Origin: Entophlyctis helioformis
Taxonomy: Eukaryota; Chytridiomycota; Chytridiomycetes; Chytridiales; Chytriomycetaceae
DNA: 64,000 nucleotides
NCBI GenBank assembly: GCA_025526915.1
Contig: JAHLKH010000024.1
Location: 124,001 to 188,000 of the forward strand
Reading direction: 5' to 3'
Shown: positions 1-64,000 of the stretch, piece after piece
Layout: each line of letters begins with the position of its first letter
Position numbering within the stretch: position 1 is the first letter of the stretch
Program-made: the position numbers and the translations under genes
Notes under the pieces: model-generated
What the model was told of the DNA's origin: nothing
Databases searched by the model: none
What the model saw: only the letters and a program-made list of their open reading frames with translations

Positions 1-590
1 CGTTCGAGGTCGGCCTCTTTGACTGCTTTGGCGACATTGGTGAGTCTGTCCGCCCATATGCCGGCACCCCTGCTCTGTCTGCCCAGCTGTCCGCCTGCCC
101 ATCAACCTGTCGTTATCGCTCGCTCGCTCGCTCGACGACTCTGCAAGTGCTGACACCCCGTCCAAAGGAACCTTCATCGTCGCGTGCTTCGTGCCCTGCG
201 TTACCTACGGCCAGAACCAGCAGAGAGCCAACAACAAGGACAGCTGTTTCGTCGTGAGTGTCTTGCCTCTGTCTGCTGCGCACTTGCCGCTCGCCTGTGC
301 ACGCCTTTGTGCACGCCATCGTGCTTCTTGGCCTGGCCTCACGTGATTGCCCCACGAGATCTGACGCTGATCTGACCCATTTGCGTGACCATCAGGATGG
401 CTGCATCTACTGCTGTTGCATGCCTTGCTTGTCTCCCTGCATCGGCACTTACGGCCGCGGCAAGGTTGCCGACCGTGTCAACGTCGACAACAACATGCTC
501 GGTGACTTCGCGGCCCACTGCTGCTGCCTGCCCTGCGCTCTCACCCAGGAGAGCCGGGAGCTTGACCGCTTCCTTGGCAACAAGCACTAG
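1..590 (+). CDS. PLAC8 (cysteine-rich) family protein, 5' partial
   Basis: This is the C-terminal part of a PLAC8-domain protein; the gene begins outside the window. Exon 1 (to about 39 or 43) reads FEVGLFDCFGDIG. Exon 2 (about 148-255) reads GTFIVACFVPCVTYGQNQ, the typical PLAC8 core. Exon 3 (396-590) carries two further cysteine clusters, YCCCMPCLSPC and HCCCLPCAL, and ends with TAG at 588-590. Only a donor at 44 (GTCTGT) keeps the PLAC8 frame into exon 2, while the stronger-looking GTGAGT at 40 does not, so that junction is tentative. An AATAAA signal lies at 607-612, 17 bp after the stop. PLAC8 proteins are small membrane-associated proteins linked to metal tolerance or cell-size control in other eukaryotes; the role here is unknown. 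Confidence 0.8.
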
Positions 591-826
591 ATGTCCCAAC
601 TGCCCCAATAAACTCGTCCATCACCACAGTGTTGAGCAATGCCTGTTTATGTATATGGGATACGCCTCGTCAAGCTAATCGTCGTCTGTGTCACGGTCAT
701 GCTGCTGATCGGCTTCGTCCGCGTCCAGCTGGGTCGTCTTGATGCTGACTGCCCGCACGGTCTGCGACGGATCGGCAGGCACGTGCAAGAGTGGCGACGG
801 CTGTGAACCCATCTCCCTCATCTGCA

Positions 827-2328
827 TCAGTATGGGCCGCGGCGACTCAAACTGCGTCTTTGTTGCATCCGCTGCTGAACCAGCATTGTCCAGCCGTGTG
901 CGCTCAGACTGTTGTCATTGACCGTCCGCCGATCCTGTGGCCTGGTTCGTGGCTGGTTGCGCTTTGGCGGGCTGCTGTGTTTGTTGCTGTGTTTGTGATG
1001 CACTGGAATGGCGAGTCGAAACTGGGCAGCGCCGCCGGCAGCGCCTGCATCGCCAGCCGCAATCCGATTCCGCTCGACCGCCTCTGCATACACCGCCAGC
1101 CCGTTTGCAGCTGAGCTCGGATCGGCGGTCGGGTCAATGTATTGTTTGCCGGTCGCTGCAGACACAAGGGATCGGCCGAGCGTGGCGAGTCTGACCCGCA
1201 GGAACGTGCGTGCGGTATCGTCTTGGAGCAAGAATGCCAGCGGATACGCCGTGTTCATGAATCCCGAGCAGATGCCGACAGCAACATTGAGTTTGTGCGA
1301 TCGCGTCCGTGTGATGAACGAATACAGCATCTCGATGGCCACGAGCCAATACGACACTGTTGCCGTGGGCAGTCGTCAGCATCAAACACTCAGTGCGACG
1401 CATAGGCTGCGTAAACCCACCCACAAACATGACGGCAATCAGCCGTGCGCGTTGGATCACCGCCGTCATGGCCAGCTCGGTACGGCTTGGCCCCTCCTTG
1501 ACAGAAACAGTATCGCCTGCCTGCGATGACACTCGCTTTTCCAGGACGGCAGCAATCCGGTTGTACATGACGAGCACCTGCACAGGTGTCAACAGGATGC
1601 CGGCCAGCCCCATGAGCATCCACACGATCATATTGGGCTTCCTTGACACGATGTTCCAGTAGCACACCCAGCGGCACGGCTGGACAATGTATGGATCGCT
1701 GACAGCCTCTGGCCAGAGCGGGAACGATCCCACGACCATCGCGTACAGGTGGATGACAATAAGGTAGACATGCATGGTCGGCGCGACAGACGCGGCTTGT
1801 TTTCGACAACGACCGAGTAGTGGCTGTATGCGGTCAGCATGAGAGTCCTGGGCAATGCGGTTTGTGAATGGATAATAGTCAGCTGTATCGCAGAAACACG
1901 ACAGCCGCCGCGGGTACGACTCGGAATAGATTGCCGAGCAAGGCGTCTCACGAGACGGGCACTGCGCCATGACATTGAGACGGCAGTATACCGCGCCAGC
2001 TGGGCAAACAGACAGCAACCGCACTCACATGATCCTCGCGCTCTCGCAGGCCACGTACACGAACCCGTAGACCTGGCAGCCAAAAATCCAGCGCGAAGCG
2101 ATTGAGGCTTAGCGACCACGACTCTGTGATGACGAACATGGCCGACATGACCACGGCCAAATACACGAAGATCGAGTTGATGCGGTTCTCAATGATGCGC
2201 ATGGCGCCAGACATCCGCATCACGACGAGGTACAGCGTGCATGTCACGATGGCAATGCAGGACGTTGCCAGCTTGATGGCGACAAGTTTCCGATCGCTGT
2301 CCGAGAAGGGCTCATAGCCCGGTGTCAT
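827..2328 (-). CDS. Seven-helix membrane protein, GPCR-like (exon structure unresolved)
   Basis: The minus strand holds a spliced gene rich in transmembrane segments. The first ATG in frame is at 2328 (MTPGYEPFSDSDRKLVAIK). Hydrophobic stretches in order include LATSCIAIVTCTLYLVVM, IFVYLAVVMSAMFVI, VYGFVYVACESARI (another frame, about 2040-2080), MHVYLIVIHLYAMVVG (about 1730-1775), MIVWMLMGLAGILLTPVQVL (about 1570-1630), RARLIAVMFVGG (about 1430-1465), and SYWLVAIEMLYSFI followed by VAVGICSGFMNTAYPLAFLL (about 1250-1355). That fits a seven-helix receptor with a polar C-tail. At least three frame changes imply introns; one acceptor, GGCAACAG before the last exon, is clear. No family motif identifies the ligand. 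It is divergent to the sensor-like gene that starts at 2607. Confidence 0.5.
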
Positions 2329-2606
2329 TCCAATATATGCCGATAATTGGTTTTGGGAAACAATCGTCACGCTGGAGTGTGCATGAAAACGCGACGAGTT
2401 CTCTCCCTGACCTCAAGTCCGATGGCGGGATTTACATCATTCTCAGCAGCGTGCCGATTGGACAAACTTGGTCGTTGTACACATGCAATCGATCCATTGG
2501 CAATGGGTCGCTTCAATCGACAGTACTTTGGTGTGATTTCATTGGCCGACTGACGTGCTGACTGTGTTTTGCAGAGCGCATTTTGAGGTTTCACTACGAT
2601 TGCGAT
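2329..2606. promoter_or_regulatory. Divergent intergenic region
   Basis: This 280 bp lies between the ATG of the seven-helix protein (2328, minus) and the ATG of the PilJ-like protein (2607, plus). It probably holds both promoters. I see no further coding frame or repeat in it. Confidence 0.4.
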
Positions 2607-3630
2607 ATGGCTTCTATTGGCAGTGACGCTCCTGTTGAAAAAGACCCAGAATCAGCGCCAGAAGCACATGTTCCGCCAGATCTCAATGCCAATGAACCAG
2701 GAGGACAACACGCATCGGATGCCGCGTATCCGATGGACAACAGGATTGCAAAGACTGGAGCGTTCTCTGTAGCGAGCATCGCGAACCGCCTCGACGCGCC
2801 GAGCCAGCCCAGCCTCGCGATGAAGCAGGATCTGACTGGGATCGTCATGGAAAAGAAGACTGTGCGCCATGGTAAGTCTCCCGTATTGGTCGTGTCCCTG
2901 CAGCCTCGTTGTCGCCGACAGACTGACACTGCACTATACGTTAACACGGCCGCTGCCAGCCACGATCGCGTATGTGATTGCTGTCTGCCTGATTGCTCTG
3001 GCGACCATCATCGGCCAGACGCTCATACACGTCACTCTGCGGATCCACGCGGAGGATGGCTCCAAAATCAATGTCGGCGGCCGCCAGCGCATGCTCTCTC
3101 AGAAAATGTCGCTCGAAACGCTAGGCCTCGTCTACTATGCGCAGTGCAATCCGCTCAACACGACGTTTGCGGGCAGTATCTCGCCAACACTGACAACTCT
3201 GCGCCGATCAGCCATCAATCTGTGGACGACATCGCATACAGACTTGCAGGCTGGCAGCTCGGCGTTAGGCATTTCGGCCGAAAAGGACGCCGGCGTGCTG
3301 GACAGCTTTGCGCTCCTTGCGCCAAAGTTTGCGCGGCTGGCAGGCAACATGGCAACGTTTGATGCAGGCAACCCGGCAGATCCAGCGACCATGTCCGACC
3401 TCATTGACGACATCCTGCCCGCGCGGCAGTCGTATCTCGTCCAGATGAACGACATCGTGTCCACGTACCAGTCCATCTCGGACAGCCGCATCCGCAGCCT
3501 GCTCATTATCGAGATATGCCTGTTTGTGTTCACGCTCCTTGTGCTTATCTTGGAGGTGATCTTTGTTGTGCGGCCGGCACTGCAGCACATGAAGAGGATC
3601 CAGGCGATCAAGAAGGCCAGCCTTGGCTGA
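2607..3630 (+). CDS. Two-TM protein with PilJ/NarX-like sensor domain
   Basis: Exon 1 (2607-2871) encodes a disordered, acidic N-terminus of about 88 residues. A clear GTAAGT donor at 2872 and a GCCAG acceptor ending at 2959 join it to exon 2 (2960-3630). Exon 2 has one membrane helix (YVIAVCLIALATIIGQTLI), an extracytoplasmic region and a second helix (LLIIEICLFVFTLLVLILEV), then a short basic tail ending at TGA. The external region opens with INVGGRQRMLSQKMS, the signature of bacterial type IV pilus methyl-accepting (PilJ) and NarX-type sensor domains. No kinase, cyclase or other output domain follows, so it could act only by partnering. The frame after 3630 is open again from 3750, but no donor joins them, so I end the gene here. 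The function is inferred from the domain only. Confidence 0.6.
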
Positions 3631-3872
3631 CCTTGTCGAATACATACCGTACACTTTTCCTTTCTTGCACTTGGTGCAACGGATTCAGCCTGACAATCGC
3701 ATTGCAGGTCAGCCGAAATGAGCCGAGTGTGATGCCAACGGCCAACTGAGATGAAGCCGCACTTGCAAACACGTCCGAAAACGATGAAAGCGCCGACGGC
3801 TTCAACGTCGAGGCAACCGGCCTCAAGGATACAGCAGCAGCCAGCAGCAGCAACAACAGCAAACCGCTTGAC

Positions 3873-5783
3873 ATGTCGTCACTGTCCGACTCGCTGTCGC
3901 ACTCGTCCGTCTCGCACTCGCTGAGCGACTCCATCATCAACCGAGACATGGTGCGCCAACAGCTCGTTGACCTTGGGTACTCGTCCAGCGCTCTTCCAGA
4001 CGCAGTTCTCGACGACTTTGTGGCCGAGCTTCGAGACCTATACGACCAGGGTGCCTTTGACGACGAGTTTGACACTGGGCCCTCTCTGGCTGGTGGTGCT
4101 GGACCTGCAGCAGCGCACGGTGCAGCGCATGGTGCTCAAGACGGGCTCCTCAGCACATCTGACATTGACGACGACGCTGCAGAGGCAGCCGAGGATTCGG
4201 GCGATGAGCAGCCGCTGGTGTACTTGCATTCGGGCAGTCGGCCTGGGCATGAACGGGCGGCTGGCGGCCGCGCTGGAAGCAGCGGCAGTGGCAGGCCAGA
4301 GTCTCTCCATCGGCAACAGCATTACCGCAACGGCGACCAGATGCAACGGCAGGATGGCCAAGTCGGTGGGATTGGCAGATCCAGCAGCCACCGCAGCCAT
4401 CTGGGCAGTGTTGGCGGCATGACCCGAGCCGCCGTCGATGATGGCTACGATGACGATCGTCTTGCGGCATCCCTGCAAGCCAGTGCAGGCTTGGCAACCA
4501 GCGGACGCGTGGCCGGAGCACGATCGCACTGGCCAGCAAGACGGCATGGGATCTGTGGGCGGTGGCGATGGTCGTGGCCAGGATCGTCTGCGTCCTGCTC
4601 AAGCGCCGTCGGCAAGCGTGGCGTGGCCAAGCCGCCCAGCGTCGCAGAGTCAGGCTAGAGAGGAAGCCAAAGGCAGCCACCAAACCCACGCCAGCACCAG
4701 CAGCAACGGAAACTAAGCCATATACAGCCAAGCAAGAGCACCACAGGACAGGCAGGACAGGGAGGACTATCAGCCAGCATGAGCAGCAGCACGACGCATG
4801 CTCGTCGAGCATCAGCCATCGCCTGGCAGGCGTCGATCTGAGCGGACTGCGGCACACGGTGTCGGAGCAAGTCACCCAAGCGCGTCGCCACGGACAGCAG
4901 GAGCTGCCGTTGCCGCATCGCTACCAAGACGACAGCCAGTCGTACGAGTACGAGTACGAGCAGACTGGTGCGACGTACGACGAGGCGACGAGGACGGATA
5001 TGAGCGGAATGAGACGAGCCGGCTGAGTGGCTGAGCGGGCACAGTGGACAGCAAGACATTTACTGCACAATTTCGGACGGCAGAAGCAGCAACAGCGCGA
5101 AGACGACGACACTACAGACGCCTTGTCGGTCGTGTCTGGCGCGTCTGGCTCGTCTGGCATGTCTGACTTTAGTCTGGCTAGCTCGTCTCGCCCGCAGTCT
5201 GGCTGTGAGTGTCTGTCTGCCACTTTGCCACTCTGCCCACCTACTCACCAACGCATCCCACTCATCACACGCATCCCACGCCATCCACAGTCATCCGCGT
5301 GGCTCCCGCCAAGCGGCCAACCAAGCGCCACGATCCCGTGGCCCGCTTCCACCAGCACCAGGCCGAGTGGTCGCGCAACGGCTTTCTGCGCCGCTCTGAG
5401 AAGCGCGACAAGACGCCGCAGGGCACCGTCATGGGCACCGCGCGATGGGGCGGCGTCGCCGGACCGCCCCTGGCCGCCATGGGCCTTCCTGCCAAGCCGT
5501 GCGTCTTTGCCTGCTTGCTTGTTTGCCTGCATGTCTCGGTGACTTACATCTGTCTGCGTTTCCAGTCGCCACAACCTAGCCGCCATGCGTCCCACTTTCG
5601 GTGAGTTTGACCTCTTCCTTGTCCTTTTCCGACTGCGACTCGCGGCCACTGACACCTGCCACTCCAACGGGCCGGCCCGTCAACCGCCATCGCTCTGCAG
5701 TCGTGCCAACCGAAAAGACCCGACGCGATGTCGTGTGGCAAGTACGCTCTCGGCTCGCCATGATCCACAATGCATACGCCTAG
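3873..5783 (+). CDS. HYLS1: HYLS1 centriolar/basal-body protein
   Basis: HYLS1 binds centrioles and is needed to build basal bodies and cilia. The N-terminus has the HYLS-1 box: RDMVRQQLVDLGYSSSALPD, then VLDDFVAELRDLY (about residues 28-62). The C-terminal HYLS1 domain is clear: RHDPVARFHQHQAEW (about 5325-5370) and, in the last exon, TRRDVVWQVRSRL. C-terminal splicing is well supported: PQSG|gtgagtgtc to cacag|IRVAPAK; GLPAK|gtgcgt to ccag|RHNLAAMRPTF; |gtgagt to gcag|VPTEKT. It ends at TAG 5781-5783 with AATAAA at 5804-5809. The middle (about 4240-5030) is low complexity with three interleaved frames, so the introns there are not resolved. The start at 3873 is the first ATG, although its frame is open back to 3750. 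Presence of HYLS1 implies a flagellated zoospore. Confidence 0.82.
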
Positions 5784-5940
5784 GCACAGCCGTGCCATCC
5801 ACGAATAAACTGCTCGACTGTGCGTCTGTCATCTCCTTCAGCGCGGCTACTCTGCTCTTGTTGCTATTACATGCGCGTTCATTGCCAGCATGCCCGACTG
5901 TCGGGCGTGCGAGAACGACGAGTCTGCGCGCACATGGGCG

Positions 5941-7243
5941 TCACCGACCACCAGGGCCAGTGCCTGCATTGCCGCCGTTGACACCGCCGCCGCCACCACC
6001 GCCACCTTGCTGCTGCTGCTGGCGCTGCTGGTTGGCCATCAGCTGCTGCAAAATCTGCATCTGCTGCGGTGTCATGCTCTGCGGATTCGATCCAGCTGCA
6101 GTGAGCGCTGCCATGAACGCCGCCGATGCTGCTGGGTTAATCTGTGCGTTCATCGCCATCTGGCCAGCAAGCTGCTGCTGTTGCTGCTGTTGCTGTTGCT
6201 GCTGTTGTTGCTGCTGCTGCATGGCTGCTTGCAGCGTCGCAACGGCTGGCGGCCGGACTGCCACGCCATCCCATACCATAGCGTTAGCCGATCAGCCCAG
6301 AACGCGTCACAACAAGTCCCACTCCACTCTACGTACACGTCTGCTGGCCAGGCATGGCACCTCCGCCTGCGGTTGCTGCCGCTACGGCTGCTGCCGCTGC
6401 TGCCGCTGGATTCGTCCCGTACATGCCCGAGCTTTGCATAAACTGCTGAAGCGTGCTCGCTCGTTGCTGTGCCTGCGCTTGTGCCTGAGCCTGTGCCTGT
6501 GCCTGAGCCTGCTGCTGCAAGAAAGCCTGCTGCTGGGCTTGTTGCTGAGCCTGAGCCTGAGCCTGTGCCTGAGCCTGTGCCTGAGCCTGTGCCTGAGCTT
6601 GCGCTTGGGCTTGGGCTTGTGCTTGAGCCTGAGCATTCGCTTGTTGCTGTTGCTGCTGCTGCTGCTGTTGTTGTTGCTGCTGTTGGGCAGGATTCGTCTG
6701 GTTTTGCATGTTCTCAAACACCTGGATGGCCTGCCCCAAGTTCTTGGGAAACACAAACCCAATCACATTGCCGCCGCGGTGCACGAGAATGATTCCCGAC
6801 TGTGGCGACGGCACGTTGTTGGGTCCCAGGAACCGTGCCACGATGGCCTGCTGTCGACGGAGCACGCCAAGCAGCTCCTGGAATGTCCGCGGATCGTTGC
6901 TGGCATGGACCAGCTGCACTTGCGGGATCTGCTGCACCTCGCTTAAACGCTCCACATTGTCGTCGTTGAATGCCAGGCTCTGCGACACAATCATGTTCGG
7001 GCTCCATGTCGGGATCGACCTGCTCCGCAGAGTGGCATCAAGCGATGCGACCCCATATTGTGTCGGTCAGTGCATTGAACACATATACATGCATCCACTC
7101 GAACGTCAAAGACTTGCAATTCTTCGACTCGGCCGCTCTGCAACACGGCTGCGACGGGACACATGGCTTCCGGTGCTGGCCGCGCTGCGTTGCTCAAGCC
7201 GATAATCTGGGGCGTCAAGTAAATGTGACCGCGCCATACAATC

Positions 7244-7275
<32 letters not shown>

Positions 7276-8174
7276 GACGCCAGACAGAACGCCGCTCTGA
7301 AGGCCCTTGCCCGCCTGCTGGCCAATATTGACATTGCCCATAGCGCCACCGGCAGCACCAGGCCTGGCCGGGTTTCCGCCCGAGTTGCCCATCTGCTGGC
7401 CAAGCTGCATCTGTTGAAGCTGCTGCTGCTGCTGTTGGTTGAATGGCATTTGTTTTCCACTCAGCAACATCTGTGCCTGCTGCTGTTGCTGTTGGGCTTG
7501 TGCCTGAGCCTGAGCTTGAGCCTGAGCCTGCGCCTGTGCCTGGGCTTGTGCCTGTGCCTGAACCTGTGCCTGTGCCTGAACTTGCTGTTGCTGAAGCTGT
7601 AAGAATCGCATCAGATACTGCTGTTGCTGCTCCGGAGTAAGCAGGCTGGGATTCTGGCCCTGCGCTTGCAGGATTGCCGCAAGCTGCTGCTGCTGCTCCG
7701 GCGTGATGGCGAGCTGCCCTGGCTGTTGCGGTTGCTGAACATTGCCAAATGGTTGCGCTTGCTGCGGTTTCTTGATCTGCGCCAACATCGAGTTCATGTC
7801 GGCCTGGCTATTGAGCGTGGCCTGGAGTTGCTGCATGTGGGCTTGGGCTTGGATCTGCTGCTGTGTCTGCTGTTGTGTCTGCTGCTGAGCCTGTTGCGCT
7901 TGCTGCTGCGCGAGGTTCTGCGCCTGGATGTGAGCCTGCTGCTGTGCGAGCATGGTGGCAGCTGGACGCGGATTGGGCGACACCATGGCCTGGTTACGCG
8001 CAATATGCTGCTTATGCTGCTGCTGCTGGCTCTGCAAGAATGCAAAGTTTTGCTGTTGCTGCTGTTGCTGCTGTTGTTGCTGTTGTTGCTGCTGAAGCGC
8101 GATTCCCTGCTTCGTCTGTGTCGCAGTGGCTGCCGAAGCGGCCGCACCTGCAAGCACAGCAGCCTGCCCTGCGA

Positions 8175-8205
<31 letters not shown>

Positions 8206-9943
8206 CTGTTGTTGCTGCATCTGGTGGAGCTGGAGCTGACGCATAAACTGAGCCTGGATTTGTGCCTGGGATTGATTCTGGCTCTGTGCCTGAGCGATTA
8301 GCTGTGCAGCAGCAGCAGGAGGGAGGCCGGCCTGCACGAGCTGCTCCATGGTTGGGGGCTGGGTCTGTGGCGTCGGCGTCGGTGTGTGAGACGGTGCCGG
8401 CACCTGCATCAATCCTGATGCAAGTGCTGTGGAAGTGCCTGGCACTCCTGCTGGACCAAAGTTGGCCTTGATCTGATGCCATAGTAAAGCTGTCGTCAGC
8501 AACCGTGCCAGAACAGGGCCGCGCAAGCAAACAATCCGCTTACATTTTGGGCCTGCCCAAGCTGCGATGCTGGCTTCGAGCCACTCGAAGTCAGATCAAC
8601 CACGACACTCTCGGTCTTGATGCTTGCGGTGAGATCGACGACATTGGCAGCCTGACTGACGGACGGCGGCGATCCAGCCGCCGCTGTTGATGTGTTCTGA
8701 GGGTCGAGCTTGGCTTTTTTGGCGCCACGGCCAGCGGCATCATGCGCGATCGCTGAAGCATGGCCGTCCAAGGCTGCCGAGTCCGATGAGGCATTAGCCT
8801 CTGATGCCAATGCCTGGCGTCTGGACGGCGGCTGCAGACCAGCAAAGCGCACAAACTCGCTCTTTTGGAGACCGCAGTCCTCGACAGGAACCGTATTGAT
8901 CTGGCCGGAATGGAGTCGAGAACATGAGCTTTCCACAAACGAACAAACAAGCAAGCAAGCAGCAGGATGGATGCGATGATTACCGTGTCGATCACGCTTT
9001 CCACCTCATGCAGGCCGCGAATGGGCAGGATGACAGAAAAGTGTGTGGCGTCCTGCGCACGAGATGGGTCAGCAGCTGGCCGTCTTGCCGCATCGTTGCA
9101 AGGCATGCAACGCGCGGTGATCTTACCTGCGGAAGGATCTTGAGCAGATCCGAGAACGTCTTTCTAGCAAAGGCTCTATTGCAAGGCAGCCGGCAGCCGG
9201 CCTTTGAAGGCAATGTGCTGCTGACAAAGACGCAGTGTTGTACCAGCGGCAGTGATGGTGCTGCAGAGAGCACATGTTGGGCCTTTGAGCGGCGCAGCAT
9301 CTGGAGCAAGCATGGATCGGTGAGTTGGATGCATGGGCAGATCAGACATGCATGCTGCCAAAAGTACCTGGATTGCGGTGGCAAGACCCTCGGCAGCCGC
9401 ATTGTGGGTCATGCCGCCGTGACGAAAGTCGATGGCTTTGTAGGCGGCCAGGAACACGGCGGGATCGTCTGTGAAGAGCAGCGGTTCAACTGCGCTCGGG
9501 GCAAACGGTGGATAGTCTCGAAAGACGACCAAGCCCAGACGGACGCGAGTGCCAGGCTGGCGAGGATCTGGTGGTCAGACACAGACACCGACACCGACAC
9601 AGATGGGGGCAGCAAAGGCGAGAACAGACGGCTGCAGACCACTCACAGGCGCATTGGTGCTGGCTGCGGATGCGGCTGCGGATGCAGATGTGGATGCAGC
9701 TGCGCCGGCTGCCTTGACGGGCAGGTCCATGGCGTCCGTGGCAGCAGGCTGCGTGCTGGACGGTGTTGCCGGCGGGTCGGGCACTGGCGCCAGCGAGCGC
9801 ACGAGCGGCTCGATGTACGAGGAGAAGAGGGCGGCGCCCGAGCGGCGCATGGCGGCCGAGCCGTCGACGAGGAACACCAGCTCGAGCTGCTTGCTGGCAG
9901 CGGGCGGCGGGCCGGCAGCGGGCGGATGTGCAGCCAGCGTCAT
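5941..9943 (-). CDS. MED25: Mediator complex subunit 25, polyglutamine-rich
   Basis: MED25 is a Mediator subunit that contacts transcription activators in the nucleus. The start at 9943 gives MTLAAHPPAAG, followed by a von Willebrand A-type fold: LELVFLVDGSAAM, SSYIEPLVRSL, then in the next exon LVVFRDYPPF and HGGMTHNAAAEGLATAIQ, which match the MED25 VWA domain. The centre (about 6990-8530) is a long glutamine-rich stretch with QAQAQA runs. Near the C-terminus, IVWRGHIYLTP (about 7210-7240) and SGIILVHRGGNVIGFVFPKN (about 6740-6800) resemble the PTOV/ACID activator-binding domain. Another polyQ block precedes the stop at 5941-5943. Introns occur near 9560, 9150, 8950, 8520, 7000 and 6300; exact borders are not all fixed. 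It lies 110 bp downstream of the peptidase gene on the same strand. Confidence 0.75.
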
Positions 9944-10054
9944 GGCGAGCTTGTCGATCGGAGGGAAAGAAGGTGACTTTGTTCATTTTTGAAGCACAAC
10001 CGATGCAGATGTATATAGGACAGCCTGACTGACAGCCTGACTGAAGGCCCAGAC

Positions 10055-11128
10055 TCACGCCGTGTTGCGGGCAGCGACCTGCAGCAGAATGATCTCGACC
10101 AGGTCGCGCAGAGCGGCAGAGATCTGGTCCTGCGAGAACGGATGGCCGACCGGCGGCACATGCACAAACAGACACGGCGTGCCAGCCTCACGCGCGGTGT
10201 ACAGCGACGTGTAGTAGATGAACTCGCACAGGAACCTGCGCGTTGCACACAAGCACGCACGTCGCTTCGTGTCAGTGTCCAGTGCGTGCACACTGCGACT
10301 TGAGACGCGCGCCAGGCTGCGAAGGTGCACTTACTTGCCCGCATCGCACGATTCACCGACTTGCGTCCAGCCTCGGCGGGCCATGGACTGGATGGCCGCG
10401 TCCAGATCCAGCGGCGTGCTCAGCACCTCGCACGCCGACTCGGGGTTGGCCAGGCCCTTGGGCGGCAGACATCCGCTGGGATCGCGTCAGAACACAGCCA
10501 CGCACTTCGGCCAGCCAGCAGTCGGCCACAACTCACACGGTGTCGGGCAGTGCGTATGTGCCATTGTGAGCCTGTCGCTCCAGCTTGATCTGTCCGCGGT
10601 TGCCGACGCCGACATGGATCACGCACACGGGCTGAATCCCCGCATGCAGCGGCGGCACCTGCTCTGTTTGTCCGTGTGTCGGTGTGTTTGTCCGTGTGTG
10701 CACAGCGTCAGCCACCTGCTCGGCACCACTGCACCGGCGGCTGCCAGGGGACAGCGGCAGCAGCAGCAGCAGCAGCAGTACAAGCGCACCTTGAACGGCC
10801 TCGTAGACGACAGGAACCTCCATCTTGATGAGATCAACGCCTGCGAGCGTCTCTGGCAGCGTGCGCACCGCAGCCCAAGATGGGTTGACCTGCGACACCA
10901 CAGCATAGCTCAGCACAGCACATCACAGTAGGCATCAGCCACAGTCCTGCCACATCGGCATCTAGCGCTGGCCATCGCTGCGACGTACGGGAACGTTTTG
11001 GAACGGCTGTGCACGCAGCGGCCAGGACAGTGTGCGAGTGCGCGCCAGTTAGTGCTGCGTCGTTGGCTGGATGTGCACCAGCACGGCACCAATCCCGCAC
11101 TCACGCCAAAGCCCGTCACAATCGCCAT
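10055..11128 (-). CDS. PGPEP1: Pyroglutamyl peptidase I (EC 3.4.19.3)
   Basis: This cytosolic cysteine peptidase removes N-terminal pyroglutamate. Exon 1 (11128-11105) encodes MAIVTGFG. An 18-nt microexon (11006-10989) adds PFQNVP, restoring the family's FGPF...VNPSW motif. Exon 3 (10889-10790) reads VNPSWAAVRTL to EVPVVYEAVQ. Exon 4 (about 10660-10545) reads PVCVIHVGVGNRGQIKLERQ, with the catalytic Glu of LERQAHN. Exon 5 reads GCLPPKGLANPESACE to GESCDAGK. The last exon (10241-10055) holds the nucleophile Cys in KFLCEFIYYTSL and the catalytic His in LFVHVPP, so all three catalytic residues are present. Total length is close to the family's roughly 210 residues. It is divergent from the OGFOD1 gene. 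Confidence 0.88.
10989..11006 (-). other. 18-nt microexon of PGPEP1
   Basis: On the minus strand an acceptor GCACAG precedes 18 nt encoding PFQNVP, followed by a GTACGT donor. The exon is phase 0 on both sides and supplies the invariant Pro-Phe of the FGPF motif. Without it exon 1 would join directly to VNPSW and the family motif would be lost. Confidence 0.75.
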
Positions 11129-11245
11129 TGGTCTGTCGCTCGTAGCAAGCATTATCGGGCCTGCATGCCATGCCATGCCATGCCATGCCGTAAGAGTCAG
11201 CAGCCAGCAGCCAGCATGGGCCACCAGACGGCGACAGGCAACCGA

Positions 11246-11360
11246 GCACGTCACCTACAAGGCTGCGACTGTTTCAGTTGATCGGGAAGCCACACAGTCA
11301 ATCCGTCGAAGTTGGAATGGCCGGATGTGATCCGCGTCACGTGAGCAGACACGTGATGCG
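11246..11360 (-). repeat. Terminus-only relic of the Fanzor-type element
   Basis: In the spacer between PGPEP1 and OGFOD1, the motif at 11277-11287 (GTTGATCGGGA) and two CACGTG boxes at 11338-11343 and 11350-11355 match the arrangement at 26.7 kb and 54.1 kb. The stretch 11157-11275 also resembles the sequence beyond the terminus at 26.8 kb: GGCCTGCATGCCATGCCATG, then AGCCAGCAGCCAGCATGG, then ACCTACA, GG and TGCGACTGT. No nuclease coding sequence remains here. The rest of the 411-bp spacer shows no gene and presumably carries both promoters. Confidence 0.55.
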
Positions 11361-11539
11361 ACGTGACTTTTGACTCATGGATGCGACTCAGCACGAGTTG
11401 GCGACTCGAGCAGGCGACAAGGTGCGTCCAACCGCCCACGACGCATGGCTGGCTGGTTTGCTGGCTGGCTGTCTGGCTGCACAACTGCGACGCTGACTCT
11501 TGCCTGCACCTGCTGCGATCGGCTGCCAGACCCTCGACG

Positions 11540-13499
11540 ATGGTCGCTGCCAAACGCAAAAAGACCGCGGCTGGCTCATGGGCCGTCGCTCCCAAGCCGC
11601 TGCCTGCAACAGACGACACTGGCAAGAGCAGCGGCAAGAGCAGTGGCAAGAGCGCCGATGCCAAGCGTCCGCGTGCTGCCAGCCAGCCCGGCACCACCAC
11701 CACCACCACCACCACCACCACCACCACCACCAGCAGCAGCGACAAGCTGGCTGCGGTTGGATTCAACGCAAGCTACCGTGACGCATCGCTGGTCAGCGCA
11801 ATGGGCGATGCCTTCAAGTCCTTTGCAACAGCGTCCTTGCCTCTGACGGCTCACAGCAGCAGCAGCAAGCCATCCAGCAGACCCGGCCGCACGTACACGG
11901 ACGCCACGGTGCATGCCCGCCCGTTCCGCTCGGTCGTCCTCCCCGACGTCCTGGATCCGTCGTTCCTGTCGTCGCTGCGCAAGACACTGCTCGCCAACGA
12001 AGCCTTCTACCACAAGTCCAACGACCTGTACGAGTTCTTCCAGAGCAACGACCTCAAGCGATCGACCTCGAAGGAGCTGGTGCAGCTGCGCGAGGCCATC
12101 TACTCGCCCGCATTCGTGTCGTTCATGCAGTCCATCACGGGTCTGGCTCTGACCGAGACGGTGGATCTGTCTGCGCACCGCTACCCGCAGAACGGATACC
12201 TGCTCTGCCACGACGACGATATTGGCAGCGAGGACGATGGCCGCCGCATCGCCTTTATCATCTACCTCGTCGAAGAGGACTGGGCCGCTGCTGACGGCGG
12301 TCTGCTGCAGCTGTTTGACTGGTAAGCAGATCTGGTGTGTGCCAGTCGAGACTCGCCAGGTGCCGGCATCTGATCCGGCCATTCACCATGGACTGACACG
12401 CATCCAGTGACGACAAGGGACGGCCCAACAACATTGTCAAGTCGATCGTGCCGCAGTGGAACACCATGGCATTCTTTGAAGTGCTGCCCACGTCGCACCA
12501 CGAAGTGCAGCAAGTGTTTTGTGCACGAGAGCGCGTCTCCATCAGTGGCTGGTTCCATGGCCCGAAACCGTCCATCCCGCGCGGCATCCTTTCTCTTGCA
12601 GGACACGGCAACAGCAATGACAACGGCGACGACGATGACGACGCATTGACCCAGCAGCACTCCTCGCCCACCCAGCCCTTACAAAGTGGATCAATCCCGT
12701 CTACCTCTCGCCGCGGTCCATCGCCGCGATCCAGTCCAAGATGGCGCAAGAGTCGACGATCGAGTTGCACAGCTTCCTGAAGCCGGCCGTGTACACTGCG
12801 CTGCAGTCTGCCATGGACCAAGCCCAGTTTACGCGCATTCTCGGCCCAGCCAACGCGCGGCGGTTCCGCGTGCTTGGCCGCCACATCCCGCACGATCACG
12901 AGCCGGCCCCGGCGTACCTGCACATGCTCGACGACGTCAAGGGGTTCATGAGCGGCCCCGCGTTTGCCGCTTTCCTGCGTCTGCTGACGGGCATGGACCT
13001 CAAGCCCCAGCCAGCGTCATCCATCCTGCGGCAGTTTGGTGTTGGCGACTACACGCTGGTGCACGACCATGTCGTCGAGCCGCCTGGCCTGGACGTTGTG
13101 TTTTCGTGTCCGGGTGTTGTGGATGGATCTGCGGACGCCGCCGACATGCCGTGGGACGACGGCACGGCTGGCGACGGAGAGCAAGACGGTGGTGACGGTA
13201 GCGAGGACGAGGATGACGACAGCGGGGTCGTCACAACACCCAAACGCACGGGATGGGGCGGCGGGCTCCACTATATCAGCGGCGAAGACACGCTGCTGTC
13301 GTCGTACCCGACCGACAACTCGCTGCTGCTCGTGTGCCGCGACAAGGGAACGATGCGGTTCGTCAAGCTGGTGACGGCCAAGAGCCTGCGAACACGCCGC
13401 GAGGTGTCGCTCGTTTTTGAAGAAGTGGCTGGATCAGATGGCGAGGATGGCGAGGATGGCGATGCCGCCAACGAAGAGGACGCCAACGAGGAGGACTAG
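11540..13499 (+). CDS. Prolyl hydroxylase OGFOD1/Tpa1 family (Fe(II)/2-oxoglutarate)
   Basis: OGFOD1/Tpa1 hydroxylates a proline of ribosomal protein uS12. Exon 1 (11540 to about 12320) has a disordered N-terminus with a run of threonines, then RSVVLPDVLDPSFL and the double-stranded beta-helix. The iron ligands His and Asp are in LLCHDDDIG; the distal His is in SHHEVQQV and the 2-oxoglutarate Arg in RVSISGWFH. An intron (GTAAGC to CATCCAG, about 12321-12408) joins LFD to DDKGRPNNIVKS. The second Tpa1 domain starts KWINPVYLSPRS and runs to TAG 13497-13499, with an acidic insert and tail. Between GWFHGP and KWINP (about 12600-12685) the frame shifts by one base with no usable intron: an assembly indel or a true lesion. 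AATAAA lies at 13542-13547. Confidence 0.82.
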
Positions 13500-13516
13500 T
13501 AGACCAGCCGCCACTC

Positions 13517-13540
13517 GGATGGATGGATGGATGGATGGAT
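13517..13540 (+). repeat. (GGAT)n microsatellite
   Basis: Six tandem GGAT units lie in the 148 bp between the convergent OGFOD1 and Abraxas-like stop codons. Confidence 0.9.
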
Positions 13541-13647
13541 GAATAAACACGACCCAACAAACACGAACAGCAAAGTGACATGTGGTGTGTATTGGGGCAC
13601 GAACGCATGTGCGGATGGCTCAGACCGATCACCCGCTCGCACGCAGA

Positions 13648-15413
13648 TCAGGAAAGGTCAATCAGCATGTCGTCAAGCGGGTTCCTTGGCGATACAGTAG
13701 ACGGTGAAAGTGGCTGGCCATGAGGGTGCCTGTGGTCGTCCACAAAGGGTAACAGAACGCCGACAGGCACATGTGTTTGTGAAGCCTGTGGTGAGCCAAG
13801 GCCACGATGCTGCTGCTGCTGCTGCTGCTGTTGTTGTTGCTCTTGATACTGATGTGAAAGAGGGTTGTGAGGCTGTATGGCGCTTACGGAGCGCGATCCA
13901 GGCAAGGCATCTGTGTGCATCATCAGGTGGCGCGGCAGGTTGAACGCGCCGCCCTGCTGCCTTAGCTTGATGTCGTGATCCACGCGCGCGACTGTGATTG
14001 GGACGTGTTTGGCATTGTGGCGGTCGACATATCCCCTTGTGGCATCCTGCAGGCACGGATTGAACGTCAGCAGACGGTGTTGAAGGTGGATCCAGCAGTG
14101 GGTCGCAACTCACATCCAGCACAGTCAACGACTGCATAAAGACAGAGGAGGTCTCTTGTTGGTGGCGGCGTGCACTGTCAGCCAGGGTCTGCATGAAGCC
14201 CAGCTGTCCAGCCATGCTGTTGACGGCAGAGCCTCCAATCGGCTGAGATGCCGTCAGCTGCAGCTGTGGCTGAGCAGCAGGCTGTGCACCCCATCCAGCG
14301 CCACCGTTGGCGCCACGACTCGATGAGATGAGGGCAACGTTGGATGGCGACGTGCCACCGTGGGACGACGACGACGTCTTTGAATGGCCGCCACCGGTGC
14401 TTGTGGCAGCAGTCGACGATCCGTCTGACAGGTTGGACATCTTGAGGTGCAGACGCGTGAACAGCTCTGCTGAACACGTCTCCTTTGGCACTGGCCGCGG
14501 TGGCGCAGCAGGATCTGTGCTGTTGCCTAATGCGACGGTGACAGGCTTGCAGAAGAAGCCAAACTCCTGCGTCAGCGTGGCAGGCTCATCGGCCGAGGCA
14601 GTGAACAGGCCCAAGATCTGGTGGTCCAGGATCAGCGGGTCGAGCGGAGCGCAGCCCGTGCTCTGCTGGTGCGACGCCCTGAATCTCTGAAGCGACTCGT
14701 AGACGGCGATGTCGCGCAGGGTGGGCGAGAGCGGGGCGTTGCGGCGGAACTTGAACATGCCAATGAGCGAGTCCAGACTGTGCAAGGCGGCCGACTGCGA
14801 CGGCGAGTGCGATGGCGGCGACAGGAGGCTGAGCAGCCGCTGCGGATCGATCTCGCCGCCAGCGTCGTAGACTCTGACGTGCGGCAGGACAGGCAGGAAC
14901 GAGGTGACGACGATGTGTAGCGTCGGAATGGCGACGTCTTCGTGGTGGTCGGTGATCTGTGGGAGGGCACGGCCGGGCTCAGCAGCAGCGCTTGGGCTGG
15001 CAGCGGGCAGCGGACAGGCAGGCACACGATGCACAGCGGGCAAGGGCACGCACCTCGAGGTCCACGCCACGGCGCATCTGGCCAAACTGCCGAGCGGGAT
15101 CCAGGCCAGCACAGCGTGTGCGTGAGTGTGCGTGTGCCGTGGGCAAGTGTCAGCGGCATGAGTGACAGGCAGCGGCCGTTCAAGGCAGCGGCGACTGTAC
15201 CAGCAGGCCCTCGACGTCGCCGCCCAGCGCATCGTTGGCCATGTCTGTGGCATGTGTGGCAGGTGGCATGTGTGTGAGCGACGTGCGGTACAAGGGGGCA
15301 AGCTGCACGGCAGCAGCAGAGGGCCGCCGCATGGTGCACCGACCAAAGAGCAGCAGCGCCAGCAGGATGCCGGGCATGTGGACCACGACCCGCGGTGCGT
15401 CTGGCCCGTGCAT
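13648..15413 (-). CDS. Abraxas/ABRO1-like BRISC scaffold subunit (FAM175)
   Basis: The family supplies an MPN-minus scaffold that holds the K63-specific deubiquitinase BRCC36. The start at 15413 gives MHGPDAPRVVVHMPGILLA. The splice LL|GTACAG to CGGCAG|FGQMRRGVDLE, then |GTGCGT to CCACAG|ITDHHED, rebuilds the MPN-type fold. The diagnostic stretch is SLIGMFKFRRNAPLSPTLRD (about 14690-14780), equivalent to the GWYRFRRN motif of Abraxas, followed by LGLFTASADEPATLT. The C-terminal half is low complexity with polyQ. The final exon (about 14045-13648) reads DATRGYVDRHNAKHVPITVA and ends LDDMLIDLS. No JAMM zinc motif is visible, as expected for the scaffold. It lies 91 bp downstream of the MIX23 stop on the same strand. 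Confidence 0.65.
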
Positions 15414-15503
15414 GTTGGCCCGATGCTCGAGTTGAGATGGCGGCAGTTTAGCTGTCGTCGACAAACGCTTCAGTCGCATTTATTGCAGTCGGCGTGGCCA
15501 CCG

Positions 15504-16314
15504 TCAGCTCGAGCCCGAGGCCGCGTCGACGGCCCAGATGTGCGCAGCCGTGCCGGGCACGCCGCGGCAGCGGCTGGCAAACACGTCGTGCGTCCGTGAC
15601 CGCACAATGTCCTCGATGGTCTGCTCGGACTGGATCTGCCGCTTCTGCCAGCGCCACGGGCGTCAGTGCGCGATCGTCGCTGCTGCCTCGCACACAGCAG
15701 CACCCACTTGCCATCATTTCGTCGGTGCGGATCTGGCTGTCCAGCGCAACGATCGTACCGGCAGCCGCTGTCTGCGGGCCCTGCGTGAGCATGGCGCGCT
15801 GTGCCTTGGACTCGGCTGGTCACAAGTCGGTCAGTCAGTCGGTCAGTCAGTCAGTCAGCCAGCCGGCCAGCCCTGCGCAATGGTCGCTGCTGGTCGCCTA
15901 CCGATCCGGCCGTCAAAGAGCGCCAGACACTGGCGGATCATCGAGCTGCGCTCCGTGTACGCCTCTTCGAGCGTCTGGAAGAAGGTCCGGCACGACTGGC
16001 GATCGGCGGCCACACGGGCGGTGTCAGTCCAAGCAGGCGTCGGAAAGGGACGCCAAGGGCAGCTGGCCCACCTCGGCGCGGTCGGCCCGTGTGGTCAAGG
16101 CGTTGAGCTTGGGAATGACGTTGTCGTCAATGGCTCGTGCCGTCCGCAGCAGCTCTGCGGGCCGTCCATCCAAGTGTCCAAGTGTCCATGCGTCCAAGTG
16201 TCCATGCATGTGTTGTGCACACGCCAGCAACGACGGTCAGCGTCGGCCAGTCTCCGATGCAGCGCATGTGCCCGACTCACGCTTGAAGTAGTTGAGGTCG
16301 CCGCACACCTCCAT
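15504..16314 (-). CDS. MIX23: MIX23 (CCDC58) mitochondrial intermembrane-space protein
   Basis: MIX23 is a small twin-cysteine intermembrane-space protein that assists mitochondrial import. Exon 1 (16314-16280) encodes MEVCGDLNYFK. The splice |gtgagt to CCCGCAG| gives LLRTARAIDDNVIPKLNALT, matching the conserved arginine/IDD region. The next exon reads CRTFFQTLEEAYTERSSMIR, followed by GTIVALDSQIRTDEMMASG in another exon. The last exon reads RQIQSEQTIEDIVRSRTHDV, then FASRCRG, the equivalent of the family's C-terminal WKVFNERCR block. Stop at 15504-15506; AATAAA about 20 nt further (15478-15483). It is head to head with ADAT3, 101 bp between ATGs. The family assignment rests on remembered motifs. 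Confidence 0.7.
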
Positions 16315-16415
16315 CCCGTCTGTATGTGCTGCAGACAGCCTTGGTCAGCATGTGCGGTCGCAGGCAGTCGCAGGCATCCATGCGACCAACTTACCGCTGA
16401 TCTGTCGAGTCGCGG
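16315..16415. promoter_or_regulatory. Bidirectional promoter MIX23/ADAT3
   Basis: Only 101 bp separate the two divergent start codons, so both promoters and 5' UTRs must share this space or overlap the opposite gene. Confidence 0.5.
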
Positions 16416-17755
16416 ATGAAGCCTTGGACGGTCCCGCAGCCGGTGCTGTCCGAGGAAAAGACTCGCGGCTTTGAGCCTGGTGGGTTGCCATGCCAAGTGC
16501 GTGTTCGTGTGCGACTGTGTGTGCGTGTGGGCCCATGTAGCAGGCACTCATCCCATATCCCCCGCCTGCCCACGTCGGCCCGCCAGTCGAGATGCACACG
16601 GTCGCCATCCAGCCGCATCTGGCCGGCAAGGTGCTGCAGTGAGTGCGCATGGATGCGTGCTGGCAATGGCCGTGACCGACAGCAGCAGCTGACGCCGCAG
16701 GACAGGCATCTGTCCAAGCAGATCCCGCTCGGCCCGCTGCAGCATCTCAAGCGCACCAGGCGCATCGACGGCACAGACCCACGCCTGGAGATCCTGCTGT
16801 CGCCCGTCCACGCACCGACGCCAAGTTCAGAAGAGCTGGTCTTGATGCTCGAGCAGCTGGGCGTGCCCGAGCCAGCGTCGTCCATGGGCAGCGTCAGCGT
16901 GTCCAGACACCAAGCCATCATGCGGTGGCAGTACGATGACTGGAAGCAACACTGGCCCATGACATTCCACCACGCATCGCTCGAGAAGCACGACCGGCTG
17001 AGCGACACCGAGACGGCGAACGCTGCGACACACATGGCACACGCGTTGCGGCTGGCTCGCGTTGCCGGCAGCCGCGGCAACGAGTGTGTCGGCGCCGTCA
17101 TGGTGGATCCGGCCGTCAATGCGGTGGTGGGTGTCGGGCACGACGCGAGACGCACGGCGCATCCGTTGTCGCACGCGACCATGGTGTGCATCGAGGCTGT
17201 TGCTCAGGCTGAGCGCGACCGACGAGCGGCCCAGCAGGGAGTCCAGCAGCAAGGACAGCAGCAAGGGCAGGCACAAAGTGAGCTGCATCAGGGCCTCAAG
17301 CGCAAGTCGCCTGACCATCCATCGCCAACTGCAGATGACAGCGTGCAAGCGGCCCAAGACGCTGCAGAAGGACCCGCTGCACAGAGCGGATATCTGTGTT
17401 CTGGGCTCGATCTGTACCTCTCACGAGAGCCTTGCGTCATGTCAGTGGCCACTCGTCTGTTGTGCCGGGACTCTGTGTGCAAGTCCATTGACGGGTGGAT
17501 GGCATGGACAGGTGTGCCATGGCGCTGGTGCATTCGCGGATCAGACGCGTCATATACGGCGAGCCGGTCGCCAACGGAGGCGCTCTTGGCAGCAGCTACC
17601 GCGTCCACGTGCATCCATCTCTCAACCACCACTACCAAGTGTGGAGCAGATTTGTTCCACAGGATCCAGAGCCAGCAGGCGAGGCAGACGGAGAAGCCGC
17701 CGAAGAAGCCGATGCAGACGCAGGGACACGGCCAGCTGCCCAGACTCGTGGCTAG
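16416..17755 (+). CDS. ADAT3: tRNA adenosine deaminase non-catalytic subunit (Tad3/ADAT3)
   Basis: ADAT3 pairs with ADAT2 to convert A34 to inosine in tRNA anticodons. Exon 1 (16416 on) reads [21 protein letters not shown] short exon follows ([17 protein letters not shown]), then the main exon from [20 protein letters not shown]. The deaminase domain shows the first zinc ligand in HPLSHATMV, where the catalytic HAE of active deaminases is HAT, in line with the inactive ADAT3 subunit. PCVM|C is split by an intron (GTCAGT to GGACAG), followed by [27 protein letters not shown] and LNHHYQVW. It ends at TAG 17753-17755. A glutamine-rich insert lies between the two zinc sites. The following 214 bp to the YOP1 stop hold nothing I recognise. 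Confidence 0.88.
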
Positions 17756-17969
17756 AAATGAACAAGAGTGGAACACACTTTATCGTTCAGGAGGTGCAAC
17801 AGATGGCGCAATGGGGGGAAAGAGAGGCAAGATGATGGGAGACGGATGAGTGTCGGTGGCAAACAGAGCCAAGACGAATGCGATGGATCATGGGACTTGC
17901 AATGAGGAATGCGACTGGGGCTTTGGCGGGCTGGATCGGTCATCTTCTATGGGACTCGGCAGAGAGGCT

Positions 17970-18594
17970 TTAGTCCTTCTTGAACTCGTTCGAGATCTCC
18001 GAGGCAGTCTCGTTGATCTTGTTCTTGATCTTGTCAGAGACGTTGTCGATCTTGGACGACTGGGCAATCAGGATGGGGCGGAACACCTGCTTGTAGAGGA
18101 CCTCGGCACCCTGCAAAGCCATTCGACGGGCAGAGTGAGTGTCCATGTCTTGACAGTGGTACATGGCATGCAGCCAACATACTCTGAAGAGGGGGAGAGC
18201 GAGCCACAGGATGAAGACGGCCTTCATCGTGTAGTAGAGGCTGTGGTGTGGTGTGGCGTGGCGTGGTGTGATGTGAGGATGCGACAGTCAGTGTCTGGTA
18301 AGGTGCGCAGCGGGGGCATTCAAGGCCGACGTACGGGAGCCAGTACAGGAGAATGTCCGAGAAGAACTCGATCATGTTGATGAAGCCGTACACGGTCCTG
18401 TTGGAGCACGGTGAGTGAGTCGAGTCATGAGGTCAGGAGAAGGCCATGGAAAAAAAGTCGGGCGGCGAGTGAAGTGGCGTCAAGGGACATATGATGACGG
18501 CAGATGCGTTGCACAGCCTGCATGGCTGCGAGACTGCCGTTGCGCAAGCAGCGGGGCAGAGACGGGCCAGATGCAGGTTGGCACAGGCAGCCAT

Positions 18595-18625
<31 letters not shown>

Positions 18626-19421
18626 CACAGGGGATGTGGATGTGGAGGGCAGTGGACAAGGGCGGTGGAACGGGGACGGTGGAACGGGGACGGGGACGGG
18701 GGGTGGAGAGGCAGAACAGATACGGCGATGAGCGCGTGGATGTGCGATAAGAGCGGCCCAGCGAGCGGCATGGCGTAGCAGGGACAAGCGGCGCAAGAGG
18801 GCCCGGGACGGCCGTGGCGGCAAGCAGGGCGGCCTTACCAGTAGGTGAGCCTGTGGGCAGGCAGGCAGATGGGCACGGCACGGCACGGAACCGCAGACGG
18901 TACGGCATGGAACAGAGGACACACGCACATGTCAGCCACAAGCACAGAGCAGACAGGGCAGGGACAGGGCATGGAGGGAGCGGCCGCCATGCCACGCACC
19001 ACTGGACGTCATCCTCCTTGTTGGCCGACTCGAGGGCCTTGAAGGAGGCGTAGGCCGGGTAGAGGAAGCCCAGCAGGTTGGTGAGCAGCGAGCCCCACAC
19101 GTTGAAGAAGATGAGGACGGCGAGCACGCCGCCGACGGCCGACACGAGGTACGTCTTGGGCACGTTGGTGACCTTTTCGATCGTCACGAGCGCGGGCACC
19201 TTGGAGAGCTCCTTGTCGAGCTGCGTGCGGGATGTGCGTGGGATGTGCGTGGGATGTGCGTGGGATGTGCGTGGGATGTGCATGCAGGGGAGGTAAGCGT
19301 GCTGTTGCTGCTGTGCACCCCGCTGCACCTCTTCTGCCTCTCGTTGCCTCTCTTCTGCTCGCACCTTGTTCTGGTACACCTGGAACTGCTGGACCGCAGC
19401 GGAAACGTTTGCAGAGGCCAT
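17970..19421 (-). CDS. YOP1: Yop1/REEP5 (DP1) ER membrane-shaping protein
   Basis: Yop1 forms hairpins that curve tubular ER. Exon 1 (from 19421) reads MASANVSAAVQQFQVYQNK. Exon 2 reads ELSKVPALVTIEKVTNVPKT, then the first hairpin VSAVGGVLAVLIFFNVWGSL and NLLGFLYPAYASFKALES. A 12-nt microexon (18850-18839) completes W-LTYW, the family's QWLTYW motif. The next exon has YGFINMIEFFSDILLYWLPY, then MKAVFILWLALPLF. The last exon (about 18115-17970) is GAEVLYKQVFRPILIAQSSK with an amphipathic tail ending in FKKD and TAA. The introns carry simple repeats: (CATCCCACG)n near 19225-19275, (GGCA)n at about 18596-18626 and G-rich blocks at 18660-18705. Divergent PRPF38B starts 102 bp away. Confidence 0.9.
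18839..18850 (-). other. 12-nt microexon of YOP1
   Basis: On the minus strand CCACAG precedes 12 nt, GCTCACCTACTG, followed by GTAAGG. Joined to the TG end of the upstream exon and the G start of the downstream exon it gives Trp-Leu-Thr-Tyr-Trp, exactly the conserved family sequence, with reading frame preserved. Confidence 0.8.
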
Positions 19422-19522
19422 TTGGATGGATGCGTGGATGAGAGATTGGAAGGCAAGATTCAGTTGGACCTCTGGTTGGATTTAACCACCAAAGCAACTG
19501 AACGGACCACCACCACCACAGC

Positions 19523-21379
19523 ATGGACAACGGCGTGGACTTGGGCAGCAAGGGCGGCGGCACGGGGCCGTCCAAGCGGGTCGAGCTGTGGGGCAACAAG
19601 GAGACCATGAACCTGCACAACATTCTGTACATCAACGTGCTGGCGTCGCCGTACTTCAAGGGCCTGTACGAGAAGCACACCTTCCACGAGGTCGTCGACG
19701 AGATCTACTACAACGGTGAGCCTGCGAGTGTGTGCTGCCGGCCGTGGCTGTCGGTGGCTGTCGGTGTCGGTCTTGGCCTGCCTATGGCTGCATGCCCGCC
19801 CGTGGCCCGCACTGACGCTGCTGCGCTCGCCCCCAACGCAGTCAGCACGCTCGAGCCGTTCTTCAAGGGCACAAACGCTTCCTCGGCCTTCTGCCTGCTG
19901 TTCAAGCTGTTCAAGCTCAAGCTCACCGAGCGGCAGGTCCAGAGCCTGCTCGACCACACAGACTCGCCCCACATCCGCGCGCTCGGCTTCCTGTACCTGC
20001 GCTATGCCACCAACCCCGCGTCGCTGTGGGAGTGGTTCGAGCCCTACCTGGACGACGAGGAAGAGGTGCCTGTCAAGGGCGGCCCGCTTCCAAAGACCAT
20101 GTCAGTCGCTTCCCATGCACCACGCATCGCTGTGATGCGCCTCATCCCCTGACTGACGTGCTTGCACCGGCCAACAGGACGATCGGAGCGTTCTGCAAGG
20201 TGCTGCTCAGGGACCAAAAGTGGTTCGACACGATCCTGCCGCGCATCCCTGTGCCCATCGCTCGCGACATTGAACAAAAGCTGCGTGATCGCAGCGGCAT
20301 ACCAGTCGCTGCAGCTTCGTCTTTGCCGTCGACCCGCGCGTACGACCGTTCCAGCACAAGGTGTGTGAGTGCGCGCGCGCGCGTATGTGTGTGTGTGTGT
20401 GTGTCTGTCTCGGACCATCTTGGTGCGCCTACCATGCCTGCTCCAGACTGTCCATCATCGGCCGGGTGAACGCCTTTTTCCATGTAGCATTGGCAGATAC
20501 TTTTGGTTGCATCAAACCTCCTCGAGCCCTGCCAGCACTGCTCTTGTTGTTCTGCCAGTAGCCAGCCCTCTGGTGGGACCCTCTTTGATTCGCTTCTTTG
20601 AGCCTGAAATGCGCTGGGCTGACTGACTGGCGCGTGCTGCGGATGCCAATGATGACAGAGACGACAGAGACGACAGAGCCGTGAGCCGGAGCAGCGACGG
20701 CCGTGACGATGGCCGTTATGCCTCGAGCCGTGACGTCGTGGGTCGCGATGACCGCCGCGATCGCGACAGAGACGATCGCCGCTACTGGGATGACCGACGC
20801 GACGCGGACAGATCGTACCGATCCCGCCGTCGCTCGTCCTCGCGGTCGCGCTCAAGGTCACGGTCAAATGACCGCTCCCGTCACTCCTCCTCCTCGTATC
20901 GCTCGAGCCGTCACCGCCGCGACTATGACGATGACCGCAGAGACGACCGCAGAGACGACCGCAGGGATGACCGCAGAGATGACCGCAGAGATGATGCAAG
21001 GGACGATCGGCGAGACGATCGCCGCCATTCGGGTGGCAGCAGCAGTGGCAGGCGGTATCGCAGATCAGAGTCGCCTCCGCTGTCGCGCCGTTCTCCCAGC
21101 CAAGAACCAAAGTCTGCTGCTGCCACTGCTGCTTCGGCGTCTCCTGCTCATCCCCCAGCTCCCACTTCGCCGCCGCCTCTCACAGCCGAACAAAAGGCTG
21201 CCGCACAAGCGTACGTTGGCCGTCTTGTCTCTATCATGCACGGTTGTCTACACAGCTGACCTCGATCTTTGCTATCCATCCATTCCATCCATCCATCCAT
21301 CCATCCATCCATCCATCCATCCATCCATCCATCCATCCGCAGTCGGCTTGCTGCCCTCAAGGAACGCTATGGCGCATAG
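19523..21379 (+). CDS. PRPF38B: Pre-mRNA-splicing factor 38B (PRP38 family)
   Basis: PRP38 proteins join the spliceosomal B complex. The start at 19523 reads [12 protein letters not shown], then the PRP38 domain: [31 protein letters not shown], an intron (GTGAGC to AACGCAG, 19715-19842), [63 protein letters not shown], a second intron (about 20101-20177), and [20 protein letters not shown] with [17 protein letters not shown]. An arginine/aspartate/serine-rich tail (about 20650-21210, [11 protein letters not shown] repeats) follows, typical of the B form. The last intron contains a (TCCA)n run and joins to [11 protein letters not shown], ending TAG 21377-21379. Introns around 20300-20650 are not fully resolved. 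Confidence 0.85.
21274..21338 (+). repeat. (TCCA)n microsatellite in the last PRPF38B intron
   Basis: About sixteen TCCA units fill most of the short terminal intron, between GTACGTTGG (from about 21211) and the CCGCAG acceptor near 21343. Confidence 0.85.
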
Positions 21380-21644
21380 CCGCCCCTTACTTGCATGGCA
21401 CTCATCTGCCCTTCAAACGTAAAGTGCCGGCTTTTTTCATTCCATGTCGTTCGTTTGGTCGTCTCATCCTGTCCTTTCTTGACTGTCGACCCTTGTGGCT
21501 TGCATGCGTATCCGTCGACACCGCGTCACACCTGTCCAACTGCCGCCGATCCCACCGATCCCCGCTGTCGGCAAACGCAATAAACACTCCACCTCGCGCA
21601 CCTCTTGCCAAACCTGAGTGGCTCGTGTTCCAACTCGGCTGCGA

Positions 21645-24600
21645 TCAATGATGCGACTGGCGTGGCGATCCCGCTGATTCGGCTGCCAGCGCCATCGACT
21701 TGGGCGATGAGGATCCCATCTGTGGAGACTGTGCGTGGGCTTGCGGCGTTCCGGGCTTGTGCTTCCATGCGGACGCTCGGCTGTACAGCACGTCGACCTT
21801 GGGCCGGTATCCTCCTGTGACTGGTCCTGGAAAGGGTGCTTCCTGACCGCGACGCGTGCCCTTGGTGATGAATATCTTGGGACGGTACTCAGGCTGCTCG
21901 AGCATCACACTGCCAAAAGGATATCCGTGTGCGCACCCAACCTTGTCAGCCTCACCGCCATCGGCACTCATGCATGGCATCCACAAGAGCGCAATGCACG
22001 TACCTCGAGTTGCGGAATTTGTCAATGAGCATCTTCTGGCCCTGGATCGTCGCATAGCTGATGCCACACACCTTTTCGCTCTTGAACCGTGCCCAGTGGC
22101 GTCCAACGAACCGGTCTGCAAAACTCAGGATCGCCTCGACGTTGCAAAAGTTGACAAAGGCATAGCCAACGTTGCACTGGTTCTTGAAGTCCATGCGCAG
22201 GTACAAAAAGTCAAACTGGCCTTTGTGCGACTCGTTGAGCAGGTCAATGAGCATGGTTTGCGTGTACTTGTTGGGGATGTGGCGGATCATGAATGTGCGG
22301 CGACGGTCCTTGCCAGACGCTTTGGTTCGAGAGAGGTGCTGGTGTTAGCCGACGCATGGGATCGCTTGGTTGCAGTAGTGGCCAAAAGGTTAGGCAGCGC
22401 CACTCACCAACATCCTCGAGATTGATGCCATACAGACGCTCCACATCAATGCGAAGAATCACATTGCGTGCAAACGACACGAGCTCCGGGTCAAGCACTT
22501 CCAACTCGTCGTCCTCTGATGGACTGGCAGCTGCATCGTTTCCGTTGCCGTTGCAGCTGCCGTTGCCGTTGTACGCGATCCCTTGGCTGTCGTTTCGGTT
22601 GGCATTGGTGCGGGACTTGGTCATGGCCGTCTCGACCGCGCTTGCATTGGTCTCCACCATCTGGCGTCGATAGCTGACCAGCCCTGACGTGGAAACGCCG
22701 AGAACGCAGTCAAGCGAGCTTGGAGGTGCGACGATCGGCTGGTCGTGTGCAAGCAGCGGTGCCTGGTTGGGAACAGAGTGGCCATCCTGCAATCGCTCGG
22801 TGCTGGCATGTCTTGCATGCGATGGGCTTGGCGATCGGCTTGAACCGCCGCACGAAACCGTATGAGCATTCCCGCCTTGAGACAGATGAGCGGCAATCAC
22901 AGACTGCATTGTGCTGGGCATCTGCATGTGCTGCATGTGCTGCATGTGCTGCTGCCGAGAAGGCGAGCGGTCAGGGGACGGCGTTGCCGCATGCAGTCTT
23001 CCGTTCATGGACATGCTTGGCTTCGAGAGTTGATCTGGGCTGTCGATGGCAAGATCGTTCATGGCTGACTTGGCTGCCTGGAGACGCGGATCGCGTTGGG
23101 CCGACGAGTATGCAAGTGGCATCACTGGTGTCACTGGTGTCACTGGTGTCATCGGCATCGCTCCAACAGATCCTCTGAGTGCTGCATGGCGGCTGACAGT
23201 CTGGTTCAGCGGTGGGCGAGCCGAGTCTGGAGTGCCGAAGATGTCGTGATGGCCGTTGGCAATGCTGTTACCGTTACTGCTGGTATGGTTGGCTGGGTAT
23301 GGGGGTCGGCAATGCATGCTTGCTGGTGGGCCGATTTGGGGTGTTGTTGGGCCAGCGGGTCGGCTAATGGCACGGCTGTAAGCGCTGACTGGCGTTTGAG
23401 CGACTGTGCTTGGTGGCTGATCATGCTGGCTGTGCTGCCGCTTGTGCTGGACAGGGCGTGGCGAACTGAATGAGGATGGAACGTTGGGAGGCAACGGTGG
23501 ACGCGTCTGCTGCTGTTGCTGTTGTTGTTGCTGTTGTTGTTGTTGCTGCTGCTGTTCAAGCTCGTGGATTCGCGCAACAAGAGCCGCACGATCGTTGGCT
23601 GTGGAAGCATCTCTTGTCTCGCGCACCTGCCCATGCTGCGCGAGGAATGGACGCCATGGCGGGGCAAGATCGTCCGCTGAAGGTGACACGAAAGCCGCAT
23701 GCATGATCGATCCTTCAAAGGGCTTGCCAGCCAGCGCCTCGACGGCGAGTTCGGCATCTGTAACAGAATCAAAATCGACGGTGCATCCAATGCTGTTGGA
23801 GGCTGCTGTAAACTCAACTTCGGTGATGCTCAGAACCGATCCAAATGCACCAAAGAACACCTGTGCATCCATGCGTCGAGTCAGCCATCATCCTGCTATG
23901 CGGGTCAGATCAAGCGGCCGATGGCTCGAGCTTGCCTTGAGCGCTTCGGGATCCTTCAGTATTGGCCCAAGACCGTTGACTCTGATGCGGCCTTGGTTGA
24001 GAAGCATCGCCCACAACTCGCGATTGTCGTTTGGGTCCACAAGACGCGAAAGCTGGCCTGCGCTCACAAAGTGCATGCCTCCCAGCCCGGCAGAGTCTGG
24101 CATGGGCAAAATGCCGCTTTGGCCGACAAGCTGGTAGAACTGAATGGCGTTGGACAGTCGGTGGTACATGATGGCTGTAATGTTGGTCATGGATGATGGA
24201 CGGATCACAAAGCGAATGTCTCCGTTGACCTGAATACGGCAAAAGCATGGGGCAACGCAGTGTCAGACCAAGTGGATCGACTTGTGCGATATGGGCATGG
24301 GCATCAATGGCATGCACGCACCTGCAGCTTCTGGAGCAGCTCCGCCAGAGGAATGCCCTGCCCAAAGTTGAAGAGCAGCACATTGCGCGTGATGACAGGC
24401 GGCAGGGGAGCTGGAGCTGTTGTTGATGGCTGGCGGTCATTTGAAGCAGCTGGGACGTTTGGCAGCAGTGATTGGTGCTGAGCAGGCAGCGACTGGTGCT
24501 GGGAAGTCTGTCTTGCCGAAAGGCCTGGCGGAGATGCCTGATGTGCGTCATAGAATGACGGTTGCTGCATCTGCAGCGGCAAGTCGTGGGGGACAGCAGC

Positions 24601-24846
24601 ATCGACGGACATGGACATGGACGGCGTGGGAGACTGCATGAAGCCTGGCGAAAGCGTGGACGCGTCCACTCCGCTGTGAACGGCTGACGCGCCAGGGAAG
24701 GCAAAGACAGGCGGTGCATGCACAGCCGCGGGCATGGGCAGCGACTGCAGCGAGTCAGCCACGAACGATCCGCCCATTGGCGCTGCTGGCAGCGATGGCG
24801 GTTGAACCGGGAAGAGCGAGAGCGCCGTTTGTTGTTGTTGCTGTTG

Positions 24847-24894
<48 letters not shown>

Positions 24895-25347
24895 TTGCTG
24901 GTACTGCTGCTGATGCATCGCCATGCTCGCTCCACTCGGCGTGGCATGAGCACCAGGGACGTCGCTTGTGCCAACAGGAGTCCTCGGCAGCAGTGACGGG
25001 AAACCTGGCGGTGCGGCCGAAAGCAGTGGTTGTGGCGCTTGTGGCGCTTGTGGCGGCGAGAGAAGCGCGCGCACGATGGCAAGATCGTGTGGGTCGACGC
25101 CGCGGCCCGAATCGATGGTGAGCGACATTTCCGCCTGCTCGTCGGTGGCGATGTCGAGCGTGTTGCCAAACAGCTCGTCGACGCTGAGCGGCCGTGGCGG
25201 GCAGTGCGGGAGGGACGCGAGGGGCGGCTGCTGCTGCGTTCTGTTGTTGCTGCCGTGGCTGCTGCTGCTGTTGTTGACGGTATTGCTGGCACGTGCGCAG
25301 TCTTGTTCGTGAAGCGACAACGACGCAGCCGCACAGCCACAGTGCAT
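21645..25347 (-). CDS. Mei2-like RNA-binding protein with three RRMs
   Basis: Mei2 proteins promote meiosis by binding RNA. An RRM1-like unit spans NVLLFNFGQGIPLAELLQKL and, after an intron, NGDIRFVIRPSSMT and TAIMYHRLSNAIQFYQLVG. An RRM2-like unit spans GRIRVNGLGPI and, after an intron, AQVFFGAFGSVLSITEVEF. The conserved C-terminal RRM3 is unmistakable: MIRHIPNKYTQTMLIDLLNE, FDFLYLRMDFKNQCNVGYAF, then HWARFKSEKVCGISYATIQG. The tail has YRPKIFITKGTRRGQEAPFP and ends at 21645. Long polyQ runs occur near 24830-24895 and 23510-23555. I use the ATG at 25347; the minus-strand ORF just upstream (25416-26468) may be an additional 5' exon. Proline/serine-rich linkers separate the RRMs. Confidence 0.78.
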
Positions 25348-25415
25348 TAACCAGCCAGCCAGTCAGTCATTGAATCCATCATCGATCCATCATCGACCCA
25401 TCATCGATCCATCCA

Positions 25416-26468
25416 TCAGCCACCCAAGCATGAATGCACGAATGCATGTTGCCATGTGAAAGCCCTGCGCGTGGACACACCATCGCCAAGCATTGTCTCA
25501 CCCATGCTGCTGGCTCTGCCGAATGGCTGCCCGTGGCCGCCTCCCATCATGGACGCCCATGTCGCCGATGACGCAACCGATGCTGGCGCCGCGGGTCCCG
25601 CCACGAGACGCGGATCGAGTGCCGCCTGTGTCTGCGTGCTGCCGATCCCTGCGTCTGTGTGCTGTGCGCTGTCGCCGCGTCCACTGTCACGAGGAGCACC
25701 CTGGCCGGCCGATCCCGATCCTTGCAGATTGTGGGCCTGCAGCTGGGACGAGAACGGATCGGCGCTGTTCAGTAGCGCTTCCAGCTGGCTGTAGCTTGGT
25801 GCGTCACTGCCCATGGCGGCCAGCGGGTCCAATGGCTGAAGCGTGTGCGTGCTGCGAGACGCCATGGCAGACGCGCCAAAGACAGTGCCGCTGACAGTGC
25901 CGCGGAAGTTGACGTCGCTTGAAGCAGCGTGGCCAGAGTGACGCATCAGAGTCGGGTCGGGGCATGGCGGCAGCGCGAGAGACGCCATGTTGCACAGATT
26001 GCCTGCAGGCGTGAGAGCGAGCGACGTGTCACCGACGGATGCAGAAGACGCCCAGAAATCCGCCTGCGACGTGTGAGACAGTCCGCCAAGGCCTGCTGCT
26101 GCGCGGTGGCTGCCCGTGAGACAGAGTCGATCGTCGCCTGCACCACCTGCGGCAGGCAAGGGCACTTGGGCTTGCAGTGGGACTTGTAGTGGAGCCTGCA
26201 GCGGGGCTGCCATCGGCCAGGATCCGCTGCACTGACCCGCCGCGTTGGGCAAGGCCATGCAGCCCAGTCCAAGATAGTTGGCCGTGACACAGGGCGGGCT
26301 CGTGGGCACCGTCATTGCCAAGCCCGGATTCGCCCCGCTCATGTCGATGCCAAGCATCATGGCCAGGTCGCGGTCGGACATGCCCTCTGGCTCGAGCTGC
26401 ATCCGCGGGTCGGTCGTCTTTGGGATGCGATAGGGCTGCCCTGCGCCGTGCATCTGTCTCGCATACAT
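25416..26468 (-). CDS. Uncharacterised low-complexity ORF (possible 5' part of Mei2-like gene)
   Basis: This 350-codon frame is uninterrupted and starts MYARQMHGAGQPYRIPKT. It is rich in Ser, Ala, Pro, Gly and Met and has no domain I recognise. MSDRDLAMMLGID near the N-terminus is the most ordered segment. The stop at 25416-25418 lies 69 bp before the ATG I used for the Mei2-like gene on the same strand, and the composition is alike, so a splice from a GTGTGT donor near 25482 into the Mei2-like gene is possible. The gap between the two ORFs contains GATGGATC-type short repeats. Confidence 0.45.
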   Translation of the reverse strand: MYARQMHGAGQPYRIPKTTDPRMQLEPEGMSDRDLAMMLGIDMSGANPGLAMTVPTSPPCVTANYLGLGCMALPNAAGQCSGSWPMAAPLQAPLQVPLQAQVPLPAAGGAGDDRLCLTGSHRAAAGLGGLSHTSQADFWASSASVGDTSLALTPAGNLCNMASLALPPCPDPTLMRHSGHAASSDVNFRGTVSGTVFGASAMASRSTHTLQPLDPLAAMGSDAPSYSQLEALLNSADPFSSQLQAHNLQGSGSAGQGAPRDSGRGDSAQHTDAGIGSTQTQAALDPRLVAGPAAPASVASSATWASMMGGGHGQPFGRASSMGETMLGDGVSTRRAFTWQHAFVHSCLGG

Positions 26469-26622
26469 GGCTGCGTGCGTCCTTGGGCAGTTCAAAGGGC
26501 AGTTCAAAGGGCAGCTCAGATTCACACGCGGTCTGATGCTGCGCGTGTTTCCTGAGGAGGAGTTGCTCGCTTCGACTGGCCAGCGAATCAAGGGCATGGC
26601 CGCATCAAGCCAGCAGCCTGCA

Positions 26623-26696
26623 TGCACCAGTATCGGAGCGATCGCACTGCGGCACCTGCTCTTTAGGCACAGGCCGCTCCACTTGACGCACCTTGC
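26623..26696 (+). pseudogene. Fanzor 3' coding fragment (copy C)
   Basis: Read on the plus strand the DNA encodes TSIGAIALRHLLFRHRPLHL, then THLA, which aligns with the C-terminal sequence of the Fanzor gene at 37.6 kb (TNIGMVALWHLLYGHRPLYL, then THTP). At DNA level blocks such as GGCCGCT and ACTTGACGCAC are identical. Only the part after the RuvC-III Asp remains, so this is a relic. The element's terminal motif follows 90 bp downstream. I see no other gene in 26469-26884. Confidence 0.7.
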
Positions 26697-26734
26697 CAGG
26701 CATCACGGCACACTGCATCATGCAGGCATCAAGT

Positions 26735-26796
26735 CACGTGTCTCATCACGTGACTCGCATTCTACTTGGCGATTTCCGCATTGTTCCCGATCGACC
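26735..26796 (+). repeat. Element 3' terminus, copy C
   Basis: Two CACGTG boxes at 26735-26740 and 26747-26752 are followed by TCCCGATCGACC at 26785-26796. The same order and the same 12-bp box spacing occur at 54.1 kb and 11.3 kb in reverse orientation. The downstream sequence to about 26900 matches the 11.2 kb copy. Confidence 0.65.
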
Positions 26797-26899
26797 TCGA
26801 CAGTCGCAACCCTGTAGGTGGATGCTCGCAGATGCTCGTTGTGCACTGGCCGTCCATGCTGGCTGCTGGCTCGCTGATCATGGCATGGCATGCAGGCCA

Positions 26900-29290
26900 A
26901 TGCTCGCCCGTCGCTTCAGTCGGCAGTGCCGGACTGTGCTCGCTGCATCGTCGCCATCTCTGTCGTTGTCGTCGTCTTCGTCGTCGTTGTCGTGTCTGCC
27001 GACAGCAGCACCAAGACTTGCGCATGCGTGTGCCGGCGAGCACTTGCTGATCAGGACTCGCCTCAGCAGCCGCACAGGCAGTGCTACCTTCACATCCAGC
27101 AGCCACTCCCGCCCAGCCAGCATCGTTGTGAGTCTCGGCTGCATTCCAATCCGCATGCGGGCTGCCCCTCTCCGACACTGACCGCCGCTGTCCAACACCT
27201 GCACGAATGGATGCATGCATGTGTGCATGTGTGCATGTGTGCATGTGTGCCTACAGGCAGACCCGTCTCCGGCCACGCAGACAGACCTGTCGCCGTTTGT
27301 CGATCTCGGCGCCAGCGAGCAGGTCGCCAAGACGCTCGCCAAGCTGTTCGATGCCGTCACACCAAGCGATGCGCAGCGTGCGCTGCTTCCGGCTATCCTG
27401 TCGCACAAGCATGTCATCCTCAAGGACGTCACCGGCAGTGGCAAGACCCTCGGCCTGGTGGCATCCATTCTGTCCAAGCCGCACCCGTCCGTCTTTCGGC
27501 TGCGTGGCACATCCAGGCCGTTCGAGTTCACGACTGCGCTTCAGACGCCTCGCATCCCTGACGATCTGATCCAAGCTGCTCAAGCATCGTCCACATCGCT
27601 GCTGTCGGGACAGGCCGGATCGCTGCTCGAGCCAGCAGCACAGGCCAACTCGCCCGCCATATCGCTGCTCATGCGCAAACACCGGTACCTGTCGACGCTG
27701 GTGATTGTGCCAACACGGGATCTCGCCGTGCAGATTGCCACTTGGATGCGCGACTTTGTCGACGACGCGGGCATCACAAGCAGCAGCGAGCCCGAAGCGG
27801 CCGTCTTCCAGTGCGTTGTCTCGGGCGTAGACATCCATCGGCAGACTGAGCTCCTGCAGCAGGTCACACCACGCATCCTCATCGGAACGCCTGCTCGGCT
27901 TCTCGAGTTGTACGAGAAGCGGCTGCTGGACGTGTCTCGCCTGCAGCTTTTGGTCGTGGACGAGATTGACCGCATTGTAGACATACAAAAGAGATACGAG
28001 ACCGTCAAGAGCAAGTTCAACAGGCACACTCATCCGCTCGCTGGAGAGACGCTCATGAAGCGCATCATTGCAGAGCGTCGCGGCATCCAAGCCTCGATGA
28101 AGGATCGCGAGATCAAGCTGTCGCCGACAGCGGCTGGCGCGGCAGCTGCCGAGGCCGCGTCATCCAGGCATGAAAGGCAAAATGCCAAAACAGCGCCATC
28201 CTACAAGAACGGCAAGGGATCCAGGCAAGCACTGGACACGGCCAAGGCGGCCGGTGCATTTAGACCCGCAGAGGCAGGCAAGGGAGCTACCGACAAGATG
28301 CGCTTTGATCCAGCACAGTCAAGGCCGCTTCAGATTGTCGTTGCGTCCGCCACAGCCAACCATGCGCTCAAGATACATCTGACCAAGCGAAACGACTGGC
28401 TCCAGGGAGCCGTGATGCTCGACATGAACAACATGGAACAGGCGCCGGCCTCACTGCGTCATCAGGCGTATGTCGTGGACAAGTTTGGCAACGCGCATCA
28501 CGTGGCGATGGCTGGAGACGCAGAGACTGCCGGAAACGACGCCGACGGCCTCCCAAGCAAGCCGCAGCCGCCCGAGCTGATCGACACGGCCGAGTTCCTT
28601 CCCAAAGAGTCTGCATCGCAATTTTCCGACCATGGTGCAGACGACGTGTACGAGAGCGAAGAAGAAGAGCGGCTTGCCATGGAGTCGCTGGTGCTTGCCG
28701 ACGACCACGACCACATGGTGCGCGCACTCGCCGCGCTCATTCACAAAGATGGCGTGGAGCGGGCATTCGTGTTTGGCAGCTCGTCCATTTCAATGACTCG
28801 GCTGGTGGACCGTCTGCAAGCCTTGGACATTCGCGCCGACAAGCTCATCAATCTGGTCGACTATACCAGATCGACAGTGGGCACCAACGCGACGGACGAG
28901 TCCTTGGCCGCCACCCCTGCGGCCAACGGTGCACCAGCCGCAGAGTCGACCAAGTCGGCAGAGGTGTCGCTTGGTGTCGATGAGCAAGCTGTAGCAGAGA
29001 CACCTAAAAGGCAGTTTCCATCGCCTGGACTGCGGCCATTTGAGCGGTTCATCAAGGGCGAGGTCAAGGTGGTGTGTGCCACCGAGTACGAGGCACGCGG
29101 CCTGGATCTTCCACTCGCGACGCACGTCTACATTCTGGGCATGCCCTCGTCCAGCCAAAACTATCTCCACATGGCCGGCCGTGCAAGCCGCTTTGGACGC
29201 AACGGCACGGTTGTTACGCTGCTGGGTGGACTCAAGCACTGGAAACGCATGACGGACATGGTCAAGCTGCTTGGTGTCAAACTGCAATAA
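26900..29290 (+). CDS. Mitochondrial DEAD-box-type RNA helicase (Mrh4-like)
   Basis: Mrh4 helps assemble the mitochondrial large ribosomal subunit. Exon 1 (26900 to about 27132) encodes MLARRFSRQCRTVLAASSPS, a basic, serine-rich presequence. A GTGAGT donor and a CCTACAG acceptor near 27255 join it to ADPSPATQTDLSPFVDLGAS. Helicase motifs in order: PSDAQRALLPAIL (Q motif), TGSGKTLG (I), VPTRDLAVQ (Ia), GTPARLLEL (Ib), VVDEIDRIV (II, DEID for DEAD), ASATAN (III), VVCATEYEARGLDLPLATHV (V) and HMAGRASRFGR (VI). A linker of about 150 residues separates the two lobes. The stop TAA 29288-29290 lies inside an AATAAA signal. An in-frame ATG at 26885 would add MACRP, but it lies within a dispersed repeat. 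Confidence 0.82.
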
Positions 29291-29291
29291 A
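29286..29291 (+). terminator. Poly(A) signal overlapping the helicase stop codon
   Basis: The sequence CAATAAATAG contains both the in-frame TAA stop and a perfect AATAAA hexamer, leaving essentially no space between coding end and 3' processing signal. Confidence 0.55.
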
Positions 29292-29414
29292 TAGCCTAAT
29301 GACATATGCATGAGGTGCACGATGGGTTTGACTGGATCGTCTTTATGCTGGCTGCTCTGGATCGAGTGACCCATGGATGTAAACGCCAGAATGGCCATGA
29401 TGGGTCGCGTCATT

Positions 29415-31285
29415 TCAAGCCCAGCGATCCGAACCGCTTCTTCTTGGCACCGGCAGAGGCATTGCTCGCAGCACCACCTGTTGGGCGTGCAGTATAGCGG
29501 AGTAAGAGACTTGCTAGAGACTAGTCGATTCGGGCAACAAGGAACCCCCAAATGCGTACCTTTTGGTCCAACCTGCTGCTGCTGCGCGTACTGCACCAGC
29601 GAGGCAATCATCTTGTTGTGCATTTCGGCATCCATGATGAGCTGCTCCTTGGAATCCAGCCAGTAGTTCGCCTGCTCCTGCATTTTGGAGTGGTGCGACA
29701 TGAGTGCCTTGACCAGCTCGCGGATCTCTTCCGTTGTGTGGCGGCGCATCTCGTCTGCGAATCGCGCGTGAGTTGGATGCCCACTTGCATGAGCGGACAC
29801 CAAAGAAACAGAGCATGCATGGCAACCTTCGGTGATGTCACACAAGCGCTTGGCTTCGATAAGCTCGGCCTCGCGTGGATCCATCTGATCGTAAACACCT
29901 GGAGGTGGCTTGGAAAATCCAGTCGTTGACCCATTCGACTTGCCGCCATCCACATCGATAGTGCTGGCTGCCGGTCCGGAAGCAAACGCAGCCTTGGAAG
30001 CGCCAGAGCTACTTGCCGTGGCTGCAGTGGATGCGCCTGATCCCGATGCGCCGGATGCAGCCAGTGCACTTGCGCGCGACGATGTCAATGCAACAGCATC
30101 AAGTGCATTGTTGCTGGCTCCTGTCAATGGACGCATTGTCTGCGAAACGACCGCACCAGACTATCGTTAGCAACGCTGCAGTGAGCCTGGCCGGCACAGA
30201 CGAACAGCCCCACCTCGTCCGCGTCAAACGAGATATTGACCGAGCCAAGGAAGCTCTTGCGGATCAGCGATCGGCGCCACCTAAACTTGTCGTGGACGTT
30301 GGCTGTTCCAATGGAGTCCTTGGCCAGCTGCGACCACAGCAATGCCCTGCAGCACCAGCCGACGTTTGGATCCATAGTCAGATTCGTGCATGTGTCCATG
30401 CATGCTCGGTCGTCCACATCCGCATGCGTGCCTACCACGACGCATCAGCAAATGCAGGATGGATGCTAAGCGGCTGTGGTTTTGACAGCTGGCCCGCCGT
30501 GTTGCCCGACGTGCCAGCCTTGGCATCCGTGTCTTGGGCAGCCATGAGCAGCCCTGATGCCAGATCTGCCGACGCACTGCAGAACAGCGACACGTCTGGT
30601 GCCGTCCAGACACGCTCGATGGTTCTGAACACTTGCTCGAGATCAGCGCCAGCCTCTCGTTGGATGCCGAGCGAGCCCTGCCGACCAGCCAGCCGACCAA
30701 CAGCCGATCAGTCTGTCCGTGGCGCCATGGTCTCATTGCGGCCATGCTGCCCACAGCCGCCACTTACAAGCAGTGTTGCAATGTGCTTCTCCTGCGCTGG
30801 ATCGGCTTCCGTGGCTCCACTGGCCGCCAGCAGAGCGTCGAATGCATCGGTGCCGGTCGGTGCTACACCAGACGATCCAGATGCTGGTGCTGGAACAGCC
30901 AGACTGGAAACTGCCGCTGTCGCAGCAGCAGGCTCGGCAGCAGCAAACTCGTCAAAGTCGCCAAAGTCATCGTCGTCGTCGTCGGCAGCAGCAGCAGCAG
31001 CGCGGCGGCAGCGTGCTGGGCCGCTTCGCCAGTGTTGCTGCTGGCCGGCGCTGCGTCGTCTGGAACAGATGCCGCCACTGGCTCGCCAAAATCGCCAAAG
31101 TCGCTCAATGCATCGGCTGCGTCGCTCGTCGGAACATCCAGCTGCGCCATATGCCCAACGGCCGCTGCTGTTGTTTCTGTTTCTGCGACTGGTGCGACTT
31201 GCTCTGTGACTTGTGCCGCCTCTGTCGCCGACACTCCTCCTGCGGGTGCAGCGGTCCCTGAATCTCCGTTGTCGCCGACTTGCAT
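29415..31285 (-). CDS. Putative aftiphilin-like clathrin-adaptor accessory protein
   Basis: The start at 31285 reads MQVGDNGDSGTAAPAGG. Acidic-phenylalanine motifs typical of AP-1/clathrin accessory proteins follow: LSDFGDFGEP and DDDDDDFGDFDEFAAAEP. Next are LEQVFRTIERVWTAPDVSLF and GWCCRALLWSQLAKDSIGTA with RRSLIRKSFLGSVNI, which resembles the clathrin-binding box of aftiphilin. A phase-0 splice (ADE|GTGGGG to TTCGCAG|TMRPLTG) links to FSKPPPGVYDQMDPREAELI and a helical segment HTTEEIRELVKALMSHHSKM; the end is AKKKRFGSLGLK. The frame between the two FGDF motifs is unresolved, perhaps a very short intron. The family call is tentative; the two parts may be separate genes. Confidence 0.45.
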
Positions 31286-31497
31286 CAAATATCGAATGTG
31301 AAGCGAAGATCCGAGCTGCCAGATCTTGGCCCAACACTGACGATGAGCATCGACGAAAGAGGCGGCCGGCAGCAGGCAGGCAGCGAGCAGTACATGGCAA
31401 GCAGCCGAAACTGCCCACGGCTCGTCGCGGCTCGCTGCAGCATTTGGCATCCGACACGACGCTGCACGTCATTGAGGCGAGCGATGGCGACGTGTCC

Positions 31498-32586
31498 ATG
31501 TCGGTGCTCAAACAGCCAGAAGCTCGCCACGTGTCGTTTAGCAGGGGCAGCTCGTTTGCTTGCTACACCAGCAGTAGCAGTAGCAGTAGCAGTAGCTATG
31601 GCGGCCAAGGGCGGCACGGAGCACCGCCGCGGTCCGTGTCCATGCCAGATGCGTTTCAAGGGCTCAGGTCCAGCCAGCAGCCTGTGCGACGCGACAGTTG
31701 GCCTGCATCCATGAATGCCACGCTTGTTGCCAACAGCACGGCGGGCAGCAGCAGCAGCAACGCCACCAGCAAGGCAGCAAGATCTACGCGTCCAAACCCG
31801 CCGCTGACCATTTCAACATCGCCTGCTGCGCTCCAACGGCCAGCAAAGTCGCCCGACACGGCGACCATCAACAGCCTGGATCGGCTGATCCACCACAGCT
31901 CTGCAAGCGCAATCTCCATGAGCCCCACCACAGCATGCAGCTTGTTGGCGCTGGACACACCGACCGTCTCGTTCCTGGACAGCAAGCCGCAGCCGCAGAT
32001 ACCCATTCAAGCCATGCAGTTTGGCAACGCATTGCAAGATCAAGACGATTCCGACCAGGCAACAGCCGATGTCACGGACGCCGTCGAGCGGCTCGAGCTT
32101 CGACGCGGCAGCACGCCAGACGAAGCATGCCAGTGACACCATGCGCCGACCGCGTGGCAGCGCGTCACTAGCATCAGCAAGGGCGATACGCGCAGTATGG
32201 CAGGCGGGCAGGGCTCGGCATGTATCAGTACGCTCTTTGCTCTCGACCATCCCACATTTGGCAACCCAGAGACTCTGTCGCACTCGCATCGCTTGCTCAC
32301 GTCTCTGCAGGCGCTTTCGCTGGATACAACGGTGCCGCCATCCGATATCCACGGCCTGGTCGACGCCACGCATCAGATCCTGGCCAACGACCAGCTGGAC
32401 GACGAGTTTGTGCACGATGTGGTGGTGGCTGCTCTGCGTCTGGTGGACGAGGCGCTCGGCAAGGGTCTGTGCAAGGAACGCACGCGTGTGGTGCGCGAGC
32501 TGGTTGCATTGCTGCATACCGTCAGTGTGCTGGGCGTGCAGGATGTATCCAAAGCCAAGCGAGTGTTTTATCATCTCATGGCGTAA
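31498..32586 (+). CDS. Uncharacterised serine-rich protein, two exons
   Basis: Exon 1 is open from before 31213 to 32136; the first ATG in frame is 31498 (MSVLKQPEARHVSFSRGSSF), although the upstream residues RRGSLQHLASDTTLH also look coding, so the true start may be spliced. Basic phosphorylation-type sites (PRSVSMPDAF, RRDSWPASMN) and poly-Ser runs are frequent. A 62-bp intron (GTGACACC at about 32133 to ACGCGCAG) keeps the frame into a helical second exon: GGQGSACISTLFALDHPTFG and DDEFVHDVVVAALRLVDEAL, ending KRVFYHLMA at TAA 32584-32586. I recognise no domain. The second exon may instead be a separate gene starting at ATG 32197. The 271 bp after it hold nothing I recognise. Confidence 0.5.
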
Positions 32587-32857
32587 TATCAAGACTTGCG
32601 CGCCAATACAATGCTAGACATCTTACAGCCTTGTCTGTTCTGGTGGGAGTGCGACCATGACGGAGGAACATGCCGATTTCATTCGCTATTGTTGATGCCA
32701 TTGTGACAACAAGATCGGCAATCGGCCAGCTTACGAGACACAGTCGCAAGACACAGGGAATCAGATGGTTGGATGGCTGGATGAGTGGATAGGGGGATAA
32801 GCACACAAAGTATTGATGTTGAAAGGGATCGGCGAGATCTCGCGCCACGTCCGCTGC

Positions 32858-35800
32858 TTAGTCCTGGACCGTCTGGCACTCGACCGTGGTCGTGTCCACC
32901 ACAGCACGGACGTGGGCCTTGAGCGTGCCAGGCACATTGTCGTACACGACCAGGTTGGCAGGACGGCCGACGGCAATCTCCGTGCGGGGCAAGAATCCGT
33001 ACGCCTCGGCAAGGTTCCACGACACGAGGCCGACACTCTCCTTGGCAAACTCAAAGTCGGTCAGGTTGGCGTTGCGGTCCGAGACGGCCCAGCCGGCCTC
33101 CCAAATGAGTCCGCGAACAAAGTTGTCCTCGGGAACGCCGAGGCCGACGTTGACGTTGTTGTCCTTGAGAATCGAGTAGCCGGAAGGCACACGAGAAGGC
33201 TCGCGGCACTCGCGCGTCTCCCAGGTCGAAGGCGTGCAGCGTGCAGGAAGAAGCAGGATGCTGGACTTGAGCTGGCCAGCGTGCTGATCAAGAGCGAATA
33301 CATGGCAATGTTAGAACAAGGCAACTGCGGGAAAGAGTCCATTGAGCCAGCAAGCCATCGCGGAGCATCAAACATACTCTCCAGGCCTCAGAGGCACCAA
33401 CAAGGATAGACGTCTCGTCAAGGCTGGGCAGGAGCTTGCGGATACTCTGAGCGCTTTGGATCTGTTGTGCACCACATGCGCACCCGCATGACCACAGAAA
33501 TCGCGACGGCTTAGCCAACCGCATCCAACTGGCGATGCAATAGACAGAACGCGCTTACCTGAATGGCAATGTGCTCTGCGTTTCCTTGAGCAATCTGGCG
33601 GCGGATGACGTCCAGCTGGCCCGAAATGGAACTCTCGTGGGTGTTGGAGCGCATGGCATCCGAGCCGACGTGGAAGTTGCGTGTCTCGAAGCTGGTCGGG
33701 ATCACATCGTCAACCGAGTCGACGCCGCCCGTGCGGAACACAACATTGTCGCCGCCAGGCACGCCCTTGTATCTGAGTTGCGAGACCGCAGAGGTCACAC
33801 CTTTCCGCAGCACTCCAGATTAGTCTCGGTGCTTCAATCAGCATGCACGCCTGGAATGCCAGCGACTCACCGGCCTTGAACGCGGCATCGAGCATCTTGG
33901 ACTTGTGGCGACCAATCTGGAGGCTGTCCTTGGCGGAAGGAGCCTTGGGCACGGAGCCGTCGGCGTTGACGTCAATGTCGAGCTTACCCGAGCTGGTGAT
34001 GAGCTCGGCCGAGATCTCCTCAAGACCCAGGTGGACACTGGCAACAAGGGAGTATGCATAGATAAGGAGCTGATGAGTTGCTGGGCGAGCTGGAAGGCTC
34101 CGAGCAAGGCTTTTGAGAGTGGCATACAAACTCACCCAGCGGCAACGAGACCAGGGGTGACCCAGAATCCGTTCAGATCAACAACGTCGCCCTTGGGCTC
34201 ACATTCGCCGATGCAGGTGACAATGCCATTCTCGATCACGATGCGGTCAGAGGGGCTGGACGGCTCAGACGCGCGAGTGGCAAGAATGGCGCCAATGTTT
34301 TCGAGCGTGTAGGTCTTGTCTGCGCCGTTGGGAATGGCGCAGTTCCAGTTCTTGGGCTTGGCCGACTCTTCAGTGAGGATCGTGGCGTCAAACGGTGTTG
34401 CAATGTCTTTGGCAAAGTTGGGGTGCTCAAACGTCTCGTAGCCGTCCACGTAGACCTTGAGCGGATGAGCGCCAATGTCGAGCGGGCTTCGGTCCCAAAG
34501 GACCACATCGGCATCGTATCCGGGCTGGAGGCGGCCCAGGCGATCGCCCTGGCCGAGAAGCTGGGCAGGCACAGAGGTCACGGCCTGGATGGCAAGCTTG
34601 GCCGAGAGACCGTAGTGGTGGGCCTTGGCGGCTTCGTACACGAGATGCTGCGCATTGAGGACGGGATGGTCACTCTTGAACACGACGCGCACGCCCTTGT
34701 CGGTCAAAATCTTGCTGGCCTTGGTGGACGAGTCATATGCCTCTCGCTTGTATCCCCAGTGGTCAGCCTGATGCAAGATGCGGTATCCAGAAACCAACAA
34801 GGGTGGCCGTCAGCTTTCAATAGTCTAGCCAAGCCTCGCGAAAGGTCTTGGACAGAGACGACCACGAGCTTACAAAGAGCGCGGTTGCGATTCCCTCCTT
34901 GGCAAGCATGTCTGCGACCTCCCAGGCCTCGAGTGCGTGGTGGAAAGCAGCAACCTTGAAGTTGTACTCGTGAGTCAGACGAACAAACATCTCTAGATCG
35001 TACGTCTGGTGGATGTGAGCCGGAGCAGGAAAGGCAATGGTTTGTTTGTCATGCGGTCAGTCGGGGCTGGTTTGATGGGGCTGGCGTGCATTCAAGACAA
35101 GCACACACCTCGTAGCAGTGCACATTGAGCAGCACGTCGCCGCGAAGGACAGAAACGAGGCTGTCGAGGGACAGGTCGGTTGGGAAACGCTCTGCAAGGG
35201 CCTCGTGAGCATGCGAAGCGCCAAAGAGGGTTTTGGCGGTTTCGGCACGGGCACACCAGTCCTCCTGCGACTGCTTGAGGGTCGTGGCCTTTTCAAAGTA
35301 CTCGCGGAACAGGAACCCTTCGCCAAGACGCGTCTCTGGGAAGATGGGGCCGCTTGCTGCAGGTTGGTGGTAGCGACAGTGTGTGCAAGGACATCAAGAA
35401 GCGATGATAAGGAGTTGTGTAAGCATGTGCAAAGCATGGCTCATCCTGCCTGCCAATACTTACCGACACCAGGGTCGACGTTCTTGGGGTTCTCTCCACA
35501 CGCCATCTTCATCCAGCGCCAAGCCTTGCCCTCGTCGGGACGCAGGCCGGCGTTCAGAAGCATATCCTCGGCGCGGTTGCTTGGGAAGTAGCGGTGCTTG
35601 AAGGCAAAGGCCTCGCCACCCATGAGGTTGCGCGAGCCCGGGAGAACAAGAGACGTGGTGACACCACCAGAGTTGATGATCTTGATGGCCTTGTCCCACG
35701 GGCTGGCATGGCGCAAGCGTCAGCGACAGTCTTTTTGCTGGGCAAGATCAGTGTCGGGATGGACATACTTGAATCCATCGAGAGAGCGGAGCTGAGGCAG

Positions 35801-37115
35801 GGTGCGGGACGGGCTGCCTTCGTTGGTGTCTGAGTTGGCGCGAAGAGCAGGCCACGAGTCAAGGCCCATGTGGCTGGCAGCCGGCCATTCGCGAGGAAGC
35901 GAGAGCGGGACAGAGCGGAAGTTGGCGTGAGCATCCAAGTCCCGATCTGGATCTGAGCAAACGGAGAAATCGCAATTGGGCGAGCAAAACGCGTGATTGG
36001 CCGCATGCCGGCGGCGCAGTGCACACAAGGACAGTGGCACAAGGACGTCGCGATGAGCCCAGCAAAGCAAGCCAAAAGCGCGCTCCGCTCCGTCCTTGTG
36101 CGGCATGTGGAGCGGCAAAACAGTTGTGGAGGGCAGTGATGTGGCGATGGGTCTGAGAGGGAGTGTGAGAGAGAGAGAGGGCAGCCTACCTGTGCAGATC
36201 GACGAGGCCGGGAGTGACAAAGCGGCCAGCGGCATCGATGGTGGTGAGGTCATTGAGCTCCGAGGGCTTGAGATCAGCGAGGCCGTTGGAGAGCCGGAGG
36301 TTCTTGCCGATGCGGGCAATGAGGCCGTTGCGGAGCAGAATGTCAGTGTCCTCGTACACGGAGCCGTCGCCGTCCCAAAGCGTTGCGTGGGTGAGCAGGA
36401 CGGGGGCAGGAGCATCGGTGCCAGCCAGGCCGACGCGGGGGTTGCGGGCACGGGTGTGCGGAGGAGCATGACGGTGGCGGTGGCGGTGGTGGCGGTCAGC
36501 GTCGACGCTGGCATCAGCATTGGCATTGGCATTGGCACCGGCAGACGAGTCGAACGAGGCATTAAAGGTGCCGAACGGGGTCTCGAAGAGCGGGTTCTTG
36601 CGGCCGTGGGCGGAGCTGCAGCCGGAGACGTCGCAGCGAGAGCCAGCAGAGTCAGTGTCGGCAGGGAAGGAGTTGATGGCCGCACAGGCGCGGAGGCCTT
36701 GGCGATAAGCCTGAGCGGAAATGCCGGACACGACGCGGCCGGCTGCACCGCTGGAGGGCGGGCCTGGGAACGACGACGACGGCGACGGCGCGAACAGCGG
36801 CGAGGCGATGGGCGACAAGAGGACGAGGACGGAGGCGAGCGCAACGAGGACCGAGGCGCCGAGGAAGCGGAGGACGCGGCGACGGGCGTGGGCGTGGGCA
36901 GGAGCAGCAGGGCGGTCGAAGCGGTCGCCATCGGCCAATGGCATCCAGCCGGAGCCGCGACCATGCAAGGCGGCCGGGTCATCGGCGTAGCTGGGCGGCG
37001 GCACAGGGGCGGCACCGGCCGCATGCTTGACGTCGGCCGCGTAGGGGCGGGCAGGCTGCGAGGGATGCTGCGAGGGATACATGTGGCCGGAGCCGTAGAC
37101 GATTGGATTGGGCAT
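32858..37115 (-). CDS. Membrane-anchored amidohydrolase-superfamily enzyme
   Basis: The start at 37115 (MPNPIVYGSGHMYPSQ) leads to a cytosolic Pro-rich region and one membrane helix, VLRFLGASVLVALASVLVLL, a type II anchor. Then come VLLTHATLWDGDGSVYEDTD and FVTPGLVDLH, spliced to SHMGLDSWPALRA, giving the metal-binding HxH. Further metal-site candidates are LLNVHCYE, VAAFHHALEAWEV and VVFKSDHPVLNAQHL (His, His, Asp). The C-terminal half continues GQGDRLGRLQPGYDADVVLW, the second composite beta-sandwich strand set, and VGRPANLVVYDNVPGTLKA, ending TVQD. About nine introns split it; most borders are visible as frame-conserving GT-AG pairs. Substrate unknown; such enzymes hydrolyse C-N bonds of cyclic amides or peptides. 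At roughly 950 residues it is longer than most relatives. Confidence 0.75.
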
Positions 37116-37331
37116 GGGCAGTGTCGACACAAAGGTCAAGAATTCCAGGCGGCTTTGGGCCCGATATTCATACAATTACCAAGGATTTTGGAGTTAAATT
37201 CGACCAGAGAGGCGACGGATGCAAGCCAGCACATCACACGATGGAAGGTTCGAGTCAGCAACGAGCATGCGACGACAGGCGGGCGAGGCACATCCAACAA
37301 GGGTCTCACCTTCTATTGAAGTGACCCGTTA
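37116..37331. other. Intergenic, amidohydrolase promoter side
   Basis: The sequence between the amidohydrolase ATG and the element terminus shows no coding frame I can support. It presumably contains the amidohydrolase promoter. Confidence 0.3.
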
Positions 37332-37343
37332 GGTCGATCGGGA
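37332..37343 (-). repeat. Element 3' terminal motif, copy A
   Basis: GGTCGATCGGGA on the plus strand (TCCCGATCGACC in element orientation). It is identical to 54087-54098 and to the reverse complement of 26785-26796. Unlike those copies, no paired CACGTG boxes precede it here. Confidence 0.6.
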
Positions 37344-37514
37344 GGTTCCCCGATTCAAAGTGTTGTTGTTGGCAGACATGGCAGCATGATCTGATCCCAT
37401 GAGGCCACATGCGACTTGAAGGGAAGCAGATCGGGTGACGGAGGCTGCTGGACGACAGGCTGATCAGGCGGTGTCGCGAGTAGCATGATGTGATGTTGTG
37501 CACGCCACTGGATG
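37344..37514 (-). ncRNA. Candidate guide (omega) RNA region 3' of the Fanzor ORF
   Basis: In characterised Fanzor and TnpB loci the guide RNA scaffold lies at the 3' end of the nuclease gene and its guide reads out past the element end. Here 171 bp separate the stop codon from the shared terminal motif, the expected place and size. I cannot fold it reliably by eye, so this is a positional inference only. Confidence 0.25.
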
Positions 37515-38910
37515 TCATGATGAGTTGCCTGATGTCTGCAAGGTACTCTGCGTGGCTGGATTGCTGTCAGGTGGCGTGTGCGTCAAGTAGAGCGGCCGGT
37601 GTCCATAGAGCAGATGCCACAGTGCGACCATCCCGATGTTGGTGGCTCCAAGCACATCGCGGTGGTAGACAGTCTGCATGGTATGCACTCGTAGCGTCGC
37701 AGGTTGGTGCGGTTCTTGTATGGGATCCGCTGCTTGCACTGCGGGCACATCTGGCTGGTCAGGTTCTCGTTGCAGCGGTAGATCTGTGTGTGTGTGTGCA
37801 TGATCGTGTGTCAGTTGGTGCACAGATGGATGGATGGATGGACAGCGTGGCATCAGGCGCACATAGGCATATCCAGACGACCGCAGATGCCTGATGAGAA
37901 ACTTCTCAAACACAGCGTGCCGGCCACCTTGGCCTGTAAAGTCGATGCCAAATGCCCACACAACGGGAATGTCCTTCTCTGTTGGCTTGTCACAGCGGCC
38001 TTGAGATGCACGAGATGCGCGCTTGCCAGTGGTCGATCCTGCCAGCTTCATGATGCCCTCAAGAGCCTGTCCGCGATCAGACGTGCTGTTGCTGCGCTTG
38101 GTGAACCGCTTGGCCTTGACCTTCTGTGGAATGTCATGCCATGCCATGCCATCCAGTGCAATCAGCATGGCGATCAAGCAGCATGGCGGCTGTGTCAATG
38201 GGCATCCAGAAACAGAGAAACCGTACCCGTGCATTCAGGAATGGCGTGCAGTACGCATGGCAGCGCAGATCCCAAAAGGCTCTCTCGCCAGGCTTGACGT
38301 TTGGATCGGCATGCTTTGTTGTCTTGAATGCAATGGCCGCCTGGATGTCGGACGCCTTGGCATATCGATTGTTGAGCCTGGCACAAGAGGCAGGCACTGT
38401 GAGTTGATCTGGTCAAGAGTGCGCGTGGCAGAGTCATTGCATGCATACCACCGCTGAAGGCTGTGCTCGGCTCGTGCCATGCCAGAGGAGAGCACGTAGT
38501 TGGACTCGAGGGTATAGGTGAAGGTTGCCAGATCGACCAGCATGCTGGACGCGCCATACATGTACCGCTCGCCCCAATCAATGCCGACAATACGCACAAA
38601 CCGGTAGCCCTTGTTGGTGAACAACTTGTTGGCTTTGACAATGTTGAGCAATCGCTGAGAGGCGTAGAAGCTGAGCTTGCCCTGTCATGCCATGACATGA
38701 GTGAGGAATGTGCAATGCATGTGCACCAAAGTGCGAGGTTAGCATGCAAGTGGCTTACAGGATTGGTCGCTTTTGGCTTGGTGGCTGATGGGTTGGCAGG
38801 ATCGGCAGCTGTGGATGGCATGTCAGTCGGTGTGGACAACAAGTGTGCGTCTGGATTGGCACAGCAACTCACATTCGCCATCCAAGTGATCATGCCCATC
38901 ATGCCCATCG

Positions 38911-38943
<33 letters not shown>

Positions 38944-41900
38944 GGCATGCCATCAGCAAGGCTGGGCTGCTCGCCTAAAGATGCCATGTTGGAGCATGCA
39001 GATCAAGGCGGCAGTCAGAACCAATGTGTGCACCAAAGCATTCAAGCACGCCACATACTGCGAGGCGACTCTGGACGGTCTGTGCGATAGTCCAGCGCCA
39101 ATTGAAAGATGCTGTATCCGTCCGTCCGGAAGCTGCCCACCGCGGTCGGTTTGCTTGGAATTGCAGGAGGAAGACCATCGATCACGGCGTCTATAAACTC
39201 CTGGCGCTCCTTGCCAACCAGACCCTCGTGCTCAGCCAGTTGCATCGCATCAGCAATGACTGCGTCATTTGCTTGGACCTGCTCAAACACCTCCTTGTCG
39301 GCCTCGTCTGGCGTCTGATAGCGGCCTTTCTTGGGGCGGAGGCCGGGAAGGAGTATGTTGAGGATACAGAGCTCCTTGCTATTGCTGAACGCCTTCTTGA
39401 TCGTCCTGTTGGATGATGCGAGGCCCAAGCTGGCTTTTTGGTAGTCTTGGATAAAAGTGGAGTGTCAGCATCATATCATGTAGACATGGCATAAACAAGT
39501 GCGACCTACTGAGTACAGCAAGGAGCTGCAGTCGCAAGTATGCCAAAGCAGCACTTTGCTCGCCACGGATGCGATCATCACTACTCCCCATCACCGCCCA
39601 AAAGAGCGTTGTCTCGGTGATGAGGATGAATGGGTCGCGGCTGGCTGCTTGCGGGCACAGCTTGTTTGTCGTGCCAGCAAGCTTGGACAGCTCGTAAAAG
39701 ATCACGATCTCTGACCGAGACACATCAGGCACCAGCGTCTTGAGCTCGTGCAGCTCTTGCGGGACTGTATCAATACCGCTGTCCTCAGTGGCTGAGGAAG
39801 AGCTGGATGCCGCGTCCTTGGTGGTGGTGGCCTTCCTGCCCCGTCGCTTCTTGGGCCTGCCGCCCTTGTTGGCTGACGAAGAGGTGGACCGGCCCCGCTT
39901 GAGACTTGAGGTGGGAGGAGCAGTGTCCAAAGTGGCCAGCGGTGTGGCGTCCTCGATCGCTGGTGGTGTAGCGTCCTTGGCAGCCTTGGCAGCAGCAGCC
40001 TTGGCGGCCTTGGCAGCCTTGGCGGTCTTGAAAAGTGCCGCAATCCACACTCTCACGTCCTCAATGGATGCACTGGGCATCAGCTTGAGGGCCGCAGTGA
40101 CGGCCAGCTCAGACTGGCTAGAGATGTAGTGCCGCGCGAGCATGCCACACACATCCCTGGCCAGATTGCCGTAAATGTCATGCCTTGCATCCGCGCAAAG
40201 GCTGCCATCAAGCCTGTAGGGCAAGACAGCCTCCATAGTGCCCGCGTGCACAGCGTCTGCCGTCTGCACACTTGTGTGCATCAAGGCCGACAGCTCTGCA
40301 TCTGCCTGCACCACGGCTGACAGGATCGCGTCGGCCTGGATTGTCACCGTCTGCTGCGTCGCGTCCATCATGTCGGCATCCATCATGGCTGCTCGCATCG
40401 TGTCCATCTGTGCCATGTCCATCATGGCTGCTTGCCGCGCGTCTTTCTGGAACGCGTCGCTGTGCTCTGTGGCCGCCTGCTGCATTGCATCAATCAGTAG
40501 CATGTCCTTCAGCATTGTGCACGTCTGCATCATGTCCATCCGTACCGTGTCATCCTGCAGCTTGGCTGCGTTGGTTTGCAGCACCCTCCGCGTCCAGGTG
40601 CGATGGATCGTCATTTGCATGACTGTTACGATCCAGGAGTGGATGGCATGCTTGGTCGCTTGCGGCTGCACCATCATGCTGTCTGCCAGGACATAGCCAA
40701 GATAGCGCAGCAGCATGGCCACAGCACCGCCTCCACCTGATATACTGCTGGTGAGGGCCATAAGCAGCTCATTTGCTGATGGAACTGCTGCTGCTGGTGG
40801 TGGTGGTGGTGGCGGTTGGACGGCTGAAGATGAAGCGCCGGTGCTGCTGGCTGCTGTCGGCTGATTGTGCACATCATGCTCGTCCTGGATGCATGGGTCG
40901 TCAGGCTGCACAGGCAGCTCGTGCTCGTCGTGCTCGTTCTGCTCGTCCTGCTCGTCGTGCTCGTCCTGCTCGTCCTGATCATCGAGGTCGCCATGCATGT
41001 TGGGTTGCTTGGCAATCTTGGCAGTATCAAAGGCGCAGATCTTGAGAGCCGTGTCACTCTCGAGAGTCACCAAGCTGCCATAGCGAGGGATGTTTGTGTC
41101 GCTGCTGTGCGGGCCGGTGCCGTACATGTGCCAAACAATGATGCCCTGCTTGTGAATGCATCCACCTGACAAGAGCGTCGCGCTCTCGTCCTCGTCAAAG
41201 TCCTCGGGGTTGACATAGTAATACTGCGTCAGCTTGCCTTGGCTTGCCTCCAGGACACAGTACTCCAGAGGCAGAGGCGCGTCTGCATCCAGCTTGACCA
41301 GATCCGCGACCATGGCGCCGATCAAGGCAAGGGCAGCACGCCACAAGCCGGCCGTGAAATAGTAGACTGTGAGGGTGGTGTCGTGGCTGATTGAACTGGG
41401 TGTCTGCTCGGCGAGTGGTGTCTTGGTTTGGGGCCCAAAAAACTTGGTGTTTGCGAGATCGCATGACTGCATCTTCTGCATACCACACAAGTCAGCATAC
41501 ACAAAGCCAAGCAAACAGAGCAGCATGGCGATCAAACCCCATACCGCCATTTTGACAATCTGCTCAGGGCGGCTGTGTGCATTGCCTTTAGGTCTTGGCT
41601 GTCCTTTGGGATGGGTGGCCGCAGGCAAGTGTCATGACTGGCATCGCAATCATGCGGCCGAGCTTTGCAAGCTTCTGACAAGTTGCCACTCGACTGCCAG
41701 CAACCCATCTGTGGCATGACACACATGTCAGCAAGCACATTCAAGGCACATGACATGCCATATGTCGCGTACGCCTTCTTCTTGCCAACAGTTCCCGCCT
41801 TGCGAGCATGCAGGCCTGACTTCTTCTTGTTCTCTCTGATGATCTCCTGTAGTGTGGCCTTCTCTTTTTTCTTGGCACGCTCCTTTGTGTGTGCAGCCCG

Positions 41901-44640
41901 CTTGGCTGCCGTGAATTGGAATGGCGCCTGTGACGGTTGGATGCAGCATCAGGCGGCCATTCCAAGTGCACCAAACACAGCCATAATCGCCAATAGTGCA
42001 CCAAACTCACCGTCGTCTCAGTGTCGGCAAGATCGCCAACGGGAAAGGTCTTGGAGCATGCCAGTGCTGCGAAGATGTTGTTGGACAACCGTGGTGGCTT
42101 GGGCGGCGGTGGAGGAGGGCCAACCTGTGGAGTGGGATGGTGAGCAATCGCGCCAAATCATTCCATGCACATGCAGTCAGTGGAAGTCGAGACGCACTGC
42201 ACTTTGCTCGATGATGGACTGCAGCAGGGCGACAGCCTTTTGGAGCTGATTGATGAGTGTCGGCGGTTTGGCGTTTTCTGGATGTGGACCTATGGGGTGC
42301 TCCAGGAAATACAGCCAGGCTGACGCCTTGTCGTGGATAGCAGCGACAGTGGATTGCGGTGCAACTCGCGTGGTCATCCTGCCGTGGTACTTGACTTTCT
42401 GCGTCTCTGTGTCCAGTACTATGCATTCAACACAAATGGATCTGTGAGTGGATGCTGTTGAATCATTTCAATGCAATCAACACCTACTGGGAGTGGATGT
42501 ATGCCGGTGGGATGCGCATGGCGGATTGGCAATCTTGTCGAGCTGCGTCTGCATTCTCATTGCTGCGTTCTGTCCAGAAGCAATGGATCAAGTCAGCCGC
42601 ATTCAAAATCAGCAAATGCACGTGGTGTGATAGCAACAGCATGCATTCAAGCCATGCAAACATACCAATGCGCGATAGATTGGCTCATCTGCTGGGAGGA
42701 GCTCAAAAATGCCATCTGCTCCAAGAAACTGCTCGCTGGCAATCTGCAGCAGCTGGGCACTTGCTGCTTTGCAGATGGCCGCCAGGATGTCGCGACGCGT
42801 GACAGCATCGTAGCTGCTCGCAAGGCGGTTGACTGTGCACCTGATGATGGTGTCGAGTGCCACATGGCAACCCTTCACCTCACTGAAGGCAGCATCCAAC
42901 CGCCTGCTGCCAACAGTGCTGCTGACAAGCTGCTCGACCCTGCCACGTGTCAGGTGGACAAGCTGGACGCCGTTCTCAGCCTGCTGCTGCTGCTGCGCAG
43001 TATGGCTCAAACAACATCCATCCATCAAGCACCTGCACAATAATGAGATCGCAGCATCAGAAACAGAAACTCAGTGTCAGTTTTGCCAGAAACGCCACAG
43101 ATTCCATGCATTCATACTTCATTCCAACAGATGGAGTCGTGTTGACATCCATGTGGTTGGTGTGGTCGGCTTGAGGCTCAGATCTGTGCAAGGCATTCAA
43201 ACGCGTCAATGCCATCATGTCCATGACATCCTTCAAGAATAAACATACCTCGCGACGATCGGCGCTGTGATTGCACCAGCAGAGGCCCCAACCTCATTCC
43301 GGTTGACAAAGACTTCAAATGCGTTCTTGAATGCCTGGACAAGGCTCTCATCACCATTCTTGACCAGCTCCTCGATGTACGCGTCCCTGACGCCGTCCAT
43401 GAACGCCTTGGCCTCATAGGAGTCTCGAGGATTGCGCAGAGGTCAGCCGCCTTGATGTTGAGCTCTTTGACCTTGGCATCAAACCGCGCATTGACAAACT
43501 TGACCGCGGCGGCGATTCCTGGCAGGGAATGCAAGCAGAATCGCGCATGTAGACAAAGAATGGCATGTGAGTGATGGCAGATACTACAAAACAGGCGCGG
43601 CAACTCACCGTGGCCAGGGCGGCCAAAATAATCTGTCCTGGACAGTGCAGCGACCAGCTGGCATGCTCCAGCAAAGTTGTGCACGCCCAAGACAGATGCC
43701 ATGGTGGCAAGCCCACCATGGTTGTAGGATCGCATCTGCACAAGCTGCCCATGCTCCAAGTGCGTCAAAATGACCGCACAGTGCCCAGCACAATGTGCCA
43801 CCAGATCAGAGTCATTGGCAATGACAATGATCGGCTGGTCACTGTCACAGAATACAGACTGTGAGCCATCAACTACAGCAGAAGAATGCAAGGCGATCTA
43901 ACCTGGACTCGCGAACACGGCAGGCGATGCAACAGTCTGCCTCATAATCACACAGCAGACTGTGCACGCCTCCTTGGATCCAGCCAGCTCTGAGAGAGCC
44001 TCGTAGATCGCCTTCTTATCGGCGATTGTAAGACAAAAGAAGCGGTGGAGGGCGTGCTTCTCTGTCCTTAATGGCCAACAGCAGAAATGGTCAGTAAGGC
44101 AACCAGACAGTACACAGCGGCGATCTTACTTTGAAAGTGAACCAGAGTGGCGACCTTCCTGACGCTGGAAGGTGTGCCGCAGAACCTTGGCTGCCGCATG
44201 CAGCATGTTGTTGGTGCGGCTGTTATGGACCAGCTTGAGGCCCAGGTCGCCAAGCTGGCCATCCACATGGAAGCGGATGGTGTGGCCGCTGCCAAGCGAC
44301 GCCATGAACTGCTCAAAGGCCGGCTGGACAATGGCTTTCCAGCCGGCCTTGGAGCCTGGCTGGCTGATGGCGGCTGTTGCGACTAATGCTGGGTGAAAGA
44401 TGCTCAAGAAGTCCACATGCAGCATCCCGCTGATGAACTGGGTGGTTGCGGCTGTTGTTGTTGCGGCTGTTGTTGTTGCAGCTGTTGCAGTCTGCTGTTG
44501 CGGCGGCGGCTGTTGCAGAGGCGGCTGTTGTGGCAGCATGCTGTGGAGCACACGCTGCACAGCATGGCCAAAGTCTTGCCGGTGTGGTCGCAGACGGCAC
44601 GGCGTAGCTTGAAGGCTCTCAGCAGGCCTACAAAAGTCAT
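37515..44640 (-). CDS. Candidate fusion: XPG/FEN1-like nuclease + Fanzor (TnpB-like) nuclease
   Basis: N-terminal module (44640 to about 43250): MTFVGLLRAFKLRR, LHVDFLSIFHPAL, IRFHVDG, DYEADCCIA, PIIVIANDSDLVAH, LVAALSRTDYFGRPGHG. These give the seven acidic residues of FEN1/XPG nucleases. A helical middle region follows (NGVQLVHLTRGRVEQLVSST; KVKYHGRMTTRVAP; AAKRAAHTKERAKKKEKATL). One long exon (about 41440-39510) carries acidic DEQDEHDEQDEQ runs and a basic GGRPKKRRGRK segment. The Fanzor core: GKLSFYASQRLLNI, RIVGIDWGERYMYG (RuvC-I, about 38565-38595), KVKAKRFTKRS, VVWAFGIDFTGQGG (RuvC-II position), ENLTSQMCPQC and ECIPC (zinc ribbon), YHRDVLGATNIGM (RuvC-III). Phase-consistent GT-AG introns chain most exons, but at least three one-base frame breaks (near 43950, 43430 and 37676) remain. 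It may instead be two adjacent genes. Confidence 0.6.
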
Positions 44641-44885
44641 GCTGGTGCTGCTGGTGCGTGGGGTGTCTGTATCTGTGTTTACGAGAAAAGAATCGGAGCG
44701 TCTGGCGGAGTTCAAGTTTCATTGCCGACACAGACAGAGAGCGAGTGGATAGAGAGCGAGCATCCAGGCACTCGCCGCCCACTGCCTGACAACCATAAGG
44801 GAGCAGCGAGCAGCGAGCACAGCCAACAGCCAGGCGTTCAAGATGCGGTTCTGTGTTGCTGGCACAGTCATTGATGAGATGCCAC

Positions 44886-45635
44886 TCAGTGCGCAGCTTG
44901 ATATGCATCGTGCAGCATCACTCTGCGTGTCATGAGCCGCATTGCAGCGAGCCTCTCTCCGAGTGTCGTCTTCTCAGTCAATGTCCCCATTGCATCCAAC
45001 AATCGTCCTGATATGCATCTGCATTGTGACCCAGTGCGATGCAGTTGGTGTTGCCTGACTGGCCAGCTGGTCCATGGACAGGTTGGTCGTTGGCGCACTG
45101 CCTGCATCGCCCCTCTGCTCTGGATCGTCCTTGTCAACACGCACAGTGCATGCAAGACTTGGATCGTCAGGATCATCGCCATCATCATCGTTGTGGTTGT
45201 TGAATGAATGGAGAGTGCTTGGTCTGTCTGGCCACTCCAGTTGCTGCTCAGTGGATCGCATCCAAGATGCCATCGCACCAAGTGCAATGTGGCCAGACAC
45301 GCCTGCCAACACTCGCGTCCTCCTCACCAATCTCGTCTGGATCAGTGTAGTCGAGTGTGACGCTCATCGAGTGTGCTGCCACTGCCGAGTTTGGCGTCCA
45401 AGTCGGCATGCCAATCCAGCTGTCCAGCAAGCAGTTCCTGCAGCCAACTCCAAGGATCGGTCCATTGAGCACGTCTCAGTGGCTGCTCATCGTTGCTGCT
45501 GCATCCCATGTCGCAGTCGGAAAGCACCAGGCAGCTCGGTCCTGCGATGCCAATGCTCTCGATGTCCTCTTGAACAACAGCCAGCTCGCCCTGTTCACGG
45601 CCGTCTTGCCAACGTCCCTTGCTGTTTGGACCCAT
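44886..45635 (-). pseudogene. Coding-like region of unknown function, frame-broken
   Basis: Three overlapping minus-strand frames read like protein: CLVLSDCDMGCSSNDEQPLR with WSWLQELLAGQLDWHADLDA (about 45360-45560), MSVTLDYTDPDEIGEEDASV (45306-45365), GVSGHIALGAMASWMRSTEQ with an Asp-rich stretch (44974-45315), and KTTLGERLAAMRLMTRRVML (44886-45000). They shift frame by one base at the joins, with only 25-nt candidate introns. This suggests a decayed gene, unresolved splicing or assembly indels. It lies directly upstream of the XPG/Fanzor gene, so it may be that element's 5' part. No domain recognised. Confidence 0.35.
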
Positions 45636-46108
45636 CAGACATGCACGCAGTCAGTGCCAAGACCACACAGACACGGCCGTCAGACTGCTGTGCTGTCGTC
45701 ATCAAGTGGCAATGCACATGCCTGGACAGACAGCGAGTCAACGCACCTGCTTGCCTGTCTGCAGCCTGCCTTCTGTCCGCCCGCCTTGTTGGGCACGCCT
45801 CTCAGACAGCCACGACCACGCAGCTCTGCTGCATGGCCTGCTGGACTGCCTGCTGCATGCCACCTTGAGCAGTGAGCCTCGCCGTCTCCCCTGAAGGACT
45901 CGTCCAGCAAGCGAGCGCTGTCCCATATCCGTGCTGTCGCCTGCGTTGCCGTCGTCGTCGTTTGGCTCGTTGTTGCTTGTGTGCAGTTGGGCGGCAAGTG
46001 CAACAGCGTCTGGATCTGGCATGGCGCGTTGCTGCTGTGCTCGCATCGCGCAGTGTCTGCACCGAGCAAGGATCGACCAATCACAGCGATTCCACCAGGG
46101 GTAATGGT
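45636..46108. promoter_or_regulatory. SNF2 upstream region
   Basis: This 473-bp stretch before the SNF2 start codon shows no frame I would call coding on either strand. It probably includes the SNF2 promoter. Confidence 0.3.
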
Positions 46109-49100
46109 ATGAGAACCGGGCCCGGCTTTGGCGCGTTTTCGTGCATGAACAACAACGTCGGCAACGTCGGCAACGGCGGCAACGTCGGCAGCAGCAGCAG
46201 CGGAGGTGGAGGAGCGTTAGCAGGGCAGACGCAGCAGCCGACACAGATGCAGCAGCCGACACAGATGCAGCAGCAACAGCAGCAACAGCAGATTCGACAG
46301 GCACAGCAGGCACAGCAGGCACAACAGGCACAGGCACAACAGGCACAACAGCAGCATGCCGCGCACATGGCGGCCATGGCCGGGCCGGCCGTCACGCTCG
46401 CCACGGGTGCGTTGCCTGCGCTGTCTGCGCTGCCTGCGCTGCCTGCGTGGAGTGCCTGCCGGTGCGCACACTCACACACTCACACACACACGCACACACT
46501 CTCACACGCAACAGGCCTCGTGCTGCCGCCCGGCGTGCAGTCCAACTACAGCCCCGACGAGATCAACGCCATTATTGCCGTGAGTGTCTGGCGTGCGGGC
46601 GGGCTGGCGTGCCTGCTGGCTGTCCAGCGCCGTGCTGCTCACACACACACTCTCTCAACACACACACACTCATACACTAACACACACTCACACACACACC
46701 ACAGACGGTGCAGCAGCTCAAGGCCAACAACGAGGCCCACCTGCCCGAGTTTGCCAGGCTCGTAGCCATCCTGCGCTACTACCAGTCGCAGATCAAGGCG
46801 GTCGCTGCCCCGTCTGCCCCGTCTGCCCCGTCTGCCCCGTCTGCCCCGTCTGCCCCATCGGCCCCGTCGGCCCCGGCCCTTGCTCCGTCGGCCCAGACCC
46901 CGTCGGCTGCTGCAGTTGCTGCTGCCACGTCCGCGTCGTCCCTGTCAACGACACCGCCGGCTTCCGCTTCGGACCCGCTGCAGCAGGCGTCCTCGTTCAC
47001 GCCCGACCAGCTGGCCTCGCTCCGCTACCAGATCCATGTCTTCAAGCTGCTCTCGTCCAACAAGCCGGTCCCGGACCAGCTGGTCAAGGCCATCTTTGAC
47101 CAGCCGCACAAGCCGCTGGCACCTGCCTCGGCTGCCTCGGCTGCAACCCCACAGCCGCAGATCGCGCTGGCTCCTGCGCAAGGCATCGTGCAGGCCGCCG
47201 TCAAGCAGGAGCAGCTCGCGCAGATCCAGCAGCAACAGCAGCAACAGCAGCAGGCCGCCCTCGTATCCGCTGAGCCGATGCCCTTTGCGTCGCCCTATGC
47301 CGCCTACTCGCGGCGCTACACCCTCTCCGAGCTCGAGCATCGGCTCATCGTGCCCAGCGCCATGCCAACGCCGCTCGATCCCGTCGCCCTCAAGCTCGAG
47401 CGCGAACGACTCATTCGTGCCCGCATCCATGCCCGCATCCAGGAGCTCGAGTCGGTCCCGAGCAACCTGGCCAACGACGCCATCTCCTCGGTCGTCATGC
47501 CGTCGGGCTCCGTGCTCAACCCGCCGTCCGACGCTGTCCGTGCCAAGCTGCATGCCGTCATCGAGCTCAAGTCGCTGCGTCTCTTTGAAAAGCAGCGCGA
47601 GTTGCGCTCGCAGATTGCACACGCCCTGTCGCATGCAACCACTCTGGCAACGGCCATCGACCGCAGCTCCTTCCGCAGGATGAAGAAGCAGTCCCTGCGC
47701 GAGGCCCGCCAGACCGAGCTCCAGGAGCGTGCCCAGCGCAAGGAGCGCGAGAACCGCGAGCGCCAAAAACACGTCGACTATGTCCAGTCCATCCTCGCCC
47801 ACAGCCGCGACTTTCTCGCCTTCCACAAGCAGCAGCAGGCCCGTGCAAACAAGCTCGGCGCCAGCATCATCCGCCACCACGCCCTGGCTGCCAAGGAGGA
47901 AGAGCGTCGCTTGCAGCAAATGTCGCAGGAGCGTCTCAATGCCCTCAAGGCCAACGACGAAGAGGCCTACCTCAAGCTCATCGACAAGACCAAGGACACG
48001 CGCATCACGCATCTGCTCGAGCAAACAAACTCGTTCCTCAACACCCTCATGAATGCCGTCGAGAAGCAAAAGACGTCCGTCGGCAGCGACTTTGAGATTC
48101 CGCTCCTGGACCAGTCGGCAGCCATTGTCGAAGACGATGACCCAGACGGAACGCGCGACTACTTTGCCACCGCGCACAGGATCAAGGAGGAAGTCACGGT
48201 GCAGCCGTCCATTCTCATTGGCGGCACCCTCAAGGACTACCAGCTCAAGGGCCTGCAGTGGATGGTCTCGCTCTACAACAACAGACTCAATGGCATCCTC
48301 GCCGACGAGATGGGTCTTGGAAAGACGATCCAGACGCTGTCGCTCATCACCTACCTGATCGAGAAGAAGAAGCAGCCGGGCCCGTTCCTCGTGCTGGTGC
48401 CGCTGTCCACCATGACCAACTGGGTGCTCGAGTTTGAGAGATGGGCGCCTGCGGTCGTCAAGATTGTCTACAAGGGATCGCCCAATGAGCGCAAGCAGCT
48501 GGCAGCCACGGTCAAGGCGGGCGGCTTCAACGTGCTGCTGACCACGTTCGAGTACGTCATCAACCCCAAAGACCGTCCGGTGCTCAGCAAGGTCAAGTGG
48601 GTCCACATGATCATTGACGAGGGCCACCGCATGAAGAATGCCGAGTCGCGTCTCTCAACGACGCTTGTGCAGTACTACTCTGCGCGCTACCGCCTGATTC
48701 TGACAGGCACGCCGCTCCAGGTGCGTGCTCTCCCCTTGCCGCTTTGAGACGCGTGATCCTGCACTCTCTGTGTGCATTCTCCGTGGCTAAACGCGGCCTT
48801 GGTTGCATCCCCCTTGAACAGAACAACCTGCCGGAACTGTGGGCTCTGCTCAACTTTATCCTGCCCAAGATTTTCAACTCGGTCAAGTCGTTTGACGAGT
48901 GGTTCAACTCGCCCTTCCAAGGCTCGAGTGGCCAGGAGAAAATCGAGCTCAACGAAGAAGAGCAGCTGCTCATCATTCGCCGTCTCCACAAGGTTCTCCG
49001 TCCCTTCCTGCTTCGCCGTCTCAAGAAGGACGTCGAGTCTGAGCTGCCCGACAAGGTCGAGACGGTCGTCAAGTGTCCCATGTCTGCCCTCCAGCACGTG

Positions 49101-51299
49101 CTCTACGACCAGATCCGCAACAGGCGCTTTGGCAATGATGCGTTCAAGAAAAAGGCGGCGCTCAACAACCTCGTCATGCAGTTCCGCAAGATCTGCAACC
49201 ACCCGTTTGTGTTTGAGGGCGTGGAGGAGACGATCAATCCGGCCAAGATCACCGACGACCTCATCTTCCGGTCCGCGGGCAAGTTTGAGCTGCTCGACCG
49301 CATGCTCCCAAAGTTCAAGGTCACCGGCCATCGGCATCCTGATCTTCTTCCAGATGACGCAGATTATGGACATTATGGAGGACTACCTGCGCTGGCGAGG
49401 CACACGTACCTGCGTCTCGACGGCCACACCAAGCCCGAGGAGCGCACGGCCATGCTCAAAAGGTTTAATAATCCAGACGACCCGCCGTTTATTTTCCTGC
49501 TCAGTACGCGCGCCGGTGGACTCGGCCTTAACCTGCAGACGGCCGACACGGTCATCATCTACGACTCGGACTGGAACCCCCACCAGGATCTGCAGGCTCA
49601 GGACCGTGCGCATCGTATCGGCCAAAAGAAAGAGGTGCGCATCCTGCGTCTGATCACGACCAAGTCCGTCGAAGAGACGATTCTCGCGCGTGCGCAGTAC
49701 AAGCTGGACATTGACGGCAAGGTCATCCAGGCCGGCAAGTTTGACAACAAGACGTCTGACAATGAGCGCGACGAGCTGCTTCGCTCGTTGTTTGGCGCCG
49801 ATGATGACGAGGAGGAAAAGGACGAGGCCAAGGAGAATGCCGAGGGCGAGATGGACGACGCGGAGCTGAACGAGATTATTGCCCGCAACGACACTGAGCT
49901 TGAGATCTTTACTCGGATGGACCGCGAGCGTATTGCTGCGACAGAAGCCGCGTGGCGTAGTCGCGGAAACCGCGGAGACCCTCCGCCGCGTCTCATGCAA
50001 GAGAGCGAGCTGCCGCCGGCCTTTTTCGCCGAGCAGCCCGAGGCGGACGAGTTGCAAAACGTTGGCGAGATATTCCTTGGACGCGGCGGCCGTGTTCGCA
50101 AGGAGGTGGCCTATGATGACGGCTTGAACGAGGACCAGTGGCTCTCGGCCGTGGACAATGGCGACGTCGAGGGCTTTATTGCCAAGAAGAAGGCCCAGAA
50201 GCAGCAGCGCGAGGCAAGCAAGCAGCGCCGTGTGCAGAAGCAGCAGGGTGGCGACAATGACGATCAGGCGGACGAAGATGGAGACGGCGATGGCATGGAT
50301 GACGGACGCAGGCCGGCCGATACCATGGAGCTGCCTGATCCGGTGCACGAGGACGAGGATGGCGACGACAACCACGAGCAGCCGACACCTGCCAAGCAAG
50401 GGAGCAAGAAGCGCACCCGTGCCCGCGGCCGTCGTTCAGGGGCAGCAGACGACGACGAGATGACGGTTGAGGACGAGCAGGACGTGGACGAGACACCGCG
50501 CGGCAAAAAGCGTGCCAAGAAGAGTGCAACGAGCCGCGGTGCTAGTGGTGGCGGTGGCGGTGTTGGTCCGGGCGCCACCGAGAGCCACAAAAAGCGCAAG
50601 AAGCTCTTTGCCGGCGTCGACCCTGACGAGCCTGACACGGTTGATCCCACGACGCGTGCTGCCCTGCGGCGAGTCTTTATGGCGTCGTACAAGGCAGTCG
50701 AGGAAGCAGAGGTCGAGATTGAAGGGTATGGCGCTGGCTGTAGACTTGGTTGTATCAGCAGTCTGCATTAGTGTGGCTACTGACCTGGTGTGTGTGTGTG
50801 TGTGGTTTTGAATGTGGAAAACAGATACACACGTAAACGGTCCGAGCTGTACCTGGCGCTGCCCGACCGTGCCGAGTACGCCGACTACTACAAGTACATC
50901 TCCAACCCGATCGCCATGGACATGATCCTGCACCGCGCCAACCACGCGTTCTACAAGGACGTGTCGGCATTTGTGGCTGATTTCCATCTCATGTTTGCCA
51001 ACGCCATGACGTACAACATGGAGGGATCCGAGGTCTGGGAGGATGCCGTGGAGATGAAGAAAATCTTTGATGAGCAGATTGCGATGCTCTGCCCCGGCGG
51101 CCAGGTCGCCATTCTGCAGCAAGACATCCAGCCAAACACGTCGGGCGACCGCCATCCACAGGGTGTCCAGCACAGCCACGAGGCGGCGGACCAGCAGTTG
51201 CAGTACATGTCTGATGGCAACCAGCACCTGCCACGGATCCGCATGAAGATCAACGCGCTCATGGACGACGATGATGATGACGAGGATCACGAGTACTGA
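46109..51299 (+). CDS. SNF2/STH1 (Brahma) chromatin-remodeling ATPase
   Basis: Catalytic subunit of a SWI/SNF-type complex. The start at 46109 (MRTGPGFGAF) opens a Gln-rich region; two introns full of AC repeats follow. QLQ: FTPDQLASLRYQIHVFKLLS. HSA: helical, around RDFLAFHKQQQARANKLGAS. ATPase: GILADEMGLGKTIQTL (motif I), IIDEGHRMKN (II), RYRLILTGTPLQ (III). An intron (GTGCGT to TGAACAG, 48721-48821) leads to NNLPELWALLNFILPK and the C lobe: FIFLLSTRAGGLGLNLQTAD (V) and DRAHRIGQKKEVRI (VI). SnAC-like acidic and basic tail, then a last intron and a bromodomain (LYLALPDRAEYADYYKYISN, FANAMTYNMEGS). Stop TGA 51297-51299. About 70 bp at 49333-49402 are out of frame relative to the family (motif IV region). 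Orthology to Snf2 versus Sth1 is not decided. Confidence 0.92.
46473..46702 (+). repeat. (CA)n-rich tracts in the first two SNF2 introns
   Basis: ACACTCACACAC-type tracts at about 46470-46506 and 46637-46702 fill parts of introns 1 and 2, flanking the small exon that encodes VQSNYSPDEINAIIA. Confidence 0.7.
46807..46872 (+). repeat. In-frame (CCGTCTGCC)n repeat in SNF2
   Basis: A 9-bp unit repeats about seven times and encodes an Ala-Pro-Ser run just before the QLQ domain. Its variable copy number would not break the frame. Confidence 0.75.
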
Positions 51300-51377
51300 G
51301 CTGCGCTGGGCAATCTTTTCTTCACATCCTTGCACGCATTAAACCCCCGACGGTGGTTATCCAATTGCCCATGTCTT

Positions 51378-53987
51378 TTATTGCTGATGAGCGTGGTCGC
51401 CCTGGTCCTCCTGGTCATCTTGCCACTCTTCGTCTTCAAAATCATCCTGATCATCCTGGCCATCCAAGCCGTCGTCAAAGTCGGCGTTGAGCGCGTCTTG
51501 CCCACCGTTTCCAAGTCCGAACCGCTCCAGCAAGTTCAGAATGCCGGCACCCCAGCCACCGCCGGCACCACCGCCGGCGCCGCCCTGGTCGTCCTCGGCG
51601 CCTTCGGGGAACATGCCAGGCAGCTCGCGAGCAATCAAGTCGGCAGCGAGCATCACTTGATCTTCATCACGCGCGCCAGCATTAGCGCCTTGCTCGCGGT
51701 GCACAGCGCGGCCGCCATCGCGACGACGCGCCAGCTCGGCAGCAATACGGGCAGCTAGTCCGCCCTGAGCAGCAGCATCGTTGCCCTGGCCAATGTTGAG
51801 CCAGGGAAGGAGCGACTGCACAAACGAGTTGAGAAGCGACATGTCGGCAAAGGGATTCTGGAGCCGCGACTGCTCGACACGAAAGGTGTCGTACACGGAC
51901 TGCTCCGCCGTATCGGGTGGAATGGGGTCGTACATGAGGATGCCGCCTTGTACCGTCTCTCGAGGAAGCCGAGCAGCAAGCGATTGGATATCTAGTTATG
52001 GAAGTCGGAGAGTCAAGACCGGTCCACAAAATGCCATGAAAACAAGCGTCGATCACGTACCAGACAAGAACATGCACGCTGGATGTTGAGCGGGATGGTG
52101 TTGCCCTCGCCAAACTTGGTCGCACGAAGCTTTAAGCCAGACTCGATGTACTTGGGGCGTGGTGACAGTGACAGTTCGTCGCGCACGGCTGCTGCCTGTG
52201 ATCTCAGCCACGACAGCACTTCGGGAACCTTCCAGAGCGAGTGTGCCTTTTCAACGTAATGGTCCACCAGAATCTGGAGCACAAACTCGTTGGCCCGATT
52301 GTGTCTGTTTGGCAAAATGGGAGGGTGAGAACGGGCCTACTTGCGAAAGCTGGCCATGCAGTGCACCATGACCCACTTGGACTGCGGAAAGAAGAATGCA
52401 TTGGCCGTGATGCTCGCGTCAGTGGTGCCGGTCTTGTCAAAGAGGCCATACACGACCGAAGGGAATCGCGCAATGGCGTCCTTGAGAAGCCGAGAGCTGG
52501 CCTCGTGAGACTAGCAAGGAATGGAAAGCGCCGTGTCAGTTGCAGCAAACCCCGCAAAAGAAAGTCTAGATCGATCCGCAACGGCATACCTGTTTAGCCT
52601 CGCATTCCAGCTCCCATTCGACGAGGGCAATAGAGAATGCCGCGTTGGGCAGCAGCATCAGGCCCTTGGATCGGGAGTACTCGTCCCAGAAGCGCTTGTA
52701 CCATGCATACTCCTTGGACATGAGCGCATAATAGTCGAGACTCAACAGACTGCAAAGGGGATCGTGTTCTGGCTCGAAACTAGCCAGCAGCTTTGAGAAT
52801 TCGAGCGCCGTGCGCCAGCAACCACGGCGAGCAAGGTAGCCAATGTGGCGGTAGAGGCACAAAAACATGGGCCTGTTCTCAACACGGTCAAACGAGAGAC
52901 GCGAGTTTCCAGCAACGAGGCTAAAGACCGAGTGCAGCGATCGCTCAAACGCGTACAGGGCACGCTCGATGAGCTCCGAGGCCGTGGCGACGTCGCCGTT
53001 GTGCTTGGACACTTCGCTCAGCTGCAAAAGTGCATCAATGTGGTAGGGATGCATGCGGAGCAGCTGCGAGATGGTGTTTGGATCGTGGGTGTTGACGCAC
53101 TGGATGAACTGGAACTGCACCTCTTGGTACGATCGCGAGTGCGTAAAGGAAAAATGGTTGACGGTCGATCCGTCCACCTGCTCGGTGCGCACCAGCTCCA
53201 TGTCGAGGCCAAGACGGGCAAGGCGTGGCCAGGTGTCGCGCGGCGTTGCAAGCAGGGTCCGCTTAGTGCCGAGCGCCTTGATGTACTTTTTGCGGCGGAT
53301 GTCCTCGCCAACGACGCGAGCGCCAAACGTGCGTCGCAGTTCGCCGTCAGCGTCAAGCATGCGGGGATCAACGGCAAACAGCGATCGGGACTGGGACCGG
53401 GCAGCTTCGCTTGGCAGGGGCCTGTCGGTGGTGCTGTCAGGCAATTGGCGTTAGTCGCACTGTGGCTGCACCAGCCACGGGCCATGGCAGAGAGCGGCGG
53501 GACACACCTGATGTTGAGTTCACGGAGAATCTCGTCGAGATCCTCGCTGTCTGTGCCAGCAGCAGCGTCCTTGCTGGCGCCTTTGCCCTTGCCGGTCCTG
53601 GCGTCAGTGGCGTCAGCTCCCTGGCTGGCACCCGTCTCTGCAGCACTCGCTGCGGGCTGCGGCGGCTGCTGCTTTGGCCTTGGCCTTGGCCTTTTGCTTC
53701 TGCTTCTTCCGCTTGCTGGCGCCACTGCTCTTGGCCGCCGGCGTCACTGGTGCATTGTCGTCATCCAGCTCATCGTCATTGTCGTTGGCATCGTCGCCGT
53801 CGTTACCGTCGTCGTCGTCGTCGCCTCCAAGCAATGCAAACATGCTGGGCTTGGGCGGCGCTGCCCTGAAGCTGTCATCGGCCTCGTCTTGATCGTGGTC
53901 GCTGTCGTTGTGGCCGGCTCTGGTTGAATCATCTGCCTGTGCAAGCTCTCGCTCGCGGAGCAGCTTTCGAAGGGCTCTCGATGACAT
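51378..53987 (-). CDS. TCF25: TCF25/Rqc1, ribosome quality control complex subunit
   Basis: Rqc1 works with the ubiquitin ligase Ltn1 on stalled 60S subunits. The start at 53987 gives MSSRALRKLLRERELAQADD, then an acidic stretch and a basic KRKKQKQKAKAKAK segment, as in the family N-terminus. SEDLDEILRELN follows, then a splice to PLPSEAARSQSRSLFAVDPR. The Tcf25 helical-repeat domain reads YQEVQFQFIQCVNTHDPNTI, LLRMHPYHIDALLQLSEVSK and ENRPMFLCLYRHIGYLARRG. Further exons: ANEFVLQILVDHYVEKAHSL and YDPIPPDTAEQSVYDTFRVE. A long acidic tail ends HAHQQ. A one-base frame change sits inside the Ala-rich run near 53650 with no possible intron. The TAA stop lies inside an AATAAA (51377-51382). Convergent with SNF2, 78 bp between stops. 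Confidence 0.85.
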
Positions 53988-54086
53988 GGCCTGTCATTCG
54001 GGTCAGCATATCATTGCATGGCCCAAGAGGCAAGGGTCGGCATCCTGCAAAGATTGCCAGTGGTCGACGCACTGATCCACCTGTTT

Positions 54087-55045
54087 GGTCGATCGGGAGG
54101 GTGAAATCGTCAATGTTGGAAATCAACGAGTGAAAGTCAGATCACGTGAGGAGGCACGTGACGTGATGGTCGACAGGGAGGCCTTGAGATGCACGAGATG
54201 CGCGCTTGCCAGTGGTCGATCCTGCCAGATTCATGATGCCCTCAAGAGCGTTTCCGCGAATAGACGTGCTGTTGCTGCGCATGGTGAACCGCTTGTCCTT
54301 GACCTTCTGTGGAATGCCATGCCATGCCATGCCATCCAGTGCAATCAGCAGGCGATCAAGCAGCATGGCGGCCATGTCAATGAGCATCCAGAAACAGAGA
54401 AAGCGTACCCGTGCATTCAGGAATGGCGAGCAGTACGCATGGCAGCGCAGATCCCAAAAGGCTCTCTCGCCTGCTGTGGCGTTTGGATCGGCATGCTTTG
54501 CTGTCTTGAATGCAATGGCCGCCTGGATGTCGGCTGCCTTGGCATATCGATTATTGAGCCTGGCACAAGAGGCAGCACTGTGAGTTGATCTGGTCAAGCG
54601 TGCACGTGGCAGAGTCATTGCATGCATACCACCGCTGAAGGCTGTGCTCGGCTCGTGCCATGCCAGAGGAGAGCACGTAGTTGGACTCCATCGTGTATGT
54701 CTCCTCCTTGACATTGACTAGCATGCTGGATGCGCCAAACAGGTACCGCTCGCCCCAGTCAAAGCTGACAACACGAACAGTCTCATAGCCTTGGTTAGTG
54801 AACAGATTGTTGGCATCAGCAACATTGGGCAGCCACTGGGATGCATTAAAGTTGCGCTGGGCCTGTCATGCCATGGCATGAGTGAGGAATGTGCAATGCA
54901 TGTGCACCAATGCGCGAGGTTGGCATGCAAGTGGCTTACAGGATTGGGTGTGTATGGCTTGGTGCGAAAGTCCAAAGTCAGCAGAGAGATACTGTATCCA
55001 TTGGTCTTGATGCTGCCTTGTCTGATCACTTCCGTTGAGGCCACC
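54087..55045 (-). mobile_element. Fanzor element copy B, internally deleted
   Basis: From about 55045 down to 54180 the minus strand follows the Fanzor gene of copy A. It encodes TNGYSISLLTLDFRTKP, an intron, FDWGERYLFGASSMLVN (RuvC-I Asp kept), EHSLQRW, the same 60-bp intron, LNNRYAKAADIQAAIAFKTA, FWDLRCHAYCSPFLNAR, an intron, and KVKDKRFTMRSNS, stopping at RASQG. There the sequence jumps to the element's 3' terminus: the RuvC-II, zinc-ribbon and RuvC-III parts are gone. Copy A's poly-Asp exon and upstream exons are also absent. The terminal motif GGTCGATCGGGA is at 54087-54098. Copy B therefore cannot encode an active nuclease but could still carry element ends. Confidence 0.8.
54143..54160. 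repeat. Paired CACGTG boxes of copy B terminus
   Basis: CACGTG at 54143-54148 and 54155-54160, starts 12 bp apart, 45 bp from the terminal motif. The same pairing occurs at 11.34 kb and 26.74 kb. CACGTG is a palindromic bHLH (E-box) site. Confidence 0.6.
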
Positions 55046-55160
55046 AGAGGAAGTCGTTTTACACAAGAGTTCATTGCCATAGTACCACCAGAGACAGACA
55101 TGGATGATGGTGCTGGCAAGTTCAATGAGCAAGAGACGGACAGAATATGACAGAGGTGGA

Positions 55161-56204
55161 TCACCAAATGTGTACAGAGTCGAGATCGAGGATGTGGCAG
55201 GCTTCGTCTGGAAAGGGCGGTGACAACGGGCGAAAGGGCAAAAGGGCAGGTGACAGGTACTGGTGCTGTCCGTGAGAGACGATTGGAGCGCTGGTGCTGT
55301 GCCACGACTTGGCGCGCTGGCGGCGATCTTGCGTTGTGCTCCAGGCTGCGCTGCGTGTCGATACTGTGTCCATATCAGCTGCACTTGAACGATCGCTGTT
55401 GACTGCAGTGAGACCGCCTGCGTCATTCGTGCCATTGACGGCATGGATCTGAGGGTGGCGACTACTTGGGTTGTCTGACGCAAGACACGTGCCCGACAGT
55501 GTGGTTGTTGCCTGGCCGTTGTTCGGACCCCGACAGTCACCTTGTGGACGACTTGCAGGCAGAGACGAATGGCCAACGTTCAACCACAAGCCGGACTGAT
55601 CGCCTAAACTGCTGGACGCGGTGCTGATGGTGGCATTGCTGGCACTCGACTGACGGCGTGGATGGCGGGACGACTGCGGATCTGGGCTCGCCGAACGAAG
55701 GCTGGGCACGGACGCATCTCCGCGATCTGGCAGATGCACAAAGGTTTCAAGATTGATGCCCTGCATGAGGGCCGACTGGGTCTCGAGAGAGAGTCTCCTC
55801 GAGACTCTGGCGCGAATCCGCCGCTCCATGGCAATCTGGGTCGGCGACTTCTCCAGATCCAGCTGGTGCAGCCGCTGTGTCAGCATGGACGACGGGCCGG
55901 CGACGCGGGCGGGCGAGACGGCGTGCTTTGTGAATCGCAGAGATGCACCACCGGCAAGGCTGGCTTCGGGGCGTGACAGCGACGGCTCTGCGCAAGGCAT
56001 GGGTGCTGGGCTCGATGGAGAGCGAGCGGCGCCGTGTGGTTCGGGAGAGGCAACTGTGCCCATGCCTCCTCCGATGTCGCTTGCAAGATGAGTGCGAATG
56101 TGGCGAGATTGCCGATGGCCGCCTTGCAATGCGTGCACCTCGTCCATGTCGGAGGTTGAGGCGATGCCGTCGGGCGGTGACGGCCGTATTGGAGCAGATG
56201 CCAT
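55161..56204 (-). CDS. Uncharacterised serine-rich protein
   Basis: A single intronless frame of 347 codons starts at [19 protein letters not shown]. It is rich in Ser, Pro and Arg with several basic-Ser sites ([22 protein letters not shown]). The most ordered part is [20 protein letters not shown] (about residues 108-127). No membrane helix or domain is recognised. Its ATG is only 50 bp from the ATG of the divergent lipase gene, and its stop lies about 115 bp from the edge of Fanzor copy B. Confidence 0.6.
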
Positions 56205-56254
56205 TGTCGGCTTTGAGACGGCTGGCAGCGAGCAGGTCGCGGTTCATCCATTTG
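56205..56254. promoter_or_regulatory. 50-bp divergent spacer
   Basis: Only 50 bp separate the two divergent start codons (56204 and 56255), too short for two independent promoters, so transcription probably starts inside one or both neighbouring transcribed regions, or one of the start codons is wrong. Confidence 0.4.
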
Positions 56255-58374
56255 ATGACAACCGACCTCCGTGACACGATCCCAACGACGGCGCCTGCCA
56301 TGGCCTCCACGCCGGCCAAAGCGAGCAGCAGCAGCCCATCCGCCTCGTCAGCTTCGTTGGTCTTGCCGACCACACCAGTCGAGCCAGTCGAGCCAGCACA
56401 ACCAGCACAACCAGCACAACCAGCACAACCAGCACAACCAGCACAACCAGCACAACCAGCACAACCAGCACAACCAGCACAACCAGCGCCGGGCTCGTTC
56501 ATGTCGATGCTGTCGTCTCCCTTGGCGGCGCTCCCCTCGCAGCTGTCGTCGCAGCTGTCCTCCCAGCTGTCTGGCCTCTCCTCGCAGCTGTCGTTGCAGC
56601 TGTCTGGCCTCCCCTCGATCACAAACCCGTTCGCCACAAGCCCGCTGTCAATCGCAAACGACCCCTTCTCCGTTGAGGCCAGCGACGCCGCTGCTTCTTA
56701 TGAATGGACCCAGTGGTGGAGGACCCTCTTCGCCACTGACGCAATCAGCCAAACGCTGGCCTCCTTCTCCCTCTCGTCGGCTCTGTCCGGGACGCAGCCG
56801 CAATCCAACTCGTCCGTGTGCGGCCACAACCATGCGTTCCAATTCATGACGGGCGACTGCCTCGTTGTTCACGGCTACGTTGGATCGGTTCTGACCCACC
56901 AAGAGTCTGGTGTCCGCAAATGGCTCTCGCTTGAAGACCTCTTCAGCTTTGGCAGCACAAAGGATCTCAAGATCCCTTTACATCTGCGGGCGGGCGCCTC
57001 GGATCCGCACGTTGCCTCGAGGTAAGATGCATCTCAGGACGTTGACGGCCTCATGCGGAACGGATAGCTGACCAAACGCCGCGTGCTCTGGTGCAACACC
57101 CTTAGTTTGCTGGAAAGAGTTGGTTTTGTCAATATCCTGGGCGACCTTGCACAGGAACTGCGGGCCTGGCAGGAATGCTCAAAGGGTGCATTCCGCTTCA
57201 GGCCGTTTGCATACGACTGGCGCCGCGAGTTGCAGGTCTCGACGGATGACTTGCTCAAGCATGCAGAGTGTATCTACAACGAAAACGGCGGTCAGCCCAT
57301 CACCGTCATCGCACGTGCGTCCCACTCGCGTTGATGATCGTGTCGTTGGTGTGTGTGTTGCTCATGCACCTGTGATTGATGCAATGCAGACTCCATGGGT
57401 GGCCTAGTCACGCTGTCGGCAGTCAACAAAAGGCCAGAGCTGTTTCGAGGCGTCGTGTTTTGTGGCACGCCGTTTGGTCCAGTGCCAATGCTGCTTTGGG
57501 GGCTGCAGAAGCACGTCCCGATGGTTATCAACCGAGACTTTATGAGTCCGAGCTTTGTGTTTTTCTGCGCGCAGCTCGTTCGTGTTCCTTCCACGCGACG
57601 GCAAAGGCTATCTGGACCGCAACGATGACGACATTCTTGTCGACTTTTTCGACCCTCAGCAGTGCGTGACGGTTTGTTCTTTGCCAAATGGCCGCAGCCC
57701 GCCGATATAGTTTGCATCAGGCACGGATGCTGCTGCTGCTGACATTTTTGGACAGATGGTCAGATTTGTGTCTGTCGCAGGTCTTCCACGAGATGAGATC
57801 CAAGTATGAGCATGACCAAGCGCTTGACTACCTCGCACACACATTGGCTGCTGCACGGCAACTCCACCGGTCGCTGGCCTTCCAGCCAGCACTGGCGTCT
57901 GCATACCCAACGTTTGTAGCGGTAGCTTCAAGCAAATGGTCGACACCTATCCAGTTTCGTGCACAAGTTCGGCGATGCTCATCTGAAGATAAATCGGTCC
58001 ATCGCCGTCTGTCCAGAATAGCAGATGACAGCGGTCGAAGCAGCGCCATGGTGCGAAGCATGTCCATGAGCAGTATGCGGCCCGATCCATTCGGCCAAGT
58101 CGAGCTGGAGAATGACGCAGCACCGCCAGGACCGCAAAGATCGCGATACATCCCACCATCCCACCATCAGGACTTGGCCATATCTCATCCGTGTCGCTTT
58201 GGACCAGGCGATGGACTCGTTCCCTTTGCGTCAGCCTTGATGCCACAGGGCTACACCTCAACCATGGTTGAATCGACAGCAAACCATGTGCACATTATGA
58301 ATGATCTGGACAGCATCGCAAAGGCTCTCAAAATAGTGTTTAATGTCCAAGGAGATGTGGGCAATGTACAATAG
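56255..58374 (+). CDS. LCAT-like alpha/beta-hydrolase (putative lipase/acyltransferase)
   Basis: The start at 56255 reads [20 protein letters not shown] Pro-Ala-Gln repeat and [20 protein letters not shown] follow, then the catalytic domain: [15 protein letters not shown] (oxyanion-hole region), [10 protein letters not shown], a splice to [34 protein letters not shown] and [20 protein letters not shown]. There an intron (GTGCGT to ATGCAG, about 57316-57390) splits the His of the nucleophile-elbow [21 protein letters not shown] comes next. After another intron the C-terminal part has [17 protein letters not shown] (Asp) and [12 protein letters not shown] (His), completing a Ser-Asp-His triad. 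Ends at TAG near 58374. No signal peptide at this start. Confidence 0.72.
56393..56486 (+). repeat. (CCAGCACAA)n in-frame minisatellite
   Basis: About ten copies of a 9-bp unit encode Pro-Ala-Gln repeats near the N-terminus of the lipase-like protein. The copies are almost perfect, which suggests recent slippage or array turnover. Confidence 0.85.
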
Positions 58375-58488
58375 AAGAGTATGTTGCGATTTATTGCTCA
58401 CGAATTGCCCCCCAAAAGGAAGACGGCGAGCATTCAAGAACAATCATTTGTGCGAAACGACATGTGGAGAGACTGGAGTTGCGTGGAT

Positions 58489-61289
58489 TCAGTTATTGAG
58501 CACGCCAGAGTGGGCAAGAGCCATGATGGTGCCAACGAACGTCATGATCTAAACAGCAAAGCAATATCAGTGGTCAGTCAGAGTGGCAAGAACCATGTGC
58601 GGCACATGCGTCACGCACCATTTTGGGCTTGACTTCGACAATGTCCTCGGGAAGGACAAAGATGGTAGCGCCAAGCTTGCGAGCGATGGAGATGGCATAC
58701 TTTGCGTTGAGCTTTGCAGCCTCGTCTGTCGTGTTTGCAAAGACGGTACAGCCAGCGCTAAAGTGAGTCTCGGGTTGCAACCAAAGCATCAAGTTGGCAA
58801 TGCAACGTTCGCGTACCAGTGTTGCCAGCCGTCACAAGCTCGTAGTTGACCACGCCCTTTTTGATGGCATTGATCAGGTCGAGCAAGAAGACGCCAGAGT
58901 GCAGCGACGAGTCCTTGAAGTTGGTCATGCCCGACTGCTTGCCAGAGCCACGGACAGTCTCATTGGCCCACTTGATGATGGCTGCATCGGTAATGTCCTG
59001 GCCAGCCTTGGACAGCGACTTGAGCGTCTGCACAACATGCTCGCGCATAAGCTGCCAGACGAGACCTGGCCGAAAACACACATCCACGTTAGTCACGGAG
59101 AGCTGGCTGTTGCAGAGACAAGTGGTGCAATCACACCAAGAGTCAGGGTCTTGTTGCAGTCGAAAATGTCAGATCCCTGGATGCCGACGAGCGAAAACTT
59201 GAGCGACTTGCCGAGGACGATAGCATAGTTGCAGTTTTCGACCTTTTTGAACTTGCTGGCTATAGGCGCAGGCTTGTTGACCTTTTTCCAGTCGACAAGG
59301 CCTGGGTGGACCTTGTCCATGGCCTGAAGAAGGACAAGGCCGTCCTGAAAAACGTCCAAAACGATAAACGGCCAGTGTCAGTTGAAACTCGGGATCAGAC
59401 AGTGACAGAGGCAAACGGGCAAACCTGCAGGTCGTCAAAGAGGTTGTTGACAAAGGGATCAACACCGAGACTGTTGAGCCAAAGGGCAAAGGCTGTGATG
59501 CGTGTGTGGACAGTGAGACTAATGCTGCGCAGACTGCATTCTGCGTGAGCATCACAGCCAATTTACCTCTAGCCTCGCGGTCGCCTTCCGAGCTGAAGAG
59601 CCATTCGTCCAGCTGTGCCATCTCGGCCTCTGTGAGCTTTTCAAGACCCGGGCGGGTGTTGAATAGGTGGGCGACAAAGGCAAAGTTGAGCTTCTGGTTG
59701 CCCTCGACCATGGTCTTGGCCGTCAGGTACTTGCGGCAGTTGATCTTGTCTGCATTGACAAGGATCTAGCAAGACATGCCGCGCAGCATTGCAGTTGTTG
59801 AGCACCAGTGTGAGTGGCAATTAAAACCGAGTTGGAGCCAGCCAGCCAGCCATCCATCTGATAATCCAGCAAAGCAACAAACCTGCTCGGCACGCTGGTA
59901 GAGATCAGAAGTCTGCAAGGGAGCACGGGAGCAAAACTCTGGAGCGAGCTGGTTAAGGAGGACAGTGTAGTTTTCGCCATCCTATGATCAAGATACAAAC
60001 CACGCAGTGGAGTTGTGATTGGTGTTAGACGCGCTTGACGACCAAGGCAGTTCGAGTTGAGAAACGCGACTGGGAAATAGGTTTACCTTGATGTCCGAAG
60101 TAAAGTTGTTCACTTTACGCGAGTGGCCAGCCTTCTTGAGGTGATAATTGAACCAGCGCAAGAGGATCTGATCGGCAGGCAGCTTGAGAAAGTCCTCCAG
60201 CTGCTCACCAGGCTCGAGCAGACGGAACAGCTCGGGGTGAACCTTGATGTCAATGTTGGCTTGCAGGCCGATCTTGATGATCTGCCAAATAAGACCCAGA
60301 ATGAGGTGCTCGCGTCCATCAATGATGTCCTGCGAGCCAATGTTGACGACACTGCAGCCGATGGCCTTGGCAGAGTTGATGACAACATTGTTGTTCTCTG
60401 TCATCTGGAAGGTGTTGGACTTTTTGCCGGCGGTGGGGACATTGAGCACACGCTCATCGATGGTGCCAGGCTGAGCATCGTTGATCAGCTTGGCAAGAAT
60501 GAGACCATCTGCGAGTGCATGGGTAACGGGGTTAGTGTGAACCGTTGGTTCTGTACATGCACGCGATTCGTGAGGTGGCATGGCATACCCTTGGCCTCTG
60601 TGAAAATCTGCATTGAACGAGGGTCGATGGGCAGGCGGCTCTTGATGTCCTTGTCATTGGCCAGCTGCTGGTTGATGTGGACGGTGAACGACTCCTTCTC
60701 GTCCACGTTGATGGTGTGGGTCGTGTTCTCGAGGTGGCCGTGGAGGACAATCTTCTTGTCGTCACGGTCCGTCGAGCCACCCTTTTCCTCGCGAACCTTG
60801 GAAACAGCCTGTGGTGATGACGGAGGAGGGGTGTGTGTGTGTCGGACATTTCATGCGGACGGTGACGCGGAGATTAGACAAGCTGGGCCGAGGCGAGTGT
60901 GGTGCGAGACTGGATCTGGCGGACAAGGGGCAGCATGCAGACACGTACCTGCAGGAAGGCATCAAAGCTCACGAAGCCATTCTTGTCGACGAGCTGGAGA
61001 GCAGAGAACTTGGCCGTGACAGCCTGGAAACTCTCGCCTGACTTGGTCGAGAGAGCAGACAGGTCGCTGGGATGGACAAAGCCTGCATGTCCAACCAAGA
61101 GTGCGGCACGGCAACAGGCAAACGCATGGATACGCGTCAGGGGCGAGCGTCGTTGTGATGGCAAGGAGGCGTCTCGGGCATACCTTGGTTGTCCTTGTCG
61201 ATGGCCGTGAACTGCTGGTGGAAGGCGGCGATTTCAGAGGGCGTGAAGAAGGGGTAGCGGGCAGCGAGGGCGGTCGTGTTGATGCCCAT
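58489..61289 (-). CDS. Fimbrin/plastin, actin-bundling protein (Sac6-like)
   Basis: Fimbrin bundles actin through two tandem actin-binding domains of two CH domains each. The start at 61289 ([20 protein letters not shown]) opens the EF-hand region: [10 protein letters not shown], then [20 protein letters not shown] and [15 protein letters not shown]; the loops look degenerate. The CH region follows: [60 protein letters not shown] and [20 protein letters not shown], then [120 protein letters not shown] and [20 protein letters not shown]. It ends [16 protein letters not shown] at TGA 58489-58491. About ten short introns. An in-frame upstream extension exists but lacks fimbrin features. Confidence 0.9.
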
Positions 61290-61613
61290 GACGTTGTCTG
61301 TCGACGTGTACTGCTGGTAAGACGATGCCGAGTAGGACGGCGACGGCTGCGACGATTGGTGTTGCGAGAGGAAGAGCGACACGCCTGGGATTCGCTGCGG
61401 AGTTGTCGCAGCAGCAGAAGCAGCAGAAGCAGCAGCGGCGGCGCTCCTGGAAGGGGTCGGCAATTTGCAGTGATCGCGCGAGATCATCAGCACAAACGAG
61501 GGCGGATAAATGGCAGCGGGAACGAGAGAGCGAGGGCGTTCAAGAGGGTCAGACGGTGCAAAGGCAGGTAGGGCAAGGGGCACGCCAGAGCCGATCGCCC
61601 GCACACTTGGCAC

Positions 61614-62288
61614 TTACAGCGACGGGCGTGGCGACGGGTTCGGGCTGTCGCTTCGGCGGGCTGGCGCAGCAGCCGACACCGACTGGCGCTTCTGCAGCCA
61701 ATCTTGCTCGCGGTCGTCGCGCCAAGAGTCGGCGCTGGCGACTGCGGGGGCGGCGGCCTGTGCACTGGGTGCGCGAACAGGGGATGGGGCTGGGGCTGGG
61801 GCCGGGGCCGAAGAGGTCGGGAACAGCTGGCCGTACGACGGAACGGCTGCCGTTGGACGGGGCGGCTGCTGGAAGTGCTGCTGCGGTTGCGACTGCTGCT
61901 GGAACGCAGCAACGGTTGCCTTGATCGGCTTGGGAGGCGGCTGTGCACTGACGCCAGGGTTCGGACCGCCGAAACTGGCACCCTGGCCAGCACCAGCACC
62001 AGCACCAGCACCAGCACCGTAGCTGAAGCCTTTGGCGCTAAGCGGAGCAGCAGGGGCTGCCGAGACTGCCGAGACAGACTTGCGATTCTGGAGCCAGTCC
62101 TCCTCGCGAGTCTCACGCCAGTTTGCCGACGGCTGGCTGGCTGATGCACGGCCAGCAGGCGGTTGCTGCTGAGACTGCTCCTGGCTGGGCTCGTCTGAGG
62201 TGTCCCAGTCGTCCTCGTCGAGCGAGCTCGAGAGCGTCTTGACTGCAGGTGCGAACGATCCTGTGCTGAAGTCTCTGAAACCTGACAT
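61614..62288 (-). CDS. Uncharacterised protein with two WR-x-REEDWLQ repeats
   Basis: The start at 62288 reads MSGFRDFSTGSFAPAVKT, with LDEDDWDTSDEPSQEQ. Two copies of a short motif are clear: NWRETREEDWLQNRKSVSAV (about 62040-62135) and SWRDDREQDWLQKRQSVSAA (about 61665-61730). Between them the sequence is Gly/Ala/Gln/Pro rich (FSYGAGAGAGAGAG). The ORF ends at TAA 61614, but that triplet lies in CTGTAAGTG, a strong splice donor, so the gene probably continues with an unseen exon. I recognise no family; the motif pair may be a linear binding module. Confidence 0.5.
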   Translation of the reverse strand: MSGFRDFSTGSFAPAVKTLSSSLDEDDWDTSDEPSQEQSQQQPPAGRASASQPSANWRETREEDWLQNRKSVSAVSAAPAAPLSAKGFSYGAGAGAGAGAGQGASFGGPNPGVSAQPPPKPIKATVAAFQQQSQPQQHFQQPPRPTAAVPSYGQLFPTSSAPAPAPAPSPVRAPSAQAAAPAVASADSWRDDREQDWLQKRQSVSAAAPARRSDSPNPSPRPSL

Positions 62289-62389
62289 GTCCAGTTGGTG
62301 TTGAGTGGGGCGAGTCGGCCAAGCGACTGCCAAGCAGACCGTGGCTGGTTGGATCGCGCCGATACAGCTGATCCGAAAAGCCCTGATGA

Positions 62390-62872
62390 CACTCGCGCCT
62401 CCCCTTCACCGACGGCTGCTGCATCCTCTGCAACCAGAGTCTGAACGGCACCCACGAGTGGGCTCACTTTGTCGTCAGCTGCACCGGCCTCGCCATCCAA
62501 CGCGACGACGCCAACCTCGCCCCATTCATTGCCCAGATCTCGGAAGCCATCGAACACAAGCTCCCCGAATCCAACGATCCCGCCGCTCTCGCCGCGCTCG
62601 GCTATGACGACGATCTTCTGGCTACGTTTAGGACCATCCGAGTATCTACAAGAATCGACCAAGTGTACATAACGCTCCTCAGCGGAGGAGTTCTATCCGG
62701 TGTTGCGGACATTACAGAGTCTTGGCTCTGTGGTGACCAGCAACAAGTCAATGCACCTGGAGACGTGCGTCCACTCGCCTCGCGAATGTGCGCATTTCTT
62801 CAGGCGGCCCATGGTGTGTTCCAGCGTACTTTAAGGATACATCACCATGGACGTGTCGGACCAGGGGGATGA
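62390..62872 (+). pseudogene. Zinc-knuckle ORF fragment, possibly a non-LTR retrotransposon tail
   Basis: The frame is open from 62390 (after two stops) to TGA at 62870-62872 without a plausible ATG at the front. It begins LPFTDGCCILCNQSLNGTHE, then WAHFVVSCTGLAIQRDDANL. The C-x2-C...H-x4-C spacing resembles the zinc knuckle at the end of non-LTR reverse transcriptases. The remainder is unremarkable (LLSGGVLSGVADITESWLCG). The rest of an RT is absent, so it would be a 3' relic. It could also be an exon of an unknown gene. The 260 bp that follow hold nothing I recognise. Confidence 0.35.
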
Positions 62873-63132
62873 CATAACTGAGGGATCTACGCACGGCCTA
62901 AAGCTCGAAAGGGTACGGCATCTAGTGTCTTGGGGACTGGGAATCTTCTTGGAATGAACTTGTGCATCACCTAAAGAGAATGCTTGTGTGGGTTTAGCGG
63001 CAAGTGCAGGAGAGTCCGGATCTTGGCGCTGCGGCATTGAATGGGCCTTTTGCGGCCCACCAATCAGAGCATTTCAACCAAGATTTGAAACGAGGAATCA
63101 ATAATTTTTCTTCCCCCATTGTTCAGCAACTC

Positions 63133-64000
63133 ATGTCTGACTCAGCGCCACCAACCGAGCAGGTGGGAATCGGGAAATGTGTTCCCATTCATTGCCCAGC
63201 AACGTTGTTGACTCATGCTGTTGTGCTGCCAACCCTTGGCCAGGACTCGACCACAGAGCAGACGGTGATTGCTGCTCTGAAGCAACAGCTCGCCGACAGG
63301 GAGAAGCAGCTCGCCGACGAGAAAGCCCTCTTTGAGAAGAAGCTCGCCGACGCAGAGAATAAGGTCGCCGAGCTAACGAGGATTCAACAACAGCAGCAGC
63401 AGCAGCAGCAGTCAGACAGCTCTGAAACGACAGCACAGGAAGTCGCTCGTGGGAAATCATCGATGATCTCGAGAGTCCTGAACGATTCAGTTGTCGAGGG
63501 CTTCAAAGCCGAATTCCGCGATCCGAACGGCACGTTGGACGCGTTTTGCAAGTACGCCGACAAGATCGTCGCTGCGTGGAAGGACGGCAGAGACTATATT
63601 GCGCCAACTGGAACGATCCTGCAAGCGAGCTCGACTGGCAAGAGCCGCCTCATCGCGCAAGTCGGCCGCGAACGCTTTCTTTTCTTTGTGTGCCTCCGAG
63701 ACCAGAGCGAGGTTGCATATCCGCCTCGCAGCAAGATTGCAGACACGATCCCTGACAATCCAAAGCATTTCACGTCATGGGCGTTGGGACTCTTTGTCGT
63801 CTGCATTGAATACTTGACGGAGGTGCTTGGCGCCGACCCAGAGATGACGCCGGCCGAATGGATGGTCATGCAGGAAGATCCAGCCTTCTGGGACAAGATC
63901 CACGACAACATGGAAAAGTTCAAGGAGGAGAATCGGTTTGATGCGGTTTCGCAAACAACATCTGAGACGGATATCGTAGTGCCTGCGGATTTGCAAGATG
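63133..64000 (+). CDS. Crinkler-like P-loop NTPase protein, 3' partial
   Basis: The frame runs unbroken from ATG 63133 to the window end, so it is at least 289 residues and incomplete. N-terminus: a polar leader, then a coiled coil (VIAALKQQLADREKQLADEK and KKLADAENKVAEL) and a short polyQ. Next is VLNDSVVEGFKAEFRDPNGT, FCKYADKIVAAWKDGRDYIA, and a Walker A-like loop ILQASSTGKSRLIAQVG, followed by FFVCLRDQSEVAYPPRS. That order (STGKSR, then CLR, then YPPRS) is typical of the NTPase module in fungal and oomycete Crinkler-type proteins. A membrane helix or signal peptide is not seen. The effector or nuclease part would lie beyond the window. Function here is unknown. Confidence 0.55.
   Translation, partial: MSDSAPPTEQVGIGKCVPIHCPATLLTHAVVLPTLGQDSTTEQTVIAALKQQLADREKQLADEKALFEKKLADAENKVAELTRIQQQQQQQQQSDSSETTAQEVARGKSSMISRVLNDSVVEGFKAEFRDPNGTLDAFCKYADKIVAAWKDGRDYIAPTGTILQASSTGKSRLIAQVGRERFLFFVCLRDQSEVAYPPRSKIADTIPDNPKHFTSWALGLFVVCIEYLTEVLGADPEMTPAEWMVMQEDPAFWDKIHDNMEKFKEENRFDAVSQTTSETDIVVPADLQD

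Follow-up and report, generated by a model that had tools for sequence, protein, structure and literature searches.

A high-copy transposon family of Entophlyctis helioformis in which XPG-like and Fanzor1-like nucleases appear to form one giant protein

Why should the signature of a flap-type nuclease and that of a Fanzor nuclease lie on the same strand of a chytrid genome, and are they parts of one protein? The question is raised by a 64,000-nucleotide stretch of Entophlyctis helioformis DNA (contig JAHLKH010000024.1, positions 124,001 to 188,000; the window, within which all positions are given), in which a sequence-only reading had noted two such modules and argued for one transcript. All of the motifs it quoted are present on the minus strand (LHVDFLSIF, FHVDG, YEADCC, ANDSDL and SRTDYFG; GIDWGERYMYG, CPQC, CIPC and HRDVLGATNI), and the exon phases do join the XPG-like and Fanzor modules into one frame. 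The locus is one copy of a ~8.97-kb transposable element (37158-46122, minus strand), in which some 20 exons give one spliced frame of ~1,950 aa: an XPG/FEN1-EXO1-like nuclease, a ~1,000-aa linker and a Fanzor1-like nuclease, which appear to make up one giant transposon protein (Table 1). The reading preferred here, and considered fairly probable, is that the locus is a decayed member of a high-copy DNA transposon family encoding one XPG-linker-Fanzor protein, whose two nucleases cooperate in movement.

Table 1. Features of the element and its flanks, by position in the window
Feature	Position	Strand	Remark
Target-site duplication CAAAGCCG, 8 bp, element 5' side	46123..46130	.	8/8 identity with 3' side
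5' terminal inverted repeat GGCCCGGTTCTCATACCATTACC	46100..46122	-	genome matches of inner 18 bases
5' non-coding region	44641..46099	-	7 copies: frames not common, 1-nt indels
XPG/FEN1-like module, exons E1-E4 (44640-44130, 44066-43903, 43841-43609, 43518-43249)	43249..44640	-	frameshifted in E1, E2, E4
XPG module acids, window copy	about 44413, 44263, 43943, 43937, 43813, 43807, 43633	-	
Linker exons E5-E12 (43183-43118, 43032-42666, 42569-42488, 42418-42198, 42124-42011, 41927-41773, 41708-41639, 41559-41545)	41545..43183	-	no known domain
Exon E13 (long): acidic and Pro-rich stretches of linker, then start of Fanzor N-terminal part	39510..41475	-	
AT-hook-like basic stretch KRGR...GRPKKRRGRK in E13	near 39905-39830	-	label by eye
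Fanzor1-like module, exons E14, E14b, E14c, E15-E18 (39445-39059, 38974-38873, 38808-38759, 38681-38449, 38377-38227, 38123-37863, 37783 to about 37515)	37515..39445	-	
Fanzor residues	RuvC D about 38579, shifted E about 37768, zinc ribbon from 37747, RuvC-III D about 37658	-	
Conserved 3' block with two hairpins in its 5' end, candidate omega RNA scaffold	37158..37370	-	~210 nt
3' terminal inverted repeat, ending ...GGTAATTGTATGAATATCGGGCC	37158..37180	-	19/23 bases as in 5' repeat (by-eye count)
Target-site duplication CAAAGCCG, 8 bp, element 3' side	37150..37157	.	8/8 identity with 5' side

The ends of the element are terminal inverted repeats (TIRs) of ~23 bp, with an identical 8-bp target-site duplication (TSD) flanking it on both sides. 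TIRs and a TSD of fixed length are as in cut-and-paste DNA transposons, with a TSD of at least 7/8 in 7 of 13 two-ended copies: among the 21 copies examined, the two-ended ones have an 8/8 TSD in five cases and 7/8 in two more, and in a control with ends paired across different copies 7/8 was reached in 1 of 156. The inner 18 bases of the 5' TIR have 95 genome matches at two mismatches or fewer (reversed control, 0). XPG exon 1 follows within 5 kb downstream in 64 of these, and for 82 of 146 XPG exon-1 matches (among those listed) the 5 kb upstream holds no match to the TIR pattern. That the locus is one mobile element is borne out by its TIRs, its 8-bp TSD and its recurrence across the genome. 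Three copies (C35, C436 and C23) have their 5' TIR ~300-400 bases from the TNB match (positions by eye), and resemble internal-deletion derivatives. A gene in the 5' 1.5 kb or on the opposite strand was considered and rejected, as frames differ among seven copies with single-base indels; a Pfam scan of three ORFs in this region gave no match. The outer end of the 5' non-coding region is extended in several related copies by further ~28-bp tandem units.

Do the two modules keep company elsewhere? At least 200 Fanzor loci are present in the 29.6-Mb genome (two listings merged), and genome matches number at least 150 for the Fanzor exon, 147 for XPG exon 1 and 150 for XPG exon 3, paired in one direction. 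Among the matches listed, 109 of 145 for the XPG exon have a same-strand Fanzor no more than 16 kb downstream, one has it upstream and seven have it on the opposite strand, with 36 lacking a Fanzor within that distance; within 7 kb the corresponding counts are 89 downstream, 0 upstream and 1 on the opposite strand, again among matches listed. Family members with no XPG module beside the Fanzor core had been named beforehand as grounds for giving up the pairing; in this genome, the XPG module adjoins Fanzor elsewhere in the family in those 109 of 145 listed matches. A Fanzor and a nuclease of end-processing type in one conserved frame, so often together, point to a task during or following DNA breakage. 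Searches of the protein collection and of viral contigs did not show the pairing outside E. helioformis: relatives in the former are 6 and 4 proteins, every one from E. helioformis, with 0 for the full-length query, and the latter, searched with the Fanzor and XPG alignments, yielded none. A full-length search of nr did not find the fused protein, E. helioformis included; the nr proteins P0001-P0010 (217-520 aa) span pieces only.

How does so large a family move if no transposase is recognised in it? Under the preferred reading, the 3' end (~210 nt, 3' TIR included) would be processed to an omega RNA with a guide from the flank; the Fanzor part would cut a matching empty site or the sister chromatid; the tethered XPG part would trim flaps or resect 5' ends at the Fanzor break; repair would then copy the element back in or complete its insertion; and strand transfer would be carried out by an enzyme outside those recognised here. 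Both nuclease activities, the guide RNA and the cooperation of XPG and Fanzor are what we infer from sequence. The ~210-nt 3' block is the guide-RNA candidate: in 25-base bins, identity to 13 distant copies is 0.69-0.98 at 37150-37374, then 0.36-0.59 at 37375-37524. Taken as RNA, it is a weak candidate, with one compensatory pair and an unremarkable overall folding z of -0.11. At the gathering threshold, Rfam matched nothing in the window; a sub-threshold match to P10 lies outside the element and was taken as chance.

An element with TIRs and a TSD fixed at 8 bp is commonly the work of a DDE transposase. Pfam searches of the exons, linker pieces and 5' ORFs found no transposase domain in the element, though a diverged one is conceivable; KDZ/Zisupton, hAT, MULE and IS4-type domains were likewise absent from it (the hAT search being weak, with empty controls). 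One possibility, which we hold to be somewhat unlikely, is that the element is non-autonomous, with an unrelated host transposase (e.g., of KDZ type) acting on the TIRs and XPG-Fanzor serving as retention cargo; this is compatible with the preferred reading. It is favored by the 8-bp TSDs, by the apparent internal-deletion derivatives, by KDZ fragments in the genome (four matches) and by transposase-free Fanzor1 elements with TIRs of known superfamilies, described in the available text of PMC3627910. However, none of the four KDZ matches is, by position, inside a TIR-marked element (on contig C334, the sole TIR match begins ~7.9 kb beyond the KDZ match; C271 and C396 are without one), and three of the four contain stops. 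Genome-wide searches for hAT, MULE, DDE_Tnp_1 (PF01609) and P-like transposases also gave 0 matches, those for hAT and P saying little because the control genomes gave none either.

Another possibility is that the linker conceals a DDE/D transposase to which the two nucleases are accessory, which would be compatible with the preferred reading save for the site of strand transfer. The type of TIRs and TSD, the lack of a transposase domain elsewhere in the element and the conservation of the linker in frame all suit this idea, but much of the linker is acidic, repetitive or low-complexity, with no known domains, and its Pfam matches are sub-threshold only: the best in or next to it is Integrase_1 in E14 (E 0.022, 15.2 bits vs 23), and a scan of two pieces, which cover 972 of the roughly 1,089 linker residues, reached E 0.057. 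A concealed transposase is judged unlikely. It is more doubtful still that XPG-Fanzor is itself the mobility enzyme, RNA-guided cutting by the Fanzor half plus 5'-flap or end processing by the XPG half taking the place of a DDE, tyrosine, serine or HUH enzyme in spreading a TIR element with 8-bp TSDs.

Is the frame really that of one protein? The start at 44640 (MTFVGLLRAF) is reproduced in the window copy, as are the phase-0 junctions proposed earlier (SA/VGPPPP, TT/APFQF, MP/IVKMA and MA/KMQSC); the phase-2 junction SQ/SIC is uncertain, the gene model's acceptor being different (exon from 42418). In the middle part of the window copy, eleven exon pieces, of which the end of E6 is the first and E14c the last, give 1089 spliced codons without a stop, the other two frames having 25 and 42. 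The intron series is similar in most of 13 copies, and we infer a single transcript across the XPG and Fanzor exons. The annotation in nr, which divides the region into short proteins, and divergence by block (E1-E14 fast, E15-E18 slow) would fit instead with two neighboring, separately transcribed genes whose compact spacing mimics a single frame, the linker belonging to one or both. This seems quite improbable against the long open frame, against dN/dS of 0.34/0.86-0.95 between subfamilies in linker segment M1, and against the introns of related copies, which run from XPG to Fanzor with no promoter-sized gap (by position); moreover, among the nr proteins, P0007 spans XPG through E6, and P0005 starts in the last part of E13 and continues into exons of the Fanzor module.

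Assignment of the N-terminal module rests on its residues. Among 12 modules chosen from 26 spliced (identity down to 36%, 358 columns), seven acids are the sole fully invariant acidic columns, one further column mixing D and E. The order of the seven is D, D, ExD, DxD, D; the gaps between them are 50, 86, 2, 21, 2 and 58, and an invariant G comes after the last; the metal ligands of human FEN1 have gaps of 52, 72, 2, 19, 2 and 52, and the last five acids of an E. helioformis EXO1 fragment have gaps of 2, 19, 2 and 51. The invariant acids match the metal ligands of FEN1/EXO1 in their order and, approximately, in their spacing. The claim that all seven FEN1/XPG acids are present holds for the family (12/12 modules), but not for a single open frame in the window copy. 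N-termini in the copies read MTFVGLL, MTVAGLL, MTVRGYL and MGVPDWL; in the XPG/FEN1 superfamily, an N-terminal Met is shortly followed by Gly-Leu. Pfam XPG_I_2 matches 9 of the 12 modules at E up to 1 (best 2.8e-4), with scores, where shown, of 14.5 and 16.1 bits against a curated cut-off of 24.2, and the module is therefore called XPG-like: a putative nuclease, probably flap-type. PDB sequence searches with the XPG single sequence and alignment matched no FEN1 chain, and NCBIfam gave noise only on the XPG modules. In hhalign against the genome's own EXO1 exon, the motifs are in register, at a probability of 1.8% and E 0.028, with 9 of 338 shuffles equaling the score. That the module is no XPG/FEN nuclease, its motif likeness being convergent or coincidental, might be argued from the sub-threshold Pfam scores, the lack of FEN matches in NCBIfam and PDB and the weak EXO1 comparison, but is very improbable given the order and uniqueness of the seven acids among the 358 columns, their approach to FEN1 and EXO1 spacing, and the choice of XPG_I_2 by 9/12 modules. 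Compared with XPG/FEN1/EXO1 nucleases (Pfam XPG_I, XPG_I_2), it shares the seven ordered acids at near-expected spacing and the fixed glycine, and differs in its sub-threshold Pfam standing, its place inside a transposon protein and a variable poly-Q/Ala stretch. In several copies this stretch precedes the first acid.

In the C-terminal module, with 7 sequences aligned of 16 spliced copies, D244, E430, D467, both CxxC pairs and T141 D142 G143 (TDG) are invariant in 7/7, and the splice of copy L009 matches PF07282 (TNB zinc-ribbon/RuvC-III) at E 1.1e-9 (38.8 bits vs a cut-off of 26.3). The available text of PMC10711439 describes a TDG motif in the WED domain of Fanzors, an alternative glutamate that precedes the zinc finger by six residues (ExxxxxxCxxCx(12,18)CxxCx(4,8)D) and a near-exclusive DPG at RuvC-I. 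The glutamate pattern is found in 7/7 (E430, C437, C440, C457, C460, D467; spacing by hand), but RuvC-I is DWG (D244 W245 G246) in all seven; because DWG replaces DPG, the module is named Fanzor1-like rather than Fanzor1. It would presumably carry out RNA-guided DNA cleavage. PDB searches with a Fanzor single sequence and with the profile of the Fanzor alignment listed no Fanzor chain in the PDB copy used; the single sequence gave a non-significant match to a LaTranC chain (E 1.4). The C-terminal end of the module varies between copies.

Fanzor1 transposons, as described in the available text of PMC3627910, PMC10432273, PMC10711439 and PMC11423790, resemble the element in the RuvC D-E-D, the shifted glutamate, TDG, multiple copies and a TIR-containing 3' end that is a guide-RNA candidate, and some of them also lack a transposase; DWG, the N-terminal XPG-like nuclease, the ~1,000-aa linker, GGCCCG TIRs and 8-bp TSDs set the E. 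helioformis element apart. Spu-1 of the chytrid Spizellomyces punctatus (SpuFz1; PMC10432273, in the text available) is alike in its chytrid host, tens of copies, inverted repeats without a transposase between them and guide RNA from the 3' end, but has 42 Fanzor loci vs at least 200 here, and “XPG” is absent from that text. ESvi-1B (PMC3627910, available text), an IS4-type element with Fanzor1, shares TIRs and perfect 8-bp TSDs; its family carries an IS4-type transposase, whereas the E. helioformis genome has no DDE_Tnp_1 match. Neither the papers nor the databases searched yielded the XPG-Fanzor pairing: among those papers none has both Fanzor and XPG, and “xpg” and “flap” do not occur in the available text of PMC11423790. 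One text pairing Fanzor with “flap endonuclease” seems, in the part available, to use two names for one protein. The biological roles of Fanzors remain unknown according to the available text of PMC10432273; if the preferred reading is true, a guided cutter naturally fused to a flap/5'-end nuclease would offer a ready-made model for repair-coupled insertion.

The window copy itself has four frameshifted exons: exon 1, at the poly-Q; exon 2, ahead of YEAD; exon 4; and exon 18, between zinc ribbon and HRD. Since other copies keep these stretches in frame (e.g., L009 and L010 for exons 1-4, L009 for exon 18), the signatures are real and the window copy decayed. All 13 long copies that were checked carry one frameshift or more, and 16 of 39 segments are frameshift-free. 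In most comparisons dN is below dS: between subfamilies, dN/dS is 0.20-0.27/0.40-0.52 in the Fanzor half, alongside the M1 values above, which suggests that protein function has been kept. Between copies L019 and L020, the Fanzor half has dN/dS near 1 (0.09/0.10). A special process making introns more conserved than exons was considered and set aside, as different blocks are combined in the pooled values and the difference is small in copy L016.

Borders were set by aligning the window with 20 fetched copies of the element. Its ends form inverted repeats with 19 of 23 bases matching (by eye), and both are recognizable by pattern in 13 of the 21 copies examined. Among these 13, the flanking target site duplication (TSD) agrees at 8/8 bases in five and at 7/8 in two, and two further copies, on contigs C5 and C219 of the same genome, have a near copy of the flank offset, as judged by eye, by 2 or 3 bases; when ends were paired across different copies as a control, agreement of at least 7/8 was seen in 1/156. 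The 5′ terminal inverted repeat (TIR) pattern has 95 matches in the genome and none for the reversed control, with XPG exon 1 at most 5 kb downstream of 64. Conversely, among the matches listed, the TIR pattern precedes 64 of 146 XPG exon-1 matches (one split piece of the 147 was dropped) and is missing upstream of 82, which means that truncation or a different kind of end is common among the copies. In copies whose ends were located, a single TIR element carries the XPG module on its 5′ side and the Fanzor module on its 3′ side.

Coordinates of the element and of neighboring features in the window
Feature	Position	Strand	Remarks
Element	46122 to 37158, 8,965 bp	minus	flanked on both sides by CAAAGCCG
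3′ block	37150-37374		last 8 bases are the TSD
Second Fanzor remnant	54180-54964	minus	truncated; DNA 88.9% identical to 37997-38783
Amidohydrolase-like reading frame	36186-37175	minus	weak match, E 0.006, below cut-off

The E. helioformis genome (29.6 Mb, 482 contigs) has matches to the Fanzor exon in at least 150 places, to XPG exon 1 in at least 147 and to XPG exon 3 in at least 150. For the TnpB/Cas12f zinc-ribbon family PF07282, all listed matches (the best 150 of 205 candidates) are above the cut-off; the two Fanzor lists combined give at least 200 Fanzor loci. Pairing was counted for 145 of 150 XPG exon-3 matches, after removal of three second pieces of split matches and of two pieces that were short or in the opposite orientation (C298:3-92, C364:11576-11827). 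Among the matches listed, 97 of 145 are followed within 16 kb by a same-strand Fanzor exon, which lies 4.3-5.2 kb away in 72 of the 97. With both Fanzor lists, again among the matches listed, 109 of 145 have a same-strand partner within 16 kb downstream, 1 has a same-strand partner upstream and 7 have one on the opposite strand; within 7 kb the corresponding counts are 89, 0 and 1. The 36 matches without a partner may represent truncated copies, contig ends, or Fanzors beyond the matches listed. Outside the element, the 64-kb window contains no XPG match.

GT-AG splicing yields exons E1-E18 plus E14b and E14c, and in the window copy the stretch that begins at the end of E6 and runs through E14c reads as 1089 codons with no stop (25 and 42 in the other two frames). 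A spliced aligner written for this analysis recovered comparable successions of introns in the majority of 13 copies, a few distant-copy alignments containing implausibly long introns. Sixteen of 39 segments of these copies are frameshift-free and none has a stop, a result that is partly the aligner's choice because stops were penalized more than frameshifts or introns; no copy is free of frameshifts over its whole length. The XPG and Fanzor motifs named in the sequence-only reading are found where it put them, on the minus strand. Its description of two complete signatures stands only in part: the motifs are present, and in frame in other copies, but the window copy is frameshifted in E1, E2, E4 and E18, so that its signatures cross frames.

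Between subfamilies dN is below dS in both the linker (0.34 vs. 0.86-0.95) and the Fanzor half (0.20-0.27 vs. 0.40-0.52); for the XPG half the values come from one group only (L010, dN 0.10, dS 0.28-0.29). The Fanzor halves of copies L019 and L020 (dN 0.09, dS 0.10) count against strong constraint.

On residue grounds, the N-terminal module likely belongs to the XPG family. XPG-like modules were read from 26 loci, and 12 picked for diversity were aligned, with identity to the first module as low as 36%. Acidic residues are fully invariant in just seven columns, D6, D56, E142, D144, D165, D167 and D225 (one more is mixed D/E); the earlier claim that all seven metal-binding acids of FEN1/XPG are matched thus holds for the family, though not for one open frame of the window copy. 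They form the same series, in the same order, as in FEN1/EXO1, with gaps of 50, 86, 2, 21, 2 and 58; in human FEN1 (D34, D86, E158, E160, D179, D181, D233) these are 52, 72, 2, 19, 2 and 52. The final acid has an invariant glycine behind it, a feature also of the helix-two-turn-helix region. The XPG half spliced from copy L009 gives a weak Pfam match (E 0.025), and nine of the 12 modules hit XPG_I_2, with E values down to 2.8e-4 (member 1's score, the only one given, is below cut-off). Profile comparison (hhalign) with the genome's own EXO1 exon gave a probability of 1.8% and E 0.028, with 9/338 shuffles equally good, in a register aligning YEAD with YEAD, NDSDL with EDSDL, and TDFF...GHG with CDYL...GIG. 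A profile search of the PDB with the module found no FEN1.

The Fanzor half (four exons spliced from L009, a close copy) matches PF07282 above the curated cut-off, at E 1.1e-9. Sixteen Fanzor-like modules were spliced and seven aligned; TDG, a Fanzor1 mark according to passages of Yoon et al. (PMC10711439), is invariant in these seven, and a glutamate stands six residues ahead of the zinc finger, a spacing that fits the pattern in the same passages. RuvC-I reads DWG, in contrast to DPG in nearly all Fanzors, and the module is therefore termed Fanzor1-like, lacking one of the signatures.

Against 13 distant copies, identity in the 3′ block is 0.69-0.98 per 25-base bin, falls to 0.36-0.59 across 37375-37524, and climbs again in the RuvC/zinc-ribbon exon. 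Two short hairpins open the block; nearly all of the 21 copies retain them, and one compensatory change was seen. The window block folds no better than shuffled sequence (z -0.11). As a guide RNA scaffold, the block is no more than a fair candidate. Fanzor1 guide RNAs, in the passages of PMC10711439 describing them, take in TIR and TSD and reach about 15 nt beyond. In L009 the frame continues to a stop within the block, so an overlap between protein and RNA is possible.

How might such an element move? No transposase domain was recognized in it, and a genome-wide search for five families (KDZ, hAT, MULE, DDE_Tnp_1, P-like) gave four KDZ matches and nothing else. KDZ fragments lie at C334:6404-7253, C271:9823-10062 and C396:222-449; three of the four matches contain stops. 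Three readings of mobility remain: a transposase acting in trans, one hidden within the linker, or mobility driven by the XPG-Fanzor protein itself. We infer that the two putative nucleases may cooperate: a guided break at a matching empty site would prompt repair from the element-bearing copy, as passages of PMC10432273 describe for TnpB, and an XPG/EXO1-type nuclease joined to the cutter could trim flaps there or resect the 5′ ends.

No description of an XPG-Fanzor fusion was found in the open-access literature searched; in one passage of PMC11071296 the terms Fanzor and flap endonuclease stand together. In the protein collection, at the sensitivity used, family matches came from E. helioformis only, and viral contigs yielded no relatives.

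Divergence is uneven along the element. Between the window copy and L017, L018 and L020, E1-E14 exons diverge by 0.28-0.39, E1-E10 introns, in which indels are few, by 0.11-0.29, and the 5′ non-coding region by 0.06-0.15; against L016 the exon/intron difference is small (0.24-0.40 and 0.09-0.36). Linker four-fold sites (0.45-0.50) exceed introns (0.28-0.31). The 3′ part (about 38950-37158) and the 5′ 1.5 kb are far closer between subfamilies than the intervening XPG/linker exons, introns included, as if these end blocks had undergone exchange or conversion between subfamilies.

Tandem units of ~28 bp, TGGTGGAATCGCTGTGATTGGTCGATC-like and apparently variable in number, lie near the 5′ TIR of L011, L013 and L015-L019. 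Just past the 3′ end, the sequence begins identically or very similarly in L009 and L015 (C36, C122), and likewise in L011, L021, L022 and L026 (C140, C50, C162, C2), so that the copies of each group probably arose by segment duplication or nested insertion and not independently. In the window, the element is directly upstream of the amidohydrolase-like frame, and may thus be located in that gene's promoter.
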